From assembly GCF_000235425.2 (NCBI RefSeq), contig NZ_KI912267.1:260207-324206 (forward strand): 64,000 nt of DNA, in the 5' to 3' direction. The stretch is from Pseudofrankia saprophytica (GTDB lineage: Bacteria > Actinomycetota > Actinomycetes > Frankiales > Frankiaceae). The notes under the pieces were generated by a model. It searched no databases. It was given only the letters and a program-made list of their open reading frames with translations, and was not told where the DNA came from. Within the stretch, counting starts at the first letter, position 1. Each line of letters begins with the position of its first letter. A program made the translations under genes and the position numbers. Positions 1 through 64,000 of the stretch are shown piece after piece.

Positions 1-65
1 CCGGTCTCGTCCTGGATCTCGATGTCGTGATGGGCCTCGGCCCAGTCATCCCCGACGAACAGCAA
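1..65 (-). CDS. IS110-family transposase, N-terminal fragment cut by window edge
   Basis: The reverse strand from 65 downward reads, after a TTG start preceded by a GGGA-type ribosome site, LLFVGDDWAEAHHDIEIQDE. The VGDDWAE...HH(D/E)xE pattern is the start of the DEDD/RuvC-like domain of IS110/IS116/IS902 transposases, whose first catalytic Asp lies in this strand. Only about 21 codons are in the window; the rest lies to the left. The call rests on recognising this conserved opening and I could not align it. Confidence 0.7.
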   Translation of the reverse strand, partial: MLFVGDDWAEAHHDIEIQDET

Positions 66-299
66 CCCGGTTCCCTTCCCAGCTGTCGATCATTCAACAG
101 AGCCTTCGGGAAGGATCGCGCACACCCTAATGGATCAGTGCTCGACGGCACGACATCCCACCGGTCGTCTCACCCTCCCAGCGAACCAGCGGCGACACGA
201 TCTAGGACTAGACCTCGATCATCAGGCCTGGCGAAACGAGTGCTCGACCGCTGGCGGCTCGGACACCAATCCATCACGGATAGAACCGGTGCAGCCCCA
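1..299 (-). mobile_element. Left-end region of an IS110-type element, boundary unknown
   Basis: About 234 bp separate the transposase start (65) from the purU stop (300). The stretch has no convincing ORF and looks less GC-biased than the genes beside it. IS110-group elements are known to carry a structured non-coding end upstream of the transposase that encodes a bridge RNA, transcribed in the transposase direction. If the element follows that rule, the RNA gene and the left boundary lie within about 66-299 on the minus strand. No terminal inverted repeat is visible, which is usual for IS110. The outer end cannot be fixed from sequence alone. Confidence 0.4.
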
Positions 300-1256
300 T
301 TAGGCGAAGACGATTGTCGTGTTGCTGTGGACGATGACGCGGTCCTGGAGGTGCCAGCCGACGGCGCGCGCCAGCACCGCCCGTTCGACGTGCCGGCCGA
401 TCCGGCGCAGGTCGACGACCTGGTGGCGATGGTCGACCCGTTCGATGTCCTGCTCGATGATCGGCCCGGCGTCGAGATCGACGGTCACGTAGTGCGCCGT
501 CGCGCCGATCAGCTTCACTCCTCGCCGGGCGGCCGCGCTGTACGGGTCCGCGCCGACGAACGCAGGCAGGAAGCTGTGGTGGATGTTGATGATCCGGTCG
601 GGGAACGCCGCGACGAACCGTGGCGTGAGGACCTGCATGTAGCGGGCCAGCACCACGAGGTCGACCTGGCCCGCCAGTAGCGCCAGCGCCCGCCGTTCCG
701 CCTCGTCCCGGGTCTCCGGCGACACGGGGACGTGGTGGTACGGAATTCCCCAGCCCGCCGCGGTGTCGCGCAGGTCAGGATGGTTGGAGACCACCATCCG
801 CACGTCCATCTCCAGCTCGCCGGAGTGGGTCCGCCACAGCAGCTCCTGCAGCGCGTGATCTGCCTTTGACACGAAGATCGCCACCCGTTGCCGCACCGCC
901 GGCGTGGCCACCCGCCACCGCATCTCGGCGCCCGTCGCCAGCTGGGCCAACCCTTCCTCGATCGCCGGCAGCCCGGCCGCGAGATCCTCGCGGTGGAACT
1001 CGATCCGCAGGAAGAAGGTGCCGCCGAACGGGTCGGTGGAGTACTGCTGCAGCTCGGTGATGTTCGCGCCGTGCCGGAAGAGCAGGCTCGAGATGGCCGA
1101 GACGATGCCCGGCCGGTCGGGGCAGGTGACCAGCACCCGCCCGACGTCCCGGTACCGCTCGGCGTGCGCGGCCACCGCCGCCGGCGTCACCAGCGGCCCG
1201 CCACCGCCCGGCGCGCCCGCCCCACCGCCGCCACCAACCTCCGCCCGTTCGGTCAC
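300..1256 (-). CDS. purU: Formyltetrahydrofolate deformylase
   Basis: Hydrolyses 10-formyl-THF to formate and THF, balancing the one-carbon pool and supplying formate for PurT-type purine synthesis; cytosolic. An N-terminal ACT domain (LVTCPDRPGIVSAISSLL, about residues 25-95) precedes a formyltransferase fold. The catalytic Asn-His-Asp set sits in NIHHSFLPAF and the later VDLDAGPIIEQD segment. From the GTG at 1256 the protein is 318 aa, slightly above the usual 280-300 because of a Gly/Pro-rich N-terminal tail; an upstream start at 1403 would add only low-complexity residues. The C-terminus is intact although an IS110-type element lies about 60-230 bp downstream. Confidence 0.93.
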   Translation of the reverse strand: MTERAEVGGGGGAGAPGGGGPLVTPAAVAAHAERYRDVGRVLVTCPDRPGIVSAISSLLFRHGANITELQQYSTDPFGGTFFLRIEFHREDLAAGLPAIEEGLAQLATGAEMRWRVATPAVRQRVAIFVSKADHALQELLWRTHSGELEMDVRMVVSNHPDLRDTAAGWGIPYHHVPVSPETRDEAERRALALLAGQVDLVVLARYMQVLTPRFVAAFPDRIINIHHSFLPAFVGADPYSAAARRGVKLIGATAHYVTVDLDAGPIIEQDIERVDHRHQVVDLRRIGRHVERAVLARAVGWHLQDRVIVHSNTTIVFA

Positions 1257-1460
1257 GGCCTCATCGTCGCCCGTCCCGCCGCCGCGGCCGGGGTTCCCAC
1301 GCCGCCAGTGCCCAGGACGGCCGACAAGTGCTGACGTTCCGCCGCGCCCCGGGCCGGGTGGGCCATGGCGCCAGGGCCGTGGTCCCCCGTTTGCCGCCGT
1401 CATCGCGGGTTAGGTGGTCAGGAGACGGAACGTCAACGGGGCCGAACCGGGAGGACACGC

Positions 1461-1973
1461 ATGACCACAGGCGGCGAAGTGGGCCGGGGCGAAACGGGGC
1501 GGGACGAAGTGAGCCGGATCGTCGTCGGCATCGACGGCTCGGAGGGATCGCGCGAAGCCCTGCGCTGGGCGATGCGCGAGTCCGAGCTGCACGGCGCCGA
1601 ACTGCTCGTGCTGCTGGCCTGGCAGCTGCCGGCCGTCGGGCCCTACCTGCCGGCCATGCCGCTGGACGCGGGCGTCTGGGAGGAGAGCGCCCGCCAGGGG
1701 CTCAGCGAGGCGCTGGCCGCGGTGTTCGGGGACAAGGTGCCCGACGGGGTGCGCGCCGAGGTGCGTCCCGGCCCGCCGGCGTCGGTGCTCGTCGAGGCCG
1801 GCCGGGACGCGGACCTGGTGGTCGTTGGCTCGCGTGGGCACGGCGGATTCGTCGGCGCGCTGCTCGGTTCCGTGAGCACGGCGGTCGTCCATCATACGAC
1901 CTGCCCGGTTCTCGTCGTACGGCCGCCATCCGAGCACGACGCGGACACGAAGCACGCGGACACCAAGCACTGA
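1461..1973 (+). CDS. Universal stress protein (UspA family)
   Basis: A 170-aa single-domain Usp. The opening RIVVGIDGSEGSREALRWA is the first beta strand and P-loop-like turn. The C-terminal GSRGHGGFVGALLGSVS matches the ATP-binding Gly-2X-Gly-9X-Gly-Ser pattern, so it should be an ATP-binding type. The ATG at 1461 follows a GGGAGGA ribosome site at about 1450 and is preferred over the in-frame start at 1365. The last residues form a small hydrophilic DTKHADTKH duplication. It stands alone, divergent from purU, with about 200 bp between them for two promoters. Confidence 0.9.
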   Translation: MTTGGEVGRGETGRDEVSRIVVGIDGSEGSREALRWAMRESELHGAELLVLLAWQLPAVGPYLPAMPLDAGVWEESARQGLSEALAAVFGDKVPDGVRAEVRPGPPASVLVEAGRDADLVVVGSRGHGGFVGALLGSVSTAVVHHTTCPVLVVRPPSEHDADTKHADTKH

Positions 1974-2196
1974 GCCGCCCGGAGCCCGGTGCGCCGAGCG
2001 ACCCGGCACCGAGGCAGGCGCACCGAGCGGAAACCGGGCACGGAGACCGGCGACGACCGGACGAGACCCGGGGGTGGCGGCCCCGCCCGACGCGCGCCAC
2101 AACCGGAGTGGGCATTCCGCGTGCGCCGGAACCGCCGCCGCCCGGACCGCCCGGCTGTTAACGTGACCGTCGTCACAGCCATGCCAGGGGGTCGCC

Positions 2197-3807
2197 GTGA
2201 ATCCCGCTTCGCACGCCGCCGTCGCACCGGACAAGCCCGCGGTCATCATGGCCGGCTCGGGAGTGACGCTGACCTACCGCGAGCTGGACGAGCGCTCGGC
2301 CCGGTTCGCGAACGTCCTGGCCGCCGCGGGGCTGCGGCGCGGGGACGGCATCGCGCTACTGGCGGAGAACGACCAGCACTGTTTCGAGGTCTACTGGGCG
2401 GCCCTGCGCAGCGGGCTCTACGTGACTCCCGTCAACTGGCACCTCTCCCCCGCCGAGGTCGCCTACATCGTCGACGACTGCGAGGCCGCGGCGCTGATCG
2501 TCTCCTCGCGCCAGCGCGAGCTCGCGGCCCGGATCGTGGAAGCGACCCCCCGGGTCCGGCACCGGTATGTCTTCGCCTCGGCGGATGAGCCCGCCGCCGC
2601 CGACCAGCCGGGCAGCCAGCCTGCCGGCAACGTGGATGATTGGCTCGCCGCCCACGAAAGCTACGAGCGGGCGGTCGCCGGCGCGCCGGCCGAGCGGCCC
2701 GAGGTCGAGTGGGCCGGCGCCGACATGCTCTATTCCTCCGGCACCACCGGCCGACCGAAGGGCATCCGCCCACCGCTTCCCCAGTACCGCAGCGGCGAGC
2801 CCGGGATGATCCTGCCGCCGATGCTGCAGATGCAGTACGGGATGGGCCCGGACGCGGTCTACCTATCGCCCGCGCCGGCCTACCACGCCGCCCCGCTGCG
2901 GTTCGGCGGCGCGGTGCAGGCCCTCGGCGGCACGGTCGTGATGATGGAGCGCTTCGAGCCGGTGGCCGCGCTCGCGGCGCTGGAGAAGTACCGGGTGACG
3001 CACAGCCAGTGGGTGCCGACGATGTTCGTCCGCATGCTGAAGCTGCCCACGGCGGAGCGCGAACGTTTCGACCTGTCGGCCCACCGGGCCGCGATCCACG
3101 CCGCCGCGCCGTGCCCGCCCGACGTGAAGCGGGCGATGATCGACTGGTGGGGGCCGATCCTGTACGAGTACTACGCCGCCACCGAGGCGTCGGGCATCAC
3201 GTTCGTCTCGTCCGAGGAGTGGCTCCAGCGGCCGGGGACGGTCGGCCGGTCCGCGCTCGGCGTCGTCCACATCTGCGCCGAGGACGGCCGGGAGCTGCCG
3301 ACCGGCGAGGACGGCGTCGTCTACTTCGAGCGGGAGGCCCTGCCGTTCACCTACCACGGCGACCCGGCCGCGACCGCCGCCGCCCAGCACCCGGCGCACC
3401 CGACCTGGACGACGGTCGGCGACGTCGGCCACCTCGACGCGGACGGCTACCTCTACCTGACCGACCGGGCGACGTTCATGATCATATCCGGCGGGGTGAA
3501 CATCTACCCGCAGGAGATCGAGAACGTGCTCGCGCTGCACCCGAAGATCCTCGACGTCGCGGTCATCGGCGTCCCCGACCCGGACCTGGGCGAGCGGGTG
3601 CACGCCGTCGTCGAGCCGGCGCCCGGCGTCGAGCCGGGCCCGGGCCTGGCCGACGAGCTGATCGCCTACGTCCGGGACCGGATCGCCCACTACAAGGCGC
3701 CGCGTGGCGTCGACTTCGTCGACGAGCTGCCGCGGACGCCGACCGGCAAGCTTCGCAAGAACCTGCTCCGTAAACGCTACTGGCCCGCAACCGCGGCCAC
3801 CGGTTGA
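2197..3807 (+). CDS. AMP-forming acyl-CoA synthetase (FadD-like)
   Basis: Activates a carboxylic acid to the acyl-AMP and then acyl-CoA. All core ANL motifs are visible: P-loop YSSGTTGRPKGI (about residues 178-190), YEYYAATE (A5), GDVGHLDADGYLYLTDR (A7) and the C-terminal lysine in PTGKLRKNLLRKRY (A10). At 536 aa it has the usual length. The GTG start follows an AGGGGG site 5 bp upstream. The substrate cannot be read from the sequence; a medium/long-chain or aromatic acid is likely given the hydrophobic acyl-pocket region. It is transcribed towards the Hsp70 gene 79 bp downstream. Confidence 0.9.
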   Translation: MNPASHAAVAPDKPAVIMAGSGVTLTYRELDERSARFANVLAAAGLRRGDGIALLAENDQHCFEVYWAALRSGLYVTPVNWHLSPAEVAYIVDDCEAAALIVSSRQRELAARIVEATPRVRHRYVFASADEPAAADQPGSQPAGNVDDWLAAHESYERAVAGAPAERPEVEWAGADMLYSSGTTGRPKGIRPPLPQYRSGEPGMILPPMLQMQYGMGPDAVYLSPAPAYHAAPLRFGGAVQALGGTVVMMERFEPVAALAALEKYRVTHSQWVPTMFVRMLKLPTAERERFDLSAHRAAIHAAAPCPPDVKRAMIDWWGPILYEYYAATEASGITFVSSEEWLQRPGTVGRSALGVVHICAEDGRELPTGEDGVVYFEREALPFTYHGDPAATAAAQHPAHPTWTTVGDVGHLDADGYLYLTDRATFMIISGGVNIYPQEIENVLALHPKILDVAVIGVPDPDLGERVHAVVEPAPGVEPGPGLADELIAYVRDRIAHYKAPRGVDFVDELPRTPTGKLRKNLLRKRYWPATAATG

Positions 3808-3886
3808 GTCAACCATGTGCCCGTGAGTTGTCGATCGACTACGGTTGTGCCGTCCGCACCGGAGATCGGCGACGGGGTGATGGTGA

Positions 3887-5845
3887 ATGACGTCGGATGG
3901 ACAGGCCCAGCAGGCCCGCAAGACCGTGGCCGAGCCGGCGGTGGGCATCGACTTCGGTACCACCAACTCGGCCGTCGGCATCTTCGAGCGCGGCCGGGTC
4001 CGGCTCGTGCCGAACGCCGAGGGAACGCTGACCACGCCCAGCGTCGTCGCGTTCGTCGCCGACGGGCCGCCGCTGGTCGGGGCCACCGCCCTGCGCCAGG
4101 CGGTCACCAATCCCGCGCACACGATCCGGTCCGTCAAGCTCCGGCTGGGCAGCGACTGGTCACACGAGCACGACGGCACCCGGTACTCGGCCGAGGAGGT
4201 CGCCGCGCTCGTGCTGAAGCGGCTGCACGCGGATGTGCGGGAATACGCCGGCAGCAGCATCGGCACCGCCGTCCTGACCGTTCCCGCCTACTTCAGCCAC
4301 GTGCAGCGGCGGGCGCTGGAGGACGCCGCGCGGATGGCCGACATCGAGGTCGCGAGGATCGTCAGCGAGCCGACCGCCACCGCCATCGCGCACGGCCTGC
4401 ACCGCGCGCAGGAGGAGCGGAGCCTCGTCTTCGACCTCGGCGGCGGCACGTTCGACGTCTCGCTCGTCGAGATCGGCGCCGGCGTCTGCGAGGTGAAGGC
4501 GACCGCCGGGGACAACCACCTCGGCGGCGACAACTGGGACCAGGCGATCGTCGAGCACTTCGTCGCACTGCTGCGCGAGCAGCACGGGCTGGACATCAGC
4601 CAGGACCTGACGGCACTCGCCCGGCTGCGGGAGGCGGCGGAGACCGCGCGGGTCGACCTGTCCGCGGCGACCTCCGCGAATGTCTATCTTCCGCACCTCG
4701 CCCGCACCGGCGACGGCTACGCGCACGTGGACGTATCCCTGACCCGGGGCGAGCTCGAGACCATCACCCAGTCCACCCTGGAACGCTGCCGCGGGCCGTT
4801 CGAGCGGGTGCTGCGCGACGGCGCATTACGGGCCAGCGAGATCGACCACGTGATCCTGGTGGGGGGCGCGGCCCGGATGCCGGCCGTGGGCGGGCTCGTC
4901 GAGAAGCTCGCGGGCAAGCCGCCGTTCCGCACCATCTCCGAAGGGGTCGTGACGGGCGCCGCCCTCCAGGCGGCGGGCCTCACCGGCCAGGTCAAGGACC
5001 TCCGCCTGCGCGACGTCATCCCGGCGTCGGTGGGCGTCGAACAGGTCGGCGGGCTGTACCTCCCCGTGATCCAGCGCAACACGACCGTGCCGACGCGGCG
5101 CCATCAGCTGCTCACGACCGCCGTCGACAACCAGTCCTCGGTCACCGTGCTGGTGGTGGAGTCCGAGGAGGACCGGGCCGGCCGGGACGACGCGATCGCC
5201 CTCGCCAGGCTGGACATCACCGGGCTGGCCCCGGCACCGGCGTTCGCGCACCGGATCGACGTCGCCTTCGACGTCGACGCCGGTGGCACGCTGCGGGTGA
5301 CCGCCACCGACCTCGGGACCGGGCGCGTCGAGTCCCGCGTCATCGACCGGGCCAGCGCCCGCGCGGCGGCCCGGCCGCGACGCCTCCACGCCATCGACGG
5401 CGGCCCCGCCATCGAGAACCTGCCCATCGTGACGACGACCGTCGCCTACCCACTCGGCATCGAGATCGCCGGAGGCAGGTTCCGCGAGGTCATCACGGCC
5501 CGCAAGTCCGTACCGGTCCGCGAGACGGTCCTCGTCACGAACGCCGCGGACGACCAGGACGCCATCACCGTGCACATCGTGGAGGACGGCGGCTACTTCG
5601 TGCCCGGGGGTACCTTCCGGCGCGTCCGGCAGTTCGAGCTGACGGGCCTCGCGGCGACCGCGGCGCGCACGGCCCGCGTCGAGATCGTCCTGGCCGTCGA
5701 CCGGCGCCGCCAGCTCACCATCCACGCCCGCGACCTGGCCGGCGGCAGCGAGCACACCGAGCGCGTCGATCTCGCGACGACGTTCCAGGAGCCGATCACC
5801 CTCGGCCCGACCGGCTCGGCCGGCAACCTGCCCCTCGTCTTCTGA
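3887..5845 (+). CDS. Hsp70-family protein with two tandem SBD-beta-like domains and no lid
   Basis: Residues 1 to about 380 form an Hsp70 ATPase domain: VGIDFGTTNSAVGIF (phosphate 1), VFDLGGGTFDVSLVEI (phosphate 2) and ILVGGAARMPAVGG (adenosine). A linker-like LRLRDVIPASVGVE leads into a first SBD-beta (about 385-495, ending in GTLRVTATD). Instead of the alpha-helical lid there is a short basic linker and a second SBD-beta-like unit beginning VAYPLGIEIAGGRFREVI and ending RRQLTIHARD (about 515-640). Total length is 652 aa. No GrpE, DnaJ or ClpB partner is nearby. It is not the canonical DnaK; the name stays at family level. Start ATG 3887. Confidence 0.88.
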   Translation: MTSDGQAQQARKTVAEPAVGIDFGTTNSAVGIFERGRVRLVPNAEGTLTTPSVVAFVADGPPLVGATALRQAVTNPAHTIRSVKLRLGSDWSHEHDGTRYSAEEVAALVLKRLHADVREYAGSSIGTAVLTVPAYFSHVQRRALEDAARMADIEVARIVSEPTATAIAHGLHRAQEERSLVFDLGGGTFDVSLVEIGAGVCEVKATAGDNHLGGDNWDQAIVEHFVALLREQHGLDISQDLTALARLREAAETARVDLSAATSANVYLPHLARTGDGYAHVDVSLTRGELETITQSTLERCRGPFERVLRDGALRASEIDHVILVGGAARMPAVGGLVEKLAGKPPFRTISEGVVTGAALQAAGLTGQVKDLRLRDVIPASVGVEQVGGLYLPVIQRNTTVPTRRHQLLTTAVDNQSSVTVLVVESEEDRAGRDDAIALARLDITGLAPAPAFAHRIDVAFDVDAGGTLRVTATDLGTGRVESRVIDRASARAAARPRRLHAIDGGPAIENLPIVTTTVAYPLGIEIAGGRFREVITARKSVPVRETVLVTNAADDQDAITVHIVEDGGYFVPGGTFRRVRQFELTGLAATAARTARVEIVLAVDRRRQLTIHARDLAGGSEHTERVDLATTFQEPITLGPTGSAGNLPLVF

Positions 5846-5857
5846 CGCGGGCGTCCT

Positions 5858-6706
5858 CTAACGCGGGGCTACGAGCAGGGCCTGGGCACCGACGCCGACC
5901 GGGCCGTCGAGGTCGGACAGCACGGTGGTGGCCAGGCCGGCGCCGCCGGGACTGATCGTCGTCGTCGCGTCGACGCAGATCCACTCGCCGACCGGCTCGC
6001 GGTGCAGGTGCACGGTGAGCTCCGGATTGATGAAGTACGTCGTGAGGAAATCCGTCTCGCTGGAGATCCCGTTGCCGTTGTCGGCGAGCGCCAGCACCCG
6101 CTGCAGCGGGCTGGTCTCCTCGCCGGCGACCAGCGGGTGACACAGCCGTCCCCACAGCGCGGCCGGCCCGGGCACGCTCATCCGGCCCCGGCCGGCCGAG
6201 CGCCATTCGATCGCGCTCGCGAACCCACGCAGGCGTCCCGGCCCGGGCACGCGCGGCGGCGGCGCCTCCGGCAGCGGCGGGGGCGGCGGGTGGCGCGGCG
6301 GCACACCCGTGCCATCGGCGCGCCTGACCCGCCAGGCGGTGGCGCGGGCGACGTCCCGGCCGCCGGCGGTGAGCACCGCCTCGACCAGCTCGACGCTGCG
6401 CCCCGGCCGGGCGACCTGGGAGCGCAGGCTCAGCTCGCCGACGGGAACCGGCCCGAGCAGCTCGGTGGTGAACCGCGCGATCATCATGTCCGGGCGCGGC
6501 GCGGTCCGCTCGACGGCCCGGACGAGCAGCGCGCTCGGCGGCCCGCCGTGCTGGGCTGCCGGGTCCCACGGCCCTGCCGTGTGCTCGGTCGCGAGCCAGC
6601 GCCCGTCACCCAGGTCCACATACAGGCTCGCGGCCGGTGCCATGGGCGGCGGACCACCCGGCGCCAGGGAGGGCTCGCTCGTCGTCGACACGCCACCGTC
6701 AGACAC
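5858..6706 (-). CDS. Acyl-CoA thioesterase-like double-hotdog protein
   Basis: The 282-aa protein has two hotdog halves joined by a Pro-rich linker (about residues 125-150). The first half carries GPWDPAAQHGGPPSALLVRAVE, where the HGG segment is the helix-start region of this thioesterase family. The second half contains SSETDFLTTYFINPELTVHLHREP and a DATTTISPGGAGLATTVLSDLDGPVG ending typical of TesB-like/4HBT_3 proteins. It probably hydrolyses acyl-CoA thioesters. It ends 12 bp from the convergent Hsp70 gene. A GC hairpin at 6728-6750 lies between it and the upstream PPOX gene. Confidence 0.82.
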   Translation of the reverse strand: MSDGGVSTTSEPSLAPGGPPPMAPAASLYVDLGDGRWLATEHTAGPWDPAAQHGGPPSALLVRAVERTAPRPDMMIARFTTELLGPVPVGELSLRSQVARPGRSVELVEAVLTAGGRDVARATAWRVRRADGTGVPPRHPPPPPLPEAPPPRVPGPGRLRGFASAIEWRSAGRGRMSVPGPAALWGRLCHPLVAGEETSPLQRVLALADNGNGISSETDFLTTYFINPELTVHLHREPVGEWICVDATTTISPGGAGLATTVLSDLDGPVGVGAQALLVAPR

Positions 6707-6727
6707 GGCCCGACCTTAGGCCGCTTC

Positions 6728-6750
6728 CACCCGACCCGTCCGGTCGGGTG
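6728..6750. terminator. Short hairpin between PPOX-family and thioesterase genes
   Basis: CACCCGACC and GGTCGGGTG form a perfect 9-bp stem around a 5-nt loop. It sits 39 bp past the PPOX-family stop and 22 bp before the thioesterase start, both on the minus strand. No T-run follows, so it could be an attenuating hairpin or an operator instead of a classical terminator. Confidence 0.45.
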
Positions 6751-6788
6751 ATCCGCATCACAGCCGAGTGGCCAACCACGCGCGGGCC

Positions 6789-7409
6789 CTACCGGTCGGG
6801 CGCACCAGCGGCCGTCGCGACCACGGCGGAGGCGGGCAGCGGCGGCAACGGCAGCGGGAGGGCCGGGAGGCCGTCGATGCTCTGGCCGTTGAAGTCCTTC
6901 GCCGCGCAGTAGGCGGCGAACTCCTCGTCGGTCTTGCGGCCGAAGTACTCGCCATGCAGCGCACGGTCCCCGACCGGCTCCATCAGCGGCACCTTGTACC
7001 CGCAGCTGTCGCTGACCTGCTCGGCCGTCACCACGACGACGGCGCGCACCGACGGCTGGTCCGGCCGCGGGAAGCGGGCGAGCAGCGCGCCGAACCGCGG
7101 GTCGTCGCGGAACACCACGTCTCCGCGCCCGTGCACCCGCACGATCTTCGGCGGTCCCCAGAACGCGCACCACATGAGCGTGATCCGCCCGTTCTCCCGC
7201 AGGTGCGCGATCGTCTCGGCGTGGCTGCCGCCCAGGTCCAGATAGGCCACGGTGTGCTCGTCAAACACCGCGAACGTGTCCGCGCCGCCTTTCGGGGACA
7301 GGTTCACGTGCCCTTCCCCGGACAGCGGCGCCGTGGCCACGAAGAACACCGGCTGCGCCTCGACGAAGTCCCGCAGCCGCCCGTCGATCCGCTCGTAGAC
7401 CTTTCCCAT
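6789..7409 (-). CDS. Pyridoxamine 5'-phosphate oxidase-family protein
   Basis: This 206-aa split-barrel flavin/F420-binding protein opens MGKVYERIDGRLRDFVEAQPVFFVATA and continues HVNLSPKGGADTFAV, the phosphate/flavin-contact strand typical of PPOX-like proteins. NGRITLMWCAFWGPPKIVRVHGRG is the conserved central strand. It lacks the full PdxH signature, so a role in vitamin B6 synthesis is unlikely; a flavin- or heme-binding reductase is more probable. Divergent from the DUF1232 gene; the 196-bp gap contains GACAG-N2-CTGTC near 7471, a possible operator. Confidence 0.85.
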   Translation of the reverse strand: MGKVYERIDGRLRDFVEAQPVFFVATAPLSGEGHVNLSPKGGADTFAVFDEHTVAYLDLGGSHAETIAHLRENGRITLMWCAFWGPPKIVRVHGRGDVVFRDDPRFGALLARFPRPDQPSVRAVVVVTAEQVSDSCGYKVPLMEPVGDRALHGEYFGRKTDEEFAAYCAAKDFNGQSIDGLPALPLPLPPLPASAVVATAAGAPDR

Positions 7410-7605
7410 GCTCCGATCCTCGCTCCGCCGCGCGGCGCCGTCGCCCCGATTTTCGTAACCGCCGACACCTTTGACAGAGCTGTCGTCGTCGTGACGTTCA
7501 TCGGGGGGCGATGTTGGGCATGGTCAGTTCGCACGGTCGATCGACCTGGCGCCGACGCGGCGCCGGGGCACGGCCGGGACAGCTCTCGGAAGGGGCGCAG
7601 GCGGC

Positions 7606-7965
7606 GTGGACCACGACACCTTCAGCACTGTGGCACTGGTCATCCTGACCGTGTTTGGTCTGGTCGCCCTCGCCCTCACGGGCGCGGGCGCGTACGTGCT
7701 CGTCAAGTACCGGGTACCGCTGCGCGGCGTCGTCACCGCCGTCGGCGCCCTCGTCTACCTCGTGTCCCCGGTCGACGCCGTGCCGGAGGCCCTGTTCGGC
7801 CCGTTCGGGCTCGTCGACGACGGCGGTGTCCTGCTCGCCGCGGCGCTGTATGTCGCCCGGCTGGTCGCCGCCAAGCGCGCGGCGGCGCCGGGCTCGGTGA
7901 TCGACGGCGAGGTCGTCCACGGCACCGGCCGGACGCCTCGCGACCGCCGCCGCATCGGGAACTGA
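7606..7965 (+). CDS. DUF1232 (YkvA-like) small membrane protein
   Basis: 119 aa. An N-terminal hydrophobic helix (about residues 9-31) is followed by VGALVYLVSPVDAVPEALFGPFGLVDD, the DUF1232 signature with its PxDxxP core. A second hydrophobic stretch (about 73-88) and a charged tail complete it. The GTG start at 7606 follows a GGAAGGGG ribosome site. The function of the family is unknown. It is convergent with the CopD-CtaG gene, 36 bp away. Confidence 0.8.
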   Translation: MDHDTFSTVALVILTVFGLVALALTGAGAYVLVKYRVPLRGVVTAVGALVYLVSPVDAVPEALFGPFGLVDDGGVLLAAALYVARLVAAKRAAAPGSVIDGEVVHGTGRTPRDRRRIGN

Positions 7966-8001
7966 CTCCCGGTTCGGCCCTACCGGCTCACCCTCCGCGG
8001 T

Positions 8002-10260
8002 TCAGGGGCGGGGCGGGCGGGAGCGCGGCCGGGCGAGGCTCGCCAGGTAGCGGTTGTAGGCCTCGAACTCGTCGTCCTCGCCGCTGTCCATCCGGGCGTC
8101 CTTCGCGCGGCCGTGGCGTTCCTCGGTCCGCGCCCACTGGAAGAACAGGGCGGCGAGCACGGCCAGCGACGGCAGCTCCCCGAAACTCCACGCCATGCCG
8201 CCGCCGACCTGCTGGACGTCGAGCAGCGAGCCGCCCCACGGCCGGTCGAGCAGCCGGTAGTACGACTCGCCGATCACCTCGTTCGACACCATCAGGATCA
8301 CGCCGAAGAAGGTGTGCACCGCCGAGGCGAGGAACAGCAGCATGATCCGCGCCGGGTAGGGCGGCCGGCGCGGGCCCGGGTCGACGCCGATGAGCAGCCA
8401 GAAGAACAGGTATCCGACGACGAGGAAGTGGCACATCATCGCCAGGTGCGCGAGATGGTTGCGCAGCACCCAGCCGTACAGCGGCGTCAGGTACAGCGCG
8501 TACAGCGACACCGAGTACAGGACGAACGTGACCACCGGGTGGGAGACGAACGCCAGCCAGCGGCTGTTCACGACCCGCAGCAGCCAGGCCCTGGCGCTGC
8601 GGGTGGTGCCGGTGACCCCGGTCGGCAGCGTGCGCAGCGCGAGCGTCACCGGCGCGCCGAGCACCAGCAGCACCGGAGCCAGCATCATCAGCAACAGGTG
8701 CTGGGCCATGTGGACGCTGAACAGCACCCGGCCATAGGGGCCGAGCCCGCTGCTGGTCGCGAACGCGATGACGGCGAGTCCCAGCAGCCAGCTGACGGTG
8801 CGCCCGACCGGCCAGGACGCGCCCGCACGGCGCAGCCGGACAACCCCGGTCAGGTACAGCCAGGCGCCGAGCAGGACCACCGTGAGGAACAGCAGGTCGG
8901 GCCGGGCCTCGGTGACGATCCGGCCGGCGGCGAACGGCGGTGGCAGCGGGTAGCCGAGCAGCGAGACCACCGGATCATCGGCGGCACCGCCGTCGGCGGA
9001 CGCCGGCGTCGGGGTGCGCGACAGGCCGGCGCCGAGCGCGACGGCCACACCCATCAGGGCGACCTCGGCGGCCCCGAGCCGCAGGAACGGCCGGCGCCGC
9101 GAGGGCGACGCGGTGAGGCGACGGATCGTGAACCGCCGGTGCGCCGCGCCGAGACCGGCGAGCGCGACGAGGGCGACCACCTTCGCGATCACCAGGTTGC
9201 CGTAGCGGCTGTCGACCAGCGCGCTCCAGCTGCCCACCCGGACGTAGGCGTTGACGACCCCGCTAAGGGCAACGACGACGAGGCACAGCCCCGCGAGCCC
9301 GCTGTAGCGGGTGACGGCGGTGACCAGCTCGCGTCCGGCGAGCCGGCGGCCACCGGCGAGCAGCGCCGCGAGCCCGCCCACCCAGGCCGCGACCCCGAGG
9401 ACGTGCAGCCCACTGCTGACCGTCGCGAGATCATGGCCGCCCGAGCCGTGGGCGTGCCCGGTCATCGCGACCGGCAGCAGTGCGCCGAGCGCCAGCACGG
9501 CGAGCCATGCCGCCGTGTCCAGCTTGCGGGCCACCCCGGCCGCGACGGCGATCGCGAACGTGAGCCCGGCGACGATCAGCAGCGCCCGTGGCTGCGGCAC
9601 CGCGTCGAGGACGTTGCCGACGTTGTGACGGCTCAGCGCGGCCGGCAGGGGACGCCCGATGAGGTCCGAGACGGTGAACGCGAACTGGGCGAGCGAGGCG
9701 ACGCACCACACCCAGGCGGCGACGGACGCCCAGCGCAGCAGCCGCGTTCCCGCGACGCCCGGCTTGCCGCCGGCGGCCGGGAACAGGAACGCGGCCGCGA
9801 GCAGCGCCCCGACCGTGGCGACGCCGGCCGTGTCGCACAGCAGCCGGCTGATCGGCAGCCCCCAGCCGGTGAACAGCCCGGGGTCGGCCCCGGCGAGCTC
9901 GGCCGGGAGCCGCTTCGGCGCGCCGCCGCCGGCCTCGAGCACCACGACGAGCGTCACGAGCATCGCGACGGCGCCCGCCACCACACCGGCGACCACCGGC
10001 CACCGGCCCGAGCCGCCCTCGGCACCGTCCTCGGCTTCGGCACCGCCGTCGTCCTCGCCGACCGTCCCGGGCGGCGTGTCCGCGGTCATGGGCGTGCCAG
10101 CGGGCGAAACGGCGGGGACGACGGGTAGCTCGGCCGTCCCGGCCGTGGTGGCGCCCGGCGGACCGGCGTCCGGCGGACCGGCATCCACCGCGGCGGCGTC
10201 TGCCGGGCCAGCGTCGGCCAGGTCTGTGCCGGCGACGGCCGGCGCTCCCTCAGGTCCCAT
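8002..10260 (-). CDS. CopD copper-resistance / CtaG cytochrome oxidase assembly fusion
   Basis: A 752-aa polytopic membrane protein. The first about 85 residues are acidic, Ala/Pro-rich and probably disordered. A CopD-type integral membrane domain follows (about 90-430), with GHAHGSGGHDLATVSSGLHVLGVAAWVGGLAAL as its conserved His-rich helix. The C-terminal half (about 470-720) is a caa3-type CtaG domain with HMAQHLLLMMLAPVLLVLGAP and HLAHLAMMCHFLVVGYLFFW. This fusion is common in actinobacteria and is thought to import copper and deliver it to heme-copper oxidase. Its start overlaps the CopC stop by 11 bp, indicating translational coupling. Confidence 0.92.
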   Translation of the reverse strand: MGPEGAPAVAGTDLADAGPADAAAVDAGPPDAGPPGATTAGTAELPVVPAVSPAGTPMTADTPPGTVGEDDGGAEAEDGAEGGSGRWPVVAGVVAGAVAMLVTLVVVLEAGGGAPKRLPAELAGADPGLFTGWGLPISRLLCDTAGVATVGALLAAAFLFPAAGGKPGVAGTRLLRWASVAAWVWCVASLAQFAFTVSDLIGRPLPAALSRHNVGNVLDAVPQPRALLIVAGLTFAIAVAAGVARKLDTAAWLAVLALGALLPVAMTGHAHGSGGHDLATVSSGLHVLGVAAWVGGLAALLAGGRRLAGRELVTAVTRYSGLAGLCLVVVALSGVVNAYVRVGSWSALVDSRYGNLVIAKVVALVALAGLGAAHRRFTIRRLTASPSRRRPFLRLGAAEVALMGVAVALGAGLSRTPTPASADGGAADDPVVSLLGYPLPPPFAAGRIVTEARPDLLFLTVVLLGAWLYLTGVVRLRRAGASWPVGRTVSWLLGLAVIAFATSSGLGPYGRVLFSVHMAQHLLLMMLAPVLLVLGAPVTLALRTLPTGVTGTTRSARAWLLRVVNSRWLAFVSHPVVTFVLYSVSLYALYLTPLYGWVLRNHLAHLAMMCHFLVVGYLFFWLLIGVDPGPRRPPYPARIMLLFLASAVHTFFGVILMVSNEVIGESYYRLLDRPWGGSLLDVQQVGGGMAWSFGELPSLAVLAALFFQWARTEERHGRAKDARMDSGEDDEFEAYNRYLASLARPRSRPPRP

Positions 10261-10954
10261 CGGAACTCCCCTGCCTGCGCCGGACCAACACCGCGAGGAC
10301 GGCGCCGCCGACGGCGGCCAGCACGCCGGCGCCGACCGCGACCCCGACGATCAGGCCGGTGGACCATCCGTCGTCCGTATCCGTGTCCACCCACGAGATG
10401 ATCACGCCGGTCGGTTCACTGACCACCACCGGCGTCGCGGTCGGTAGGGAGGCCGGGCCGGCGGCGGCGCTCGCGGTGGAGGACGGCGACGCGGGCTGTC
10501 CCGTCGCGGCCGTCGCGGTGAAGGAGATCTCGCCGTTGACCGGGTGCCCGTCAGCGGAGACCACCCGGTAGGCGAGCCGGTAGGTTCCCGCGGGCCGGTC
10601 GGCCACCAGCGGCTGGGTGACGATCGCGCCGTCGAGGACCGGTTCGCCGGCGGCGACGCTGGCGCCGTCAGGACCCTGGACCGCGACCGCGCCGAGGCCC
10701 AGCAGGTGCTGGGCGAACACCAGCTCGACGTGGTCCGGCGCGGTCGGCACGGTGGCGCCATTGGCGGGAGTGCTCGACTTCAGCTGCGTGTGCGCGCTCG
10801 CGGGCGCCGCGCCAGCGAGGACCGCGAGCGTCACCAGCCCGCCGACCAGCGCGGCGGCGAGGACGCCCGCGCCGGGAGCCGGCCGCCACCGGGGTGGTCT
10901 CCCGCTAGGGGCACCGGCGAGACCTGCCCGCCGTCCGGCAACCACTGCGCGCAT
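10250..10954 (-). CDS. copC: CopC-domain periplasmic copper-binding protein, membrane anchored
   Basis: From ATG 10954 the protein is 234 aa: a basic N-terminus, a signal segment ending ASA, the CopC beta-barrel, a Ser/Ala/Pro-rich spacer and one C-terminal TM helix with a basic tail. The predicted mature protein begins HTQLKSSTP, so His1 can ligate Cu(II), with the Asp and His of VVSADGHPVNGEISF as likely partners. An in-frame start at 11035 exists but adds no domain. It is coupled to the downstream CopD-CtaG gene by an 11-bp overlap, so copper would be caught outside and passed to the membrane protein. Confidence 0.9.
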   Translation of the reverse strand: MRAVVAGRRAGLAGAPSGRPPRWRPAPGAGVLAAALVGGLVTLAVLAGAAPASAHTQLKSSTPANGATVPTAPDHVELVFAQHLLGLGAVAVQGPDGASVAAGEPVLDGAIVTQPLVADRPAGTYRLAYRVVSADGHPVNGEISFTATAATGQPASPSSTASAAAGPASLPTATPVVVSEPTGVIISWVDTDTDDGWSTGLIVGVAVGAGVLAAVGGAVLAVLVRRRQGSSDGT

Positions 10955-11086
10955 CGGCGACTCCAGCCCCTGCCCCGCCGGGCGCGGCGACGGTCGACCC
11001 GGCTCCAGGACCGTGCCGCCAACGTTCACACCCACGCTCGCTTCTACGTCACGTCGAAGATACCTGGCCCACCGTCGGTCCTCCGG

Positions 11087-11470
11087 CTACCGCCAGCGGA
11101 CGGCGATCAGCACGTTGACGAACGCGAGGCCCCCGGCCAGGTTCACCGGCGCCCGCCAGTCGGCCGCGCGCGCCACCCGCGGCGCCGCCACGCTACCGAC
11201 GGCGTCGGCGGCGGCCAGCACGGCCAGCACGGCCAGCACGGCCAGCGCGGCCAGCGCCCGACAGTCGTTGTCGCGCCGCAGTCCAAGGTAGGCGACGACG
11301 AGGACCGCCGGTCCGACGACCAGCCTGACGCCGATCTTGGCGTCGTCGACGTCAGCGACGCGGGCCGGCGCGCCCGAGCCAGCCGTCGGCGGCCCGGGCC
11401 GGGCCCACCTCGATGACGTCGACCTCCATCGGCCCGACGCCCGACGAGTTGGTAGCCGACGTCCGGGCAC
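11087..11470 (-). CDS. Small hydrophobic protein, start uncertain, overlaps upstream gene
   Basis: The C-terminal about 90 codons (from 11350 down) have strong G/C third positions and encode DAKIGVRLVVGPAVLVVAYLG, a second hydrophobic helix rich in AVL repeats, and APVNLAGGLAFVNVLIAVRWR, so they look genuinely coding. No ATG, GTG or TTG lies between the upstream gene's stop (11352) and this hydrophobic region; the nearest in-frame GTG is at 11470, inside the upstream gene. Start by frameshift from the upstream frame, re-initiation at a rare codon, or a sequencing slip are all possible. The AVL stretch is encoded by a 9-bp DNA repeat near 11213-11255. Confidence 0.4.
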   Translation of the reverse strand: MPGRRLPTRRASGRWRSTSSRWARPGPPTAGSGAPARVADVDDAKIGVRLVVGPAVLVVAYLGLRRDNDCRALAALAVLAVLAVLAAADAVGSVAAPRVARAADWRAPVNLAGGLAFVNVLIAVRWR

Positions 11471-12353
11471 CGGGCGCCACGGCTCGGGCTGGCCGGGGCC
11501 GGGCAGCGGTCCCGGAACGCACCGTGCTCGCGATACCGCCAGCGGCGGCCGCCAGGGTGACGACCGCGAGCAGAGCCAGCCCACGCCGGCCAGCCCGCAC
11601 CGGCTCCTTCACGCTCTCCACCGGAACGGGTGTGGCACGCGGCGCCCTCCCAGCCGCCGCGTCAAGGGCGGCGGGCGGCGGCGTGCCACCGTCCCACGGT
11701 GTGCCATCGGCCCAGATGTAGCGAGAGCCTTCCGGGGCCATGGTCATCAGGACCAACGGCCGCTCCTCGGCCAGGCCTCCGCGAGTCCCGCCCGTATAGT
11801 CCGTCGTCGCGGCGGGGCCGGAGCCCACCGGTTCCGACGGCAGGTCACGCACCGTGAACAGGGTCAGCGGCGCGCACGCGCCTACCACCAGCAGGGCGCC
11901 GACCCAGGCGACAACCCGTCTCCGGGCGGCGGAGAAGGCGGCGACCACCAGCGCGCCGAGACCGAACGCGGCGATCACGACAGGCACCGTCGCGGCGTGG
12001 ACGTTGGTGACGGGCGCCCTTTCGACCGCGTACGTGAGCGTCGCGCCGCCGATCAGGAGGCAGCTGGCATGGACCAGCACGGCGCCGCGCCACCAGCGCC
12101 GCGCCACCAGCGTGGTGCCGACGCCGAGCGTGGCCGCGACCGCCTGCGCGTAGAGCATTCCCCGAGTCGTGGGAAGGTCGCCCTGCACCAGCCGATCGAG
12201 GAACGCCACCCGCGCCGCGAGCGCCCCCGCGAGCCCGAGCAGCACCACAGCCGCGGTGGCGATCCCGGCACGGCGCCGCCCGGCCGCCGACACTCCCGCT
12301 CCCGCCAGCGGCGGTGCCGCGGCGGTCGATGGCGGCTGAGCGCCGGGACCCAT
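11352..12353 (-). CDS. Multi-pass membrane protein of unknown function
   Basis: 333 aa from the ATG at 12353, which follows GAGGGA by 7 nt. There are about five hydrophobic helices in the N-terminal two thirds (IATAAVVLLGLAGALAARVAF, GMLYAQAVAATLGVGTTLVA, AVLVHASCLLIGGATLTYAV, ATVPVVIAAFGLGALVVAAF, VVAWVGALLVVGACAPLTLF). A hydrophilic segment follows with SRYIWADGTPWDGG, then one last helix near residue 260. I do not recognise a family. The long open frame continues upstream as an antisense shadow of the esterase; the real gene starts here. Divergent from the esterase with 234 bp between. Confidence 0.6.
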   Translation of the reverse strand: MGPGAQPPSTAAAPPLAGAGVSAAGRRRAGIATAAVVLLGLAGALAARVAFLDRLVQGDLPTTRGMLYAQAVAATLGVGTTLVARRWWRGAVLVHASCLLIGGATLTYAVERAPVTNVHAATVPVVIAAFGLGALVVAAFSAARRRVVAWVGALLVVGACAPLTLFTVRDLPSEPVGSGPAATTDYTGGTRGGLAEERPLVLMTMAPEGSRYIWADGTPWDGGTPPPAALDAAAGRAPRATPVPVESVKEPVRAGRRGLALLAVVTLAAAAGGIASTVRSGTAARPRPARAVAPGARTSATNSSGVGPMEVDVIEVGPARAADGWLGRAGPRR

Positions 12354-12587
12354 CGTGACGTCCCTCAACGAATGTCCTCTCGAGATGTCGTCGGCCACGG
12401 ATGATGGCGGCGGGGCGCCGTAGGTGCCGTCGGGCCTCCGCGTCGGGCGGGCCGCACGACCCGCCGGAACACGTCGGCCAGGTGTCGTACGGTCGCCCGT
12501 GCGCCACAGTCGCCCGCCCGGGGCGCCGATTGTGCCAGGAATACAACGTCCACCGACAACAGGGGTGAGAGAGGACGATCTGACCCG

Positions 12588-14045
12588 ATGACCACGCTGC
12601 CTCCGGTGGCCACGGTCGTGGCGCGGACGCCGTGGGGGGACGCGCGCGGGGTGGATCTGGGCGCGGTGCGCGTGTGGCGCGGGCTCCCGTACGCGGCGGC
12701 GCCGCTCGGGCCGGCGCGCTTCCGGCCACCACGGGCGCCCGAGCCGTGGGCGGGGGAACACGACTGCTCGGCGTTCGGCCCGACGAGCCCGCAGCTGCGG
12801 CTGCCGGGGCTGCGGGGGCCAAGACGGCGCGCCCGGGCGCCACGCGGCTCCGAGGACTGCCTTTACCTGAACGTCTGGTCGCCGGGGCCCGGCGGGCCGC
12901 CCCGACCGGTGCTGGTGTGGATCCACGGCGGCGGCTTCGTCAGCGGCGCCGGCAGCTCGTTCGACGGGGCGCGCCTGGCCGCCCGGGGCGACGCCGTCGT
13001 CGTCACGATCAACTACCGGCTCGGCCCATGGGGCCACCTCGACCTGGCACCGGACGACGCCGACCCCACCGCGCCCGCCAGCATCGGGTACAACCTGGCA
13101 CTGCTCGACCAGATCGCCGCGCTGCGCTGGGTGCGCGGCGCGGTGGGCGCGTTCGGCGGCGACCCTGGCCGGGTGACCGTCTTCGGGGAGTCCGCCGGGG
13201 CGATGTGCATCGGCGCCCTGCTGGCGGCACCCGCCGCCCGTGGGCTGTTCCACCGGGGGGTGCTCCAGAGCGGCGTGGCTCACCACGTCCGGAGCCTCGC
13301 GGCCGCCGAGACCGCCCGCCACCGCTTCGTCGGGCTGCTGGACCACCCACCGGCCGAGGCGTCGACGGCCGAGCTGGTCAGCGCGGGCGAGGCGCTGCTC
13401 ACCGCACTGGCGGACCCGTTCCTGCCCACCCTCGACGGTGTCGTACTGCCCGAGGCCCCGATGGCCGCCGTCGCGGGCGGGTCGGGCCGGGACGTGCCGC
13501 TGCTGGTCACGTGGTGTCGCGACGAGATCGAGCTGTTCCTGGCGCTCGCACCGGGCGTGGTGCCGGTGGCCGAGGAGGCGCGGGCGCGGGCAGTGCTCGG
13601 CGACGACCGGTGGCGGCGGCTCCTGGCCCACTACGCCGAGCACCACGGCGCCCGCGCCCGCTCCGCGCTGCTGACCGACGTGGCGTTCGCCAGGCCGGCG
13701 GCGCGCCTCGCCGACGCCGCGCACGCCGCGGGCGGCCGCGCCTGGATGCTGCGCTTCGACCACCCCGGTGCCAGCGGGCACGTCGCGCACGGCGCGGACC
13801 TGCCGCTGACCTGGGGCCGGGCCGACGCCGCGAGTCCCGACCAGGACCGGCGGGTGGCCGCGCTGTGGCAGGACATCCTGCTGGCGTTCGCCAGCTCGGG
13901 CGACCCGGCGACCCCAGCCCTGCCGCCCTGGCCCCACCACGACCCCGGCCGCCGCCCGGTCCTGCTGCTGAGTGCCTCGCCCCGGGTCGCAGAGCGCCCC
14001 GACGAGCGCCTCCACGCCGCCTGGTCCACCCTGCCGCGGCCCTAG
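12588..14045 (+). CDS. Carboxylesterase (type B, para-nitrobenzyl-esterase-like)
   Basis: An alpha/beta-hydrolase of 485 aa. RVWRGLPYAAAPLGPARFRPP and EDCLYLNVWSP are the carboxylesterase-B N-terminal signatures. HGGGF (about 113-117) forms the oxyanion hole, the nucleophile is Ser about 202 in FGESAGAM, and His about 400 in GHVAHGADLPLTWG is the likely general base; the acid lies near CRDEIELF. No signal peptide, so cytosolic. ATG start with GAGAGAGG upstream. It hydrolyses esters of unknown identity. Confidence 0.88.
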   Translation: MTTLPPVATVVARTPWGDARGVDLGAVRVWRGLPYAAAPLGPARFRPPRAPEPWAGEHDCSAFGPTSPQLRLPGLRGPRRRARAPRGSEDCLYLNVWSPGPGGPPRPVLVWIHGGGFVSGAGSSFDGARLAARGDAVVVTINYRLGPWGHLDLAPDDADPTAPASIGYNLALLDQIAALRWVRGAVGAFGGDPGRVTVFGESAGAMCIGALLAAPAARGLFHRGVLQSGVAHHVRSLAAAETARHRFVGLLDHPPAEASTAELVSAGEALLTALADPFLPTLDGVVLPEAPMAAVAGGSGRDVPLLVTWCRDEIELFLALAPGVVPVAEEARARAVLGDDRWRRLLAHYAEHHGARARSALLTDVAFARPAARLADAAHAAGGRAWMLRFDHPGASGHVAHGADLPLTWGRADAASPDQDRRVAALWQDILLAFASSGDPATPALPPWPHHDPGRRPVLLLSASPRVAERPDERLHAAWSTLPRP

Positions 14046-14061
14046 CCAGCTCCCGCGCCGC

Positions 14062-14148
14062 GAACTGTGGCCGACCGCGGTGCCCCAGGACACCACCATC
14101 GGCCACGCTAGGTGATCGACGATTGAACTGTGGTCGACTGCGGTGTCC
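14062..14148. repeat. Imperfect 24-bp direct repeats downstream of the esterase
   Basis: GAACTGTGGCCGACCGCGGTG (14062) recurs as GAACTGTGGTCGACTGCGGT (14125), 63 bp later, with three C/T differences over 24 bp. The repeats lie in a 267-bp gap between the esterase and the PanE-rhodanese gene. They may be regulator half-sites or remnants of a dispersed repeat. Nothing else is recognisable in this gap. Confidence 0.6.
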
Positions 14149-14312
14149 ATTCGGTCGATCACCGACCACGCTTCTCCACCCGGGGCGGCCCGTTGTTGCT
14201 CGTGTGTGACAGGTAGCTCAAGACGCGATAAATCCTGCCCGCCAGGTGCATGGTGCCGAGGGTGGCGGGCGTTGTCCGTGGGGTCGGTGCGGTCGTGGGC
14301 GGAAGGAAGATC

Positions 14313-16304
14313 GTGAGCTCCAGGTATGTGATCATCGGCGCCGGCGCGGTGGGCGCGAGCGTCGCCGCTCAACTGACCGAGGCCGGCGTCCCGGTGCTGG
14401 TGGTCGCGCGCGGCGCGAACCTGACCGCGCTGCGTGAGCACGGGCTGCGCTACCTGCGGCCCGAAGGGGAGCGGCGGGTGGCGCTCGACGTCGCGGCCGG
14501 CCCGGACGAGGTCCGGCTGCGCGCCGGCGACGTGCTGGTGCTCGCGACCAAGTCGCAGGATGCCGAGGCGCTGCTGGCCACCTGGGCCTGGCAGCCGGTC
14601 GACGGGGTGGAGCCGGGACCCGGCAGGGCCCCGGGCGAGCCCGCCACGGCGGCCGAGGTGCTGCCCGTCGTCCTGCCGCAGAACGGGATCGACAGCGTCC
14701 GCGGCGCCCTGCGCCGGTTCGTCACCGTGATCGACACGGTGGTCGTCATTCCCGCCACGCACCTGCGTCCCGGGGAGGTCGTCTCGCCGGGGACGCCGCA
14801 GGTCGGCGGCTTCGTCCTCGGGCGGGCGCCGCGCGGTGGCGGGCCGGGGTCGGCGCACCCGGGTGACCGGGTGGCGGAGCAGGTGGCGGCCGACCTGCGG
14901 CGCGCCGGGTTCGCGACGACGGTCGTCGACGACATCGGCCGGTACAAGGCCGGCAAGCTGCTCGGCAACCTCGCCTACAACCTGGACGCGGCCGTCGGAC
15001 CGGGCCCGTTGCGCGACGCCGCGGTCGCCGCCGTCGCCGACGAGGCGCGCGCCGCGTTCGCCGCGGCCGGCATCGAGCCCGCCGAGCCGATCACGGCTCC
15101 CGGCCTGGACCTGTCCGGCTGGTCGATCAAGGAGATTCCTGGCTACGAGCGCTCCGGGAGCTCCACCTGGCAGAGCCTCGCGCGCGGTGCGTCGGTCGAG
15201 TCCGACTACCTCAACGGCGAGATCGTGCTGCTCGCCCGCCTACACGGGCTCGAGGCCCCGGTGAACGCGGCGATCGCCCGCTGGATCGCCACCGCCGCCC
15301 GCACCGGCGCGGCACCGTCGTCGCTCGGCGAGGCCGAGCTCGCCGCCGTGCTCGCCGCCGCCGGCCGCCCGCTCCCCGTCACGACGGCGACATCGGCCGC
15401 GGCATCGGCGACGGTGGGTGGCGACGCGGTCGGCAGCGACGCGGTCGGTGACGGCCCGGCGCCAGTCGCCGCCGTCCTCGTCGACCCCGAGCGGCTGCAC
15501 AAGGAGCTGACCGCCGCCGACTCGCCGCTGCTGCTCGACGTCCGCTGGGCGCTCGGCGACCCGAACGGGCATGACCACTACCGCGCCGACCACCTGCCGG
15601 GCGCGGTCTACGTCGACCTGGAGACCGAGCTCGCCGCGCCGGCGGCTGTCCCCGGCGGGCGCCATCCGCTGCCCGACGCGGCGGCGCTGACCGTCGCCGC
15701 CCGCCGCTGGGGCCTGACCGCCGGTCGGCGGGTCGTCGTCTACGACGACAACGGCGGTCAGTCGGCCGCACGGGCCTGGTGGCTGCTGCGCTGGGCCGGC
15801 GTCGGCGACGTGCGCATCCTCGACGGCGCACTCGCTGCCTGGCGCGCCGCCGGCCTGCCGCTGGAGACCGGGGATGTGGTCCCGGCGCCGGGTGACGTAC
15901 TGCTGCGCGGCGGCGCGCTGCCGACGCTGGACGCCGCGGGGGCGGCGCGGGTCGCCGTCGAGGGGATCCTGCTCGATGCCCGGGCCGGCGAGCGCTACCG
16001 CGGTGAGCTCGAGCCCGTCGACCCGCGCGCCGGCCACATCCCGGGCGCCCGCAGCGCCCCGACCGCGGCGAACCTCGACGAGCACGGCCGGTTCCTGCCG
16101 GCGGAGGAGCTGCGTGCCCGGTTCGCCGCCCTCGGCGCCGGCGAGGGCACAGGTGTCGTCGGTGTCTACTGCGGCTCCGGCGTCACGGCCTCCCACGAGC
16201 TCGCGGCGCTGGCCGTCGCCGGGATCGACGCCGTGCTCTACCCCGGGTCGTGGTCGGACTGGTCGTCCGACCCGGACCGCCCGGTCGCGACCGGAGCGAG
16301 CTGA
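14313..16304 (+). CDS. Ketopantoate-reductase-like / two-domain rhodanese fusion
   Basis: 663 aa from GTG 14313, which follows GGAAGGAAG. Residues 1-345 resemble PanE/ApbA: dinucleotide-binding YVIIGAGAVGASVA at the N-terminus, VLATKSQDAEALL, LPQNGIDS, and a C-terminal helical domain with AGKLLGNLAYNLDA. A 40-residue Ala/Gly/Asp linker (about 350-390) joins a double rhodanese module: domain 1 (LLLDVRWALGDPNGHDHYRADHLPGAVYVDL) and domain 2 with active Cys620 in YCGSGVTASHEL. CGSGVT is the mercaptopyruvate-sulfurtransferase type of loop. Both halves look intact, so it may couple an NAD(P)H-dependent 2-oxoacid reductase to a sulfurtransferase. The substrates are unknown. Confidence 0.85.
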   Translation: MSSRYVIIGAGAVGASVAAQLTEAGVPVLVVARGANLTALREHGLRYLRPEGERRVALDVAAGPDEVRLRAGDVLVLATKSQDAEALLATWAWQPVDGVEPGPGRAPGEPATAAEVLPVVLPQNGIDSVRGALRRFVTVIDTVVVIPATHLRPGEVVSPGTPQVGGFVLGRAPRGGGPGSAHPGDRVAEQVAADLRRAGFATTVVDDIGRYKAGKLLGNLAYNLDAAVGPGPLRDAAVAAVADEARAAFAAAGIEPAEPITAPGLDLSGWSIKEIPGYERSGSSTWQSLARGASVESDYLNGEIVLLARLHGLEAPVNAAIARWIATAARTGAAPSSLGEAELAAVLAAAGRPLPVTTATSAAASATVGGDAVGSDAVGDGPAPVAAVLVDPERLHKELTAADSPLLLDVRWALGDPNGHDHYRADHLPGAVYVDLETELAAPAAVPGGRHPLPDAAALTVAARRWGLTAGRRVVVYDDNGGQSAARAWWLLRWAGVGDVRILDGALAAWRAAGLPLETGDVVPAPGDVLLRGGALPTLDAAGAARVAVEGILLDARAGERYRGELEPVDPRAGHIPGARSAPTAANLDEHGRFLPAEELRARFAALGAGEGTGVVGVYCGSGVTASHELAALAVAGIDAVLYPGSWSDWSSDPDRPVATGAS

Positions 16305-16383
16305 CCGGACCGGGACCGCCCATCCGGACGCGGGCGGCGGAACCGGGCGCGGGCGGCGACGGCGTGAACGAAGGAAGCGGAAG

Positions 16384-16428
16384 GCGATTCCGGTTGTCGT
16401 ATCATCCGGAGCGCGATTCCGCTTGTCG
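16384..16428. promoter_or_regulatory. Paired 16-bp direct repeats in the MFS promoter region
   Basis: GCGATTCCGGTTGTCG (16384-16399) and GCGATTCCGCTTGTCG (16413-16428) differ by one base and start 29 bp apart, 32 bp before the MFS start codon. Close repeats at this position suggest an operator, possibly for the TetR protein encoded just downstream of the exporter. Confidence 0.55.
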
Positions 16429-16460
16429 CCCGCCTCTCGTCCGCCCGCGAACGGAGCCCC

Positions 16461-18023
16461 ATGTCCGCCGAACCCGGCAGTCGCCGCCCTGGCAGCGCCG
16501 CGTCTTCAGGCCCCGACGCCGCCGCAGGCGAGCGCCCAGCCGCCGGCGCGCACCCGCGTCCGCGCACCCGCGGGCGCGGCAACACAACGGTGATCTTCGT
16601 CACGCTCGCGCTCGGCGCGTCCGCGTACACGGTGCTGCAGTCGCTGGTCCTCCCAGCGCTGCCCGTGATCCAGCACGATCTGCACACCTCGCAGGCGACG
16701 GTCTCGTGGCTGCTGACCGCGTTCCTGCTCTCCGCGTCGATCGCCACGCCGATCCTTGGCCGCATCGGCGACCTGTTCGGCAAGCAGCGGATGCTGCTGG
16801 TCGTCTTCGCCGCGCTCAGCATCGGCTCGCTGATCTCGGGGCTGACCGACTCGATCGGCCTGCTCATCCTCGCCCGGGTCATCCAGGGCTTGGCCGGCGG
16901 GATCTTCCCGCTGGCGTTCGGCATCATCCGCGACGAGTTCCCGCCCGCCAAGGTCCCCGCCGCGATCGGCCTGATGTCCGGCATGCTCGGCATCGGCAGC
17001 GGCCTGGGCGTCGTGCTCGCCGGCCCGATCGTCGAGGGGCTGGGCTGGCACTGGCTGTTCTGGTTCCCGCTGATGGTGTCCGGGCTCTCGCTGATCGCCA
17101 CGATCTTCTTCATTCCCGAGTCGCCGGTGCGGGCGACCGGCTCGGTGAACCTGCCGGCCGCGGGCGCGCTCGCCGCGTGGCTGGTGGCGTTGCTGCTCGG
17201 TCTGTCCAAGGGCTCCACCTGGGGCTGGGCATCGAGCGGCACGATCGGTCTGTTCGCCGCCGCGGTCGCGCTGTTCGGTGTGTGGGTGCTGGTGGAGAGC
17301 CGCTCGGCGGTGCCGCTGATCGACCTGCAGGTGATGCGGATCCCGGCGGTCTGGTGGACGAACGCCGCCGCGCTGCTGCTCGGCATCGGGATGTACGCGA
17401 CGTTCATCGTCGTACCGCCGCTGATGCAGACGCCGAAGAGCGTCGGCTACGGCCTCGGCGCGTCGGTGACGCTCTCCGGCCTGTACATGCTGCCGGGCAC
17501 CGTCGCGATGCTCGTCCTCGGCGTCCTGATCGGCCGGATCACCGACCGGTTCGGCTCGAAGGTGCCGCTGGTGGTCGGCTCCGTGGTCGCCGCGGCGGCC
17601 TGCGCGCTGCTGGTCGTCGATCACGGCTCGCCGTGGAACTTCATCGTGATGTCGGGCGTGCAGGGCATCGGCATCGGCCTGGCGTTCTCCTCGATGGCCA
17701 ACCTGATCATCCAGTCCGTCCCGATCGAGACGACCGGCGCCGCCACCGGCATGAACGCCAACATCCGCACCATCGGCGGGTCGATCGGCAGCGGCATCGT
17801 CGCGAGCGTGCTTGCCTCCGGCGGCCTGCCCGGCGGGTACCCGAAGGAGTCCAGCTACGTCACCAGCCTGGTGCTGCTGGGCGTGGCGACGCTGGTCGCG
17901 GCGCTGGCCGGCGCGCTGGTCCCGACCATGCGGGCCAGATCGGGCCGAACCGGGGGGACGACGAGCTCGCCGGTGCCCGCCGGGGCGGCCGGCGAGGCCG
18001 TGGCCGCTTCGGCGGCGAGTTGA
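16461..18023 (+). CDS. MFS drug-efflux-type transporter (DHA2/EmrB-like)
   Basis: A 520-aa integral membrane protein with a disordered about 45-residue N-terminus and about 14 hydrophobic helices. The loop GRIGDLFGKQRMLLVV after TM2 is the MFS motif A, and GSGLGVVLAGPIVEGLGWHWLFWF corresponds to the motif C/TM5 region of antiporters. It probably exports toxic compounds by proton antiport. A TetR gene begins 25 bp downstream on the same strand, and a repeat pair lies in its promoter, so autoregulated efflux is likely. Confidence 0.88.
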   Translation: MSAEPGSRRPGSAASSGPDAAAGERPAAGAHPRPRTRGRGNTTVIFVTLALGASAYTVLQSLVLPALPVIQHDLHTSQATVSWLLTAFLLSASIATPILGRIGDLFGKQRMLLVVFAALSIGSLISGLTDSIGLLILARVIQGLAGGIFPLAFGIIRDEFPPAKVPAAIGLMSGMLGIGSGLGVVLAGPIVEGLGWHWLFWFPLMVSGLSLIATIFFIPESPVRATGSVNLPAAGALAAWLVALLLGLSKGSTWGWASSGTIGLFAAAVALFGVWVLVESRSAVPLIDLQVMRIPAVWWTNAAALLLGIGMYATFIVVPPLMQTPKSVGYGLGASVTLSGLYMLPGTVAMLVLGVLIGRITDRFGSKVPLVVGSVVAAAACALLVVDHGSPWNFIVMSGVQGIGIGLAFSSMANLIIQSVPIETTGAATGMNANIRTIGGSIGSGIVASVLASGGLPGGYPKESSYVTSLVLLGVATLVAALAGALVPTMRARSGRTGGTTSSPVPAGAAGEAVAASAAS

Positions 18024-18048
18024 TCGGGCGCGGGCCTAGGCTGGTGGC

Positions 18049-18759
18049 ATGAGCTCGGTGGCCTCCGTGGCCTCGCTGACGCCGGCCCCGGCGTCCGGCA
18101 CATCGGGACCGGGGGCGGCGTCGCCGCGGGCCGAACGGCTGCGCTGCGACGCGGCCCGCAACCGGGAGCGGGTGCTGGCCGCCGCGATGGAGCTCTACCG
18201 GGAGCACGGCGGCGCCTTCACCGTCGAGGAGGTCGCGAGCCGTGCCGGCGTCGGGATCGGCACCGTCTACCGGCGCTTCCCGACGAAGAACGCGCTGCTC
18301 GACGAGCTGGCCCGCCCGTTCTTCGAGCAGCTGCTGACGACGGCGCAGGTCGCCTACGCCCACCCGGAGCCGGCCGAGCGGCTCGAGGTGTTCGTCCGGG
18401 CGATGGCCGAGCAGCACGCCACCGACGGCATCCGCTCGGGCCGGCTGTGGGACCCGGCTGTCGCCCGGCCGCTGCGCGACGAGTACGTGCGCACCGTCGA
18501 GCTGATCCTCGCGGACGGGCGCGCCGCCGGTCGGGTCCGCTCGGACGTCGGCCCCTATGACGTCGGCGTGCTCATCTGGACGCTGCACGGCCTCATCGAC
18601 GCCACCCACCACGCCGCCCCGGTGATCTGGCACCGGTACCTGGAGCTGCTCCTCGACGGCCTGCGCCCCGGTGGCGAGCACCCGCTGGCGACCCGCCCCA
18701 TCGCGCAGGCCGACTGGGAGGACCTCGTCGCGGCCGGCCCGGTCCTGCGCCTCGGCTGA
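18049..18759 (+). CDS. TetR/AcrR-family transcriptional regulator
   Basis: 236 aa. After a 35-residue Ala/Pro-rich leader the DNA-binding domain reads NRERVLAAAMELYREHGGAFTVEEVASRAGVGIGTVYRRFPTKNALLDEL, a textbook TetR helix-turn-helix (about 40-90). The C-terminal ligand domain is alpha-helical and unspecific. The 25-bp spacing after the MFS gene suggests co-transcription, so it is the likely repressor of that exporter. Confidence 0.9.
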   Translation: MSSVASVASLTPAPASGTSGPGAASPRAERLRCDAARNRERVLAAAMELYREHGGAFTVEEVASRAGVGIGTVYRRFPTKNALLDELARPFFEQLLTTAQVAYAHPEPAERLEVFVRAMAEQHATDGIRSGRLWDPAVARPLRDEYVRTVELILADGRAAGRVRSDVGPYDVGVLIWTLHGLIDATHHAAPVIWHRYLELLLDGLRPGGEHPLATRPIAQADWEDLVAAGPVLRLG

Positions 18760-18812
18760 CGCCACCGGCCCCGGGCCAGAGCAGGCGGCGGGCGGCGGGC
18801 GGCTGGCAGGGG

Positions 18813-19187
18813 TCAGGGGACGGCGACGACCTCCTTGCCGAGCGGGAGGAGCGACACCGGGATCAGCTTGAAGTTGGCCAGGCCCAGCGGGATGCCGATG
18901 ATCGTCAGGCAGAGCAGGAACCCGGTGACGAGGTGGCCGAGCGCCAGCCACCACCCGGCGAAGATCACCCACAGCACGTTGCCGACGAGCGACGGCGCGC
19001 CGGCCTCCGGGTCGTCGACCACCGTCCGGCCGAACGGCCAGAGCGCGTAGTTCGCGATCCGCAGCGACGCGATCCCGAACGGGATCGTGATGATCAGGAT
19101 GAAGCAGATCAACGCGGCGACCGCGTAACCGATCGCCATCCACAGCCCGCACAGCACCAGCCAGATCAGGTTCAGCACGAGGCGCAT
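18813..19187 (-). CDS. YccF-domain inner-membrane protein
   Basis: 124 aa from ATG 19187, which is preceded by AGGAGGA. Two YccF repeats are visible: IWLVLCGLWMAIGYAVAALICFILIITIPFGIASLRIANYALWPFG and the similar LWVIFAGWWLALGHLVTGFLLCLTIIGIPLGLANFKLIPVSLLPLG. Each pairs a W-rich helix with a (P/I)(F/L)G(I/L)A turn. The function of the family is unknown. The longer open frame to 19814 is a shadow. Convergent with the TetR gene, 53 bp apart. Confidence 0.88.
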   Translation of the reverse strand: MRLVLNLIWLVLCGLWMAIGYAVAALICFILIITIPFGIASLRIANYALWPFGRTVVDDPEAGAPSLVGNVLWVIFAGWWLALGHLVTGFLLCLTIIGIPLGLANFKLIPVSLLPLGKEVVAVP

Positions 19188-19436
19188 CGCGTCCTCCTCT
19201 CCCCGGCGTTCCCCGTCATGGGTGTTCCCCCGCGTCCCGCCGGCCGCCGCGACCATCGGTCCGACTACGGCGGCCGGTCCGACTACGGCGGCCATTCCCG
19301 ACGCGGTCGTCACTATTGTGGCCACCGATCGCGACGTCCACACCGATGTCCGGCATCCGTCAGTGAGTCCGCCCGGCGGGCGCCCCCAGGATGCCGTCCG
19401 GCGGTATGTCCGGGCCGTCGCGGGTACAGGGGAATC

Positions 19437-19892
19437 ATGAGCGACTCGTTCACCCCGCCGGCGGCCGAGCGGGAACCGAGAAGCCGCGCCGGATCGAGGC
19501 CCATCCGACCACGGCAGAGCCCCGCGCCGCGCCCGTCGTGGTGGCTCGCGGACTGGCGAGCCTCGCCATCGGCCGCGCGCGCCCGCGCGGAAGCCGTCGA
19601 GGACCGCGCCGTCCTGGACCTCGACGTCCAAGACTTCGACGTCCAGGACTTCAGTGGCAACGACGTCGACGGCGAGGACTTCGACGCGCCGCTGTTCGCC
19701 GTGACCGAGCCGGCTCCGGTCGCCGTGACCGAGCCGACTCCGGCCGAGCCGGGACCACACCCCGATCCGGGCCCCCACCTGCCGCCCGACCCCACACCGC
19801 CGCAGCCGCCGCACACCCGGCCCACGCGCCGCGGCCGCGGCGGCACCCGGTCGGCCAACACCAGGTCACACGGGACGCGGGCCACCCTGTGA
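19437..19892 (+). CDS. Predicted disordered 151-aa protein
   Basis: From ATG 19437 the sequence is basic and Pro-rich, then acidic with short echoes (LDLDVQDFDVQDF), then Pro/His/Arg-rich. There are no membrane helices and no known domain. G/C third-position bias is good, and its TGA shares one base with the next ATG (TGATG at 19890-19894), implying translational coupling with the monooxygenase. It is either a real small partner protein or a leader peptide. Function unknown. Confidence 0.5.
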   Translation: MSDSFTPPAAEREPRSRAGSRPIRPRQSPAPRPSWWLADWRASPSAARARAEAVEDRAVLDLDVQDFDVQDFSGNDVDGEDFDAPLFAVTEPAPVAVTEPTPAEPGPHPDPGPHLPPDPTPPQPPHTRPTRRGRGGTRSANTRSHGTRATL

Positions 19893-21232
19893 TGGCCGGC
19901 GCCTCCACCGGCCGAGGCGCCGGCGACCCCGGTTCGTGCGATGTCTGCGTCGTTGGCGCCGGACCGGCCGGGCTGCTGGTGGGGCTGCTGCTCGCCCGCG
20001 CGGGAGTGCGGGTGACGGTGCTGGAGAAGCACGCCGACTTCCTGCGTGACTTCCGCGGTGACACCGTCCACCCGTCCACCCTCGACGTGCTCGACGACCT
20101 GGGGTTGGGCGACCGGGTCGACGCCCTGCCGGGCCGGCCGGTGCGCGAGCTGACCGCGACCTTCGCCGACGGCACCTACCGGGTCGCCGACTTCTCCCGG
20201 CTGCGCGTCACCCACCCTTATGTGCTCTTCCTGCCACAGTGGGACCTGTTGGAGATGCTCGCCGCGGCCGCCGCGGAGTATCCGACCTTCCTGCTGCTGC
20301 GGTCCCACGAGGCCACCGGCCTGATCTTCGACACACCGGGAGGACCGGCCCGCGGGGTCGTGGCGGCCGCTCCCGCCGCGCTGCCGGACGGGCCGGGGGC
20401 CGCGCCCCGCCAGGTCGAGATCCGCGCCCGGCTGGTCATCGGGGCGGACGGGCGGTATTCGACGGTGTGCGCGGCTCTCGACGCGGCCGGGCGGCCACTC
20501 ACCCGCCAGGAGTTCGGCGCGCCGATGGACGTGCTGTGGTTCCGGCTGCCGCGCTGGCCCGACGACCCGGAGGGAGTCGCCGTACAGGTTGGCGCCGGCC
20601 GGCTGCTGGTGCTCATCGACCGCGGCCACTACTGGCAGACGGCGTACCTCATCCCGAAGGGCGGCAAGGAGGCGACGCTCGCGACCGGTACGGATGCGCT
20701 ACGCGCCGGCGTCGCCGCGCTCGCGCCCTGGCTCGCGGGCCGGGTCGGCGCGCTCGTCGAAGCCGACGACGTCGCCTTCCTGCCGGTGCGGGTCAACCGG
20801 CTACGCCGCTGGCATTCCCCCGGCGTGCTGCTCATCGGTGACGCGGCGCACGCGATGTCGCCGGTCGGCGGGGTCGGTATCAACCTGGCGGTGCAGGACG
20901 CGGTCGCGGCGGCGCGGATGCTCGCCGCCCCGCTGCGTTCCAGCGTCGGGACGGACGAGATGACGAGGGTGCTGCGCGCCTTCCAGCGCCGCCGGTGGTT
21001 CCCGGCCGCGGGCACCCAGCTGTTGCAGCGCGGACTCGGCCGCGGCCTGATCGGCCCGGCACTCGCCGCCGACGTGCCGGTGCGAGCTCCGCTGCCGGTC
21101 CGCGTACTGGATCGTCAGCCGGTTCTGCGGAGCCTCGCCGGTCGCCTGGTCGGCGTCGGCCTGCGCCCCGAGCACGTAGACACACCCGTGCCGCGCGACC
21201 TGCCAACGTCCGTACCAGCCTCGCCGCGCTAG
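19892..21232 (+). CDS. FAD-dependent aromatic-ring monooxygenase-type oxidoreductase
   Basis: 446 aa with the PHBH-fold signatures: CDVCVVGAGPAGLLVGLLLARAG (FAD Rossmann GxGxxG), ARLVIGADGRYSTV (DG motif) and VLLIGDAAHAMSPVGGVGINLAVQDA (GD motif binding the FAD ribityl chain). Probably hydroxylates an aromatic or polyketide substrate using NAD(P)H and O2. The ATG at 19892 overlaps the stop of the preceding small gene. No biosynthetic cluster lies beside it. Confidence 0.88.
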   Translation: MAGASTGRGAGDPGSCDVCVVGAGPAGLLVGLLLARAGVRVTVLEKHADFLRDFRGDTVHPSTLDVLDDLGLGDRVDALPGRPVRELTATFADGTYRVADFSRLRVTHPYVLFLPQWDLLEMLAAAAAEYPTFLLLRSHEATGLIFDTPGGPARGVVAAAPAALPDGPGAAPRQVEIRARLVIGADGRYSTVCAALDAAGRPLTRQEFGAPMDVLWFRLPRWPDDPEGVAVQVGAGRLLVLIDRGHYWQTAYLIPKGGKEATLATGTDALRAGVAALAPWLAGRVGALVEADDVAFLPVRVNRLRRWHSPGVLLIGDAAHAMSPVGGVGINLAVQDAVAAARMLAAPLRSSVGTDEMTRVLRAFQRRRWFPAAGTQLLQRGLGRGLIGPALAADVPVRAPLPVRVLDRQPVLRSLAGRLVGVGLRPEHVDTPVPRDLPTSVPASPR

Positions 21233-21413
21233 GCCAGGAAGCGCGGCGATTGACCGAACCTGCGCAGATCTTGTGGCCGGGCCGCCGTCGGCAGGGGCCT
21301 GATCGCCATCTGTGCACTCCAGTGGTCGTGATCCGGTCCCGCGGACAGCCATCGGAGGGCGGAAACCGCGATCAGCGACCGGCGCGGCAACCTGCTCAGG
21401 CTAAGCGCCGGGA

Positions 21414-21539
21414 TCACCGGCAGGGGTAACACGGTCGGAGCGCGGCGGAGGTAGGACCAGGTCTGCTCGCTACACGCACGCTCACCCCGGCTGCACGGGC
21501 AACCTGGCCGATGGTCCACGTCTCGGCGGGCGGCTTCAT
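21414..21539 (-). pseudogene. Remnant of a MerR-family regulator
   Basis: The minus strand from ATG 21539 reads MKPPAETWTIGQVARAAGVS; WTIGQVARAAGVSVR is the beginning of a MerR winged-helix DNA-binding domain. After about residue 22 the frame leaves the family, losing the xLRYYxxxGLL wing, and ends at 21414. Codons in this fragment are less G/C-biased than neighbours. A dyad of MerR-operator type lies just upstream. I read it as a truncated, non-functional copy. Confidence 0.55.
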
Positions 21540-21554
21540 GCTTCGACGCTAGAG

Positions 21555-21571
21555 CCTGACACAGTGACAGG
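21555..21571. promoter_or_regulatory. Dyad upstream of the MerR remnant
   Basis: CCTGACACAGTGACAGG is a 17-bp near-perfect palindrome (7 of 8 positions pair around a central base), 15 bp upstream of the remnant's ATG. Long CTGACAC/GTGTCAG dyads are typical of MerR-regulated promoters in actinobacteria, which fits the neighbouring fragment. Confidence 0.45.
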
Positions 21572-21740
21572 ATCAAGCGCGCGCAGCCCGGGCGAAGGTA
21601 ACGATCCGGCCACCGTGCCGTCGGTCCCCACGATGGGATCCGAGTCACCATCTGGTACGTAGTTCGCCATTTCGGCGCGGGCACTGACCGACCAAGGCGC
21701 GGAGGTACGGCACCGCATTCCGCGGCTACGCAGGCCGCGC

Positions 21741-21787
21741 CACCTCGCCACCTCGCCGCCGCGCCGCCGCGCCGCCGCGCCGCCGCG
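21741..21787. repeat. 8-bp GC microsatellite
   Basis: CACCTCGC occurs twice, followed by four copies of GCCGCCGC. A slippage-prone tract in a non-coding stretch upstream of nothing obvious. Confidence 0.7.
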
Positions 21788-21909
21788 CCGTGGCTGCTCG
21801 CGGCCAGCGGCCAGGACCCTCGCGAGTCCGGAGGCGCGCGTCTCGTTGGGCTCCGCCGTCGATGCCATTTGCCGGCCGTCGACGTCAGCTCACGGCCGTC
21901 GACGTCCGT

Positions 21910-23733
21910 TCACGACGTCGGATCGGCTTCGCCGATCGGGGAAGGGTCCCGGGCCGTGTCGGCGGGGGTCATGTCGTCGCGCAGGCCCTTGAAGGACGGG
22001 TGGCGCAGCCGGGCGTCGGGGGTCCAGTGCGCGTACTCGACCTCGGCGACCAGCTCGGGGCGCACCCAGACGGCCTTGCGGGCACGCGGCGCCGGCACGT
22101 CGAGGAACGGCGGGGTGTCCTGCCGCAGCGGCTCCAGCAGCCCGGCGAGCAGATCGAGGATGGCGTCGGAGAAGCCCGTCCCGACATGTCCCGCGTACCG
22201 GAACGCGATCCCGGCACCGACCTCGGCACCGGGCTCGCCGCCCTCCGCCCCGCCGGCATCCGCCCGGCCGGAACCCGGGCCGCCGGAGTTCGGACCGCCG
22301 GGGTCCGCGATGCCGACGAGCAGTGAGCCGATGCGGCCCTCCCGCCTGCCCGCGCCCGGCTCCCAGCCGCCGATCACCACGGTCTGGGTACGGATGTTCT
22401 TCGTCTTCACCCAGTCCGCGCCGCGCCGGCCGGGCTGGTAGACCGACGAACGGCGCTTGGCGATGACGCCCTCCAGGCCGGCGGCGGCGCTCGCGCGCAG
22501 CACCTCCGGCCCGTCGCCCGGCAGCGTGTCCGACAGTGTCAGCCCCGGGGACTGGCCGGCCGGGAACTGGGCAGCCGCGAGCTGGGCCAGCAGCGCGCGC
22601 CGCTCGTCGAAGGACAGGCCGGTCGTGGGGTGCCCCTCGAGGAAGAGCAGGTCGAAGACGAGGTAGCTCACCGGGATCTGGCGGGCCAGCCGGCGGGCCG
22701 CGGCCGCGTCGGCGACGTGGATCCGGTGTGCCAGCAGGGAGAAGTCGGGCCGGCCGTCGGGCCCGAAGGCGACGATCTCGCCATCGAGGACGGCCTGCGT
22801 CGCGCCGAGCGCGGCCCCGACCGGCCGCAGCTCCGGGAACGCGGCGGTCACGTCGCGCCCGGTCCGGCTGCGGGCCCGAACCCGGCCGCCCTCGACGAAC
22901 GCGAGCACCCGCATCCCGTCCCACTTGACCTCGTACGCCCACTCGGGCCCCGACGGCAGCGGGCCGGCGACGGCGTACATCGGCTCCAGCGCGGCCGGCA
23001 TCGGCTCCCGGGCCGGATCCTCGGGCGGGTCCATCCGGTGCACCATCCAGTCGTCCGGCCCGTACGGCGCGCCGCGGCGCCGGCTCCCCGCGCCGGCCTC
23101 CCGCCCCGACCGGCCTCCGGCACGGAAGAAGACGTAACGGCCGCGCACGCGTTCGCCGCTCAGCACGACCCTCACCTTGTCCGCGTCCCAGCTCTCCAGC
23201 TCATAGGTGCCGCGGTCCCAGATCTTCACCGCCCCGCCGCCATACTCTCCACGCGGGATGTCGCCGGCGAAGTCCGCGTACTCGATCGGGTGGTCCTCGG
23301 TCTGCTTCGCCAGGTGGTTGGTGTGCGGGTCGACGGGCAGGCCCTTCGGCACCGCCCACGAGACGAGCACCCCGTCGCGTTCCAGTCGCACGTCCCAGTG
23401 CAGCGCCCGCGCGTGGTGCTCCTGGATGACGAAGGTGTCGCCCCGCCCCGCCTGGTCGTCACCCGTGTGGTCGACCGCGTCGCCGTCCTCGTTCCCACCC
23501 GCGGGCGTCTCCACCGACTCAGCCGACGGTGCCGACTCAGCCGACGGTGCCGACTCGGCCGACGGCGTCGTCCCAGCCGGCGGTGCCGTCCCAACCGGCG
23601 GCGGTGACTCGTCCTGATCCGCCGGCGGCGTGGACGCGTCCAGCGAGGGAGCGGTGGGAATCGGCTCGGGGGTGCGCGCCGGGTCGCGCCGGGCGCGGTA
23701 GGCGTCCAGCGAACGCGGCTTCTCCGGCGTCAC
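21910..23733 (-). CDS. ligD: LigD-type ATP-dependent DNA ligase with 3'-phosphoesterase domain
   Basis: 608 aa from GTG 23733. Residues 1-98 are disordered with a PSAESAPSAES repeat. The LigD phosphoesterase domain follows (about 99-250: FVIQEHHARALHWDVRLERDG, IPRGEYGGGAVKIWD, YVFFRAGG). The ligase then shows motif I EVKWDGMRVLAF with the adenylated Lys, LDGEIVAF, EGVIAKRRSSVYQPGRRGADWVKTK and a C-terminal OB fold. It seals double-strand breaks in Ku-dependent end joining. The polymerase domain of mycobacterial LigD is absent and no ku gene is in the window; this split organisation is common in actinobacteria. The upstream start at 23934 adds only low-quality sequence. Confidence 0.88.
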   Translation of the reverse strand: MTPEKPRSLDAYRARRDPARTPEPIPTAPSLDASTPPADQDESPPPVGTAPPAGTTPSAESAPSAESAPSAESVETPAGGNEDGDAVDHTGDDQAGRGDTFVIQEHHARALHWDVRLERDGVLVSWAVPKGLPVDPHTNHLAKQTEDHPIEYADFAGDIPRGEYGGGAVKIWDRGTYELESWDADKVRVVLSGERVRGRYVFFRAGGRSGREAGAGSRRRGAPYGPDDWMVHRMDPPEDPAREPMPAALEPMYAVAGPLPSGPEWAYEVKWDGMRVLAFVEGGRVRARSRTGRDVTAAFPELRPVGAALGATQAVLDGEIVAFGPDGRPDFSLLAHRIHVADAAAARRLARQIPVSYLVFDLLFLEGHPTTGLSFDERRALLAQLAAAQFPAGQSPGLTLSDTLPGDGPEVLRASAAAGLEGVIAKRRSSVYQPGRRGADWVKTKNIRTQTVVIGGWEPGAGRREGRIGSLLVGIADPGGPNSGGPGSGRADAGGAEGGEPGAEVGAGIAFRYAGHVGTGFSDAILDLLAGLLEPLRQDTPPFLDVPAPRARKAVWVRPELVAEVEYAHWTPDARLRHPSFKGLRDDMTPADTARDPSPIGEADPTS

Positions 23734-23947
23734 GCGCCCCACCCGTCCTTTCCCGGCGCCACCGCCGTCACCCCCGATGGCACCCGGCCACCTCCCGCGG
23801 GAACGCCCGTCGAGAAGCACGCCTTCTCCCCGCACCCGGCAGGGAAACGCGCTTGGGCACCACGTCCCCACAAGGAAACACACCGCGACCGGGCAGGCGG
23901 GCCCTGGTGCGCGGCCCGCCGCGGCGGGCCGCACGCGGGTTCCGGTA

Positions 23948-23971
23948 CAAAGACGCGGTCCGCTCTTTGTC
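23948..23971. promoter_or_regulatory. Dyad just upstream of a membrane-protein gene
   Basis: ACAAAGA and TCTTTGT form perfect 7-bp arms around 10 bp, ending 25 bp before the ATG at 23997. The A/T-rich arms stand out in this GC-rich DNA. It could be a repressor site for the downstream gene or for the divergent ligase gene. Confidence 0.45.
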
Positions 23972-23996
23972 GTGGCAAATGCGAACGAGGTCTGTC

Positions 23997-25226
23997 ATGT
24001 CGGACTCCGCCGTTCTGCAGGTGCTCATCGGGCTTGCCCTGGTGTTCGCCGTCTTCAGTGTCGCCGTCTCCCGGGTGAACGAGGCCGTGCTTGGCTTCTT
24101 CAACTACCGGGGACGCCAGCTGGAGGCCGAGCTACGCCGCCTCGCCTCGGAGGCCGTCCATCCCCGGGCCCTGCCCCAGGACGGCGCGGGGCGCGCGCGT
24201 GACATCACCGCCGAGCTGCTGGACGGCCCGCTGCGGGCCCTGCGGGCAGGCGGGGGCTCCAGCGTCTCCGCCGTCGGCGAGGCGCCACCGGCCCGCGGCT
24301 GGTTCGGCGCCGTTCGGCGAGCCCGCGACCTGCGGCTGCCGACCTACGTCTCGTCGACGGCGTTCGCGCGGGCCGTGCTCGAACTTGTCGAGCCGCCGGC
24401 GCGCGCCCTGCTGCACCGCGCCAGTCCCGCCGAGCTCGCGAGCGTCTTCCCCAGCGACGTCACGGACGAGCAGCGCGCTGCCTACACGGCCGCCTACCGC
24501 GCCGCCTACGACAGCCTGACCCCGGCGACCGCCCAGGCGCTGAACGCGGCCATGCCCGCTTCCAGCGAGGCCGGCCGCACGGTCACCACCGCGATCGTCG
24601 CGCTCCTGGCCCAGTCGCCGGACACGGCGATGCTGCCGCTGGGCGCGGAGATCGCCCTGCTGCCGGAGTCACCGCTCAAGATCGCGCTGACCGCGACCGC
24701 CGCACGGGCGGGCGCCGACCGGGACAAGTTGGTCGCGGAGCTCGCCCAGTGGTACGACGGCGCGATGGACCGGCTCTCCGGCTGGTACAAGCGCCGGATC
24801 GGCAAGTTCCTGCTGGTCTACGCCGTCGCGCTGACCGTCGCCTTCAACCTGGACGCGATCGGCCTGACCCGGGCGCTCTGGCAGGACAGCGCGCTGCGCG
24901 CGGTCGCCGTCTCCTCCGCCGAGACCCACGTACAGGCATCCACTCCCGCCGGTGGGGACGGCCCGTCCGGCGACGGCGCCGACGAGACGGCGGTCGAGGC
25001 GGTACGCGACATCGGCGCACTGCAGCTGCCGTTCGGCTGGACCCGGGCCGACGCGGCCACCGATCCCCGGGCCCTTCCCGACGACGCCGGCGGCTGGGCG
25101 CTGAAGGTGCTCGGCTGGCTGGTCGCCGCGGCGGCCCTGACCGTGGGGGCGCCGTTCTGGTTCGACCTGCTCGGCCGCCTCGTCAACATGCGCTCGGCCG
25201 GCCCCAAGCCGAAGCCCGCGGCCTAG
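23997..25226 (+). CDS. Membrane protein of unknown function, three TM helices
   Basis: 409 aa from ATG 23997. An N-terminal helix (VLQVLIGLALVFAVFSVAVSRVNEAVLGFFNYRGRQLEAEL) leads into a long helical cytoplasmic part. A second helix is GKFLLVYAVALTVAFNLDAI, then an extracytoplasmic loop, then KVLGWLVAAAALTVGAPFWFDLLGRLVNMRSAG. The GAPFWFDLL(G/N)(R/K)LVN(M/V)R ending recurs in a widespread uncharacterised family that I recognise but cannot name. Convergent with the P450 gene through a hairpin. Confidence 0.7.
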   Translation: MSDSAVLQVLIGLALVFAVFSVAVSRVNEAVLGFFNYRGRQLEAELRRLASEAVHPRALPQDGAGRARDITAELLDGPLRALRAGGGSSVSAVGEAPPARGWFGAVRRARDLRLPTYVSSTAFARAVLELVEPPARALLHRASPAELASVFPSDVTDEQRAAYTAAYRAAYDSLTPATAQALNAAMPASSEAGRTVTTAIVALLAQSPDTAMLPLGAEIALLPESPLKIALTATAARAGADRDKLVAELAQWYDGAMDRLSGWYKRRIGKFLLVYAVALTVAFNLDAIGLTRALWQDSALRAVAVSSAETHVQASTPAGGDGPSGDGADETAVEAVRDIGALQLPFGWTRADAATDPRALPDDAGGWALKVLGWLVAAAALTVGAPFWFDLLGRLVNMRSAGPKPKPAA

Positions 25227-25240
25227 CCTCCGAAGCCGAG

Positions 25241-25276
25241 CACCCCGGCCGGGCCGAAGCCGGTCAGGCCGGGGTG
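25241..25276. terminator. Bidirectional hairpin between membrane protein and P450 genes
   Basis: CACCCCGGCC and GGCCGGGGTG form a perfect 10-bp stem around a 16-nt loop that can itself fold (GGC-CGAA-GCC). The right arm overlaps the last base pairs of the P450 reading frame. The position between convergent stops fits a two-way terminator. Confidence 0.6.
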
Positions 25277-26511
25277 AAGGTGACGGGCAGGCTCGCCAGT
25301 CCCCGCATCCAGAGGGACTCCTCCCAGCGCAGCTCGGCCGCGGGTACGGCCAGGCTGAGGTCGGGGAGCCGGTCGAGCAGGACCTCGATGGCGGTCTCGG
25401 CGATGACCTCGGACAGCTCCTGCGCCGGGAACGGGCAGCGATGCGGGCCGTGGCCGAACGCCAGGTGCGCCTGGTTGCCGCCGACGCTGGCCGCCTGGTC
25501 CGGGCGGATGTGCGGGTCGGCGTGCGCGGCGGCGATGCTGAGCACCAGCATGTCGCCGGCCTGGACCTGGTAGCCGCCCAGCTGGCAGGTCCGGGCGGCC
25601 CAGTACGCGCTCAGGTTCGCGAGTGGGGGATCCTCCCAGAGGACCTCGCCCATCGCCTGTCCGACGCTGCGCCGGCCGCCGGCGAGCGTCATGGCGAACC
25701 GGGCGTCGGTGAGCAGCAGCCGCACCGTGTTGCCGATCCAGTAGGCCGTCGGCTGCTGCCCGGCGGTGAGCACGTACTGCATGTCCTCGACGAGCTGGTC
25801 GTCCGGCGCCGCCAGCGGGTGGTTGACCATACCGGAGGCGACGTCGAACGTCGGCCGCTCGCGCCGCTGCCGGATCAGGTCCTGCATCCGGGCCAGCAGC
25901 CGTCCGTAGGCGACCGGCGCCTCGGCCGTGAGGTCCATCAGCACGATGAGGTCGCGCACCACGGCCGACGCCTCGTCCAGCGGGATGCCCAGCAGCCAGC
26001 ACACGACGTGCACGGGCATCCGCAGGGCGAACTCGCTCATCAGCTCGGCCCGGCCCGTGGCGGCGAACTCGTCGATCAGCAGGTCGGCGATCCGCTCGCA
26101 GCGCGACCGCAGCTCGAGCTGGTCGACGGCACCCAGCGCGTCGTGCAGCACGGTCGAGCGGCGTTCGTGTTCCTGGCCGCCCGACCTCATCACCGCCGCG
26201 CTGCCGAGGATCCACTGCAGCGACCAGTCCGCCGGGACGAGGTCGAGCGCGTTCCACGGCGTCTGCCGGTCGAACACCTCCGGGCGGGTCAGGACGTAGT
26301 GCATCTCCCGGTAGCTGAGCACCAGCCAGACCGGGAGGTCGCCCTCGAGCAGCGCCGGGGCCACCGCGCCGTGCCGGGCCCGCAGCTCGCGGAAGAACCC
26401 GGCCGCGTCCCGGTGGAACTCGTCGCCGTAGAGCCGGGCGGCGCCCACGTGCGCCGGGTAGCGGCTGGCCAGGACGGACGCGCGGTCCATGGCGGTGGTC
26501 AGATCAGTCAT
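25264..26511 (-). CDS. Conservon cytochrome P450, CYP157-like, lacking ExxR
   Basis: 415 aa. The heme loop FGHGPHRCPFPAQEL keeps the Cys thiolate ligand. The K-helix reads EVLWEDPP, so the normally invariant Arg of ExxR is replaced by Trp. The I-helix reads LTAGQQPTAYWI in place of AGxxT. Streptomyces CYP157 enzymes, also encoded in conservons, are known for this loss of ExxR. The ATG at 26511 follows GGGGGAG. It is the last gene of the cvn operon, 29 bp after cvnD. Substrate and redox partner are unknown; signalling or structural roles have been considered for this group. Confidence 0.87.
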   Translation of the reverse strand: MTDLTTAMDRASVLASRYPAHVGAARLYGDEFHRDAAGFFRELRARHGAVAPALLEGDLPVWLVLSYREMHYVLTRPEVFDRQTPWNALDLVPADWSLQWILGSAAVMRSGGQEHERRSTVLHDALGAVDQLELRSRCERIADLLIDEFAATGRAELMSEFALRMPVHVVCWLLGIPLDEASAVVRDLIVLMDLTAEAPVAYGRLLARMQDLIRQRRERPTFDVASGMVNHPLAAPDDQLVEDMQYVLTAGQQPTAYWIGNTVRLLLTDARFAMTLAGGRRSVGQAMGEVLWEDPPLANLSAYWAARTCQLGGYQVQAGDMLVLSIAAAHADPHIRPDQAASVGGNQAHLAFGHGPHRCPFPAQELSEVIAETAIEVLLDRLPDLSLAVPAAELRWEESLWMRGLASLPVTFTPA

Positions 26512-26540
26512 CGGGTCTCCCCCAACCCTCGAAGAGCCCG

Positions 26541-27260
26541 TCAGGAACCGAGGCCGGCCGGCGCACCATGCGCGGCCGGCGCACCATGCGCGGCCGGCGA
26601 GCCGTGCGCGGCGGTGGACAGCGCCAGCACATGGTCGACGAGCCCGATCAGGACCGCCTTGCTCGACTCGCGAGCACGGGCGTCGCAGTCGATCAGCGGC
26701 ACCTCGGGACTGAGCGACAGCGCGTCGCGCACCTCGTCGAGCGAGTGGGCCGGCGCGCCGAAGTTGTTGCGGGCGACGACGAACGGCACCTTCTGGTGCT
26801 CCAGCCGGTCGATCGCGTACCAGGAGTCCTGGACCCGGCGGGTGTCGACCAGCACGACGGCGCCGAGCGTGCCGGCGAACAGCCGGTCCCACAGGAACCA
26901 GAACCGCTCCTGGCCCGGCGCCCCGAACAGGTAGAGCACAAGGTGGTCGTCGAGGCTGATCCGGCCGAAGTCGAAGGCGACCGTCGTGGTGTTCTTGCCT
27001 CGCAGCCCCGCGGTGTCGTCGATGCCGACGCCGGCCTCGGTCATGACCTCCTCGGTGGACAGCGGGCGGATCTCGCTGACCGCCCGCACCATCGTGGTCT
27101 TGCCGACACCGAACCCGCCGACGACGACGATCTTCAGGCCTTCGCGGACCGTCTCGCGCAGCGGCGCCAGCATCCGCGGCTCGGCGGGCTCGCCGCGCCC
27201 CGGGAAGAAGGCGGACCCGGCCCGCGGCGAGGCGGCCGTCCTAGAGCCGGCGGAGTCCAA
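26541..27260 (-). CDS. cvnD: Conservon GTP-binding protein CvnD
   Basis: A Ras/MglA-like small GTPase. The P-loop is VVVGGFGVGKTTMVRAV, switch II YLFGAPGQERFWFLWDRLF, and the base-recognition region VVARNNFGAP departs from NKxD as CvnD proteins usually do. From the TTG at 27260 it is 239 aa and overlaps the cvnC stop; the ATG at 27173 would shorten it to 210 aa and still keep the fold. The tail holds a near-duplicated AAHGAPAAHGAPA segment. CvnD works with CvnA-C in a membrane-associated G-protein-like signalling complex. Confidence 0.88.
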   Translation of the reverse strand: MDSAGSRTAASPRAGSAFFPGRGEPAEPRMLAPLRETVREGLKIVVVGGFGVGKTTMVRAVSEIRPLSTEEVMTEAGVGIDDTAGLRGKNTTTVAFDFGRISLDDHLVLYLFGAPGQERFWFLWDRLFAGTLGAVVLVDTRRVQDSWYAIDRLEHQKVPFVVARNNFGAPAHSLDEVRDALSLSPEVPLIDCDARARESSKAVLIGLVDHVLALSTAAHGSPAAHGAPAAHGAPAGLGS

Positions 27261-27615
27261 CGAGCACCTCTCTCAGCAACTCGGGGTGGGCGTACGGGAG
27301 TTCGACCGCCGAGCGGCGCGGCGCGGACCTGGCCGGCTGGCGGACCATGATGCGGCCGGCGTCGAGCAGGTCGCACAGCAGGATCCGGGTGACGCTGATC
27401 GGCAGGCGCAGGTGGGCCGCGATCTCCACGACGGCCCGCGCGGAGCGGCAGAACCGCAGGATGCCGGCGTGCTCCGACTGCATCCCCGGGCTGGGGTCGC
27501 ACTCGGCGATGACGAGGGTGACCAGGTCGAAGGTGTCGACGTCCGCCCGGCTGCGCCCACCGGTGATCGTGTAGAGCCGGTCCGGGTTCTCCCGGTCGAT
27601 GTTGCCGCGGGTCAC
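27241..27615 (-). CDS. cvnC: Conservon DUF742 protein CvnC
   Basis: 124 aa, GTG start at 27615 inside the cvnB stop (GTGA overlap). The DUF742 core RLYTITGGRSRADVDTFDLVTLV, the helix-turn-helix-like EIAAHLRLPISVTRILLCDLLDAG and the closing PELLREVLVGLRRL are all present. The protein is thought to act as the DNA-binding-like adaptor of the conservon complex. Confidence 0.92.
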   Translation of the reverse strand: MTRGNIDRENPDRLYTITGGRSRADVDTFDLVTLVIAECDPSPGMQSEHAGILRFCRSARAVVEIAAHLRLPISVTRILLCDLLDAGRIMVRQPARSAPRRSAVELPYAHPELLREVLVGLRRL

Positions 27616-28034
27616 GCCGGAGCCACCGTGGCCCTCAGGTCGCGGGCCGGCGCGCTGAGGTACTCGCCGATCTGCTCGACCAGCTCGTTCATGTTGTGGC
27701 CGATCACGCCCGCGTCGGCGTCCTCGGTGGCGATGACCGCGAGATGGGCGCCCTCGCCGGCCTCGACGATGAACAGCAGGCCGCCGTGGAACTCCGTCAT
27801 GGACTGGCGGACCCCGCCGGTGCCGTCGCCGAACTCGGCGGACGCGCCGTGCGCGAGGCTCTGGATGCCCGACGCGATGGCCGCCAGTTGGTCGGCCGCG
27901 TCGACGGTGAGCCCGGAGGTGCGGCACATCTTCAGACCGTCCCGCGACAGCACCAGCGCGTGCCGGGCGCCCGGGGTGCGTTCGAGGAGGCTCTCGAGCA
28001 GCCAGTCGAGGTCGCGTTCGTTGGTCTTCATCAT
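27612..28034 (-). CDS. cvnB: Conservon roadblock/LC7 protein CvnB
   Basis: 140 aa with two adjacent ATG codons (28034, 28031). The roadblock fold is evident in LDWLLESLLERTPGARHALVLSRDGL, SGIQSLAHGASAEFG and LAVIATEDADAGVIGHNMNEL. Roadblock proteins regulate small GTPases, here CvnD. Overlaps cvnC by 4 bp and lies 54 bp after cvnA. Confidence 0.92.
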   Translation of the reverse strand: MMKTNERDLDWLLESLLERTPGARHALVLSRDGLKMCRTSGLTVDAADQLAAIASGIQSLAHGASAEFGDGTGGVRQSMTEFHGGLLFIVEAGEGAHLAVIATEDADAGVIGHNMNELVEQIGEYLSAPARDLRATVAPA

Positions 28035-28088
28035 CGGGTCGCGGGGCCGCCGCGGGTCCGCTGCCCACGGCAGGTCGGCCCCTGCCTC

Positions 28089-29651
28089 CTATCTGGCTGG
28101 GTCGGTTGCTGGGTCGGCGGTGCCGGTGTCCTGCGCCGGCGGCTGGCCGGCGGTGCCGGCCGGGCCGGTGTCGGCGGACCGGGCCCGCGCGCCCGCCTGC
28201 TGGAAGGCGCCGAACCGCGCGCCGGGCGACGTCGTGGCCGCGGTCGGCCGGCTGGCCTCATCGGCGGGAGGGCCGTCCGGGGGAGCCGTCAGTGCCGCCA
28301 CCGTGCGCGCGGAGCCGGCGAGCGTCTCGCCGCGGCCCCGCTTCGGCAGCGGATCCGGCTCGCCCGGCTGGCGCGCCGCCGCGCGCGCCGGAAGCGCCGC
28401 GGGTTCGCTGGGCTGCGCCGCCGCCGGCTGCCGGCCACTCTGCCCGGCGCCCGCCTGCCCCGCCGCCGCCGGCGCGTGCGCCCCGGGCAGCGGCGTGCCC
28501 TCCGGTCGCGGCTGGGTGATGAGCTGGCGGGGGACGATGACGATCACGCCGGTGCCACCGCGGGACGAGGGGCGGAAGGACACGGTGAGCCCGTACTTGC
28601 GGGCGAGCGAGCCGACGACGGCCAGGCCCAGGCGGGTGCCGGAAAGCGTGGTCAGGTCGAGCGCCTCGGCCGAGACGGCCCGCTCCGCCCGCCGCAGCGC
28701 CGCCGGGCCCATGACCAGGCCGCCGTCCTCGATGGTGACGACGATGCCGGCCTGGACCTCTTCGACGTAGACGTGCACCTCCTCCGACGGCGGGGAGAAG
28801 CTGGTCGCGTTGTCCATCAGCTCGGCGAGGGCGTGCATGACACCCTCGGCCGCGTAGCCGGCGACGGCGGCGGTGCAGGTCGAGTGCAGCCGGACCCGCT
28901 GGTAGGCGCTGATCCGCCCGAGCGCGCCGCGCAGGATGCTCTCCATGACGATCGGCTTGGTCCAGCGCCGGCCGGAGCGGGCGCCGGTGAGCACCGCGAT
29001 GGAGTCGGCGAGCCGGCCGGCCTGGGAGACGCTGTGGTCGAGGCGCAGCAGGTCACCGAGGACCTCCTCGCTGTGCCGGTCCTCCATGTCCCGCAGGTCG
29101 GCGAGCATGCTGGTGGCCAGCGCCTGGACCCGGCCGGCGGCGTTCGCGCAGGCGGCCATCGCGGCGGCGCGCATCCGTTCGCCGCGGCCGACCTCCTCGG
29201 CCAGCGTCCGCAGGATCCGCTGCTCGGCGGCGTCGGACGGCGCCGGCCCGCCGCCCGCCAGCGCCTCCTGCGCCGAGATGCCGTCGCGCAGCTGAGCGAC
29301 GATCTTCGGCAGGGTGTCGTCGGCGAGCTGGGTGAGCTCGGCTGCCCGTCGCTCGGCCTGGGCGTCGAGGGCCGCCACCCGGTCGGCGAGCCGCGCCGTG
29401 CCGGCCGCCTGGCGGATCGCGAGGACGACGGTCACGGCCGCGGCGGCCAGGCCCACGAGCACCGCGACACTGACCGAGGCCCGCGCGGACGACGGGGTCA
29501 TCGCGATCGCGCACAGCGCGGCGACGGCGATGACCAGCAGCGCGGTGAGCAGCACGGTGCGGTTCGGGCCGGCGACGGGCTGGCGGCGCGCGGACGTGCC
29601 GGCCGAGAAGGTGTCGGCCCGCCCGCGAGCGGGCCCGAGTACACGTGGCAT
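28089..29651 (-). CDS. cvnA: Conservon sensor histidine kinase-like protein CvnA
   Basis: 520 aa from ATG 29651 with GAGGAA upstream. Two TM helices near the N-terminus (TVLLTALLVIAVAALCAIAM and SVAVLVGLAAAAVTVVLAI) are followed by a coiled coil, a dimerisation helix with LLRLDHSVSQAGRLADSIAVL and an HATPase domain with N-box HALAELMDNATSFSPP and G1 region VVTIEDGGLVMG. The last about 120 residues are Pro/Ala-rich and disordered. No extracellular sensor domain beyond a very short loop. An in-frame GTG about 25 codons upstream with good codon bias is an alternative start. Confidence 0.9.
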   Translation of the reverse strand: MPRVLGPARGRADTFSAGTSARRQPVAGPNRTVLLTALLVIAVAALCAIAMTPSSARASVSVAVLVGLAAAAVTVVLAIRQAAGTARLADRVAALDAQAERRAAELTQLADDTLPKIVAQLRDGISAQEALAGGGPAPSDAAEQRILRTLAEEVGRGERMRAAAMAACANAAGRVQALATSMLADLRDMEDRHSEEVLGDLLRLDHSVSQAGRLADSIAVLTGARSGRRWTKPIVMESILRGALGRISAYQRVRLHSTCTAAVAGYAAEGVMHALAELMDNATSFSPPSEEVHVYVEEVQAGIVVTIEDGGLVMGPAALRRAERAVSAEALDLTTLSGTRLGLAVVGSLARKYGLTVSFRPSSRGGTGVIVIVPRQLITQPRPEGTPLPGAHAPAAAGQAGAGQSGRQPAAAQPSEPAALPARAAARQPGEPDPLPKRGRGETLAGSARTVAALTAPPDGPPADEASRPTAATTSPGARFGAFQQAGARARSADTGPAGTAGQPPAQDTGTADPATDPAR

Positions 29652-30637
29652 CGCGATCAGTTCCTCGTCCACATCGTCGTCCCGATCGTCGTCCCGGCCG
29701 CCCGGGCGGCCGCGCCGGCGGCGCACGCCCGGACCGGCGCGGCAGTGAGGCCGCCCGTCAAAAACTCTGGATTCACGGCCTCTGGATTCACGGCTGAGCG
29801 CGGCGGGTGCGCGGGCCGGCGCGGAATGCGCGACAGAGGCACAGCGCGCCCCGCAGGCTTTCTCGACACCGCGACCACTCCTCGGCCATCCCCCCGGACA
29901 CGCAATGGAGCCGGCCGGCCGCGTGGGGCGTTTGACCCGGTGCGGGCGTTGGTCCCCTGTGCCGTCCGTCACCCGATGCTAGGGAGACCACGCGCACGGG
30001 CCCCATTCAGCCAGCGCCGCCACTGGCCGGCCGACCAGGGCCGAGTGGGTGACATGTGTTCACGTTGTTTCGCCGATGGACGCCGCGTTTCGATGCCCAT
30101 CTCGCGGGGGGCCTGGATTTGGCAACCGGTAATAATCGGGTGATTACTCTGAACATCAGCACCGACTTGCCCCGGAATAGTCGTCGTGGGTGATCCTCGA
30201 CGCGCATCCGGGACATTTCGCCAGCACCGCCGCGGCGCTCGCGCACTTGAACCTGGACAAATCGGGACCTTTGGTCTTAAGCGGCGTTCCCCGTCCGCCG
30301 GCCGCGCTGATCCCCGCCATCCAGGGCGCCATCGTCACAGGCAGCGACTGTCGGCGGGCGCGCCCACGGTCGCGAATGAACGATCTTGGGTCGCGCCACA
30401 ACACCGAAGGCCACGCGGGAGACACGTCCGGTGTGCCGAGGTTTTCTCCTCGTTGCGTCGACGGCCAACCGTCGTCCCGGGGCGGTCGCCGAGCGCGGCC
30501 GGGCGCCTGAAAGCCCCGGTGGGCGGCCACTCGGACGAGCGGGCGGCCCACTCCGCCTCGGTGACGGTGAGTTCGGACGACGTGGCTTCGCGGGAGCTGG
30601 TGCGGCGGACTGTGGTTCGGCGGAATGGGTTCGGGCG
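29652..30637. other. 986-bp intergenic stretch carrying the conservon promoter region
   Basis: No ORF here has a recognisable product or consistent codon bias; small open frames on both strands look random. Two adjacent copies of CTCTGGATTCACGG near 29766-29795, and an A/T-rich GTAAT-N9-ATTAC dyad near 30131-30149, are the only structured elements. Since cvnA reads leftward from 29651, its promoter must lie in this stretch. Confidence 0.55.
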
Positions 30638-31909
30638 TCAGCGACGCAGCAGGCGACCGGGGCCGCCCGGAACGACACGCATGGCGTCGGCCGGGGGGCG
30701 CCGGCCCGGCGGGAAGAGCGCGAGGACCGACCCGCCGAACCCGCCGCCGACCATCCGCGCGCCGGCCGCGCCGAGGTCCCGCAGGCGGGCCACCGTCTCC
30801 TCCACCTCGGGCACCGACACGTCGTAGAGGTCACGCAGGCTGGCGTGCGACGCGTCGAGCACCCGGCCGAGCTCCGGCAGGTCGCCAGCGCGCAGCGCCG
30901 CCACCGCGCCCCGGACCCGCTCGTTCTCCGCCAGCACGTGGCGCACCCGGCGGCCCAGGGGCTCGGGCAGCCGACCGGGCGCGTCCGGGTCCGCCTCGCG
31001 CAGCGAGCTGATCCCGAGCAGCTCGCAGGCGCGGGCGCACTCGGCCCTGCGGGTGTTGTAGCCGGACGCCGCGATCGCGTGCCGGACCCCGGAGTCGACC
31101 GTCACGAGCCGCCACCGGCCCAGGTCGAGACGCACCGCCTCGACGCCCGCCGGCACCGCCGCCGGACCGCCGCCCGTCCGGCCGGCACCGACCTGCCAGC
31201 GCCCCGGCGGGCGAGGCACGGCCCGCGCGGAAGGCGCCGCGGGCGCGGGCGGCGGTGCGGACGCGGGCGGCGGCCCTGGAGCGGGTGCCACCGCGGGGTC
31301 GGGAGCGGGCGCGCCGACGGGCGCCTGATCACCCGTGGGCACCTGACCGGCGGCCACGCCGGCGGCCGGGTTGGCGGCCACGTCGGCGGCCAGGGCCTGG
31401 ATGTCCAGGCACAGGGCGTGGCCGGGCCGGCCGAACAGCGACGCGGTCTGGTCGAGCAGCCCGGTACGCGCGCCGACCCACTCGTTCTCCACCCGGGACA
31501 GCAGCCGGGCGAGCTGGCGGCGGTCCGGCTCGTCGTGCCCGCTGTGCGCCAGCAGCGCGAGCGCCAGCGCGACCTCGAGCGCCGCCGACGACGACAGGCC
31601 CGCGCCCCGGGGCAGCGTGCCGGTGACCGCCAGGCGCGCGGGCCGGACGGGGTATCCGGCCTCGGTGAGCAGGGCGACCACTCCGCGGGCGAACGAGCGC
31701 CAGCCCTCGGCGCGCGGGGGCACGGAGGCCGGGAACACGTCGTGCGAGCCGATGTCGACCGCGTGCACCCGCATCATGCCGTCCAGCGAAGGCCGTGCCC
31801 GCACCGTGACACCCAGCTCGATCGCGAACGGCAGGCACAGGCCGTCGTTGTAGTCGGTGTGCTCACCGACGAGGTTGACCCGGCCCGGCCCGAAGGCCAC
31901 CGCCGTCAC
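30638..31909 (-). CDS. galK: Galactokinase
   Basis: Phosphorylates galactose to Gal-1-P in the Leloir pathway. From GTG 31909 (423 aa, GGGTGGGG ribosome site) it opens MTAVAFGPGRVNLVGEHTDYNDG, the GHMP galactokinase signature. The ATP loop is LPRGAGLSSSAALEVALAL and motif 3 is GARMVGGGFGGSVLALF. An about 80-residue Ala/Pro/Gly insertion (from AADVAANPAAG to PPGRWQVGAG) separates the two halves, presumably an exposed loop. A longer reading from GTG 32182 (514 aa) would add a GP(D/E)L repeat tail. It follows galT on the same strand. Confidence 0.9.
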   Translation of the reverse strand: MTAVAFGPGRVNLVGEHTDYNDGLCLPFAIELGVTVRARPSLDGMMRVHAVDIGSHDVFPASVPPRAEGWRSFARGVVALLTEAGYPVRPARLAVTGTLPRGAGLSSSAALEVALALALLAHSGHDEPDRRQLARLLSRVENEWVGARTGLLDQTASLFGRPGHALCLDIQALAADVAANPAAGVAAGQVPTGDQAPVGAPAPDPAVAPAPGPPPASAPPPAPAAPSARAVPRPPGRWQVGAGRTGGGPAAVPAGVEAVRLDLGRWRLVTVDSGVRHAIAASGYNTRRAECARACELLGISSLREADPDAPGRLPEPLGRRVRHVLAENERVRGAVAALRAGDLPELGRVLDASHASLRDLYDVSVPEVEETVARLRDLGAAGARMVGGGFGGSVLALFPPGRRPPADAMRVVPGGPGRLLRR

Positions 31910-31978
31910 GGCCCCCCACCCGCCCCGGCCGGCGGGCCGGCCGCGGCGCACCCGGGACCGGCGCGGCGCGTCCACCGG

Positions 31979-32050
31979 CCCGTCCAGCTCGTCAGGCCCG
32001 TCCAGCTCGTCAGGCCCACCCAGCTCGCCCGGCCCACCCAGATCGCCCGG
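31979..32050. repeat. Four tandem 18-bp units at the galT-galK junction
   Basis: CCCGTCCAGCTCGTCAGG occurs twice and is followed by two diverged copies (CCCACCCAGCTCGCCCGG and CCCACCCAGATCGCCCGG). The 18-bp period keeps frame, so it encodes a hexapeptide repeat if galK starts at 32182, or lies in the 5' leader if galK starts at 31909. Confidence 0.8.
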
Positions 32051-32214
32051 CTCCTGGCGAGAGGGCGAGCCGGAACCGGCTGACGCGGCACCCGCTGTCC
32101 TGGCGCCACCTCCCCCGGCGACCTGGCCGTCCGTCACGCATATGCGAACGCCCGGCATCCGCGAGACGATCCGCTGGCCCACCTGCGTGCGTCTCGCCGC
32201 GCCTCCGAGCCCGC

Positions 32215-33369
32215 CTAACCGGCGGCGCGCAGCAGGGCGGCGGCGCGCTCGGGCTCGACGTCGTTGATGTAGACCCCCATCGCGGACTCGCTGCCAGCGA
32301 GGTACTTGAGCCTGTCCGGGGCGCGCCGGTTGGAGAACACGCGCAGCCGCAGGTGTGCCCAGCGCCGGCCGGCCCGCACGGGGGCCTGCTCCCAGGCGGC
32401 GACGTAGGGCATCTTCACGCCGAGGACCCGGTCGAAACGGCGCAGGACATCCAGGTAGAGCGACGGGAACTCGGCCCGCTCGCCCTCGTCGAGGGCGGGC
32501 AGATCGGGAACATGCCGGCGCGGGTAGATCGACACCTCGAACGGCCAGCGGGCGGCGAACGGAACGAAGGCGATCCAGGCGTCCGTCGAGGCGACGACGC
32601 GGGCGCCGGCGGCCTCCTCAGCGGCGACGGCCTCGCAGTGCTGGCAGCATCCCCGCCGACGTGCGACGCGGATCATCGTCGCCAGCGGCGTCGGGACGAA
32701 CGGGTAGGCGTAGATCTGGCCGTGCGGGTGGCCGAGCGTCACCCCGATCTCCTCGCCGCGGTTCTCGAAGACGAACACGCTCGCGACGGCGGGCAGGCGG
32801 CCGAGCGCCGCGGTGCGGTCGGTCCAGGCCGCGAGGACCGTCCCGGCCCGGCGCGGTGTGAGCGCCGCGAACGAGGCGTCGTGGTCGGTGGTGAAGCAGA
32901 CGACCTCGCAGCGCCCCTCGCCGGGCCGGGCGGCGAACGGGCCGGCCAGCTCCCTCGGCCGGCCCGCCACCGACGCGGGCGGGCCACCCTCGCCGGGGCT
33001 CGGCGGGCCCAGCGCCGGCAGGCCCAGCGCGGGCAGGCCGAGCGCGGGGAATCGGTTCTCGAAGACCGCGACGTCGTAGTCCTCGGGAACCTCGGTCTCC
33101 CGGCCCGGCCGGCTGGGGCACAGCGGACAGTCTGCGACCGCCGGTAGATGCGTCCGCCCCTGCCGGTGCGCGGCGATGACCACCCACTCGTCGGTCAGCG
33201 GATCGTGGCGCAGCTCGGACGGCGGCCGGGCCACCGGCACGAGGCCGCGCCGGTCGGGATCGCCGTGGTGGCGGCCCGGCTCGTCGTCGAAGTAGATGAG
33301 CTCCCGGCCGTCGGACAGCAGCACCGCCGTCCGGCTGGCGCCAGCCTCGGTCACGTCCGCCGCCGTCAC
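32215..33369 (-). CDS. galT: Galactose-1-phosphate uridylyltransferase
   Basis: Transfers UMP between UDP-glucose and Gal-1-P. From GTG 33369 it is 384 aa. RHDPLTDEWVVIAAHRQGRTH is the N-terminal signature, CPLC the zinc-site pair, and GVTLGHPHGQIYAYPF holds the HPHGQ nucleophilic-histidine motif. A Gly/Pro-rich insertion with LGLPALGLPALGPPSPG lies near residue 105, and the matching DNA has a short internal repeat. It heads the galT-galK pair; no galE is in the window. Confidence 0.93.
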   Translation of the reverse strand: MTAADVTEAGASRTAVLLSDGRELIYFDDEPGRHHGDPDRRGLVPVARPPSELRHDPLTDEWVVIAAHRQGRTHLPAVADCPLCPSRPGRETEVPEDYDVAVFENRFPALGLPALGLPALGPPSPGEGGPPASVAGRPRELAGPFAARPGEGRCEVVCFTTDHDASFAALTPRRAGTVLAAWTDRTAALGRLPAVASVFVFENRGEEIGVTLGHPHGQIYAYPFVPTPLATMIRVARRRGCCQHCEAVAAEEAAGARVVASTDAWIAFVPFAARWPFEVSIYPRRHVPDLPALDEGERAEFPSLYLDVLRRFDRVLGVKMPYVAAWEQAPVRAGRRWAHLRLRVFSNRRAPDRLKYLAGSESAMGVYINDVEPERAAALLRAAG

Positions 33370-33406
33370 GCCGCCGTCACGGCCTAGACGGTACCGGTGC
33401 GCCCGA

Positions 33407-35191
33407 TCACATCGACCGGTAGACCTCGGCCCGCGCGGCGCTGACCAGCCGGCGCCGAGCGAGCAGCCCGGCACCCGCGCACGCCAGCAGAACGATCAGG
33501 ACAACTGGGCCTTCCCGCGCGAACCACGACGTCACCTCGGGCTCGCCGACGAAGAGCACCTCGGGATGCGGGACCGACAGGAACGCCCCGGCGGCGCCGA
33601 CGACCATGAGCACCCGAGGGCGCGCCACCCCCCTGGCCATCACCAGCGGGACCATGCCCCAGACGAGGTACCACGGGTAGAGCACCGGCCCGAGCAGGGC
33701 GAGGCTGAGCAGCGCGAGGCCGCAGGTGGCCGGAACGTCCCGGTGGCGAACCGTGATGAGCAGCCAGCCGATCAGCAGCGCGGCCCCGGCCATCCCGGCG
33801 GCGCGGGCGAGGCCGAGCAGGTCGCTGCCCGGCAGCGCGGGGCCCGGCGTGTCGGTCACGATGGCGAGCAGGTTGGCGAGCGCCGAGACCGGCGAGTAGA
33901 GGCTCAGCCCGTGTGACGGGGTCGACGTGGCCCTGACCCAGCCCAGCCCGTCGGGCACCAGCAGCAGCGACAGGGCGGCCGCCGTCGCGGCGATCACGGC
34001 GAGGTCACGGATCACCGCCGTGAGCACCCGCGCCACAGGCCCCCGCGCCGGCCGGCCGGGCAGGGCGCCCGACCGCGGCCCACCCAGAGCGGCGCGCGCC
34101 GCCGGCTCCGGTTCCGCCGCCGGCTCCGCTGGCCCCTTCATCTCCGCCGGCTCGGCCGGGCCGACGGCCAGATCGGCCCACCGGCGGGCCAGCACCACGA
34201 CCATGATCATGGCGGCCGGCCACTTGGTCAGGGCGGCGGCGGTGAGCAGGGCGAGGCCGAGGCCGACCCGCCCGCGCAGGGCGGCCAGCAGCCCCGCCGC
34301 GGCCAGCGCCATCATCACCGCCTCGAGGTGGACGGCACCGAGCAGTTCCAGCAGCACGATCGGCCCGCCGACGCCGGCGGCGAGCGCCCACGGGCGACGC
34401 TGGGCGGGCACCGAGCGGACCAGGCACCAGGCCAGCGCCGCGACCGCGACGGCGGCCACGATCCGCAGCAGGATGACCGACCGGACGACCTGGCCACCGG
34501 TCAGGGCGGCCACCGCGTGGAAGAGCCCCAGGCCGACGGGGCCGTAGGGCGACGGGGTGTCCCGCCAGATCGGGTCGGCGGCCAGCGCGGCAGGGTGGCT
34601 GCCGAGCAGCGCCGGCCCCGCCGCGTAGGGGTCGAGCCCGTTGGAGAGCATCGCGCCCTGGGCCACATAGCTGTACACGTCCAGGCTGAGGATCGGCGGG
34701 CCCACCAGCGGCGCGGCCGACCAGCAGCAGATCAGCACCGCGACGCCGCGCAGGGACAGCTCGCCGCGCTGGCTGCGGCGGCACGCCCACCACCAGGCCC
34801 CGACGAGCAGGGCCGCGCCGAAAAGCAGCACCACCGGCAGCAACGACGGCTTGTCGACCGCGACCGGGTCGAGCAGCCCGAACCAGGCCGTCGGCGGGCG
34901 CACGACGGGCCCGAGCGCGAGGCGCCCACCGGTGACGACGACGAGGGTGGCGCCCAGGGCACCGACCGCGCCGCCGAGCGCGAGCGTGCCCAGATGCCGC
35001 GCCCGGCGGCCACGGGGGCTCGCCCCGCCGGTCCGCGGGCCGTCACTCCGCGGGCCGTCCGCCGACTCGTGGCCGGCGGTACCGTCGTCGGTTCCGCCCG
35101 CGTTGGTCGCGCCAGCGTCGGTTCCGCCGGCTTTCGCCGCGTCATGGACCTGGCGGCGCCTGGTTTGCCTGTCCGGCCTGGTATCTCCCAT
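33407..35191 (-). CDS. GT-C polyprenol-phosphate mannosyltransferase (MptB-like)
   Basis: A polytopic membrane enzyme of 594 aa from ATG 35191, with about 12-14 hydrophobic helices after a 60-residue disordered head. SLDVYSYVAQGAMLSNGLDPYAAGP near the first extracellular loop holds the acidic residue expected for GT-C transferases using polyprenol-phosphate mannose, and LLTAALTKWPAAMIMVVVLARRW resembles the MptA/MptB lipoglycan mannosyltransferases of actinobacteria. It probably extends cell-envelope mannan. It follows galT by 37 bp on the opposite side of its start, so it is a separate unit. Confidence 0.78.
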   Translation of the reverse strand: MGDTRPDRQTRRRQVHDAAKAGGTDAGATNAGGTDDGTAGHESADGPRSDGPRTGGASPRGRRARHLGTLALGGAVGALGATLVVVTGGRLALGPVVRPPTAWFGLLDPVAVDKPSLLPVVLLFGAALLVGAWWWACRRSQRGELSLRGVAVLICCWSAAPLVGPPILSLDVYSYVAQGAMLSNGLDPYAAGPALLGSHPAALAADPIWRDTPSPYGPVGLGLFHAVAALTGGQVVRSVILLRIVAAVAVAALAWCLVRSVPAQRRPWALAAGVGGPIVLLELLGAVHLEAVMMALAAAGLLAALRGRVGLGLALLTAAALTKWPAAMIMVVVLARRWADLAVGPAEPAEMKGPAEPAAEPEPAARAALGGPRSGALPGRPARGPVARVLTAVIRDLAVIAATAAALSLLLVPDGLGWVRATSTPSHGLSLYSPVSALANLLAIVTDTPGPALPGSDLLGLARAAGMAGAALLIGWLLITVRHRDVPATCGLALLSLALLGPVLYPWYLVWGMVPLVMARGVARPRVLMVVGAAGAFLSVPHPEVLFVGEPEVTSWFAREGPVVLIVLLACAGAGLLARRRLVSAARAEVYRSM

Positions 35192-35300
35192 CGCGACGTG
35201 GACGCTGCCAGCCGTGTCGCACACGCAGACGGACCCGGAGCGGACCCCGAGTGAACAGCGCGGTACCGGAGAGGTCGCCAGCGCCATCGACGTGATGCCA

Positions 35301-35378
35301 GTCACATGGATCGTGAAGCTGCCAGCGAGCCGTCACAACGCGGTCACAGGCCGCAGGGATCTCGCCGCGAAGGTCACA
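35301..35378. promoter_or_regulatory. Four phased GTCACA repeats in a divergent promoter
   Basis: GTCACA starts at 35301, 35332, 35343 and 35373. The steps of 31, 11 and 30 bp are close to whole helical turns, so all copies face one side of the DNA. The region separates the mannosyltransferase and the MpaB-like gene. TGTGAC/GTCACA is a half-site of CRP/FNR-type factors. Confidence 0.4.
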
Positions 35379-35488
35379 GTGGAAATACGGAGCGCGATAT
35401 CGGCGCCCCCTGGCTCCTCTAACCTCGGTGTTGGACGTCGAGAACCAGCCAGCGCGCCCAGGCGACGCACGGCGAAAGGAGACGCCAC

Positions 35489-36448
35489 GTGACGAGGGCC
35501 TCGGCTGCCGCGGGCGACATCCCGGCCCCCAGGACGGCGCCCGCGACGGTCATCCCGGCCGGCAGGGCGCCATGCCCGCCTCCTACCCGGCCCGCCGTCG
35601 TCTCACCCAGCGGCGCCAACGCGGCCGGTTTCGATCCAGCCGGTTTCGACGTGTGTGAGTACCTGGACGGCCTCGGCGCGTTCCTCGCCGGCGTCGCGAA
35701 CGTCGTCATGCAGCTGAGCTGGGCGCCCGTCGGCCACGGCGTGATGGAGAGCCAGGTGCCGACCGGGCGGCTCACCCACCATCCGGTGAAGCGCTTCCGC
35801 ACGACGCTGACCTACATCGCCGTCGCCATGCTCGGCACCGACGAGGAGCGCGCCCAGTACCGGGACGCGGTGAACTCGGCCCACCGGCAGGTCCGTTCCA
35901 CCTCCGCGAGCTCCGTGCGCTACAACGCGCTGTGGCCGGAGCTGCAGCTGTGGGTGGCGGCCTGTATGTACCGGGGCGCCGTCGACGTCCACACCCGGCT
36001 GCACGGACCGATCGAGCCGGCGGCCGCGGACGCGTTCTACCGGCACGCCGCCCGCTTCGGCACGACCCTGCAGATGCGCCAGCGGATGTGGCCCGCCGAC
36101 CGGGCCGCGTTCGACCTGTACTGGGAGGAGGCGCTCGGCCGGGTCGCCATCGACCCGGCCGTCCGCGCCTACCTGCACGGCCTCGTGACCGGCCGGGGGA
36201 TGCGCTGGCCGTTCAGTCTTGGCCCGCGCCGGCTGATGATGTTCGTGACGACCGGCTTCCTGCCGCCCAGGTTCCGCGAGGAGATGCGGCTGGCCTGGTC
36301 CGCGGCCGACCAGGCCCGGTTCGACCGGACGCTGCGCCAGCTCGGCACCGTGCAGCGCCGCCTGCCCCGGTTCGCCCGCCTCTTCCCCTACAACCTGCTG
36401 CTCCTGGACATGCGCCTGCGCCGCCGGCTGGGCCAGCGGCTGGTCTGA
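35489..36448 (+). CDS. MpaB-like (DUF2236) oxygenase-family protein
   Basis: 319 aa, GTG start with GGAAAGGAG 8 bp upstream. After a disordered Pro/Ala head the DUF2236 fold shows ANVVMQLSWAPVGHGVMES, LTYIAVAMLGTDEERAQYRDAVNSAHRQV and PELQLWVAACMYRGAVDVH. His in VNSAHRQVRS and nearby residues probably bind the heme or metal as in MpaB and latex-clearing-type proteins. The substrate is unknown. Confidence 0.82.
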   Translation: MTRASAAAGDIPAPRTAPATVIPAGRAPCPPPTRPAVVSPSGANAAGFDPAGFDVCEYLDGLGAFLAGVANVVMQLSWAPVGHGVMESQVPTGRLTHHPVKRFRTTLTYIAVAMLGTDEERAQYRDAVNSAHRQVRSTSASSVRYNALWPELQLWVAACMYRGAVDVHTRLHGPIEPAAADAFYRHAARFGTTLQMRQRMWPADRAAFDLYWEEALGRVAIDPAVRAYLHGLVTGRGMRWPFSLGPRRLMMFVTTGFLPPRFREEMRLAWSAADQARFDRTLRQLGTVQRRLPRFARLFPYNLLLLDMRLRRRLGQRLV

Positions 36449-36522
36449 CCTCCCCAGCCGCTGGCCGTCCGCCACTGCGCCGACCCGCACAGCGCCGGCC
36501 TGCGCTCAGCCGACCTGCGCAC

Positions 36523-38109
36523 TCAGCCGGCGTGGACGGGGGCGCCGGCGGCGGCCACGTCCGACTTCTTTGCCTTGACCAGGATGACTACCGTGACGAG
36601 CGCGGCCGCCATCAGCACGGCGCTCCAGAGGAAGGCCGTGGTGTAGCCCTCGATCTGGGACTGTGCCTGCGCGGCCGGGCCGATGCCGTGGCTGCCCAGG
36701 TAGTTCGTCACGACGGTCGCGTAGACGGTGTTGAGCAGCGCGATGCCGAGCGAGCCGCCGACCTGCTGGGTCGTGTTGACCAGGGCGCTCGCGACGCCGG
36801 CGTCGTGGTCCGACACACCGATCAGCGACAGGCTCGACATCGGGACGAACGCCATGCCCATGCCGAGGCTGATCAGGAGCTCCGCCGGCAGGACGTGCGA
36901 GGCGTAGCCGGTGTGCAGCCCGACCTGGGTGAGCAGCAGCAGGCCGACGACGGCCATCACGCCACCCACGACCATGGGCGACTTCGGGCCGACTCGCGGC
37001 AGCAGCTGGCTCGCGATGGCCGCCCCGAAGATGATCCCGCCGCTGAACGGCAGGAAGGCGAACCCGCTGCGCAGCGCGCTGTAGCCGAGCGTCTGCTGGA
37101 AGTAGAACGTCATGAACAGGAACATCGCCAGCAGCGCCGCGCCGAAGAACAGCGACGCGAGGAACGAGCCGCCGCGGTTGCGCTCGAGCACGACCCGCAT
37201 CGGCAGCAGCGGCTTCGCCGTGCGCAGCTCGATCACGACGAACACCGCGCACAGCACGACCGCCGCCACCAGCAGGGAGACGGTCACCGCCGAGCCCCAG
37301 CCGTCGTCGGCCGCCTTGGTGAACCCGTACACCAGCGCGACCAGGCCGAGGGTGATCGTCGTCGCGCCCGGGATGTCGTAGCTCGGCTTGCCCTCGGCGC
37401 GGCTCTCACGGACGACCGAGATCGCGGCGACGGCCGTGACCACCGCGATCGGGACGTTGACGAACAGGCACCAGCGCCACGAGGTGTACTCGGTGAGCAG
37501 GCCGCCGACGATCAGGCCGATCGCGGCGCCGCCGCCGGAGATGCCGCCGTAGACGCCGAACGCGCGGGCGCGCTCCTTGCCGTCGGTGAACGTCACGGTG
37601 ATGAGGGAGAGCGCGGCCGGCGCGAGCACCGCCGCGCAGGCGCCCTGCAGGGCGCGGGCGCCGAACAGCATCGCCGCGTTCGGGGCGAACCCGCCGAGCG
37701 CGGACGCGGCGGCGAAGCCGAACAGGCCCCAGATGAAGGCCCGCTTGCGCCCGGCGAAGTCGGCGATCCGCCCGCCGAGCAGCAGCAGGCCACCGAAGGC
37801 GAGCGTGTAGGCGGTCATCACCCACTGCCGGTTGGCGGTGGAGATGTCCAGCGCGGCCTGCGCGTGCGGGAGCGCGAGCGTCACGATCGAGCCATCGAGC
37901 ACGACCATGAGCTGGGCGACGGCGATGACGGCGAGCGCGATCCAGCGGCGCGGGTCGGGTTCGCCGGCCGCCCCGTGGACCGATGCGTCGGCGGCCGGCG
38001 AGGCGGCGACCGCCGCGGCCGGCGCCACGGGCTGGGCCGGGATCACCGGCGCGGTGGCCCTGTGGTCGCCACCGTCACCCGAGGGTGTGACGTCGGTGGT
38101 TGTGGTCAC
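36523..38109 (-). CDS. MFS multidrug exporter (DHA2, 14 TM)
   Basis: 528 aa from GTG 38109 with a GGAGACAC ribosome site. After a disordered head, RWIALAVIAVAQLMVVLDGSIVTLALP is TM1 with the D of the DHA2 family, GGRIADFAGRKRAFIWG is motif A, and GGAAIGLIVGGLLTEYTSWRWCLFVN carries motif C and the TxxxWRWxFxIN signature. It exports hydrophobic drugs or metabolites. Divergent from a MarR regulator with a symmetrical operator between them. Confidence 0.9.
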   Translation of the reverse strand: MTTTTDVTPSGDGGDHRATAPVIPAQPVAPAAAVAASPAADASVHGAAGEPDPRRWIALAVIAVAQLMVVLDGSIVTLALPHAQAALDISTANRQWVMTAYTLAFGGLLLLGGRIADFAGRKRAFIWGLFGFAAASALGGFAPNAAMLFGARALQGACAAVLAPAALSLITVTFTDGKERARAFGVYGGISGGGAAIGLIVGGLLTEYTSWRWCLFVNVPIAVVTAVAAISVVRESRAEGKPSYDIPGATTITLGLVALVYGFTKAADDGWGSAVTVSLLVAAVVLCAVFVVIELRTAKPLLPMRVVLERNRGGSFLASLFFGAALLAMFLFMTFYFQQTLGYSALRSGFAFLPFSGGIIFGAAIASQLLPRVGPKSPMVVGGVMAVVGLLLLTQVGLHTGYASHVLPAELLISLGMGMAFVPMSSLSLIGVSDHDAGVASALVNTTQQVGGSLGIALLNTVYATVVTNYLGSHGIGPAAQAQSQIEGYTTAFLWSAVLMAAALVTVVILVKAKKSDVAAAGAPVHAG

Positions 38110-38266
38110 TGTGTCTCCGTGTCTTCTGGGGAGGCTCCGGAGCCGCGAGGGGTGCATCGTCGCGTCTTCTCGGCGTGGGGTCTGGAATGCCGCCATGGAC
38201 GTCGGTGGTTGCCAGTGGTCGGGAGCGGACGCCGGGTCACGGGCCGCACGCGGATCAGGCGAGGCG

Positions 38267-38330
38267 GTAGTTCACTCCCAGATAGTACGGCATCGAACAG
38301 AGCTGGCATCAAACTATCGTGATCAACTAC
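38267..38330. promoter_or_regulatory. Inverted operator pair between MFS and MarR genes
   Basis: GTAGTT-N8-GATAGT (38267-38286) faces ACTATC-N6-AACTAC (38313-38330), so the same composite site occurs once in each orientation across the divergent promoter. The A/T-rich elements contrast with the surrounding GC-rich DNA. The arrangement fits a MarR dimer binding twice and repressing both genes. Confidence 0.6.
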
Positions 38331-38339
38331 ACTCACGCC

Positions 38340-39023
38340 ATGAAGGCCCGCACCCACGGCGCCGACGCGGGCACGCGCACCGAAGCCGCCCCGACCATCG
38401 ACGTCCTCCCAGTCATTGACGACGCTCCAGCCACGGATGTGACAGTCGACGCCGGCGCGGCCGCCCTGGACTACGCGGCCGAGCCCGCCGAGTTCTGCAC
38501 CGTCCCGGAGGGCGCGGCCCCAGAGGATGGACCGGACCAGGTCGACGAATTCATCGAAGGCTGGTCTCGGGAACGCCCGGACCTGGACGCCGACACCATC
38601 AGTGCCCTCGGTTGCTTCGGCCGGATGAAGTGGCTGACCAAGAACCTCGCGACCATGGCCGAACAGGTCATCCGCCGGCACGGCCTGAACGCCGGCGAGT
38701 TCGACGTCCTCGCGGCGCTGCGGCGTTCCGGCCCGCCGTGCACGCTCATCCCGTCGCAGCTCTCGTCGCTGCTGATGATGTCACGCGCCGGCATGACCAA
38801 CCGGTTGGACAGGTTGGAGAAGAACGGCCTGGTCGAACGGACCCTCGACCCCGAGGACCGGCGCAGCTTCCGGGTCCACCTCACCGACAAGGGCCGCGCC
38901 GTCATCGACGCGGCGGTCACCGAGCACGCCCAGATCGTCGGCCGGTTCAGCGCGGTCCTCTCCCCCGACCAGCGCGCCAGCCTCGACGAGGCGCTGCGGA
39001 CGCTGCTGCGCGCCTTCCCCTGA
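38340..39023 (+). CDS. MarR-family transcriptional regulator
   Basis: 227 aa from ATG 38340 (a GTG at 38319 is also in frame but falls inside the operator). Residues 1-70 are acidic and disordered. The winged helix spans about 85-215: LNAGEFDVLAALRRSGPPCTLIPSQLSSLLMMSRAGMTNRLDRLEKNGLVER with the wing DPEDRRSFRVHLTDKG. Probably represses the divergent MFS exporter and itself. Confidence 0.9.
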   Translation: MKARTHGADAGTRTEAAPTIDVLPVIDDAPATDVTVDAGAAALDYAAEPAEFCTVPEGAAPEDGPDQVDEFIEGWSRERPDLDADTISALGCFGRMKWLTKNLATMAEQVIRRHGLNAGEFDVLAALRRSGPPCTLIPSQLSSLLMMSRAGMTNRLDRLEKNGLVERTLDPEDRRSFRVHLTDKGRAVIDAAVTEHAQIVGRFSAVLSPDQRASLDEALRTLLRAFP

Positions 39024-39107
39024 ACACCCCACGGTTCTAACTGTCAAAAGGCGATCTTCTGGTCGTCCGACCCCTGGTACCTCCGAGGACAGGGGCCGCC
39101 AGCCCTC

Positions 39108-39113
39108 TATAGT
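39108..39113 (+). promoter_or_regulatory. -10 element of a probably leaderless SDR transcript
   Basis: TATAGT ends 7 nt before the GTG at 39121, the normal distance from a -10 box to the start of transcription, so the mRNA would begin at or next to the start codon. No Shine-Dalgarno sequence is present, which agrees. A GTG at 39112 overlaps the box and is therefore rejected as the start. Confidence 0.5.
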
Positions 39114-39120
39114 GCGGGCG

Positions 39121-39888
39121 GTGGCGGAACAGCTGGACGGCACGGTGGCGCTCGTGACCGGCGCGAGCAGCGGCATCGGTGCGGCGGCGGCACGCGAGCT
39201 CGCCCGCCAGGGAGCGGCCGTGGCGCTCGCCGCGCGCCGGGCCCACCGGATCGGCTCACTCGCCGCCGAGATCACCGCCGCCGGCGGCGAAGCGCTCGCG
39301 ATCGAGACCGATGTCACAGACCAGTCCCAGGCGATCGCCGCCGTCAAGCGGACCGTCGCCGAGCTCGGCCGGCTCGACACGGTGATCAACAACGCCGGCG
39401 TGATGCTTCTCGGCCCCGCCGTCGGCGCGCCCACCGAGGAGTGGGACCGGATGGTCCAGCTGAACATCCAGGGCCTGCTCTACGTCGCCCACGCCGCGCT
39501 GCCACACCTGCTTCGGGCCGCCGAGAGCGAGCCGCGGCGGGTCGCCGACCTGGTCAACATCAGCTCGGTCGCCGGCCGGCGCGCTACCGCCTTCTCCGGG
39601 GTCTACAACCTCACCAAGCACGGCGTGAACGCCTTCACCGAGGCGCTGCGCCAGGAGGTCACCGAACGGCACGTCCGGGTGTCGGTCGTCGAGCCGGGCG
39701 CTGTCGAGACCGAGCTCACCCACCACCTGCGCCCCCAGATCCGCGAAACCGCCCGGCAGCGGTTCGCGAACGTGGAGATGCTGCACGCCCAGGACATCGC
39801 CGACGCGATCTCCTACATCGTGACCAGGCCGCGCCGGGTCTCCGTCAACGAGATCCTCATCCGCCCCACCGACCAGCCCGGCGCCTGA
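39121..39888 (+). CDS. Short-chain dehydrogenase/reductase (classical SDR)
   Basis: 255 aa. NAD(P)-binding TGASSGIGAAAARELARQG, NNAG with VMLLGP, catalytic Ser in ISSVAGRRA and the Tyr-Lys pair in VYNLTKHGVNAFTEAL are all in place. The AARRAHRI segment after beta-2 is basic, favouring NADP(H). The substrate is unknown. Convergent with the kinase gene. Confidence 0.9.
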   Translation: MAEQLDGTVALVTGASSGIGAAAARELARQGAAVALAARRAHRIGSLAAEITAAGGEALAIETDVTDQSQAIAAVKRTVAELGRLDTVINNAGVMLLGPAVGAPTEEWDRMVQLNIQGLLYVAHAALPHLLRAAESEPRRVADLVNISSVAGRRATAFSGVYNLTKHGVNAFTEALRQEVTERHVRVSVVEPGAVETELTHHLRPQIRETARQRFANVEMLHAQDIADAISYIVTRPRRVSVNEILIRPTDQPGA

Positions 39889-40033
39889 GCCTCCGAGCCC
39901 GGTCCCCTGCGCCGCCAACCGGCTGCGGGTGGCGACCGACTGACTACTCGATGCGCTGACCGCCCGCCAACCCGCCCAGCCGAGCCTCCTGCCGGCCGGA
40001 ACCGCCACCATCGCCCTCGCAGGCGACCCAGAT

Positions 40034-41206
40034 CTACGGCTGACCGCCGCGGCGGCTCCCCCGGCCCGCCGCCGCGGCTCCGGGAACAGCCGGGCCATCG
40101 AGACGACCCGGGCGATCGAGCGGTGGGCCGATGGGCCTCGTCGTCTCGGGGTCGAACGGCGCCGGCTCATCGCTCCCGGCCTCCTCGACGTCAGGCCCTG
40201 GCACGTCGACCTCGTCCATGTCGGCTTCGTCGGCGCCCGCTTCGTCGACATCGTCGGCGGCGGGCTCGATCTCAAGCTCGTCGACGCCGGGCTGGTACGC
40301 CTCGGGGCCGCCGTGGGCCCACTCGATGAGCTCGCGCGCCAGATCGTCGAGCGCTTCCTGCCCGCCGGCGAGCCGGACGAGCCGACCGCGCAGCTCCTCG
40401 AGGCTCGGCCGCGCGGCCGGGTCGGCGGCGATCATCGCCGCGAGCAGCCTGACCAGCTCCTCCGGGACGCCGGACAGGTTCGGCGGGGTGTACGGATCGA
40501 CGATGGCCTTGAGCAGCGACGACGCGGCCCGGTCCGGGTAGAGAATGTGCCCGCTCGCCGCGTACACCAGGGTCGCGCCCAGCGCGTAGACGTCAGCCGC
40601 CGTGGTATCGGCCTGGCCAGCCACCTGCTCGGGGGCCCGGTAGGCCGGCCCGAACGGCTCTGTCAGCACGGCGAGCCCAGCATCGATGGTCTTCGGCCCG
40701 TCCGGGCCGAGAATGACGTTGCGTGGCTTGAGGTCGCGATGCAGCGACCCGGCGTCGTGCAGCTCTCCCAGCGCGTCCGCCAGCATGATCCCGAGGGCGG
40801 CGGTCAGCGGCGCGTCCAGCGGGCCCTCGCGCAGCACGTGCTCGCCCAGCGTGCGGCCCGGGACGTACTCGGCCGCGAGCCAGGGCGGGTCGCCGTGCAG
40901 GTCGGCGTTGTCGAGCCGGGCGGCCCGCGGGCCCGTGACCCGGTACAGCGCCCGGACTTCGGCGGCCAGCCGCCACCGGGCGTCGGCGCGCGCCAGCAGG
41001 TCCCGATTGATCACCCTGAGCGCGACGCACTCCCCGGCCGCCGACCGGGCGAGATAGACCCGTCCCGCCCCACCGACGCCAAGCCGCGCGTCGAGCCGGT
41101 ACCGACCAACCACCTCCGGGTCGGACGGCAGCAGCGGCTCCGCCACCATCTCCTCCGCCACCGCGGCCCCCCGGACCGCCTGCCAACGATCTGCGCCACC
41201 CACCAT
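40034..41206 (-). CDS. Serine/threonine protein kinase with atypical catalytic motifs
   Basis: 390 aa from ATG 41206; several other starts are possible (TTG 41233, ATG 41149). The kinase domain begins YRLDARLGVGGAGRVYLAR. The beta-3 VAIK motif reads VALRVI, so the ATP-anchoring Lys is Arg. The catalytic loop HRDLKPRNVIL is normal. The DFG segment reads TIDAGLA, keeping the metal-binding Asp. YRAPEQ and DVYALGATL complete the C-lobe. There is no TM helix; the tail is acidic (about 280-350) and then basic. It may be weakly active or a regulated pseudokinase. Confidence 0.85.
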   Translation of the reverse strand: MVGGADRWQAVRGAAVAEEMVAEPLLPSDPEVVGRYRLDARLGVGGAGRVYLARSAAGECVALRVINRDLLARADARWRLAAEVRALYRVTGPRAARLDNADLHGDPPWLAAEYVPGRTLGEHVLREGPLDAPLTAALGIMLADALGELHDAGSLHRDLKPRNVILGPDGPKTIDAGLAVLTEPFGPAYRAPEQVAGQADTTAADVYALGATLVYAASGHILYPDRAASSLLKAIVDPYTPPNLSGVPEELVRLLAAMIAADPAARPSLEELRGRLVRLAGGQEALDDLARELIEWAHGGPEAYQPGVDELEIEPAADDVDEAGADEADMDEVDVPGPDVEEAGSDEPAPFDPETTRPIGPPLDRPGRLDGPAVPGAAAAGRGSRRGGQP

Positions 41207-41230
41207 GCCACGGACCCCGGGGCGGAGCTG

Positions 41231-41250
41231 CAAATAGGGCCAAATAGGGC
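41231..41250. repeat. Perfect tandem 10-bp repeat upstream of the kinase
   Basis: CAAATAGGGC is repeated twice head to tail, 25 bp before the kinase ATG. On the kinase strand it reads GCCCTATTTG twice, each holding a TATTTG -10-like box. A 10-bp period places both copies on one helix face, as for a regulator site. Confidence 0.5.
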
Positions 41251-41278
41251 GATGAAGTCCGCAGCCGCGTGCGGGTGA

Positions 41279-41587
41279 CTAGCGCTGTGCTGCCGGGACG
41301 CGGGCGAGCCGGTCCGACAGGGTGGCGATCTCCTCAGCGGAGTACGACAGGTGGATCCTGGTCGTCGACGCCGGGCGGGTGGCCAGCGACAGACCGGGGC
41401 GCCACTCGCCGGCCGGACGGATCGGGCGTGGGGTGAACCCGCCGCCGCAGTTCGGACAGACGTCGCGCAGCCTGCCGACGCAGTCGGCGCAGAAGGTGCA
41501 CTCGTAGCTGCAGATCATCGCGTCCGGGGCGCCGGCCGGCAGATCCTTGTCGCAATACTCGCAGTTTGGTCGCAGTTCGAGGGCCAT
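41279..41587 (-). CDS. DUF1272 cysteine-rich zinc-ribbon-like protein
   Basis: 102 aa from ATG 41587. MALELRPNCEYCDKDLPAGAPDAMICSYECTFCADCVGRL is the DUF1272 signature with paired CxxC motifs that continue to VCPNCGGGFTPRP, giving about eight Cys for one or two zinc ions. A 40-residue C-terminal extension of unknown role follows. Function unknown. The longer frame to 42244 is antisense shadow. Confidence 0.9.
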   Translation of the reverse strand: MALELRPNCEYCDKDLPAGAPDAMICSYECTFCADCVGRLRDVCPNCGGGFTPRPIRPAGEWRPGLSLATRPASTTRIHLSYSAEEIATLSDRLARVPAAQR

Positions 41588-41718
41588 CAGCCGATTCTTG
41601 CCGAGCACATCGCGCTCGCAAGGTCCGGCCGCACTCAGCCGAACACCCAGCCGAACACCCGGCCGGACACGCGGGCGGCCGCGGCAGGCGAGGGCAGGTG
41701 TGGGCGCACGCGCCGCAC

Positions 41719-41743
41719 GATTCCGACGGCGGCAGTCGGAATC
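41719..41743. promoter_or_regulatory. Perfect inverted repeat between DUF1272 and DJ-1/PfpI genes
   Basis: GATTCCGAC and GTCGGAATC form perfect 9-bp arms around GGCGGCA, 41 bp before the DJ-1/PfpI ATG. It can be an operator for either of the divergent genes. A further partial copy (CCCGACTGTCCG) follows directly. Confidence 0.55.
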
Positions 41744-41783
41744 CCGACTGTCCGCACCCCCGCCGGGCGGCGACGCTGAGGCC

Positions 41784-42494
41784 ATGCCGCTCGCGACTCC
41801 ATCGACACCGGCCACGCCGGCCACGCCGGCACCGTCCACGCCGCCTACGCCGTCCAGGCCCCTGCTCGTCGACGTCGTCGTGTTCGACGGGGTCGACGAG
41901 CTGGACGTCGTCGGCCCGCTGGAGGTCTTCCGCGACGCCGAGCGCCGTGGCTGCCCGCTGACCAGCCGGCTCGTGACCCGCACCGAGGCCGGCGAGGTCG
42001 TCGGGAGCTTCGGGCTTCGCTTCCGGTCGGACGCCGTGCTCGAGCCCGGCTGCGACGTCCTGGTCGTCCCGGGTGGGAACTGGATCGCCCGTGGCGAGAC
42101 CGGGGCCTGGGCGGAGGTCCGCCGCGGCGAGCTGCTCCCGCCGTTGCGCGCCGCGGCTGGGCGGGCGTCCGTGACGGCGGGCGTCTGCACGGGCACCCTC
42201 GTCCTGGCCGCGGCCGGCCTCGTCGGCGGCCGGCCGGCGGCCACGCATCACGGCGCCGCGGCGGACCTGGCCGGCTACGGCGCCGCCGTCACCGACGCCC
42301 GGGTCGTCGACGACGGCGACCTCGTGACCGCCGGCGGCGTCACCAGCGGCATCGACCTGGCCCTCTGGCTCGTCGAGCGCTTCTTCGGCGCCCACCACGC
42401 GGACGCCATCGCCGACCGCCTGGAGTACCACCGCGCCCGGGCCGTGACCGTCGAAGCGGCCGCCGCGCCCAAGGACCGCGGGGCGAGAACCTAG
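41784..42494 (+). CDS. DJ-1/PfpI-family protein
   Basis: 236 aa from ATG 41784. After a Thr/Pro/Ala-rich head with TPATPATPAPSTPPTP, the class-I amidotransferase-like fold begins VDVVVFDGVDELDVVGPLEVF. VVPGGNW and the nucleophile elbow with Cys in TAGVCTGTLVLAAAGLV are present, followed by ATHHGAAADLAGYG and VTAGGVTSGIDLALWLVERFFG. This matches the isonitrile-hydratase-like/AraC-N-terminal branch of the superfamily without a HTH. The activity is not certain. Confidence 0.85.
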   Translation: MPLATPSTPATPATPAPSTPPTPSRPLLVDVVVFDGVDELDVVGPLEVFRDAERRGCPLTSRLVTRTEAGEVVGSFGLRFRSDAVLEPGCDVLVVPGGNWIARGETGAWAEVRRGELLPPLRAAAGRASVTAGVCTGTLVLAAAGLVGGRPAATHHGAAADLAGYGAAVTDARVVDDGDLVTAGGVTSGIDLALWLVERFFGAHHADAIADRLEYHRARAVTVEAAAAPKDRGART

Positions 42495-43225
42495 GAAGCT
42501 CCTGGGGAACGATCGTCACGGGCGAGCGTCGCAACACCGACGAGCGCGCCAGATCATGGTTCAGTTCATGATCCGGTGGATGTTTGCCGCTCTGGCACGC
42601 AAGAACGCAATCACCCTGGGAACGTCTTGACGATCGCGGAGTCAACCCCGCTTGGAGCCCGGCCCGAGCTCGGTCGGGGTGCCGCTCGTGCGGTCGGGCG
42701 TTCATCCTGTCCGACGTCAGAGTCACAACCAGCGCCGTTTGGCGCCCCTGACGTCTGACCCGACGCCCGGGATCCCCCGGCGCCTGCCACGACGCAGAAC
42801 GGAGGCGACCGGGGTGGCGCTGCGCGCCGCCCGCTCATCCATCCATGGGCTGTGGCGGGCGGGAAGCCAAGGATCCGCCCCACAAGCCATGACCGGATCC
42901 GATGAGGGATCTGAGTAATTAGGGTTCCTCGTTCTGGCGCCGACAGGCCCACCGGATCGCCACTGGGCTCCAGCACCGCCGGTCACCAGCGGCTCTCCCC
43001 GGCCCACGTGCAGGCCGAGTCGGGTCTGATCACTCGAAGAGCCGAGGCACCACCTCGCGGCTGGTGCGCCCGGCGCCGCCCGGCGGGGCCCGCTGCCCGC
43101 TCGGGGATCTCCGTCCGGCCGGCATGTGAGGCGACCTTATGATCCTAAGGATTGTGACGGGGGACGCGGCAGAAAATGACGCAGCGGCACAGGATGCCAA
43201 CTCTTCGCTATCGTCTGGTAACAGA
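42495..43225. other. Gene-free stretch upstream of the TIR-NACHT gene, with a structured inverted repeat
   Basis: No ORF with coding bias; base composition is visibly less GC-rich than the flanks. A nested inverted repeat spans 42713-42755: outer arms GACGTCAG/CTGACGTC, inner stem GCGCC-GTTT-GGCGC. A TATCGT box at 43209-43214 lies at promoter distance from the ATG at 43226. I see no tRNA, attachment site or transposase trace. Confidence 0.55.
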
Positions 43226-46200
43226 ATGGTGGCGGACTTCCTGTTCAGCTATGTCGACTCGGACCGGCCCTGGGCCGAGTGGCTCGCCTGGGAGCTCGTC
43301 GAGGCGGGGTACCTGCCCGCGGTGCGGGCCTGGGATCTCGTTCCTGGTCGGCTGGTCCTCGACTGGGAGAACCAACGGGTGTCCACGGCACGACGCACGC
43401 TGGTAGTGCTGTCGCCAGACGCGCTGGACTCGCGAGAACTCGTGGCGCAGTGGGAGGCCGCGTTCAGCGCCGACCCACTGGGAGAGGACCGCCGGCTGGT
43501 ACCGGTCGTCGTGCGGCGCTGCTCCCCGGCGGGTCTTCTCGGCGGCCGCGTCCCGATCGACCTGGCCGGACTCGACGAGCACGAGGCTCGGGAGAAACTG
43601 CTAGCCGGGATCAAGGCGGTGGTGCTGGGCCCTCGTAGGCCGGCCGTGAGACCGCCGTTTCCCAGGCCGGAGCACGAGCGCGCGGGCGGGTCGCGGCCCG
43701 GATATCCCGGCGTGCGGCTCCCAGCCGAGATGACGGATCTGCTGGCCAGGGTCGCGCAGGCCTACCGGGAACGCTTCCCAGGCGCGTCGGTCACCCGCGC
43801 CGTCGGTCCCGGTGGCCGGGTCCGCTACCTGCGGGTCCGGGCCGACGTCGAGGGCAGGACGCGCCGCTGGCCTGTGGGAGTCCACGATGGCGACCTCGAC
43901 GAGGCGGCGTTGGCGTCCTTCGTCGACGAGGTGCACACCGTGTACGAGAGACGCATCCCGTACGTCGAATCCGAGCTGGTCCACAGCGGGCGTCTCACCG
44001 ACGAGGTCCTGGCCGGCAAGGCCCGCAGACATGGGGTGCAGCTGCTCAGCGTCCTCGCCGCGGAGCGAGGCTGGGACCCGACTGGCTACCGCGACCGTCT
44101 GGCCGCCAGCCTGGCCGACGACCGGATCTATCCTGCGGACCTGTACGTCCCGCAGCGCTACGCCGTCGTCCGGTTCGGTGAGCCGGAGGCCGAGCCGCCC
44201 CGGGACGACGTCCTCGGGACGATCGAAAACTGGCTCGACGTCCGCGACCCCCGGCTCGTGCTCGTGCTCGCCGATTTCGGCCTCGGGAAGACCTTCCTTG
44301 CCCGGGAACTGGCCCGCCAGCTCCCGGAGCGGCTGCCGCGGCTGACCCCGATGCTGATCAACCTGCGGGCCTTCGAGAAGAGTCACAGCCTCGACACGGT
44401 GCTCGCCGTGCATCTGCAGGAGTCAGGCGAGGACGGGGTGCGCGTCCAGGCGGTGCGGCGGATGCTGGACCGCGGCGAACTGTTGCTGATCTTCGACGGA
44501 TTCGACGAGCTGGCGGTGCGACTGACCTACGATGCCGCCGCCGACCACCTGCGGATGATCCTCTCGGCGGTGTCCGGCCGCGCGAAGGTGCTGCTGACCA
44601 GCAGGACCCAGCATTTCGCCCACGACGACCAGTGGCGTACCCCGCTCGCCGAGCAGGTCGAGCGCGTCCCGGTGGCCCGCACGGTGGTCCGGCTCGCCGA
44701 CTTCGACGACGCGCAGATCCTGGATTTCCTCACGCGTTCCTTCACCCGGTCGCCCGACCCGGACGAGCCGTCGCCGTGGGAGGCGGCGCGCCAGCGGATG
44801 GACCTGCTGGCCGTGGTGCCCGACCTGCGCGGGCTGTCCCGCACACCGCGCATGCTCGAGTTCATCGCCGCCCTGCCCAAGAAGGACCTGGAAGCCGCCC
44901 GCTCGGCGGGCGGCATGGTCACCAGGACCGACCTGTACCGGGTGCTCGTCGACCGCTGGCTGGACTTCGAATCCCGGCGGAAGCGCCCCAGTCCCGGTTC
45001 CCGGCCCGGCCTGGACATCAGCCAGCTCCGGACGGTGGCGATCGCCATCGCCGAACGGCTCTGGGCCGGCGGCCGGCTGGGCCTGGACCTCGTGGAGCTC
45101 GCCGCCGTTGTCGAGGGGGCGCTGCCCGGTCTGGGCACGACGAGCCTGCGGACCGCGGAGGCGGTGTTCTCGGTCGGGTCGGGGAGCCTGCTGGTACGTG
45201 ATGAGGCCGACCTGTTCTGCTTCCTGCACTCCTCGGTGCTGGAGTTCCTGATCGCCGAGGCCATCGCCCGGCAGTTCGACGCCGACGGCGACAGTGTTCT
45301 GGCCCGCGCGGCGGCGATGTCCGAGCTGGTCGTCGACTTCCTCGTCGGCGCCGCGTCCCGTCCGGTGCTGGAACGCTGGGTCCGCGGCGCGCTGGCGGGC
45401 CCGCGCGGCGCACCCGGTGCAGCCGGCGCATCCGGCGCCGCGGTCGCCCGTGGGAACGCGCTCGCCGTCGGCAGGCGTCTCGGGATGCCTGTCGGGCGTG
45501 ACCTGGCCGGGCTGGATCTGCGCGACCTCGACCTGTCCCGCGAGACCCTGCGCCATGCCGACCTGCGCGGCGCCGTCCTCGCGGGGGTGCGCCTGGGCGA
45601 CGTCGACCTCACCGGCGCCGACCTTCGCGGCGCCGACCTGCGCGGCGCCACGCTGGTGCGCCCTCGCCTCGCCGGAGCCGAGCTCGCGGACAGCCGCTGG
45701 CATGGGGCCGCGCTGCTGGCACATGATCTGGACCCCGCGGACCTTCCCGCCGAACTCGCCCCGGCCGCCGTCACCGGTCGCGACGCCGTGGAACCGATGC
45801 TCCTGCCCGCGGCGACCGCGATCCTCACGCTTTCCTGGTCCCGCGATGGGAGCCTGGTCGCCGCGACGTGGGGCTCCCAGCTCGTCGTGACCACCGCGGA
45901 CCTGCGTCCACTGCGCGTGCTGTCCGGCCACCATGGCGGGGTGTTGGCCGCGGCGTTCGCCCCGGACGGCACCACCCTCGCCAGCGCGGGGAACGACCGC
46001 ACCGTCCGCCTGTGGGACGTCGCCACCGGCCGGGAGACCCGCACCCTCACCGGCCACGGCGATGGGGTGCTGGCGGTGGCGTTCTCCCCGGACGGACGCA
46101 CCCTCGCCAGCGCGGGGAACGACCGCACCACCCGGCTGTGGGACGTCGCCACCGGCCGGGAGACCCGCACCCTCACCGGCCACCGCGGCGTCGTGCGGTC

Positions 46201-47737
46201 GGTGGCGTTCTCCCCGGACGGCAACGCCCTCGCCACCGCCGGAAGCGACGCCACCGGGCGGCTCTGGGACCTCGTCACCGGCCAGGAGACCCGCACCCTC
46301 ACCGGCCACGACGGCGTCGTGTGGTCGGTGGCGTTCTCCCCGGACGGCGACACCCTCGCCACCGCCGACGACGCCGCCGGGCGGCTCTGGGATCTCGTCA
46401 CCGGCCAGGAGACCCGCACCCTCACCGGCCACCGCGGCGTCGTGTGGTCGGTGGCGTTCTCCCCGGATGGCAACGCCCTCGCCACCGCGGGAGACGACGG
46501 CACCGCCCGCCTGTGGGACGTCGCGACCGGCCGGGAGACCCGGACCCTCACCGGCCACCGCGGTGGAGTCCGGTCGGTGGCGTTCACCCCGGACGGGCGC
46601 ATGCTCGCCACCGCCGCGGACGACGCCACCGGACGGCTCTGGGAGGTGGCCACCGGCCGGGAGATCCGCACCCTCACCGGCCACCAGGACTGGGTGATGT
46701 CGGCGGTGTTCGCCCCCGATGGCCGCACCCTCGCCACCTCCGGATGCGACTGCATCGCCCGCCTGTGGGACGTCGCCACCGGCCGGGAGATCCGCACCCT
46801 CACCGGCCACCAGGACTGGGTGCGGTCGGCGGCCTTCACCCCGGACGGGCGCATGCTCGCCACCGCCGCGGACGACGGCACCGCCCGCCTGTGGGACGTC
46901 GCCACCGGCCGGGAGATCCGCACCCTCACCGGCCACCAGGACTGGGTGCGGTCGGCGGCCTTCACCCCGGACGGGCGCATGCTCGCCACCGCCGGAAGCG
47001 ACCGCACCACCCGGCTCTGGGACGTCGCCACAGGCCGGGAGATCCGCACCCTCACCGGCCACGGCGGTGGGGTGCTGGCGGTGGCGTTCTCCCCGGACGG
47101 CAACACCCTCACCACCGCGGGGAACGACCGCACCGTCCGCCTGTGGGACGTCGCCACCGGCCGGGAGACCCGCACCCTCACCGGCCACCGCGGCGTCGTC
47201 TGGTCGGTGGCGTTCTCCCCGGACGGCAACGCCCTCGCCACCGCCGGAAGCGACGGCACCGCGCGCCTCTGGGATCTCGCCACCGGCCAGGAGACCCGCA
47301 CCTTCAGCGGCCACCGCGGCATCGTCTGGTCGGTGGCGTTCACGCCGGACGGCGGCAGCCTCGCCACCGCGGCGGACGACGGCGTCGCACGGCTCTGGGA
47401 GGTGGCCACCGGCCGGGAGATCCGCACGATCGCCGGTCATCAGGACTGGCTGCTCGGGGTGGCGTTCTCTCCGGACGGACGCACCCTCGCCACCGCCGCG
47501 GACGACGGCACCGCACGGCTCTGGGACGTCGAGTCGGGGCTGCTGGTCGCCACGTTGACGGGCTTCGGTGACGGTGGTTGGGCGGCGTTGCTACCGGACG
47601 GGTCCTACCAGCTGGAGGGCGACGCCGGCGACCGGTTGTGGTGGGTGATGAAGCAGCGACGGTTCGCGCCCGGAGAACTCGATGGGCTGGCTCCCGAGGT
47701 CCGCCGGCGTGGGTGGGACGAGCCAATCGCGCGGTAG
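43226..47737 (+). CDS. TIR-NACHT-pentapeptide-WD40 STAND protein (NLR-like)
   Basis: 1503 aa. Residues 1-130 form a TIR domain (VADFLFSYVDSDRPWAEWLA; Glu77 in QWEAAF at the NADase position). A middle domain (about 150-330), with SELVHSGRLTDEVLAGKARRHGVQLLSV, resembles restriction-endonuclease-like modules seen beside NACHT but lacks clear catalytic residues. NACHT: Walker A ADFGLGKTFLAREL (about 349), Walker B LLLIFDGFDEL (about 425). Pentapeptide-like ADLRGADLRGATL repeats (about 760-830) lead to 14-15 WD40 blades. Known relatives sense a trigger, oligomerise and deplete NAD. The ATG 43226 is preferred because the in-frame codons from ATG 43139 lack GC3 bias, although 43139 has a GAGG site. 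No separate effector gene is adjacent. Confidence 0.9.
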   Translation: MVADFLFSYVDSDRPWAEWLAWELVEAGYLPAVRAWDLVPGRLVLDWENQRVSTARRTLVVLSPDALDSRELVAQWEAAFSADPLGEDRRLVPVVVRRCSPAGLLGGRVPIDLAGLDEHEAREKLLAGIKAVVLGPRRPAVRPPFPRPEHERAGGSRPGYPGVRLPAEMTDLLARVAQAYRERFPGASVTRAVGPGGRVRYLRVRADVEGRTRRWPVGVHDGDLDEAALASFVDEVHTVYERRIPYVESELVHSGRLTDEVLAGKARRHGVQLLSVLAAERGWDPTGYRDRLAASLADDRIYPADLYVPQRYAVVRFGEPEAEPPRDDVLGTIENWLDVRDPRLVLVLADFGLGKTFLARELARQLPERLPRLTPMLINLRAFEKSHSLDTVLAVHLQESGEDGVRVQAVRRMLDRGELLLIFDGFDELAVRLTYDAAADHLRMILSAVSGRAKVLLTSRTQHFAHDDQWRTPLAEQVERVPVARTVVRLADFDDAQILDFLTRSFTRSPDPDEPSPWEAARQRMDLLAVVPDLRGLSRTPRMLEFIAALPKKDLEAARSAGGMVTRTDLYRVLVDRWLDFESRRKRPSPGSRPGLDISQLRTVAIAIAERLWAGGRLGLDLVELAAVVEGALPGLGTTSLRTAEAVFSVGSGSLLVRDEADLFCFLHSSVLEFLIAEAIARQFDADGDSVLARAAAMSELVVDFLVGAASRPVLERWVRGALAGPRGAPGAAGASGAAVARGNALAVGRRLGMPVGRDLAGLDLRDLDLSRETLRHADLRGAVLAGVRLGDVDLTGADLRGADLRGATLVRPRLAGAELADSRWHGAALLAHDLDPADLPAELAPAAVTGRDAVEPMLLPAATAILTLSWSRDGSLVAATWGSQLVVTTADLRPLRVLSGHHGGVLAAAFAPDGTTLASAGNDRTVRLWDVATGRETRTLTGHGDGVLAVAFSPDGRTLASAGNDRTTRLWDVATGRETRTLTGHRGVVRSVAFSPDGNALATAGSDATGRLWDLVTGQETRTLTGHDGVVWSVAFSPDGDTLATADDAAGRLWDLVTGQETRTLTGHRGVVWSVAFSPDGNALATAGDDGTARLWDVATGRETRTLTGHRGGVRSVAFTPDGRMLATAADDATGRLWEVATGREIRTLTGHQDWVMSAVFAPDGRTLATSGCDCIARLWDVATGREIRTLTGHQDWVRSAAFTPDGRMLATAADDGTARLWDVATGREIRTLTGHQDWVRSAAFTPDGRMLATAGSDRTTRLWDVATGREIRTLTGHGGGVLAVAFSPDGNTLTTAGNDRTVRLWDVATGRETRTLTGHRGVVWSVAFSPDGNALATAGSDGTARLWDLATGQETRTFSGHRGIVWSVAFTPDGGSLATAADDGVARLWEVATGREIRTIAGHQDWLLGVAFSPDGRTLATAADDGTARLWDVESGLLVATLTGFGDGGWAALLPDGSYQLEGDAGDRLWWVMKQRRFAPGELDGLAPEVRRRGWDEPIAR
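45919..47560. repeat. Array of near-identical 126-bp WD40-coding units
   Basis: About 13 consecutive units of 126 bp (one of 123 bp) each encode L(T/S)GH...(A/S)VAFSPDG...LATAG.D.TARLWDVATGRE(T/I)RT. Long stretches are identical between units at the DNA level, including silent positions, which implies recent duplication or gene conversion. Variation concentrates in the dipeptide after GH (HG, GD, RG, DG, QD, GG) and the residues before the LW. Assembly errors in copy number are possible. Confidence 0.85.
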
Positions 47738-47936
47738 ACGGCGACCAGGCGACGAGACCCGGCGGTCGCGTCGCCCGGCCGGGTATCCGCGTGCTATGAC
47801 ACCGCCCACATCGACAGCCCACGAACAGGCATATTGCGCCCACCGCAACAAGGCTGTTGCGGCGTGAGGGACCAATCCGGGACCGTGCTGTGCCAAACGG
47901 CCCGCATCTCTGGCTTTGCCGGTCCCGGAGGCTCCC

Positions 47937-49175
47937 GTGCAGTTCTCGTTGTTCTATCCCGTGGCCGTCGCCCGTAGCGACCAGCTCGGCACCGGTCTTC
48001 TCGGACTCGACAACGCGCTCTATGGCACCGCGATCGCGGAACTCAGGGAACAGGCGGTCTGCGCGGACGAGTACGGCTGGACGTCGCTGATGCTCGCCGA
48101 ACACCATTTCGAGGTCGAGGGCTACCAGGTGACCCCGAACCCGCTGATGCTCAACGTCTATCTGGCGCAGCACACCACACGGCTGCGCCACGGCCAGATG
48201 GGGCTCGTCCTGCCCAACTGGAACCCGCTGCGGCTCGCCGAGGACATCGCGATGGCCGACCACCTGACCGGCGGCCGCCTCGACATCGGGCTCAGCCGCG
48301 GCTATCAGACCAGGTCCGTCGGCACGCTGGCCCAGCACCACGGAGTCGGCGCCGCCGGCACCGACCGGGCCGAGGCCGAGGCGCGCAACCGGGAGGTCTT
48401 CGAGGAGTGGTTCGAGGTCATGCACCGCTCCTGGACGCGGGACCTGTGGTCGTACTCCGGCGCGTTCATCCAGGTCCCGCCGCCGGGCCTCGCCTGGCCG
48501 CACCCGATCTCGGCGCGGCTCGGCGCCGGGATCACCGACGGTGAGGTCACCCAGGTCGCGACGGTTCCCAAACCGCTGCAGACGCCGCACCCGCCGCTGT
48601 TCACCACCCTGACGCAGAGCCCACGCACCCTCGACTGGGCGGCCCGGGTGGGCAGCACCATCGTCACGATCGCCACCGATCCGGGGATGACCCGCGGCCT
48701 GTTCGAGGCCTACGCGGCGGCGGCCGCGACCCATGGCCGCGAGGTCCGCGTCGGTGAGTACCGCCGCGACGGCGGGGTCGCGCTGTGCAGGATGCTGGCC
48801 GTGGGTGCCACGCACGAGGAGGCGTGGGAGACGGCGCGGCAGAGCGTCGTGTTCGCTACCGACTGGCTCGGCGAGTTCGGTTTCTTCGAGGCCTGGCGGC
48901 TACCCGGCCAGGTGGGCCCGGTACCTCGCACGCTCGAGCAGATGGTCGCCGCCGGCGCCATCCTCGTCGGCACTCCGGACGAGGTGGGCGAACAGATCGA
49001 GAAGCTGCGTGACGCGACGGGCGTCGAGTACATCATCTTTCAGGGCATGGGTGGTCTGGTCGAGCACCAGCGCATGCTCGACACGATCTCGCTGTTCGGC
49101 GAACGAGTGATCCCGGCGCTGTCGGCGCGGGAGACGCCACCCGCGAGCGAGATCCCGGCATCGGCGGTGCGCTGA
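47937..49175 (+). CDS. LLM-class flavin-dependent oxidoreductase
   Basis: 412 aa from GTG 47937, 5 nt after GGAGG. It is a luciferase-like TIM barrel: VQFSLFYPVAVARSDQ at strand 1, TSLMLAEHHFEVEGYQVTPNPLML, LRLAEDIAMADHLTGGRLDIGLSRGY and a C-terminal VEYIIFQGMGGLVEHQRMLDTISLFGERVIP. The AEHHF and DHLTGGR motifs are typical of FMN- or F420-dependent monooxygenases of this class. The substrate is unknown. The IclR gene 177 bp downstream may control it. Confidence 0.9.
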   Translation: MQFSLFYPVAVARSDQLGTGLLGLDNALYGTAIAELREQAVCADEYGWTSLMLAEHHFEVEGYQVTPNPLMLNVYLAQHTTRLRHGQMGLVLPNWNPLRLAEDIAMADHLTGGRLDIGLSRGYQTRSVGTLAQHHGVGAAGTDRAEAEARNREVFEEWFEVMHRSWTRDLWSYSGAFIQVPPPGLAWPHPISARLGAGITDGEVTQVATVPKPLQTPHPPLFTTLTQSPRTLDWAARVGSTIVTIATDPGMTRGLFEAYAAAAATHGREVRVGEYRRDGGVALCRMLAVGATHEEAWETARQSVVFATDWLGEFGFFEAWRLPGQVGPVPRTLEQMVAAGAILVGTPDEVGEQIEKLRDATGVEYIIFQGMGGLVEHQRMLDTISLFGERVIPALSARETPPASEIPASAVR

Positions 49176-49352
49176 TTCTTTTCGGCGAAAAGAGACCGCC
49201 GGGCGCTTGGGCGTGCGAGCCTGATCGCACGGGCGAGGTCTTGGTTTCTCGGCCTGGGTTGCGTGCGTGCAATGAATCGTAACGCGTCGGAAACAAACAT
49301 CCGCTGGAACCCGTCCTTGTCGAAGTCAGCCACTGCGGTATGTGAAGGAGCC

Positions 49353-50168
49353 ATGAGCGTCGACGGACACTCGAGCCGGATGGACGGGGTGCGCTCGGTC
49401 GACCGGGCCTTCAACGCGTTGGAACTGCTCGTCGAGGCCGCGCCGCACACGGTGCGAGTGGTGGACGTGGCCGCTCGGATTGGAGCGGATCCGGCGACCG
49501 CGTCCCGTCTCCTGGCGACGTTGACCAACCGCGGCTACGCCAGCCGCACGCCGCAGCGGCGCTACACGGTCGGGCCGCGCTCGCTACGGATGGCATCCGG
49601 CTGGGTGGAGCGTCTCCAGGTGGCGAGCGCGGGGCCGATGGAGCGGATGTCGCGCGCCACCGGCGAGGTCGTCATGCTCACCCAGTTGCTCGGTACGCAC
49701 GCCGTGCCCATCGCGAGCCGGGTGCCGCCGGGCCGGGGCGTCGACTCGCTTCCCGCCTTCGACGACGGCATTCCCGGCGACGGTGGCATGGGCGCCGCCT
49801 ACCCCGTCTGGGCAACGGCGGCCGGGCGCGCGCTGCTCGCCGCCCTGCCGCCGGTGGAACGGCGCCGGGCGTTGCCACTCGAGCCGTATCCCAGCTTCAC
49901 CGCCCGGACCCCGACCAACTGGCCCGACCTCCGTGACCTGGTGCGGACCGGCGTACGTGACGGCATGCATTTCGAACAGGGTGAGGCGGTCGCCGGACTC
50001 TGGTGCTACGCGCTGCCATTACCCCGGGGCACCCAGGGCGAGGTCCTCTCGCTCTCCGTCCTCGCCACCGGCGACCTGAACCCGTCCAGGCATGCCCGCA
50101 TCCTGCGCGCCCTGCGCGCCGAAAGCCGAACGCTGGGCGACCACATCGCGCTCGTTCCCACCCCGTAA
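49353..50168 (+). CDS. IclR-family transcriptional regulator
   Basis: 271 aa from ATG 49353 with GAAGGAG 3 bp upstream. The N-terminal winged helix reads VRSVDRAFNALELLVEAAPHTVRVVDVAARIGADPATASRLLATLTNRGYASRTPQRRYTVGPR. The C-terminal effector domain shows PVWATAAGRALLAALPPVERR and LWCYALPLPRGTQGEVLSLSV. It probably responds to an aromatic or small organic acid. It may be co-regulated with the LLM oxidoreductase just upstream. Confidence 0.9.
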   Translation: MSVDGHSSRMDGVRSVDRAFNALELLVEAAPHTVRVVDVAARIGADPATASRLLATLTNRGYASRTPQRRYTVGPRSLRMASGWVERLQVASAGPMERMSRATGEVVMLTQLLGTHAVPIASRVPPGRGVDSLPAFDDGIPGDGGMGAAYPVWATAAGRALLAALPPVERRRALPLEPYPSFTARTPTNWPDLRDLVRTGVRDGMHFEQGEAVAGLWCYALPLPRGTQGEVLSLSVLATGDLNPSRHARILRALRAESRTLGDHIALVPTP

Positions 50169-50292
50169 CCCCGGCGGCGCTCACGCCGCCCCCGCCAAGA
50201 GGTCGGCCGCGGGCTGCCTGAGGCATACCGACTCGACAAGCCCGGCGTCTACCGCCGGCCCGACGTCTACCACCAGCGCCGATCGGGCGTGG

Positions 50293-51468
50293 TCATGCAG
50301 CCCTTCCGCCCGCGAGCGGTTGGTCGGGTAGGCGCCGGTGCTGCATGAGGACATAGAGCGAGTCGTCCCAGCTGAGCCGGCCGCCGGCACGGGTGTGGAT
50401 CGCGTGAGGCGCCACCTGCCCGACCGCGCCGGCGAGCGTCTCGGCAGGCCGGGCACCCGGGTCGAGACGGGGCGCCGGCAGGAGGACGAATCCATCGATC
50501 CCCGGCTCGTCGATCCCCGGCTCGTCGATCTCCCGCTCCGCGGCGGTCGGCCCGGCAGCCCCATGCCCGGCGGAGTCAGTCCGGTCCGCGGCCTCCGGGC
50601 CGGTTCCGACGATCTCGCCGCCCGCCCCGCCCGCCCCGCCCGCCCCGCGCACGGCGAGCAGGGTGTCCGCGTCGATGTGCACGGTCAGCGTGTGTACCTG
50701 GTCCAGCAGGCCGGGTGCCGGACGACGCAGAAACCCATCCGCCAAGACCACCAGCGCGTCGGCGTCGGCGCGACGGTCGCGCGGCGCGACCACCACTTCT
50801 CCATCGGACAACGCCGCCTCGCTCCCGGCCGGCGCAGAGACGTCGTCCAGGCTGGCCCGAGCCGCGTCGATCGCCGCCGCGAGCCGGGCGCCTTCCTGGG
50901 CCGTCAGCACCGCTGACAACCGAAACAGGCCATCCGAACGGGTACTCCAGGTCGCCTTCCGCGCCGCCCGCTGCGCGGTGGGGTCGGCCGTCAACTGGTG
51001 ATACCGCGACGCCAGGCGTTCCAGCTGCCCCGCCGAGCAGTGCAGGGCATGCGCCAGCCAGGTCGACTCCGTATCCGCGTCAGCGACCCGTGCCACGGCG
51101 CGCACCTTCGAGTACGACAGCTGTCCCGCCGCGAACGCCGCCCGCACCGCCGGCAGCTTCTCCAGCGCGCGCCCGACCGCCACGTGCTCCTGCGCCGTGC
51201 GCACGCTCAGCCCGCACCGCCACGCCAGCCAGTGCCCGCACGACGCCATCCCCAGCCCCGACCAGCCACCCCGGCGGTCGAACTCCGCGAGCAGCAGCAA
51301 CATCCGACACGTCGCCGCCGCGATCCGCCCCGCCCATCCGCAGATCTCCCGCTCCAGCACCTCCAACGGTGCCGAGTCCGCATCACCCGCCTGGACCGTC
51401 ACCTCGTCAAAGGCCGCCGGACCAGTCGTCGCCGGACCAGTCGCCGCATCGATCATGAGAGTGGCCAT
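50293..51468 (-). CDS. DUF222 protein without the usual C-terminal HNH endonuclease domain
   Basis: 391 aa from ATG 51468 (GGGGGA ahead). The DUF222 segment shows EVLEREICGWAGRIAAATCRMLLLLAEFDRRGGWSGLGMASCGHWLAWRCGLSVRTAQEHVAVGRALEKLPAVRAAFAAGQLSYSKVRAVARVAD. A middle part with VHIDADTLLAV follows, then EIDEPGIDEPGIDGF repeats and LSWDDSLYVLMQHRRLPDQP, after which it stops. Usual relatives continue with HRDxxCRFPGC and an HNH motif; neither is visible here or downstream. It is probably a shortened, possibly inactive copy. Such genes are multicopy in actinobacteria. Confidence 0.8.
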   Translation of the reverse strand: MATLMIDAATGPATTGPAAFDEVTVQAGDADSAPLEVLEREICGWAGRIAAATCRMLLLLAEFDRRGGWSGLGMASCGHWLAWRCGLSVRTAQEHVAVGRALEKLPAVRAAFAAGQLSYSKVRAVARVADADTESTWLAHALHCSAGQLERLASRYHQLTADPTAQRAARKATWSTRSDGLFRLSAVLTAQEGARLAAAIDAARASLDDVSAPAGSEAALSDGEVVVAPRDRRADADALVVLADGFLRRPAPGLLDQVHTLTVHIDADTLLAVRGAGGAGGAGGEIVGTGPEAADRTDSAGHGAAGPTAAEREIDEPGIDEPGIDGFVLLPAPRLDPGARPAETLAGAVGQVAPHAIHTRAGGRLSWDDSLYVLMQHRRLPDQPLAGGRAA

Positions 51469-52103
51469 CAAGATCCCCCAGGTCCAAGGGCTGGATCAAC
51501 CGCACGCCAAGGCTCCCACCCGCCTCCGACAATCTCGGGACGCCGAGCCCTCCCCCGTCAGGTGCTCGCCATGACCGCGTCCACTACCGCGACCGCGACC
51601 GCGGCTGCGGCTGCGGCTGCGGCTGCGGCTGGATCTTCGCCGGCTCTCGGGAGGCGACAGGCAGCAAGCCCGGCCGAGCGTGCCGGTCTTCCATCAGCGG
51701 CTCTGATCCACCATGCGCCGATCTTCGCGTTCCGCGGAACGCGAGTGGGGCGAGGCAGAGCGCACGGAACCCGGGCCAGGCGGGGTCGGCCGCGGCGCCC
51801 TGCGCCTCCACCATGCGCCGATCTTCGCGTTCCGCGGAACGCGAGTGGGGCGAGGCAGAGCGCACGGAACCCGGGCCAGGCGGGGTTGGCCGCGGCGCCC
51901 TGCGCCTCCGCCGCCGGAACAGCGCTCGCTCCCGCCGATCGAGCGGCAGCCGGGCGGGCGAGCGGCTGCCGGGCGGGCGAGCAGCGGCCACTACCTCCGC
52001 GGAACGATGGTCGGGCGGCGGAGGAGGGCGACTGAGAGAGTAGGAGCCGGGGAACGGACCAGGACGCGCAGGCGGGCTAGGAGCGCGCGCCGGAGGAACG
52101 ACA
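51469..52103. other. Repeat-rich stretch without a confident gene
   Basis: The interval holds a GGCTGC microsatellite (about 51600-51630), the 100-bp tandem duplication (51707-51906) and GC-rich low-complexity DNA. Small open frames on both strands repeat in step with the DNA repeat and are not convincing genes. Confidence 0.55.
51707..51906. repeat. Two tandem 100-bp units, each with an 18-bp palindrome
   Basis: The block starting TCCACCATGCGCCGATC at 51707 recurs at 51807 with one visible change (GGTCGG to GGTTGG). Each unit holds CGCGTTCCGCGGAACGCG, a perfect 18-bp palindrome (51726-51743 and 51826-51843). The exact 100-bp spacing and palindrome suggest a REP/BIME-like mobile or structural element. 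Confidence 0.85.
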
Positions 52104-52559
52104 GTGGGAACTGGCGGAAAAGGCACCGTGATCACCCTCGCCCTTCCTCGCCCTGAGTTTCCCGGCCCTGAGTTTCCCGCCGTGACCGGAGAGAACGCCG
52201 TGACCAGAGAGAACGCCGTGACTGGAAAGAACGAACGGAACGACGTCGACGACTTCGGGGGGATCAGCCGCGGCGGGGCGGTCCTTGTCGTGACGGCCGT
52301 GACCATCGCGCACCCCTGGCAGGCGCTCAGGGAGCTGCTCGCGCTCGCCCGTCGCCTGGGCCGCCGCGCGCTCAATCTCGCCATGGCCCCCATCGTGCTC
52401 GTGGCCGCGGCCCTCTGGGGGCGCCGAGGAGACCGACGTCCGACCTTCGAGGACTACCTGCATAACGTCCGCGACGAGGTTGACCACCCGCGACCGACAT
52501 CGACGGTCACGGATACCGAGCTCCCGCAGGCTCCGCCGGGAGACTCGCGGCAGGGGTAG
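52104..52559 (+). CDS. Hypothetical 151-aa protein with one hydrophobic segment
   Basis: GTG 52104 is 6 nt after GGAGGA, a good ribosome site. Codon bias is coding-like from about residue 50. An Asn/Glu/Thr-rich head with ENAVTRENAVTGKNE and PEFPGPEFP duplications precedes a hydrophobic stretch (LALARRLGRRALNLAMAPIVLVAAALW), then RPTFEDYLHNVRDEVDHPRP. No family recognised. An antisense ORF covers the same DNA and looks worse. Confidence 0.5.
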   Translation: MGTGGKGTVITLALPRPEFPGPEFPAVTGENAVTRENAVTGKNERNDVDDFGGISRGGAVLVVTAVTIAHPWQALRELLALARRLGRRALNLAMAPIVLVAAALWGRRGDRRPTFEDYLHNVRDEVDHPRPTSTVTDTELPQAPPGDSRQG

Positions 52560-52588
52560 ACGTCACCTCGCCGCCGGCCCAATGTCCT

Positions 52589-52620
52589 CGGTCGAGCGGT
52601 CGAGCGGTCGAGCGGTCGAG
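52589..52620. repeat. Four tandem 8-bp units
   Basis: CGGTCGAG is repeated four times without change, 29 bp after the stop of the small hypothetical gene. A slippage-prone tract in a 257-bp gap with no other visible feature. Confidence 0.8.
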
Positions 52621-52816
52621 CGCCGAGCAGCGGAGCCGTGGGGCAAAAGTAGAAAGGCCGGAGGTCGTCCGCAGGCAGCCGGCCCCACCGCCAGGACGCG
52701 CGTCAACCGCTCCCGCGGCCGGGCCGGAACCACCAGAGTCAGGTGGCCCGGCTCGCGGAACCGTCGGGCATTGCCGAGGCGGACGCCACTTCGAGGCCGG
52801 CTACTTCCCAGCCGGG

Positions 52817-53266
52817 CTACTTGGCAGCCGAGCGGAGCGCCTCCAGTGCCTCGTCCGCATGCTTGTTCATGGCGAACTCGGACTCGATACGCGCCAGCAC
52901 CACGCCGTCCGCGCCGAGGACGAAGGTGGCGCGCTTGTTCGGGCCCCGCTTGCGGCGGACGCCGAACGCGTCGGCGATCTTCCGGTCCGTGTCGGCGATG
53001 AGTGGGAAACCCAACGAATGCTTCGCGCTGAAGGCCGCCTGCTTCTCGACGTCATCGGCGCTGATTCCGACGAGGCCGGCGCCGACGGCGGCGAACTCAT
53101 CGGCCAGGTCACGGAAGTGGCAGCTCTCCTTGGTGCATCCGTAGGTCATCGCCGCCGGGTAGAAGAAGACCACCAGTGGCCCCTTGGCCAACAGGTCGGC
53201 CAGGCGCAGGGTCGCGCCCGTCTCGTCCACTCCGGACAGATCCTCGATGTGGTCGCCGACGTTCAT
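52817..53266 (-). CDS. bcp: Thiol peroxidase, peroxiredoxin Q/Bcp type
   Basis: 149 aa. Reduces hydroperoxides through a thiol cycle in the cytosol. FFYPAAMTYGCTKESCHFRD holds the peroxidatic Cys and, five residues later, the resolving Cys, the atypical two-Cys PrxQ pattern; the usual TPGCT is TYGCT here. VGISADDVEKQAAF and FGVRRKRGPNKRATFVLGADGVV are family features. ATG start. Confidence 0.92.
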   Translation of the reverse strand: MNVGDHIEDLSGVDETGATLRLADLLAKGPLVVFFYPAAMTYGCTKESCHFRDLADEFAAVGAGLVGISADDVEKQAAFSAKHSLGFPLIADTDRKIADAFGVRRKRGPNKRATFVLGADGVVLARIESEFAMNKHADEALEALRSAAK

Positions 53267-53608
53267 TTCCGGCTGATCCTCTCCTCATTTGGTCGGCAGC
53301 ACCGGCCGCCGGACGAGCACTCCGTGTCCGTGCGCCAGTTGTCTGGTCCGGGCCGAGCCACCACACGCCGACGCGGTCCGTCACGGCTCCCGGTGCCGAC
53401 GCGTCGGGTGGCGGGACGTATCCGTTGGCTCACGGCCTATCAGGTAAGCCCCAGGGCGCGGGCGATGTTCCCAAGCCGCCGGCGTTTCTCGAGCCGCCCG
53501 CACGCCTGCATTTCCATTCCGGCGGTGACAACGCCTGGACGCCCCCGGTACCGGCCGTCGCAGCCTCGCGGCCTCGCAGTTTCGCGACCTCGCGCCGCCC
53601 GCGGGCCG
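53267..53608. other. 342-bp gap between methyltransferase and peroxiredoxin genes
   Basis: No ORF with coding bias and no convincing hairpin. It must contain the peroxiredoxin promoter on the minus strand. Nothing further is recognisable. Confidence 0.5.
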
Positions 53609-54382
53609 TCATTCCGGCCGACGGGCCTCGACCAGGAACCGCTGGGCGTGGGTGACGAAGGGACCGTCCTGGCGGATCCGTTCGTGCAGCGCGAACAGTC
53701 GGTCCCGGTAGCGGTCGACGGTGAAGCCCGGGATCGTCCAGAGGACCTTGCGCAGGAAGTGGACGACCGCGCCGACGTCGTTGAAGGTGGCGCGTAGCGC
53801 CGCCTGGCGCAGGTCGACCACGACGAGCCCGGCCGCCTCGGCCTCCCGGACGGCCCGGTCGGAGCTCCGGGCGTCGCCGATCGGCTGGGGACCCATGAGG
53901 AAGTCGATGAGCTCGCGGTTCGAGCCGGCGCCGATCTGCTGGGAGAGGTAGCTTCCCCCGGGCCGCAGCACCCGGGAGATCTCGCTCCACCCGGTGACCA
54001 CCGGATGCCGGCTCACGATGAGGTCGAAGGATCCGGCGACGAACGGCAGGGCGCCGTCGTCCGCCGCCCCGACCACATGGACCCCGCGGGGGCGCAGCCG
54101 GTCCCGGGCGAGCCGCCGGTTTGGCGGCCAGGACTCCGTCGCGGCCAGCCTCGGCGGCACCCGGCCGGCCTGGCCCAGCGCCCAGCCGAACACCTCGCCG
54201 CCCCCGGTCTGCACCTCGAGCACGGAGTCGACGGCGCCGATCCGCCCGGCGATGGTCCCGGCGTAGCCCCACGGTGCCCGTTCCTCGGTGGCCCTCCCCG
54301 CGAACCAGGAGAAGTCCCACCCCTCGACCGGAACGGACGCGCCTTCCTCGATCAGCTCCTCGAAGGTCCCGAGTCCGTCCAC
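53609..54382 (-). CDS. Class I SAM-dependent methyltransferase
   Basis: 257 aa from a GTG at 54382. Motif I is altered to VLEVQTGGGEVFGW, where the usual ExGxGxG is retained in spirit. ALPFVAGSFDLIVSRHPV is motif II/III and ISRVLRPGGSYLSQQIG is post-motif IV. HFLRKVLWTIPGFTVDRY near the end is seen in a group of actinobacterial methyltransferases of unknown substrate. It precedes the two-component genes but is a separate unit (51 bp from the response regulator stop). Confidence 0.85.
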   Translation of the reverse strand: MDGLGTFEELIEEGASVPVEGWDFSWFAGRATEERAPWGYAGTIAGRIGAVDSVLEVQTGGGEVFGWALGQAGRVPPRLAATESWPPNRRLARDRLRPRGVHVVGAADDGALPFVAGSFDLIVSRHPVVTGWSEISRVLRPGGSYLSQQIGAGSNRELIDFLMGPQPIGDARSSDRAVREAEAAGLVVVDLRQAALRATFNDVGAVVHFLRKVLWTIPGFTVDRYRDRLFALHERIRQDGPFVTHAQRFLVEARRPE

Positions 54383-54433
54383 ACCGCCCGACGCTACCGA
54401 GCGGCGGCACCCCGCGAACCCGGGGCGGCCCTC

Positions 54434-55111
54434 TCAGGCTGGCTCGCCCGCGACGACGACGCCGTTCTCGTAGGCGAGTACCACGGCCTGGACCCGGTCG
54501 CGCAGACCGAGCTTGGTGAGGACGGCGCCCACGTGGCTCTTCACCGTCGCCTCGGTCACGACCAGACGCCCGGCGATCTCGGTGTTCGACAGTCCGCGGG
54601 CGATCAGTACCAGCACCTCACGCTCGCGTGGCGTCAGGGCGTCGAGCAGGCCGGGCGGCGTTGGCGGCGTGGGCGGCCGAGCGCGCGCGGCGAACGTCTC
54701 GACCAACCGCCGGGTGATGGCGGGCGACAGCAGCGCGTCGCCGGCGTTCAGCACGCGGATCGCCTCGATCAGGCGTTCGCGGGAGGCGTCCTTGAGCAGG
54801 AACCCGGCCGCGCCCGCGCGCAGCGCGCCGAACACGTACTCGTCCAGGTCGAAGGTGGTCAGGATGAGCACCCGCGGCGGTGGGGTGAGCCCGCCGGCGG
54901 TCAGGCGGGCGGTGGTCTCCACGCCGTCCATGCGCGGCATGCGGATGTCGAGCAGGACGACGTCGGGCCGCAGCTCCTGAGCGCGTGCGAGCGCCTCCTG
55001 GCCATCCGCCGCCTCGCCGACCACCTCGAAGTCGTCCTGGGCCTCGAGAATCAACCGCAGGCCTATCCGGATCAGCTCCTGGTCGTCCACGATCAACAGG
55101 CGGATGCTCAT
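54434..55111 (-). CDS. NarL/LuxR-type response regulator
   Basis: 225 aa. The receiver has the acidic pair in LLIVDDQELIRIGL, the phospho-acceptor Asp in VLLDIRMPRMDG and Lys in LLKDASRERL. The HTH is LTPREREVLVLIARGLSNTEIAGRLVVTEATVKSHVGAVLTKLGLRDR. Its ATG overlaps the kinase stop by 4 bp (ATGA). Probably activates the ABC operon encoded with it. Confidence 0.94.
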   Translation of the reverse strand: MSIRLLIVDDQELIRIGLRLILEAQDDFEVVGEAADGQEALARAQELRPDVVLLDIRMPRMDGVETTARLTAGGLTPPPRVLILTTFDLDEYVFGALRAGAAGFLLKDASRERLIEAIRVLNAGDALLSPAITRRLVETFAARARPPTPPTPPGLLDALTPREREVLVLIARGLSNTEIAGRLVVTEATVKSHVGAVLTKLGLRDRVQAVVLAYENGVVVAGEPA

Positions 55112-56400
55112 CCGGTACTCGTTTCCGGGAGGCGGACGGCGACGCGGAACCCGCCGCCGGGGCGGGGCCCGAACGCCAGCTCGCCGCCCAGCACGGCGGC
55201 CCGCTCCCGCATCCCGATGAGACCGTGCCCGGCCGGGCCGACGGTCACGGGCGCGTTCCCAGGCGCGTTCCCGGGCACGTTTTCGGGGACGGCCACGGGG
55301 GCGTTTGCGGCGGCGCCGAACGCCGCCGCCCGCATCGGCTCGGTGGCCGTCCCGTCGTTGACCACCTCGATGTCGATGCCTTGGTCACCATAGGCGAGTC
55401 CGACCGTGACCTGGCTCGGGTGCGCGTGCTTCACGGCGTTGGTCAGCGCCTCCTCGATGATGCGGTAGGCGGACAGCTCCAGCCCTCCGGGCAGCGGGCG
55501 CCGCTCCCCCGTCACCCGCAGCTCGACGGGGATCCCCGCGGCACCGTACTCGGCTACGAGCCCGTCCAGGTCTCCCAGGCAGGGGGCGGGTCGGGAGTCG
55601 GCGGGCGTTCCCGGGGCGCGTAGCACGGTCAGCATCCGGCGGAGCTCGGTGAGGCTCTGCTCTCCGCTGGTCTCGACCCGTGCCAGCGTGTCGTCGGCCC
55701 GGTCCGGTGAGGTGCGCAGCACGTCCCGGGCGCCGCGCACGCCGAGCAGCATCACGGTCACCGAATGGGCGACGATGTCGTGCAGCTCGCGGGCGATCGA
55801 CGCGCGTTCCTCGTGGGCCGCGATCCGGGCGAGCTGGTCCCGCTCGCGCTGGAGATGGCGGGCGCGTTCCTCGAGTGCCCGGACGTAGCGCCGGCGGGTC
55901 CGCGCGTAGCAGCCCAGCGCCAGGGCACCCGCCGTCACCGGGACGGAGACGATGGACCACACCGCGAGCAGTACCGAGGTCGGCACGAAGGCGACGAGCC
56001 CGAGCCGCCAGTCGTCACGTTCGCCGATCGAGTAGAGCGCCACCAGGACGGGCACCCCGGCCGGCGCGTCCCCGGTGGCCATGAGAGTCCCGGCCAGGGC
56101 GAGCGTCGCGAGAAGCACCAGCCACGGTGCTCGGCGGCGGGCCGTGAGCAGGGCACCGGAGCCGACCGCCAGCAGCACCGTCGACACGCGCGCGGTGTGG
56201 CCGTCGTCGAGGAGGAGGCTGAGCTCGGCGACCGTGGCGGCCACCGCGACGAGGAGATCGAAGGCCAGCGCGCGCCGGTTGCGGGGGCCGTCCTCCCGCG
56301 CGTCGCGCGGTGCCAGGACGGCCGCCCGTACCCGTGCCCAGACGGGGCTCCACCCCTCGTGGTCCCGCCTCCGCCGCGGCCCAGCCTCCTCGGCGGTCAT
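55108..56400 (-). CDS. Sensor histidine kinase (HisKA_3/NarX-like)
   Basis: 430 aa from ATG 56400. A membrane part with about five helices (LAFDLLVAVAATVAELSLLL, TARRRAPWLVLLATLALAGTLM and others) precedes the dimerisation box EERASIARELHDIVAHSVTVMLLGVRG, whose His is the phospho-acceptor. The HATPase end shows AYRIIEEALTNAVKHAHPSQVTVGL and GHGLIGMRERAAVLGGEL. An NAPVAVPENVPGNAPGNAPVTVG insertion sits between N and G boxes. It partners the adjacent response regulator. Confidence 0.92.
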   Translation of the reverse strand: MTAEEAGPRRRRDHEGWSPVWARVRAAVLAPRDAREDGPRNRRALAFDLLVAVAATVAELSLLLDDGHTARVSTVLLAVGSGALLTARRRAPWLVLLATLALAGTLMATGDAPAGVPVLVALYSIGERDDWRLGLVAFVPTSVLLAVWSIVSVPVTAGALALGCYARTRRRYVRALEERARHLQRERDQLARIAAHEERASIARELHDIVAHSVTVMLLGVRGARDVLRTSPDRADDTLARVETSGEQSLTELRRMLTVLRAPGTPADSRPAPCLGDLDGLVAEYGAAGIPVELRVTGERRPLPGGLELSAYRIIEEALTNAVKHAHPSQVTVGLAYGDQGIDIEVVNDGTATEPMRAAAFGAAANAPVAVPENVPGNAPGNAPVTVGPAGHGLIGMRERAAVLGGELAFGPRPGGGFRVAVRLPETSTG

Positions 56401-57119
56401 GCCAGGTCGCGGCGACGTTCGCCGGCCAGCGCCGCGGCCAGGAGCCCCACCGTCCACGTGCCCAGGACGATCGCGGCCGCGAGCAGGGAGATCCGGTCCG
56501 GCCCGTGGGACATGCGGGTCAGCACCGCGACCGCGCCGAGCGGCGTGTAGTCCGACCCGCCCGCCCGGACGAGATCGATCATCGGGTTCACGACGAAGGT
56601 CAGGACCAGCGCACCCACTACGGCCAGGACCTGGTTGCGGATCAGCGCCCCGACGGCCACACCGATCAGCACCGCCAGCACCGAGGACGCCAGCAGTCCC
56701 ACCGCGACACCGGCCGCCTCACCGGCGCCCAGCGCGGGCCCGGGCTGCCGGGCCAGCAACGGCAGGCCCGCGCCGAGCGACACCCCCGCCATCAGCAGCC
56801 CGACGGCCAGGCCGGCGACCGCGTAGGCCGCGGCGCGCCCGAGCAGCAGCAGGGCCCGGGAGGCGCCGGAGGCGAGCGCCGCCGGGGCGGCGGTGCGGTG
56901 GCGGTACTCGCCGGCGGCGCCGACCGCGCCGAGCAGGAGCAACAGGATCGGCATGCCGGAGAGGGCCTCCTCCTTCTCCCCCACCTCGTCGAGCGTCCCC
57001 GAGGCAACAGCGACGAGCACGACGTTGGCGGCCGTCAGGACGACCGAGGCAGCCGCGAAGGCCGGCGCCGTGCGCGTGCTCAGAATTTTGATCAGCTCAC
57101 CGCGGACCAGCCGGTTCAT
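56397..57119 (-). CDS. ABC-2-type transporter permease
   Basis: 240 aa with six hydrophobic segments. It opens MNRLVRGELIKILSTRTAPAFAAASVVLTAANVVLVAV, typical of ABC-2 permeases beside a bacitracin/lantibiotic-type ATPase, and GAVGAAGEYRHRTAAPAALASGASR is the conserved cytoplasmic loop. Overlaps both neighbours by 4 bp. Forms an exporter with the upstream ATPase. Confidence 0.87.
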   Translation of the reverse strand: MNRLVRGELIKILSTRTAPAFAAASVVLTAANVVLVAVASGTLDEVGEKEEALSGMPILLLLLGAVGAAGEYRHRTAAPAALASGASRALLLLGRAAAYAVAGLAVGLLMAGVSLGAGLPLLARQPGPALGAGEAAGVAVGLLASSVLAVLIGVAVGALIRNQVLAVVGALVLTFVVNPMIDLVRAGGSDYTPLGAVAVLTRMSHGPDRISLLAAAIVLGTWTVGLLAAALAGERRRDLA

Positions 57120-57865
57120 GCGTCCCGCGCTCCGGTCAGGTTAAGGAAAATGTCCTCGAGCGACGACCCCCGCGCGGTGAGGGCACCGATCGGGCCCTCA
57201 TGCGCGACACGTCCCCGGTGGATGACGATGACGTCGTCGACCAGCCGCTCGGCATCGAGTAGCGAGTGGCTGGAGAGCAGGACGGTGCGGCCGGCGTCCG
57301 CCCGTTCCCGCAGCAGGGTCCGCAGCCACCGGATCCCATGCGGGTCCAGCCCGTTCGTCGGTTCGTCCAGCATCAGGATGTCCGGATCCGCCAGCAGCGC
57401 CGCCGCGAGCCCGAGCCGCTGGCGCATACCGAGCGAGTACTTTCCGACCGGGCGGCGGGCGTCCCGCTCCAGGCCGACCAGCGTGAGCACCTCGGACACC
57501 CGCGTTCGGGGCAGCCCGGCCACGGCCGCCAGCGAGCGCAGGTGCGCGTGGGCCGTGCGGCCCGGATGGGCGCCGCAGGGCTCGATGAGGACCCCCAGCG
57601 TGCGCGCGTCCCCGGTGCGCGCCGACCGGCCGTGCAGCAGCACCTTCCCGGCGTTCGCCCTGGCCAGTCCACTGATCACCTTGAGTACCGTGGTCTTCCC
57701 GGCGCCATTGGGACCGAAAAAGCCGGTGATGGCGCCGCTACGCACGCTGAAGGACACATCCTCGATCGCGGCACGCCCGCCGTAGCGTTTCGTCAGCCCT
57801 TCGGCGGCTATCGCGGCCTCGGTCGTGGCGGCCGCGGGCGATTCAGCCGTTCGTGAGATTTCCAT
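57116..57865 (-). CDS. ABC transporter ATP-binding protein
   Basis: 249 aa from ATG 57865. Walker A GFFGPNGAGKTTVLKVI, signature YSLGMRQRLGLAAALL, Walker B ILMLDEPTNGLDPHG and switch His in LLSSHSLLDAERL. First gene of a four-gene operon (ATPase, permease, kinase, regulator), each junction an ATGA overlap. The set resembles drug- or peptide-sensing detoxification modules. The open frame to 58033 has no ribosome site advantage. Confidence 0.92.
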   Translation of the reverse strand: MEISRTAESPAAATTEAAIAAEGLTKRYGGRAAIEDVSFSVRSGAITGFFGPNGAGKTTVLKVISGLARANAGKVLLHGRSARTGDARTLGVLIEPCGAHPGRTAHAHLRSLAAVAGLPRTRVSEVLTLVGLERDARRPVGKYSLGMRQRLGLAAALLADPDILMLDEPTNGLDPHGIRWLRTLLRERADAGRTVLLSSHSLLDAERLVDDVIVIHRGRVAHEGPIGALTARGSSLEDIFLNLTGARDA

Positions 57866-58140
57866 GGTCGGAAGAATCCAGCCGGGCGATCTCGCGGTCA
57901 TCGGTACGCGGACTGATCTCTGGATTCGACCGCGGGCGGAGGCCCGGCGGCGGCCGCTGCGCCCAGGGACGGAGACGGGCGGGCGACGCGGCGCGATCGG
58001 CGCGAACAGACCGGGCCGCACGCTGTCTGTCAAAATCTACACATCTGTGGTAATTCGCGTGACTAATGACCTGAGGATGGGGAAGAGAAACAGCATTGAG
58101 TGCCCGCGGGACGACGCGGACGACGAAGGAGCGCAACGCC

Positions 58141-59304
58141 ATGCGGCGACACCTGCACGATGGTCGGCCCGATCTGGACCAGGCATCTCCCGAGCAGCCT
58201 CGCGGCGGCCCGGTCGCCGGCGGCCCGGCCCGGCTGCGCCCAACCCCCGGCCGCGCTCCGGCCCGCGCCGCGACGAGCTCTCGGACCGACACCGTCGCGA
58301 GAACGGGCGATGCCGACACCGTCGCCGGAGGCACCGTCGACGGGCACAGCGTCAACGGACACAGCGTCAACGGACACGGGGACGGGGACGACGTCGAGGT
58401 CGGTCGTCGCTCCGTCGACGAGCCCGACGGCCGCCAGCTTCTCGCCCTGGTCGACGGCGTCCCCGACTACGACTATGTCGCCCATACGGCCACGTTGCGC
58501 GGAGTCGTGCGGCAGCGTCTCGTCACCCGGGCGCTACGTACCCATCTGCCGCCCGCCCCCGCCCGCATCGTCGACGTCGGCGGCGGGACCGGCGTCCAGG
58601 CGCTCGCGCTGGCCAGCCTCGGCTACGAGGTGACCGTCTGCGAACCGGATCGGCGGATGATGGCCGAGGCCACCCACGCCGTCGCCGCCGCGCCCCGGGC
58701 CGTCCGGGACCGGATCCAGCTCGTCCAGGGCGATGGCCTCGACGTGGCCAACCTGGTGGGACGCGACTTCGACGCGGCCCTCTGCCACGGGGTCATCATG
58801 TTCATCCCGGAGCCGGAGGAGCTCCTGCGCGTCCTCGTCGACGTGACCCGGCCGGGCGGCACGATCTCGGTCGTCGGCAAGAACGGCCCTGCCCTGGCGC
58901 TGCGCGCCGGCCTGCAGGGGCGCTGGAGCGATGTGCTGGAGCAGCTCGCGGACGCCGGCGCCGGCGATTCCGGCGCCCCCGGCCGGGCGCCCGGCGACCA
59001 TCACGACCGTGATGACCAGGCGGCGCGCCGTGACACCGACGGCACGCACCCCGGGCCCGTCGTGCTCGGCCCGGCCCCGACCAACCGCGGCGACGACCCG
59101 TCCCACGTCCGGGCCGTGCTCGCCGCCGAGGGCGCCGAACCGCTCGCCTGGTACGGGATCAGGACGTTCACCGACCACCTGGCCGACGAGCCCCCCGGTG
59201 CCGACCTCGACGAGGTCGTCGACGCCGAATGGCTCGCGGGCTCCCGCGACCCCTATCGGCAGCTTGCCCGCCTGGTCCATCTCGTCCACCGCCGCCGGCC
59301 CTGA
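58141..59304 (+). CDS. SAM-dependent methyltransferase
   Basis: 387 aa from ATG 58141, with GAAGGAG 9 nt ahead. A long disordered head includes a GHSVNGHSVNGHGDGDD repeat. The methyltransferase core shows ARIVDVGGGTGVQALALASLGYEVTVCEPD (motif I), IQLVQGDGLD and FDAALCHGVIMFIPEPEELLRVLVDVTRPGGTISVVGKNG. A His/Asp-rich insertion (GDHHDRDDQAARRD) precedes a C-terminal WYGIRTFTDHLADEPPGADLDEVVDAEW, which resembles the tRNA-modifying CmoA/SmtA-like group. The substrate is not certain. Confidence 0.87.
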   Translation: MRRHLHDGRPDLDQASPEQPRGGPVAGGPARLRPTPGRAPARAATSSRTDTVARTGDADTVAGGTVDGHSVNGHSVNGHGDGDDVEVGRRSVDEPDGRQLLALVDGVPDYDYVAHTATLRGVVRQRLVTRALRTHLPPAPARIVDVGGGTGVQALALASLGYEVTVCEPDRRMMAEATHAVAAAPRAVRDRIQLVQGDGLDVANLVGRDFDAALCHGVIMFIPEPEELLRVLVDVTRPGGTISVVGKNGPALALRAGLQGRWSDVLEQLADAGAGDSGAPGRAPGDHHDRDDQAARRDTDGTHPGPVVLGPAPTNRGDDPSHVRAVLAAEGAEPLAWYGIRTFTDHLADEPPGADLDEVVDAEWLAGSRDPYRQLARLVHLVHRRRP

Positions 59305-59459
59305 ACCGCCGATCGCGACCTCGGCCGCGGCGACTCGGGGCGCCGCGGCCGGCCGGACGGCACGAAGCCGCCGGCACCGGTCGTCAGCCGGTCGACATGT
59401 CTTATCAGCATGGTGACAATGCCGCTCCGGGCGGAGGGCAACGCTTTACGGTCGGCGTT

Positions 59460-60479
59460 GTGAAGCAGCAGAAGGTCATCGTCGTCACCGGGGCGAACGG
59501 CGGTATCGGTGCAGCGGCTGCGCGCGAGCTGGCGCGGCAGGGGCACCGACTGGCGCTGATCGGACTCGAGCGGGCGGACACCGAGCGGATCGCGGCAGAG
59601 CTCGGGGCGACGGCATACGTCGCGGATTTCTCCTCGTTCGCGCAGGTGCGCGAGCTGGGCCGGCGGCTGCTGGCCGACCTGCCACGCATCGACGTCCTGG
59701 TGAACAACGCCGGGATGATGAGCGGCGCGCGGCGCGCGGTCACCGAGGACGGCAACGAGTGGACCCTGCAGGTCAACCACCTCGCGCCGTTTCTCCTGAC
59801 CCAGCTGCTCGCGCCGCGCCTCGCCGAGTGGGACGGCCGGGTGGTCGTCACGGCCAGCCTGATGAGCAGCAGCCGACTCGCCCGTTTCGATCCCGAACGG
59901 ATGGTCAACGGCCGCCGCTATCGGGCGCTCGACGCGTATGCCGCCTCAAAGCTGGCGAACATCGCGTTCGCCGCCGAGATGCCCGAACGAATTGGCGGGG
60001 TCCGGGCGGTGTCGTTTCATCCGGGCATCGTGCGCACGAACTTCGGGGCCGAGGGCCCGATGTTCGTGCGCACGTTCATGCGCTCCCCGTTCCGCGCGCT
60101 CCTGCGCTCGCCCGAGCAGGCCGCCGACACGCTGGTGTGGCTCGCCACCGTCGAGGGCACGCGGCTCGTCGACGGCGCCTACTACTTCGACCGCCGTCCG
60201 GCCCAGCCGAACCCGCTCGTGTTCGACCGCCGGTTCCGGCGCGCCCTGTGGCGGCGTACGTCCGAGCTGGTGAACGCGACTGGGGCGCACGCGCCCATGG
60301 CCGAGGCCGGCCAGGTCAACGCGGCGTCGGCGGCCGCGGCGCTGACCGATGCGGCCCACACAGCCAGGTTGGACGCGGCCCGGTTCGAGGCCGTCCGGCT
60401 GGACGCGGTGAGCGCGGCGCTGGCCAACGTTCGGCAACGTGCCGGCGAACCCGACTCGCTGACCGCCGGCGCTCTCTGA
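59460..60479 (+). CDS. SDR-family oxidoreductase with Ala-rich C-terminal extension
   Basis: 339 aa from GTG 59460; the codons between ATG 59397 and here lack G/C third-position bias. NAD(P) loop VTGANGGIGAAAARELARQG, NNAG with MMSGARRAV, catalytic Tyr-Lys in YAASKLANIAFA. This resembles retinol-dehydrogenase-like SDRs acting on hydrophobic substrates. After the core (about residue 275) an Ala-rich amphipathic tail of about 65 residues is unusual. Ends at a strong hairpin terminator. Confidence 0.87.
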   Translation: MKQQKVIVVTGANGGIGAAAARELARQGHRLALIGLERADTERIAAELGATAYVADFSSFAQVRELGRRLLADLPRIDVLVNNAGMMSGARRAVTEDGNEWTLQVNHLAPFLLTQLLAPRLAEWDGRVVVTASLMSSSRLARFDPERMVNGRRYRALDAYAASKLANIAFAAEMPERIGGVRAVSFHPGIVRTNFGAEGPMFVRTFMRSPFRALLRSPEQAADTLVWLATVEGTRLVDGAYYFDRRPAQPNPLVFDRRFRRALWRRTSELVNATGAHAPMAEAGQVNAASAAAALTDAAHTARLDAARFEAVRLDAVSAALANVRQRAGEPDSLTAGAL

Positions 60480-60483
60480 GACG

Positions 60484-60529
60484 GACGAGGGGCCCGGGGG
60501 CGGCTTTCGCCGCCCCCGGGCCCCTCGTC
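60484..60529. terminator. Very strong bidirectional hairpin
   Basis: Perfect 21-bp arms (60484-60504 and 60509-60529) flank the 4-nt loop TTTC; the core is GGGGCCCGGGGGCGGC against its complement. It lies 5 bp after the SDR stop and 15 bp before the amidohydrolase stop, so it can end transcripts from both directions. No T-run is needed in high-GC actinobacteria. Confidence 0.9.
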
Positions 60530-60543
60530 GACTGCTGCGCCGG

Positions 60544-61806
60544 CTACGCGGCCGCCGCGTGCTTCGCGGCGTAGCGACGGGCCCACTCGGCGCGGGGGAC
60601 GATGGCCGTCTCCACGTCGGTGGCGGTCGCGCGCAGAGCGCCGACCGTGGCCTTCTCCTTCGGGATCTGCGCGAACGTGTCCCAGTTGAAGAAGCGGGAG
60701 GCGTTCTCCCAGGTGATCTTGTTGATGTCCGCGTCGTCGGCGCCGGCGTTGTTCAGCTCGTTCAGGACGAACTCGGGAGCGGTCGGCCAGATCGAGTCGG
60801 AGTGCGGGTAGTCGCACTCCCAGGCGATGTTGTCGATGCCGATCTCGTGGCGCAGCTTCAGCGTGGTCGGGTCGGTGACGTAGCAGGCCAGCGTGTGCTC
60901 GCGGAAGACCTCGCTCGGCAGCCTTCCGCCGAAGTCCCGGCGCAGCCAGCGCTGGTTCGTGTAATGGCGGTCGCAGCGGTCCAGGTAGAACGGGATCCAG
61001 CCGATGCCGCCCTCGGAGAACGCGAACTTCAGGTCGGGGTAGGAGCGCATCGCCGGGCCCCACAGGACGTCCTGCGCGGCCAGCGCCGAGATCTGGCAGG
61101 CCAGGATGATCAGGTTGTCGATCGGCGCGTCCGGCGCGCCCTTGATGGCGCCGAAGCCCTGGCCGATGTGCAGGCACCAGACCAGGCCGGTGTCGGACAT
61201 CGCCTTGAAGACCGGGCCCCAGTAGTCGATGTCGTGGTAGCTCGGCAGGCCTTCGAGGTGGGGCTGCTCGGGCATCGTGACGGCCTTGACCCCGCGGGCG
61301 GCGACCCGGTGGATCTCGTTGACCATCAGCTGCGGGTCCCAGGTCGGCACCAGCGCGATCGGGATGAACCGGCCCGGGTAGGCGCCCGCCCAGCCGTCGA
61401 CGTGCCAGTCGTTGTACGCCTCGATCATCGAGACGGTGATCTCGTCCTTGTAGTGGGTGAGATGACCGGCAGAGAAGCCCGTGAAGGTCGGGAAGCACAT
61501 CGAGGCGAGGATGCCGTTGCGGTCCATGTCGCGGACGCGGGCGTGGATGTCGTAGGCGCCGGGACGCATCTCGGCGAAGCTCGCCGGGTTCTTGTCCCAC
61601 TCCTCGGCGGGCCAGGAGACGACGGCGTTCAGGCCGGAGACGCCGGTCGGGCGGCCGCGGTAGATCCACCGCTCGATGCCGTCCTCGCCCTTCTCGACGT
61701 GCGGCGCGAGGTCCGCCCACTTCGCCGGCACACGGCCGTCGAACATGTCCGGCGGCTCGACCACATGATCATCGATGCTGACCAGGATCATCTCGTCGAT
61801 GTTCAT
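60544..61806 (-). CDS. Amidohydrolase (PF04909-type metal-dependent TIM-barrel)
   Basis: 420 aa from ATG 61806. The N-terminal MILVSIDDHVVEPPDMFDGRVPAKW is the D-x-HxxEP opening of this family, with GLVWCLHIGQG (metal His), KFAFSEGGIGWIPFYLDRCD and ECDYPHSDSIWPTAPE (catalytic Asp) later in order. The family covers decarboxylases and hydrolases of aromatic acids. Divergent from an AraC regulator, which probably controls it. Confidence 0.9.
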   Translation of the reverse strand: MNIDEMILVSIDDHVVEPPDMFDGRVPAKWADLAPHVEKGEDGIERWIYRGRPTGVSGLNAVVSWPAEEWDKNPASFAEMRPGAYDIHARVRDMDRNGILASMCFPTFTGFSAGHLTHYKDEITVSMIEAYNDWHVDGWAGAYPGRFIPIALVPTWDPQLMVNEIHRVAARGVKAVTMPEQPHLEGLPSYHDIDYWGPVFKAMSDTGLVWCLHIGQGFGAIKGAPDAPIDNLIILACQISALAAQDVLWGPAMRSYPDLKFAFSEGGIGWIPFYLDRCDRHYTNQRWLRRDFGGRLPSEVFREHTLACYVTDPTTLKLRHEIGIDNIAWECDYPHSDSIWPTAPEFVLNELNNAGADDADINKITWENASRFFNWDTFAQIPKEKATVGALRATATDVETAIVPRAEWARRYAAKHAAAA

Positions 61807-61909
61807 CTGGCACTTACCTCCTCAAACGCGGGGCGACGGGGCCAGGCGGCTGGGCACGGAAGAACATCGGCCTGTGCCTGACCCTCAGCTAGTTGTACGC
61901 TTCGTCACC

Positions 61910-62845
61910 ATGTCCGTCTCCGCACGTTCGGCCAGGAATCCCACCGAAACGGCCACGGACCAGGCTACGGCACAAATCGTCGACGCGAGGTGGCTGGCCG
62001 AAAGCCCGCGGTCACGGTTCTCGCCGGGACCACCCACCACCGACCAGGGGCGGATCCACCGTGGCACGGTCGACCTGCGCCAGGGTGGGGCCGCGCTTGG
62101 CGGCGGCTACCAGTACGAGGGCGAGCGGCTGGTCACCGGCTGGCACTCACACGACATGCACCAGATCGAGTACGGCGTCTCCGGCGTCGTCGAGGTGGAG
62201 ACCGCCGCCGGCCACTACCTGCTGCCGCCGCAGCAGGCCGCCTGGATCCCGGCGGGCCTGGAGCACCAGGCGACGATGAACGCCGCGGTGCGCACGGTGT
62301 CGGTGATGTTCGACCCGCGCATCGTGCCGTACCCCGGCGACCGGGCCCGCATCCTCGCGGTCTCCCCGTTGATCCGGGAGATGATGCTCTACGCCCTGCG
62401 CTGGCCGATCTCGCGGCCCGAGTCCAACGAGGTCTCCGACGGGTTCTTCCGGACGCTCGCCCACCTGGTCGCCGAGTCGCTCGATCACGAGGAGCCGCTG
62501 AGCCTGCCGACCTCGACCGACCCGGTGGTGGCGGCGGCGATGGTCTACACCCGCGAGCATCTCGACACGGTCACCGCGGCCGCGGTGAGCCATGCGATCG
62601 GGGTGTCCGAGCGGACGCTGCGCCGCCAGTTCGCCGCCGAGCTGGGCATGCCCTGGCGCGGCTACCTGCTACAGGCCCGGCTGCTGCGGGCGATGGCGCT
62701 GCTCGCCGAGCCGGGCCCTTCGGTGCTGGACGTGTCGCTGGCGGTCGGCTTCGAGAACGTCAGCGCCTTCGCCCGCGCGTTCGCCCAGCGCTGCGGCGAG
62801 ACCCCGTCGGCCTACCGCCGCCGCGTGGCCGGCGCGCCAGGCTGA
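61910..62845 (+). CDS. AraC-family transcriptional regulator
   Basis: 311 aa from ATG 61910. The N-terminal cupin-like sensor holds GWHSHDMHQIEYGVSGVVEVETAAGHYLLPPQQAAWIPAGLEHQ. The C-terminal double helix-turn-helix reads VSHAIGVSERTLRRQFAAELGMPWRGYLLQARLLRAMALL and DVSLAVGFENVSAFARAFAQRCGETPSAYRR. A TACGCT -10-like box lies 9 nt before the ATG with no ribosome site, suggesting a leaderless transcript. Likely regulates the divergent amidohydrolase. Confidence 0.92.
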   Translation: MSVSARSARNPTETATDQATAQIVDARWLAESPRSRFSPGPPTTDQGRIHRGTVDLRQGGAALGGGYQYEGERLVTGWHSHDMHQIEYGVSGVVEVETAAGHYLLPPQQAAWIPAGLEHQATMNAAVRTVSVMFDPRIVPYPGDRARILAVSPLIREMMLYALRWPISRPESNEVSDGFFRTLAHLVAESLDHEEPLSLPTSTDPVVAAAMVYTREHLDTVTAAAVSHAIGVSERTLRRQFAAELGMPWRGYLLQARLLRAMALLAEPGPSVLDVSLAVGFENVSAFARAFAQRCGETPSAYRRRVAGAPG

Positions 62846-62861
62846 TCACGCGCCAGGCTGA

Positions 62862-64000
62862 TCACGGGCCCGGCAGGGTTATCTGGACCTCCGGGCTGGC
62901 GGCGATCGACGGGGCGCTGGTGTCGGCGATCCGGCGCGCGACGCGCCACCACAGGGCCAGCTGGGCGAGTGCGAGCAGGATGGCGAACGGGAACAACGTC
63001 CACGCTCCCGCGACCTGCAGCAGCGTGCCGGCCAACCAGGGCAGCAGTGCGCCGCCCACCAGCCCGCCGGCGGTGAGCACCCCGATGGCGGTCGGCACGA
63101 GGCCCGCGGAGGTCAGGCGCGGCGTGACCGCCATGGCCGTCGGGAAGATCGGGCCGAGGAAGAAGCCGAGCAGCAGGAACGCGGCGCTCGCCAGGCCCGC
63201 CGTGCCCGGCGCCGCCCACGCGAGCACGCCCGCGACCGTCGTCCCGGCCATGCACGCGTACATCAGGCCGGTCTGGGTCAGCCGCAGCCGGGCGGTGACC
63301 GGGGTGGTGAGGAACCGGCCGGCGGTGAGGCCGAGCCAGTACCCGCTGGTCGTGTAGCCCGCCAGCAGGCCGGAAACGGACCGTTCCTCGACAAGGTAGG
63401 TATAACCCCAGTTTCCGACGGCGATCTCCAGGCCGACGTAGACGGCCAGCATGCCCGCGCCGAGCAGCACCGCCGGCTGGCGCAGCACCGCGGGAAGGCC
63501 AGCGGCCGGCCGCCCGCCGCCGCCCGCCGCTGACCCGGTCGACCCGTCCGGGGGTGCGGACGCGGTCAGCAGCGGGTCGGCGGCGGGTGCCGGGAAGGTG
63601 ACGGCGGCGGCCAGGAGTGTCGGCGCGGTGACGACCGCGAGCACCAGCATCACGGTCGGCCAGCCGGTGAACGTCAGCAGCCACGCCGCGAGCAGCGGGC
63701 CGATCAGCGCGCCGACGCCGAAGAAGGCGTGCAACCGGTTGAGCAACGCCGTCGACCCCGGCCGAGCGGTGAGGTAGACGTTCAGGACGCATTCCAGCAG
63801 GCCCGTCGCGAAGCCCATGAGCAGCGACAGCACGACGAACACGAGGAAGGGCGGCCGCGTCGAGGTGAAGAGCCACGCACACAGGAGCAGCGCGCCGAAG
63901 CCGAGCAGCATGCGCCGGGTACCGAGCCGGCCGACGATGGGTCCGGTCAGCGAGCTGGCGATGACGTAGCCGGCCGCGCTGGTGAAGAACGTCGCGCCGA
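62862..64000 (-). CDS. MFS transporter, 5' end beyond the window
   Basis: The frame is open from 62862 to the window edge (about 379 codons), so the N-terminus lies to the right. Visible at the edge is SAAGYVIASSLTGPIVGRLGTRRMLLGFGALLLCAWLF, where GRLGTRR is the motif-A-type loop; an internal ATG at 63911 is not the start. About ten hydrophobic helices follow, with AGYTTSGYWLGLTAGRFLTTPV and FLLLGFFLGPIFPTAMAVTPRL typical of the FucP/sugar-type MFS group. Convergent with the AraC gene; a 16-bp tandem duplication spans both stops. Confidence 0.85.
   Translation of the reverse strand, partial: GATFFTSAAGYVIASSLTGPIVGRLGTRRMLLGFGALLLCAWLFTSTRPPFLVFVVLSLLMGFATGLLECVLNVYLTARPGSTALLNRLHAFFGVGALIGPLLAAWLLTFTGWPTVMLVLAVVTAPTLLAAAVTFPAPAADPLLTASAPPDGSTGSAAGGGGRPAAGLPAVLRQPAVLLGAGMLAVYVGLEIAVGNWGYTYLVEERSVSGLLAGYTTSGYWLGLTAGRFLTTPVTARLRLTQTGLMYACMAGTTVAGVLAWAAPGTAGLASAAFLLLGFFLGPIFPTAMAVTPRLTSAGLVPTAIGVLTAGGLVGGALLPWLAGTLLQVAGAWTLFPFAILLALAQLALWWRVARRIADTSAPSIAASPEVQITLPGP

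Follow-up and report, generated by a model that had tools for sequence, protein, structure and literature searches.

A lidless Hsp70 with two SBD-beta units in Pseudofrankia saprophytica and its relatives

The window that we analyzed is a stretch of 64,000 nucleotides from Pseudofrankia saprophytica (contig NZ_KI912267.1). Near its start lies a gene for an Hsp70 in which the SBD-beta occurs twice in tandem (Table 1). A gene for a universal stress protein adjoins the Hsp70 gene in all seven loci of the genus and lies upstream on the same strand in six of them; in Frankia nepalensis it is a different universal stress protein, with two Usp stretches and in divergent orientation. The gene for the AMP-binding enzyme stands between the two in three of the seven loci and is absent from the others. 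Hence, it was either inserted into a conserved pair or lost from it. The more distant relative G024, another genome of the Frankiaceae, has an ORF for a Ser/Thr kinase of 638 aa (L077:6221-8137), 15 nt downstream of its tandem Hsp70 gene and on the same strand. Beyond the kinase domain this ORF is without a Pfam match; our impression from the letters, and it is only an impression, is of a propeller or lectin repeat.

Table 1. Features of the tandem Hsp70 gene and its neighbours (positions are those of the window; aa, residues of the 652-aa protein).
Feature	Position	Strand	Basis
Universal stress protein (PF00582), conserved neighbour upstream	1365..1973	+	Pfam, genus loci
AMP-binding enzyme (PF00501), probably acyl-CoA ligase	2197..3807	+	Pfam, genus loci
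Tandem-SBD-beta Hsp70 gene, 652 aa	3887..5845	+	ATG start; start conserved in four orthologues
Hsp70 nucleotide-binding domain (NBD), aa 18-368	3938..4990	+	Residue comparison with E. coli DnaK; model
Interdomain linker KDLRLRD, aa 370-376	4994..5014	+	Equivalent of DnaK VLLLD is LRLRD
SBD-beta unit 1, aa 377-488	5015..5350	+	HMM, 99 bits; strands in model
Short helix, aa 488-495	5348..5371	+	Sole helix after unit 1 in model
First LP motif ENLPIV, aa 510-515, inter-unit linker	5414..5431	+	LP in 8/8 proteins
SBD-beta unit 2, aa 521-628	5447..5770	+	HMM; PDB phmmer; model strands (pLDDT 51-75)
Second LP motif NLPLVF, C-terminal, aa 647-652	5825..5842	+	LP in 8/8 proteins
CopD/CtaG and CopC genes, copper-resistance-like	8002-11035	-	Named by reading the sequence, without a family search; downstream of Hsp70 in 6/7 genus loci

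A search of the window for HAIR-like and CIRCE-like consensus sites, allowing up to three mismatches, found none, and matching to consensus gave neither a sigma-70-type promoter nor a terminator at positions 1200-7500. Five J-domain matches occur in the genome, two of them within about 1 kb of two full DnaK matches, and none on the contig of the window.

An earlier note, made from the letters of this DNA, had proposed that the gene encodes an Hsp70 with a duplicated SBD-beta-like domain. Our results bear this out. The Pfam model PF00012 (HSP70) matches the ORF twice, once over model positions 1-501 and again over 392-500 (E 1.9e-7), the repeated positions being the SBD-beta; the whole protein scores 516.7 bits, and the best stretch ends at position 501 of 599. 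An HMM built from 46 canonical actinobacterial DnaK SBD-betas finds a domain at aa 374-491 (99 bits, iE 7.3e-32) and a second one at aa 521-624 (33 bits, iE 2e-11). Searched on its own against solved structures with phmmer, unit 2 matches the SBDs of DnaK and Hsc70, from E 1.2e-8. Unit 2 of G024 gives the same kind of matches (4.1e-19) and, at 72 bits with our HMM, is still near a normal SBD-beta. Aligning the two halves, as the note had suggested, gave a score of 130 over 109 columns, while 500 shuffles of unit 2 against unit 1 reached 32 ± 6 and at most 57. The motifs on which the note had based its proposal were located as well: ASVGVE (380-385) and GTLRVTATD (467-475) in the first unit, YPLGIE (521-526) and QLTIHARD (609-616) in the second.

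That canonical DnaK has a single SBD-beta, as the note had assumed, agrees with our control: all 73 DnaK ORFs from viral contigs (80 loci, seven of which were without an ORF passing the motif filter) had one SBD-beta match each. The genome of P. saprophytica contains two full DnaKs, the tandem protein and eight more ORFs (386-915 aa) that partly match PF00012. Two other ORFs of this genome also have two PF00012 stretches (1-372 and 406-515; 1-373 and 403-499); we rejected them as tandem repeats, since the stretches are the NBD part and a single SBD part.

In the usual view, the lid is central to the way in which Hsp70 traps clients under ATP control. The note had claimed that the helical lid is missing here and that the second unit is SBD-beta-like. 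To model the protein with AlphaFold we used an alignment of 37 rows, 32 DnaKs trimmed before the lid and five tandem proteins, so that unit 2 was covered by tandem proteins only; we checked before modelling that zero DnaK letters were aligned to unit 2. The model has a mean pLDDT of 79 and a pTM of 0.72 (an earlier one, from five close orthologues only, was poor, with a pLDDT of 46). Eight strands are predicted in unit 1 (381-385, 391-395, 403-410, 418-426, 437-445, 455-463, 469-475, and 481-485) and the same eight, running parallel in order, in unit 2 (523-527, 531-536, 544-551, 559-566, 576-586, 596-604, 609-616, and 622-628). Together with the sequence homology this predicted topology supports an SBD-beta fold for the second unit, at moderate confidence (pLDDT 51-75 by tens). 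We looked for a lid in the C-terminal part and the model contains no helix after residue 495; the short helix at 488-495 is the only one after unit 1, hence there is no lid in the computed structure. As far as computation reaches, the structural claim has withstood both of the refuting conditions that the note had set. The units are joined by some 25 residues that the model predicts with low confidence, and both tails have a pLDDT of about 30, so that the model is silent on where the tails sit. Over about residues 15-492, that is, the NBD and unit 1, the model matches DnaK structures (Foldseek TMq 0.70; VIA-align best match 7krt, Z 45.9, 1.8 Å over 472 residues). We are nearly certain of the architecture: NBD, linker, SBD-beta with an LP tail, a second SBD-beta with an LP tail, and no lid.

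The protein belongs to the Hsp70 superfamily, since its NBD contains the phosphate loops and the catalytic residues, and an SBD-beta follows the interdomain linker. The equivalents of E. coli DnaK K70, P143, R151, E171, D194, T199, D201, and D393 are retained in all eight tandem proteins. From the catalytic residues among them one would expect the window protein to hydrolyze ATP. Other positions have changed: N170 is S in seven of the eight proteins, including that of the window, R167 is L in two, and the linker VLLLD has become LRLRD or LRLHD in the seven genus proteins (G024 retains VLLLD). As a consequence, coupling to ATP or to J-proteins may be altered. Identity to the DnaKs of the family is 48-49% over about aa 11-491 in most of the matches listed, and the best solved match by sequence is M. 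tuberculosis DnaK. Nevertheless, the protein is not a dnaK orthologue: it falls below the NCBIfam equivalog cut-offs (NF001413, 553.5 of 648 bits; TIGR02350, 548.2 of 822.55), it lacks the helical lid, it has two SBD-betas where exactly one is expected, and the genus linker is not VLLLD. Within the DnaK lineage, it is a paralogous Hsp70 that has lost the helical lid and doubled its SBD-beta.

A survey of the architecture in the Frankiaceae, also suggested by the note, recovered the full-length protein in seven of eight genomes of the genus, our own included (81-100% identity); it was not found in the eighth, G034, which is 93% complete and in 850 contigs. Among the matches listed from the other 27 Frankiaceae genomes, one, in G024, is a relative with 56% identity and both units. 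An 82-aa query taken from the G024 protein matched 20 genomes, none of them outside this family, and added nothing further. In 393 genomes of the class (at most six candidates scored per genome), none of the matches listed beyond G024 covers unit 2; all of them stop at or before residue 134 of the 285-residue query. In 149 genomes of the phylum (at most 16 candidates per genome), only our own genome spans the query among the matches listed, and the others end by 128 of 280. An Agrococcus locus that initially matched query residues 18-624 was rejected, as it encodes an ordinary DnaK with a lid.

Phyla beyond Actinomycetota were reached by a scan for exact peptides, a plasmid search and the viral-contig search. 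The exact-peptide scan, over 84,980 species, gave eight loci, of which four are tandem (Pseudofrankia sp. BMG5.36, Frankia nepalensis CN7, Frankia sp. AgB1.9, and P. asymbiotica). On plasmids the tandem was not seen among the best 60 of 174 matching records: these covered 336-432 bp, one SBD each, when a tandem needs about 800 bp, and three of the seven records covering 80% of the query fall outside those 60. In the open-access literature we found no description of an Hsp70 with two SBD-betas, and nothing on Pseudofrankia together with the universal stress protein.

In a tree of the NBD and unit 1, rooted at the midpoint and built from six of the eight tandem proteins and 25 rows of our own choosing, a branch with support 100/100 sets the six apart, with G024 beside the genus proteins; five of the tandem rows have an unusual letter make-up. 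In a tree of the SBDs long branches meet, and the origin of unit 2 is not indicated. Both SBD-beta units are under purifying selection. In eight pairs from seven genus sequences dN/dS was 0.02-0.21 for the NBD, 0.05-0.19 for unit 1 and 0.01-0.43 for unit 2, which exceeds unit 1 in seven of the pairs. The linker between the units is looser than the domains (0.08-0.66), and the tail is loosely constrained overall (0.20-0.55, with a single value of 3.09 from very few sites).

What do the two units do? The note had suggested two client sites on one ATPase, and its interpretation as a whole is supported in part. At the five classical pocket positions, presumably 401, 426, 436, 438, and 472 of DnaK, the window protein and G024 have hydrophobic residues in both units, five out of five in each; unit 2 has IVIVV in the window protein and IFIVV in G024, compared to IFVII in E. 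coli. On the other hand, conservation at ten pocket positions does not significantly exceed that in the remainder of the domain (p 0.08-0.67, eight comparisons), which leaves the two client sites unproven. Going by the residues two such sites are plausible, and the chances that unit 2 itself binds peptide appear to us evenly balanced.

Another feature of the protein is its tails. About 20-25 residues past each SBD-beta there is a Leu-Pro, at both sites in all eight tandem proteins. The window protein has ENLPIV and GNLPLVF, and G024 has RNLPRPAP and ENLPTPVE; in some genus members D or G replaces the N before LP. In an alignment of the C-terminal half of four genus proteins and G024, which are 36-40% identical over that region, nothing but L and P is invariant in the outer part of both tails (between columns 121 and 146, and beyond 255). 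When the two tails of the window protein and the two of G024 were shuffled 100,000 times, a tripeptide common to all four never arose (the real tails share NLP), LP was found in all four 390 times and some shared dipeptide 2,309 times, numbers that should be read in light of a short motif spotted post hoc. LP also occurs inside SBD-betas, as in the GLPPAPRG loop of DnaKs, and unit 2 of G024 holds two extra LPs, one of them an NLP in a loop of that type. Descent from a duplicated unit together with orthology may explain why the tails share LP, but not why LP survived while its flanks changed. The motif could also serve folding rather than binding to a groove. According to a review, a YLPRP motif of an antimicrobial peptide binds DnaK at the nucleotide-binding domain (PMC11678341); as the target there is the NBD, we treat the likeness to NLPRP in G024 simply as a lead.

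From these observations we tentatively suggest, and hold it to be somewhat short of probable, that the protein acts as an ATP-driven holdase, bivalent and of low affinity, with pseudo-substrates built into the chain as caps for its grooves. As the lid is missing, each groove would bind hydrophobic segments weakly and fast, and two grooves per chain would restore grip through avidity when a client exposes two such segments. The LP tails would occupy the grooves as pseudo-substrates, in cis, between units, or between protomers, where they would stabilize the lidless sandwich and compete clients off, much as the LP-motif of Zuo1 does for lidless Ssz1. The state of the ATPase would act chiefly on unit 1, which adjoins the linker. 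The net result would be a stress-linked holdase or a hand-over factor supplying canonical DnaK with clients. The capping itself is possible rather than probable in our analysis, and with slightly more reserve we consider a self-capping Hsp70, in which LP peptides replace the lid, affinity is restored by two grooves on one chain and tails might be swapped between units or molecules to give oligomers that clients release.

One could also argue that unit 2 took over the role of the lid, as a beta-sandwich cap over the groove of unit 1 that binds no clients. Unit 2 does occupy the place of the missing lid, and it is further from DnaK than unit 1 (33 vs 99 bits). But its groove floor stays hydrophobic in both lineages, low-confidence residues separate it from unit 1, and in G024 it has remained close to a normal SBD-beta, so that we think this reading unlikely. 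The same holds, to a similar degree, for a scaffold in which unit 2 is a fixed docking module without a client site, for example for the universal stress protein or the G024 kinase. The constant presence of the former gene, the closeness of the latter ORF, and a pocket identity that is not above background would all fit. However, the two lineages have different neighbours; synteny within one genus is inherited and thus weak evidence, and an SBD-beta that docks would probably still employ its peptide groove.

Less probable again is that the tails act in trans, each filling the groove of the next molecule to form ATP-sensitive oligomers that store inactive chaperone. BiP sets a precedent, since its oligomers form through a linker in the neighbour's groove, also without the lid (PMC4608358), and here each chain has two grooves and two tails; a cis arrangement would be sterically simpler. 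That the gene is a decaying duplicate of dnaK, a partial tandem duplication with lid loss and without selected function, was already disfavoured and strikes us as very improbable. The lost linker leucines of the genus and the one genome in eight where the gene was not found could be signs of decay, but in all eight pairs the dN/dS of the NBD and of both units lies well below 1, the frame is open and the catalytic residues are kept in all eight proteins, and the six tandem proteins in the tree form one clade. A bivalent holdase with capped grooves remains the reading that we prefer. Whatever its precise role, a natural and selected Hsp70 with two SBD-betas, catalytic residues, and no lid offers a ready means to probe the purpose of the lid and to ask whether avidity can substitute for it.

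How does the window protein compare to known systems? With DnaK it shares the catalytic NBD residues, the position of the linker and SBD-beta unit 1; it differs in the absence of the SBD-alpha lid, the extra SBD-beta, the LP tails, the charged linker (in the genus), and its separate clade. A lid is also naturally absent from a 496-aa DnaK-like ORF on a plasmid of Streptomyces sp. NBC_00868 (L172:1930-3420), which stops directly after SBD-beta and lies near genes for an adenylation-domain protein and a phosphopantetheinyl transferase. That ORF has a single SBD-beta, and its E171 region reads SGPAAAG instead of NEPTAAA; hence it is a naturally lidless Hsp70 whose ATPase is probably damaged. In BiP, the chaperone uses its own hydrophobic segment, the interdomain linker, as a groove substrate and so forms oligomers, even when lidless (PMC4608358). 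This resembles what we propose for the LP tails, but BiP possesses a lid and a single SBD, and its ligand is the linker that joins NBD and SBD.

A further parallel is the Ssz1/Zuo1 pair of the yeast RAC. Ssz1 is described as lidless, with an SBD that accepts the LP-motif of Zuo1 as a pseudo-substrate filling the groove, and the same paper states that DnaK without its lid binds and releases substrate more rapidly, exchanging it 10-100 times faster (PMC7083937). A lidless Hsp70 SBD-beta and a Leu-Pro motif are common to both systems, here at the level of sequence. Ssz1, however, does not hydrolyze ATP and receives its motif from a J-protein, whereas the window protein has two SBD-betas, carries the motifs in its own chain, where they would bind the grooves, and keeps the catalytic residues. 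If the LP tails do cap the grooves, then the solution found by Ssz1 and Zuo1 has evolved again, within one bacterial chain.
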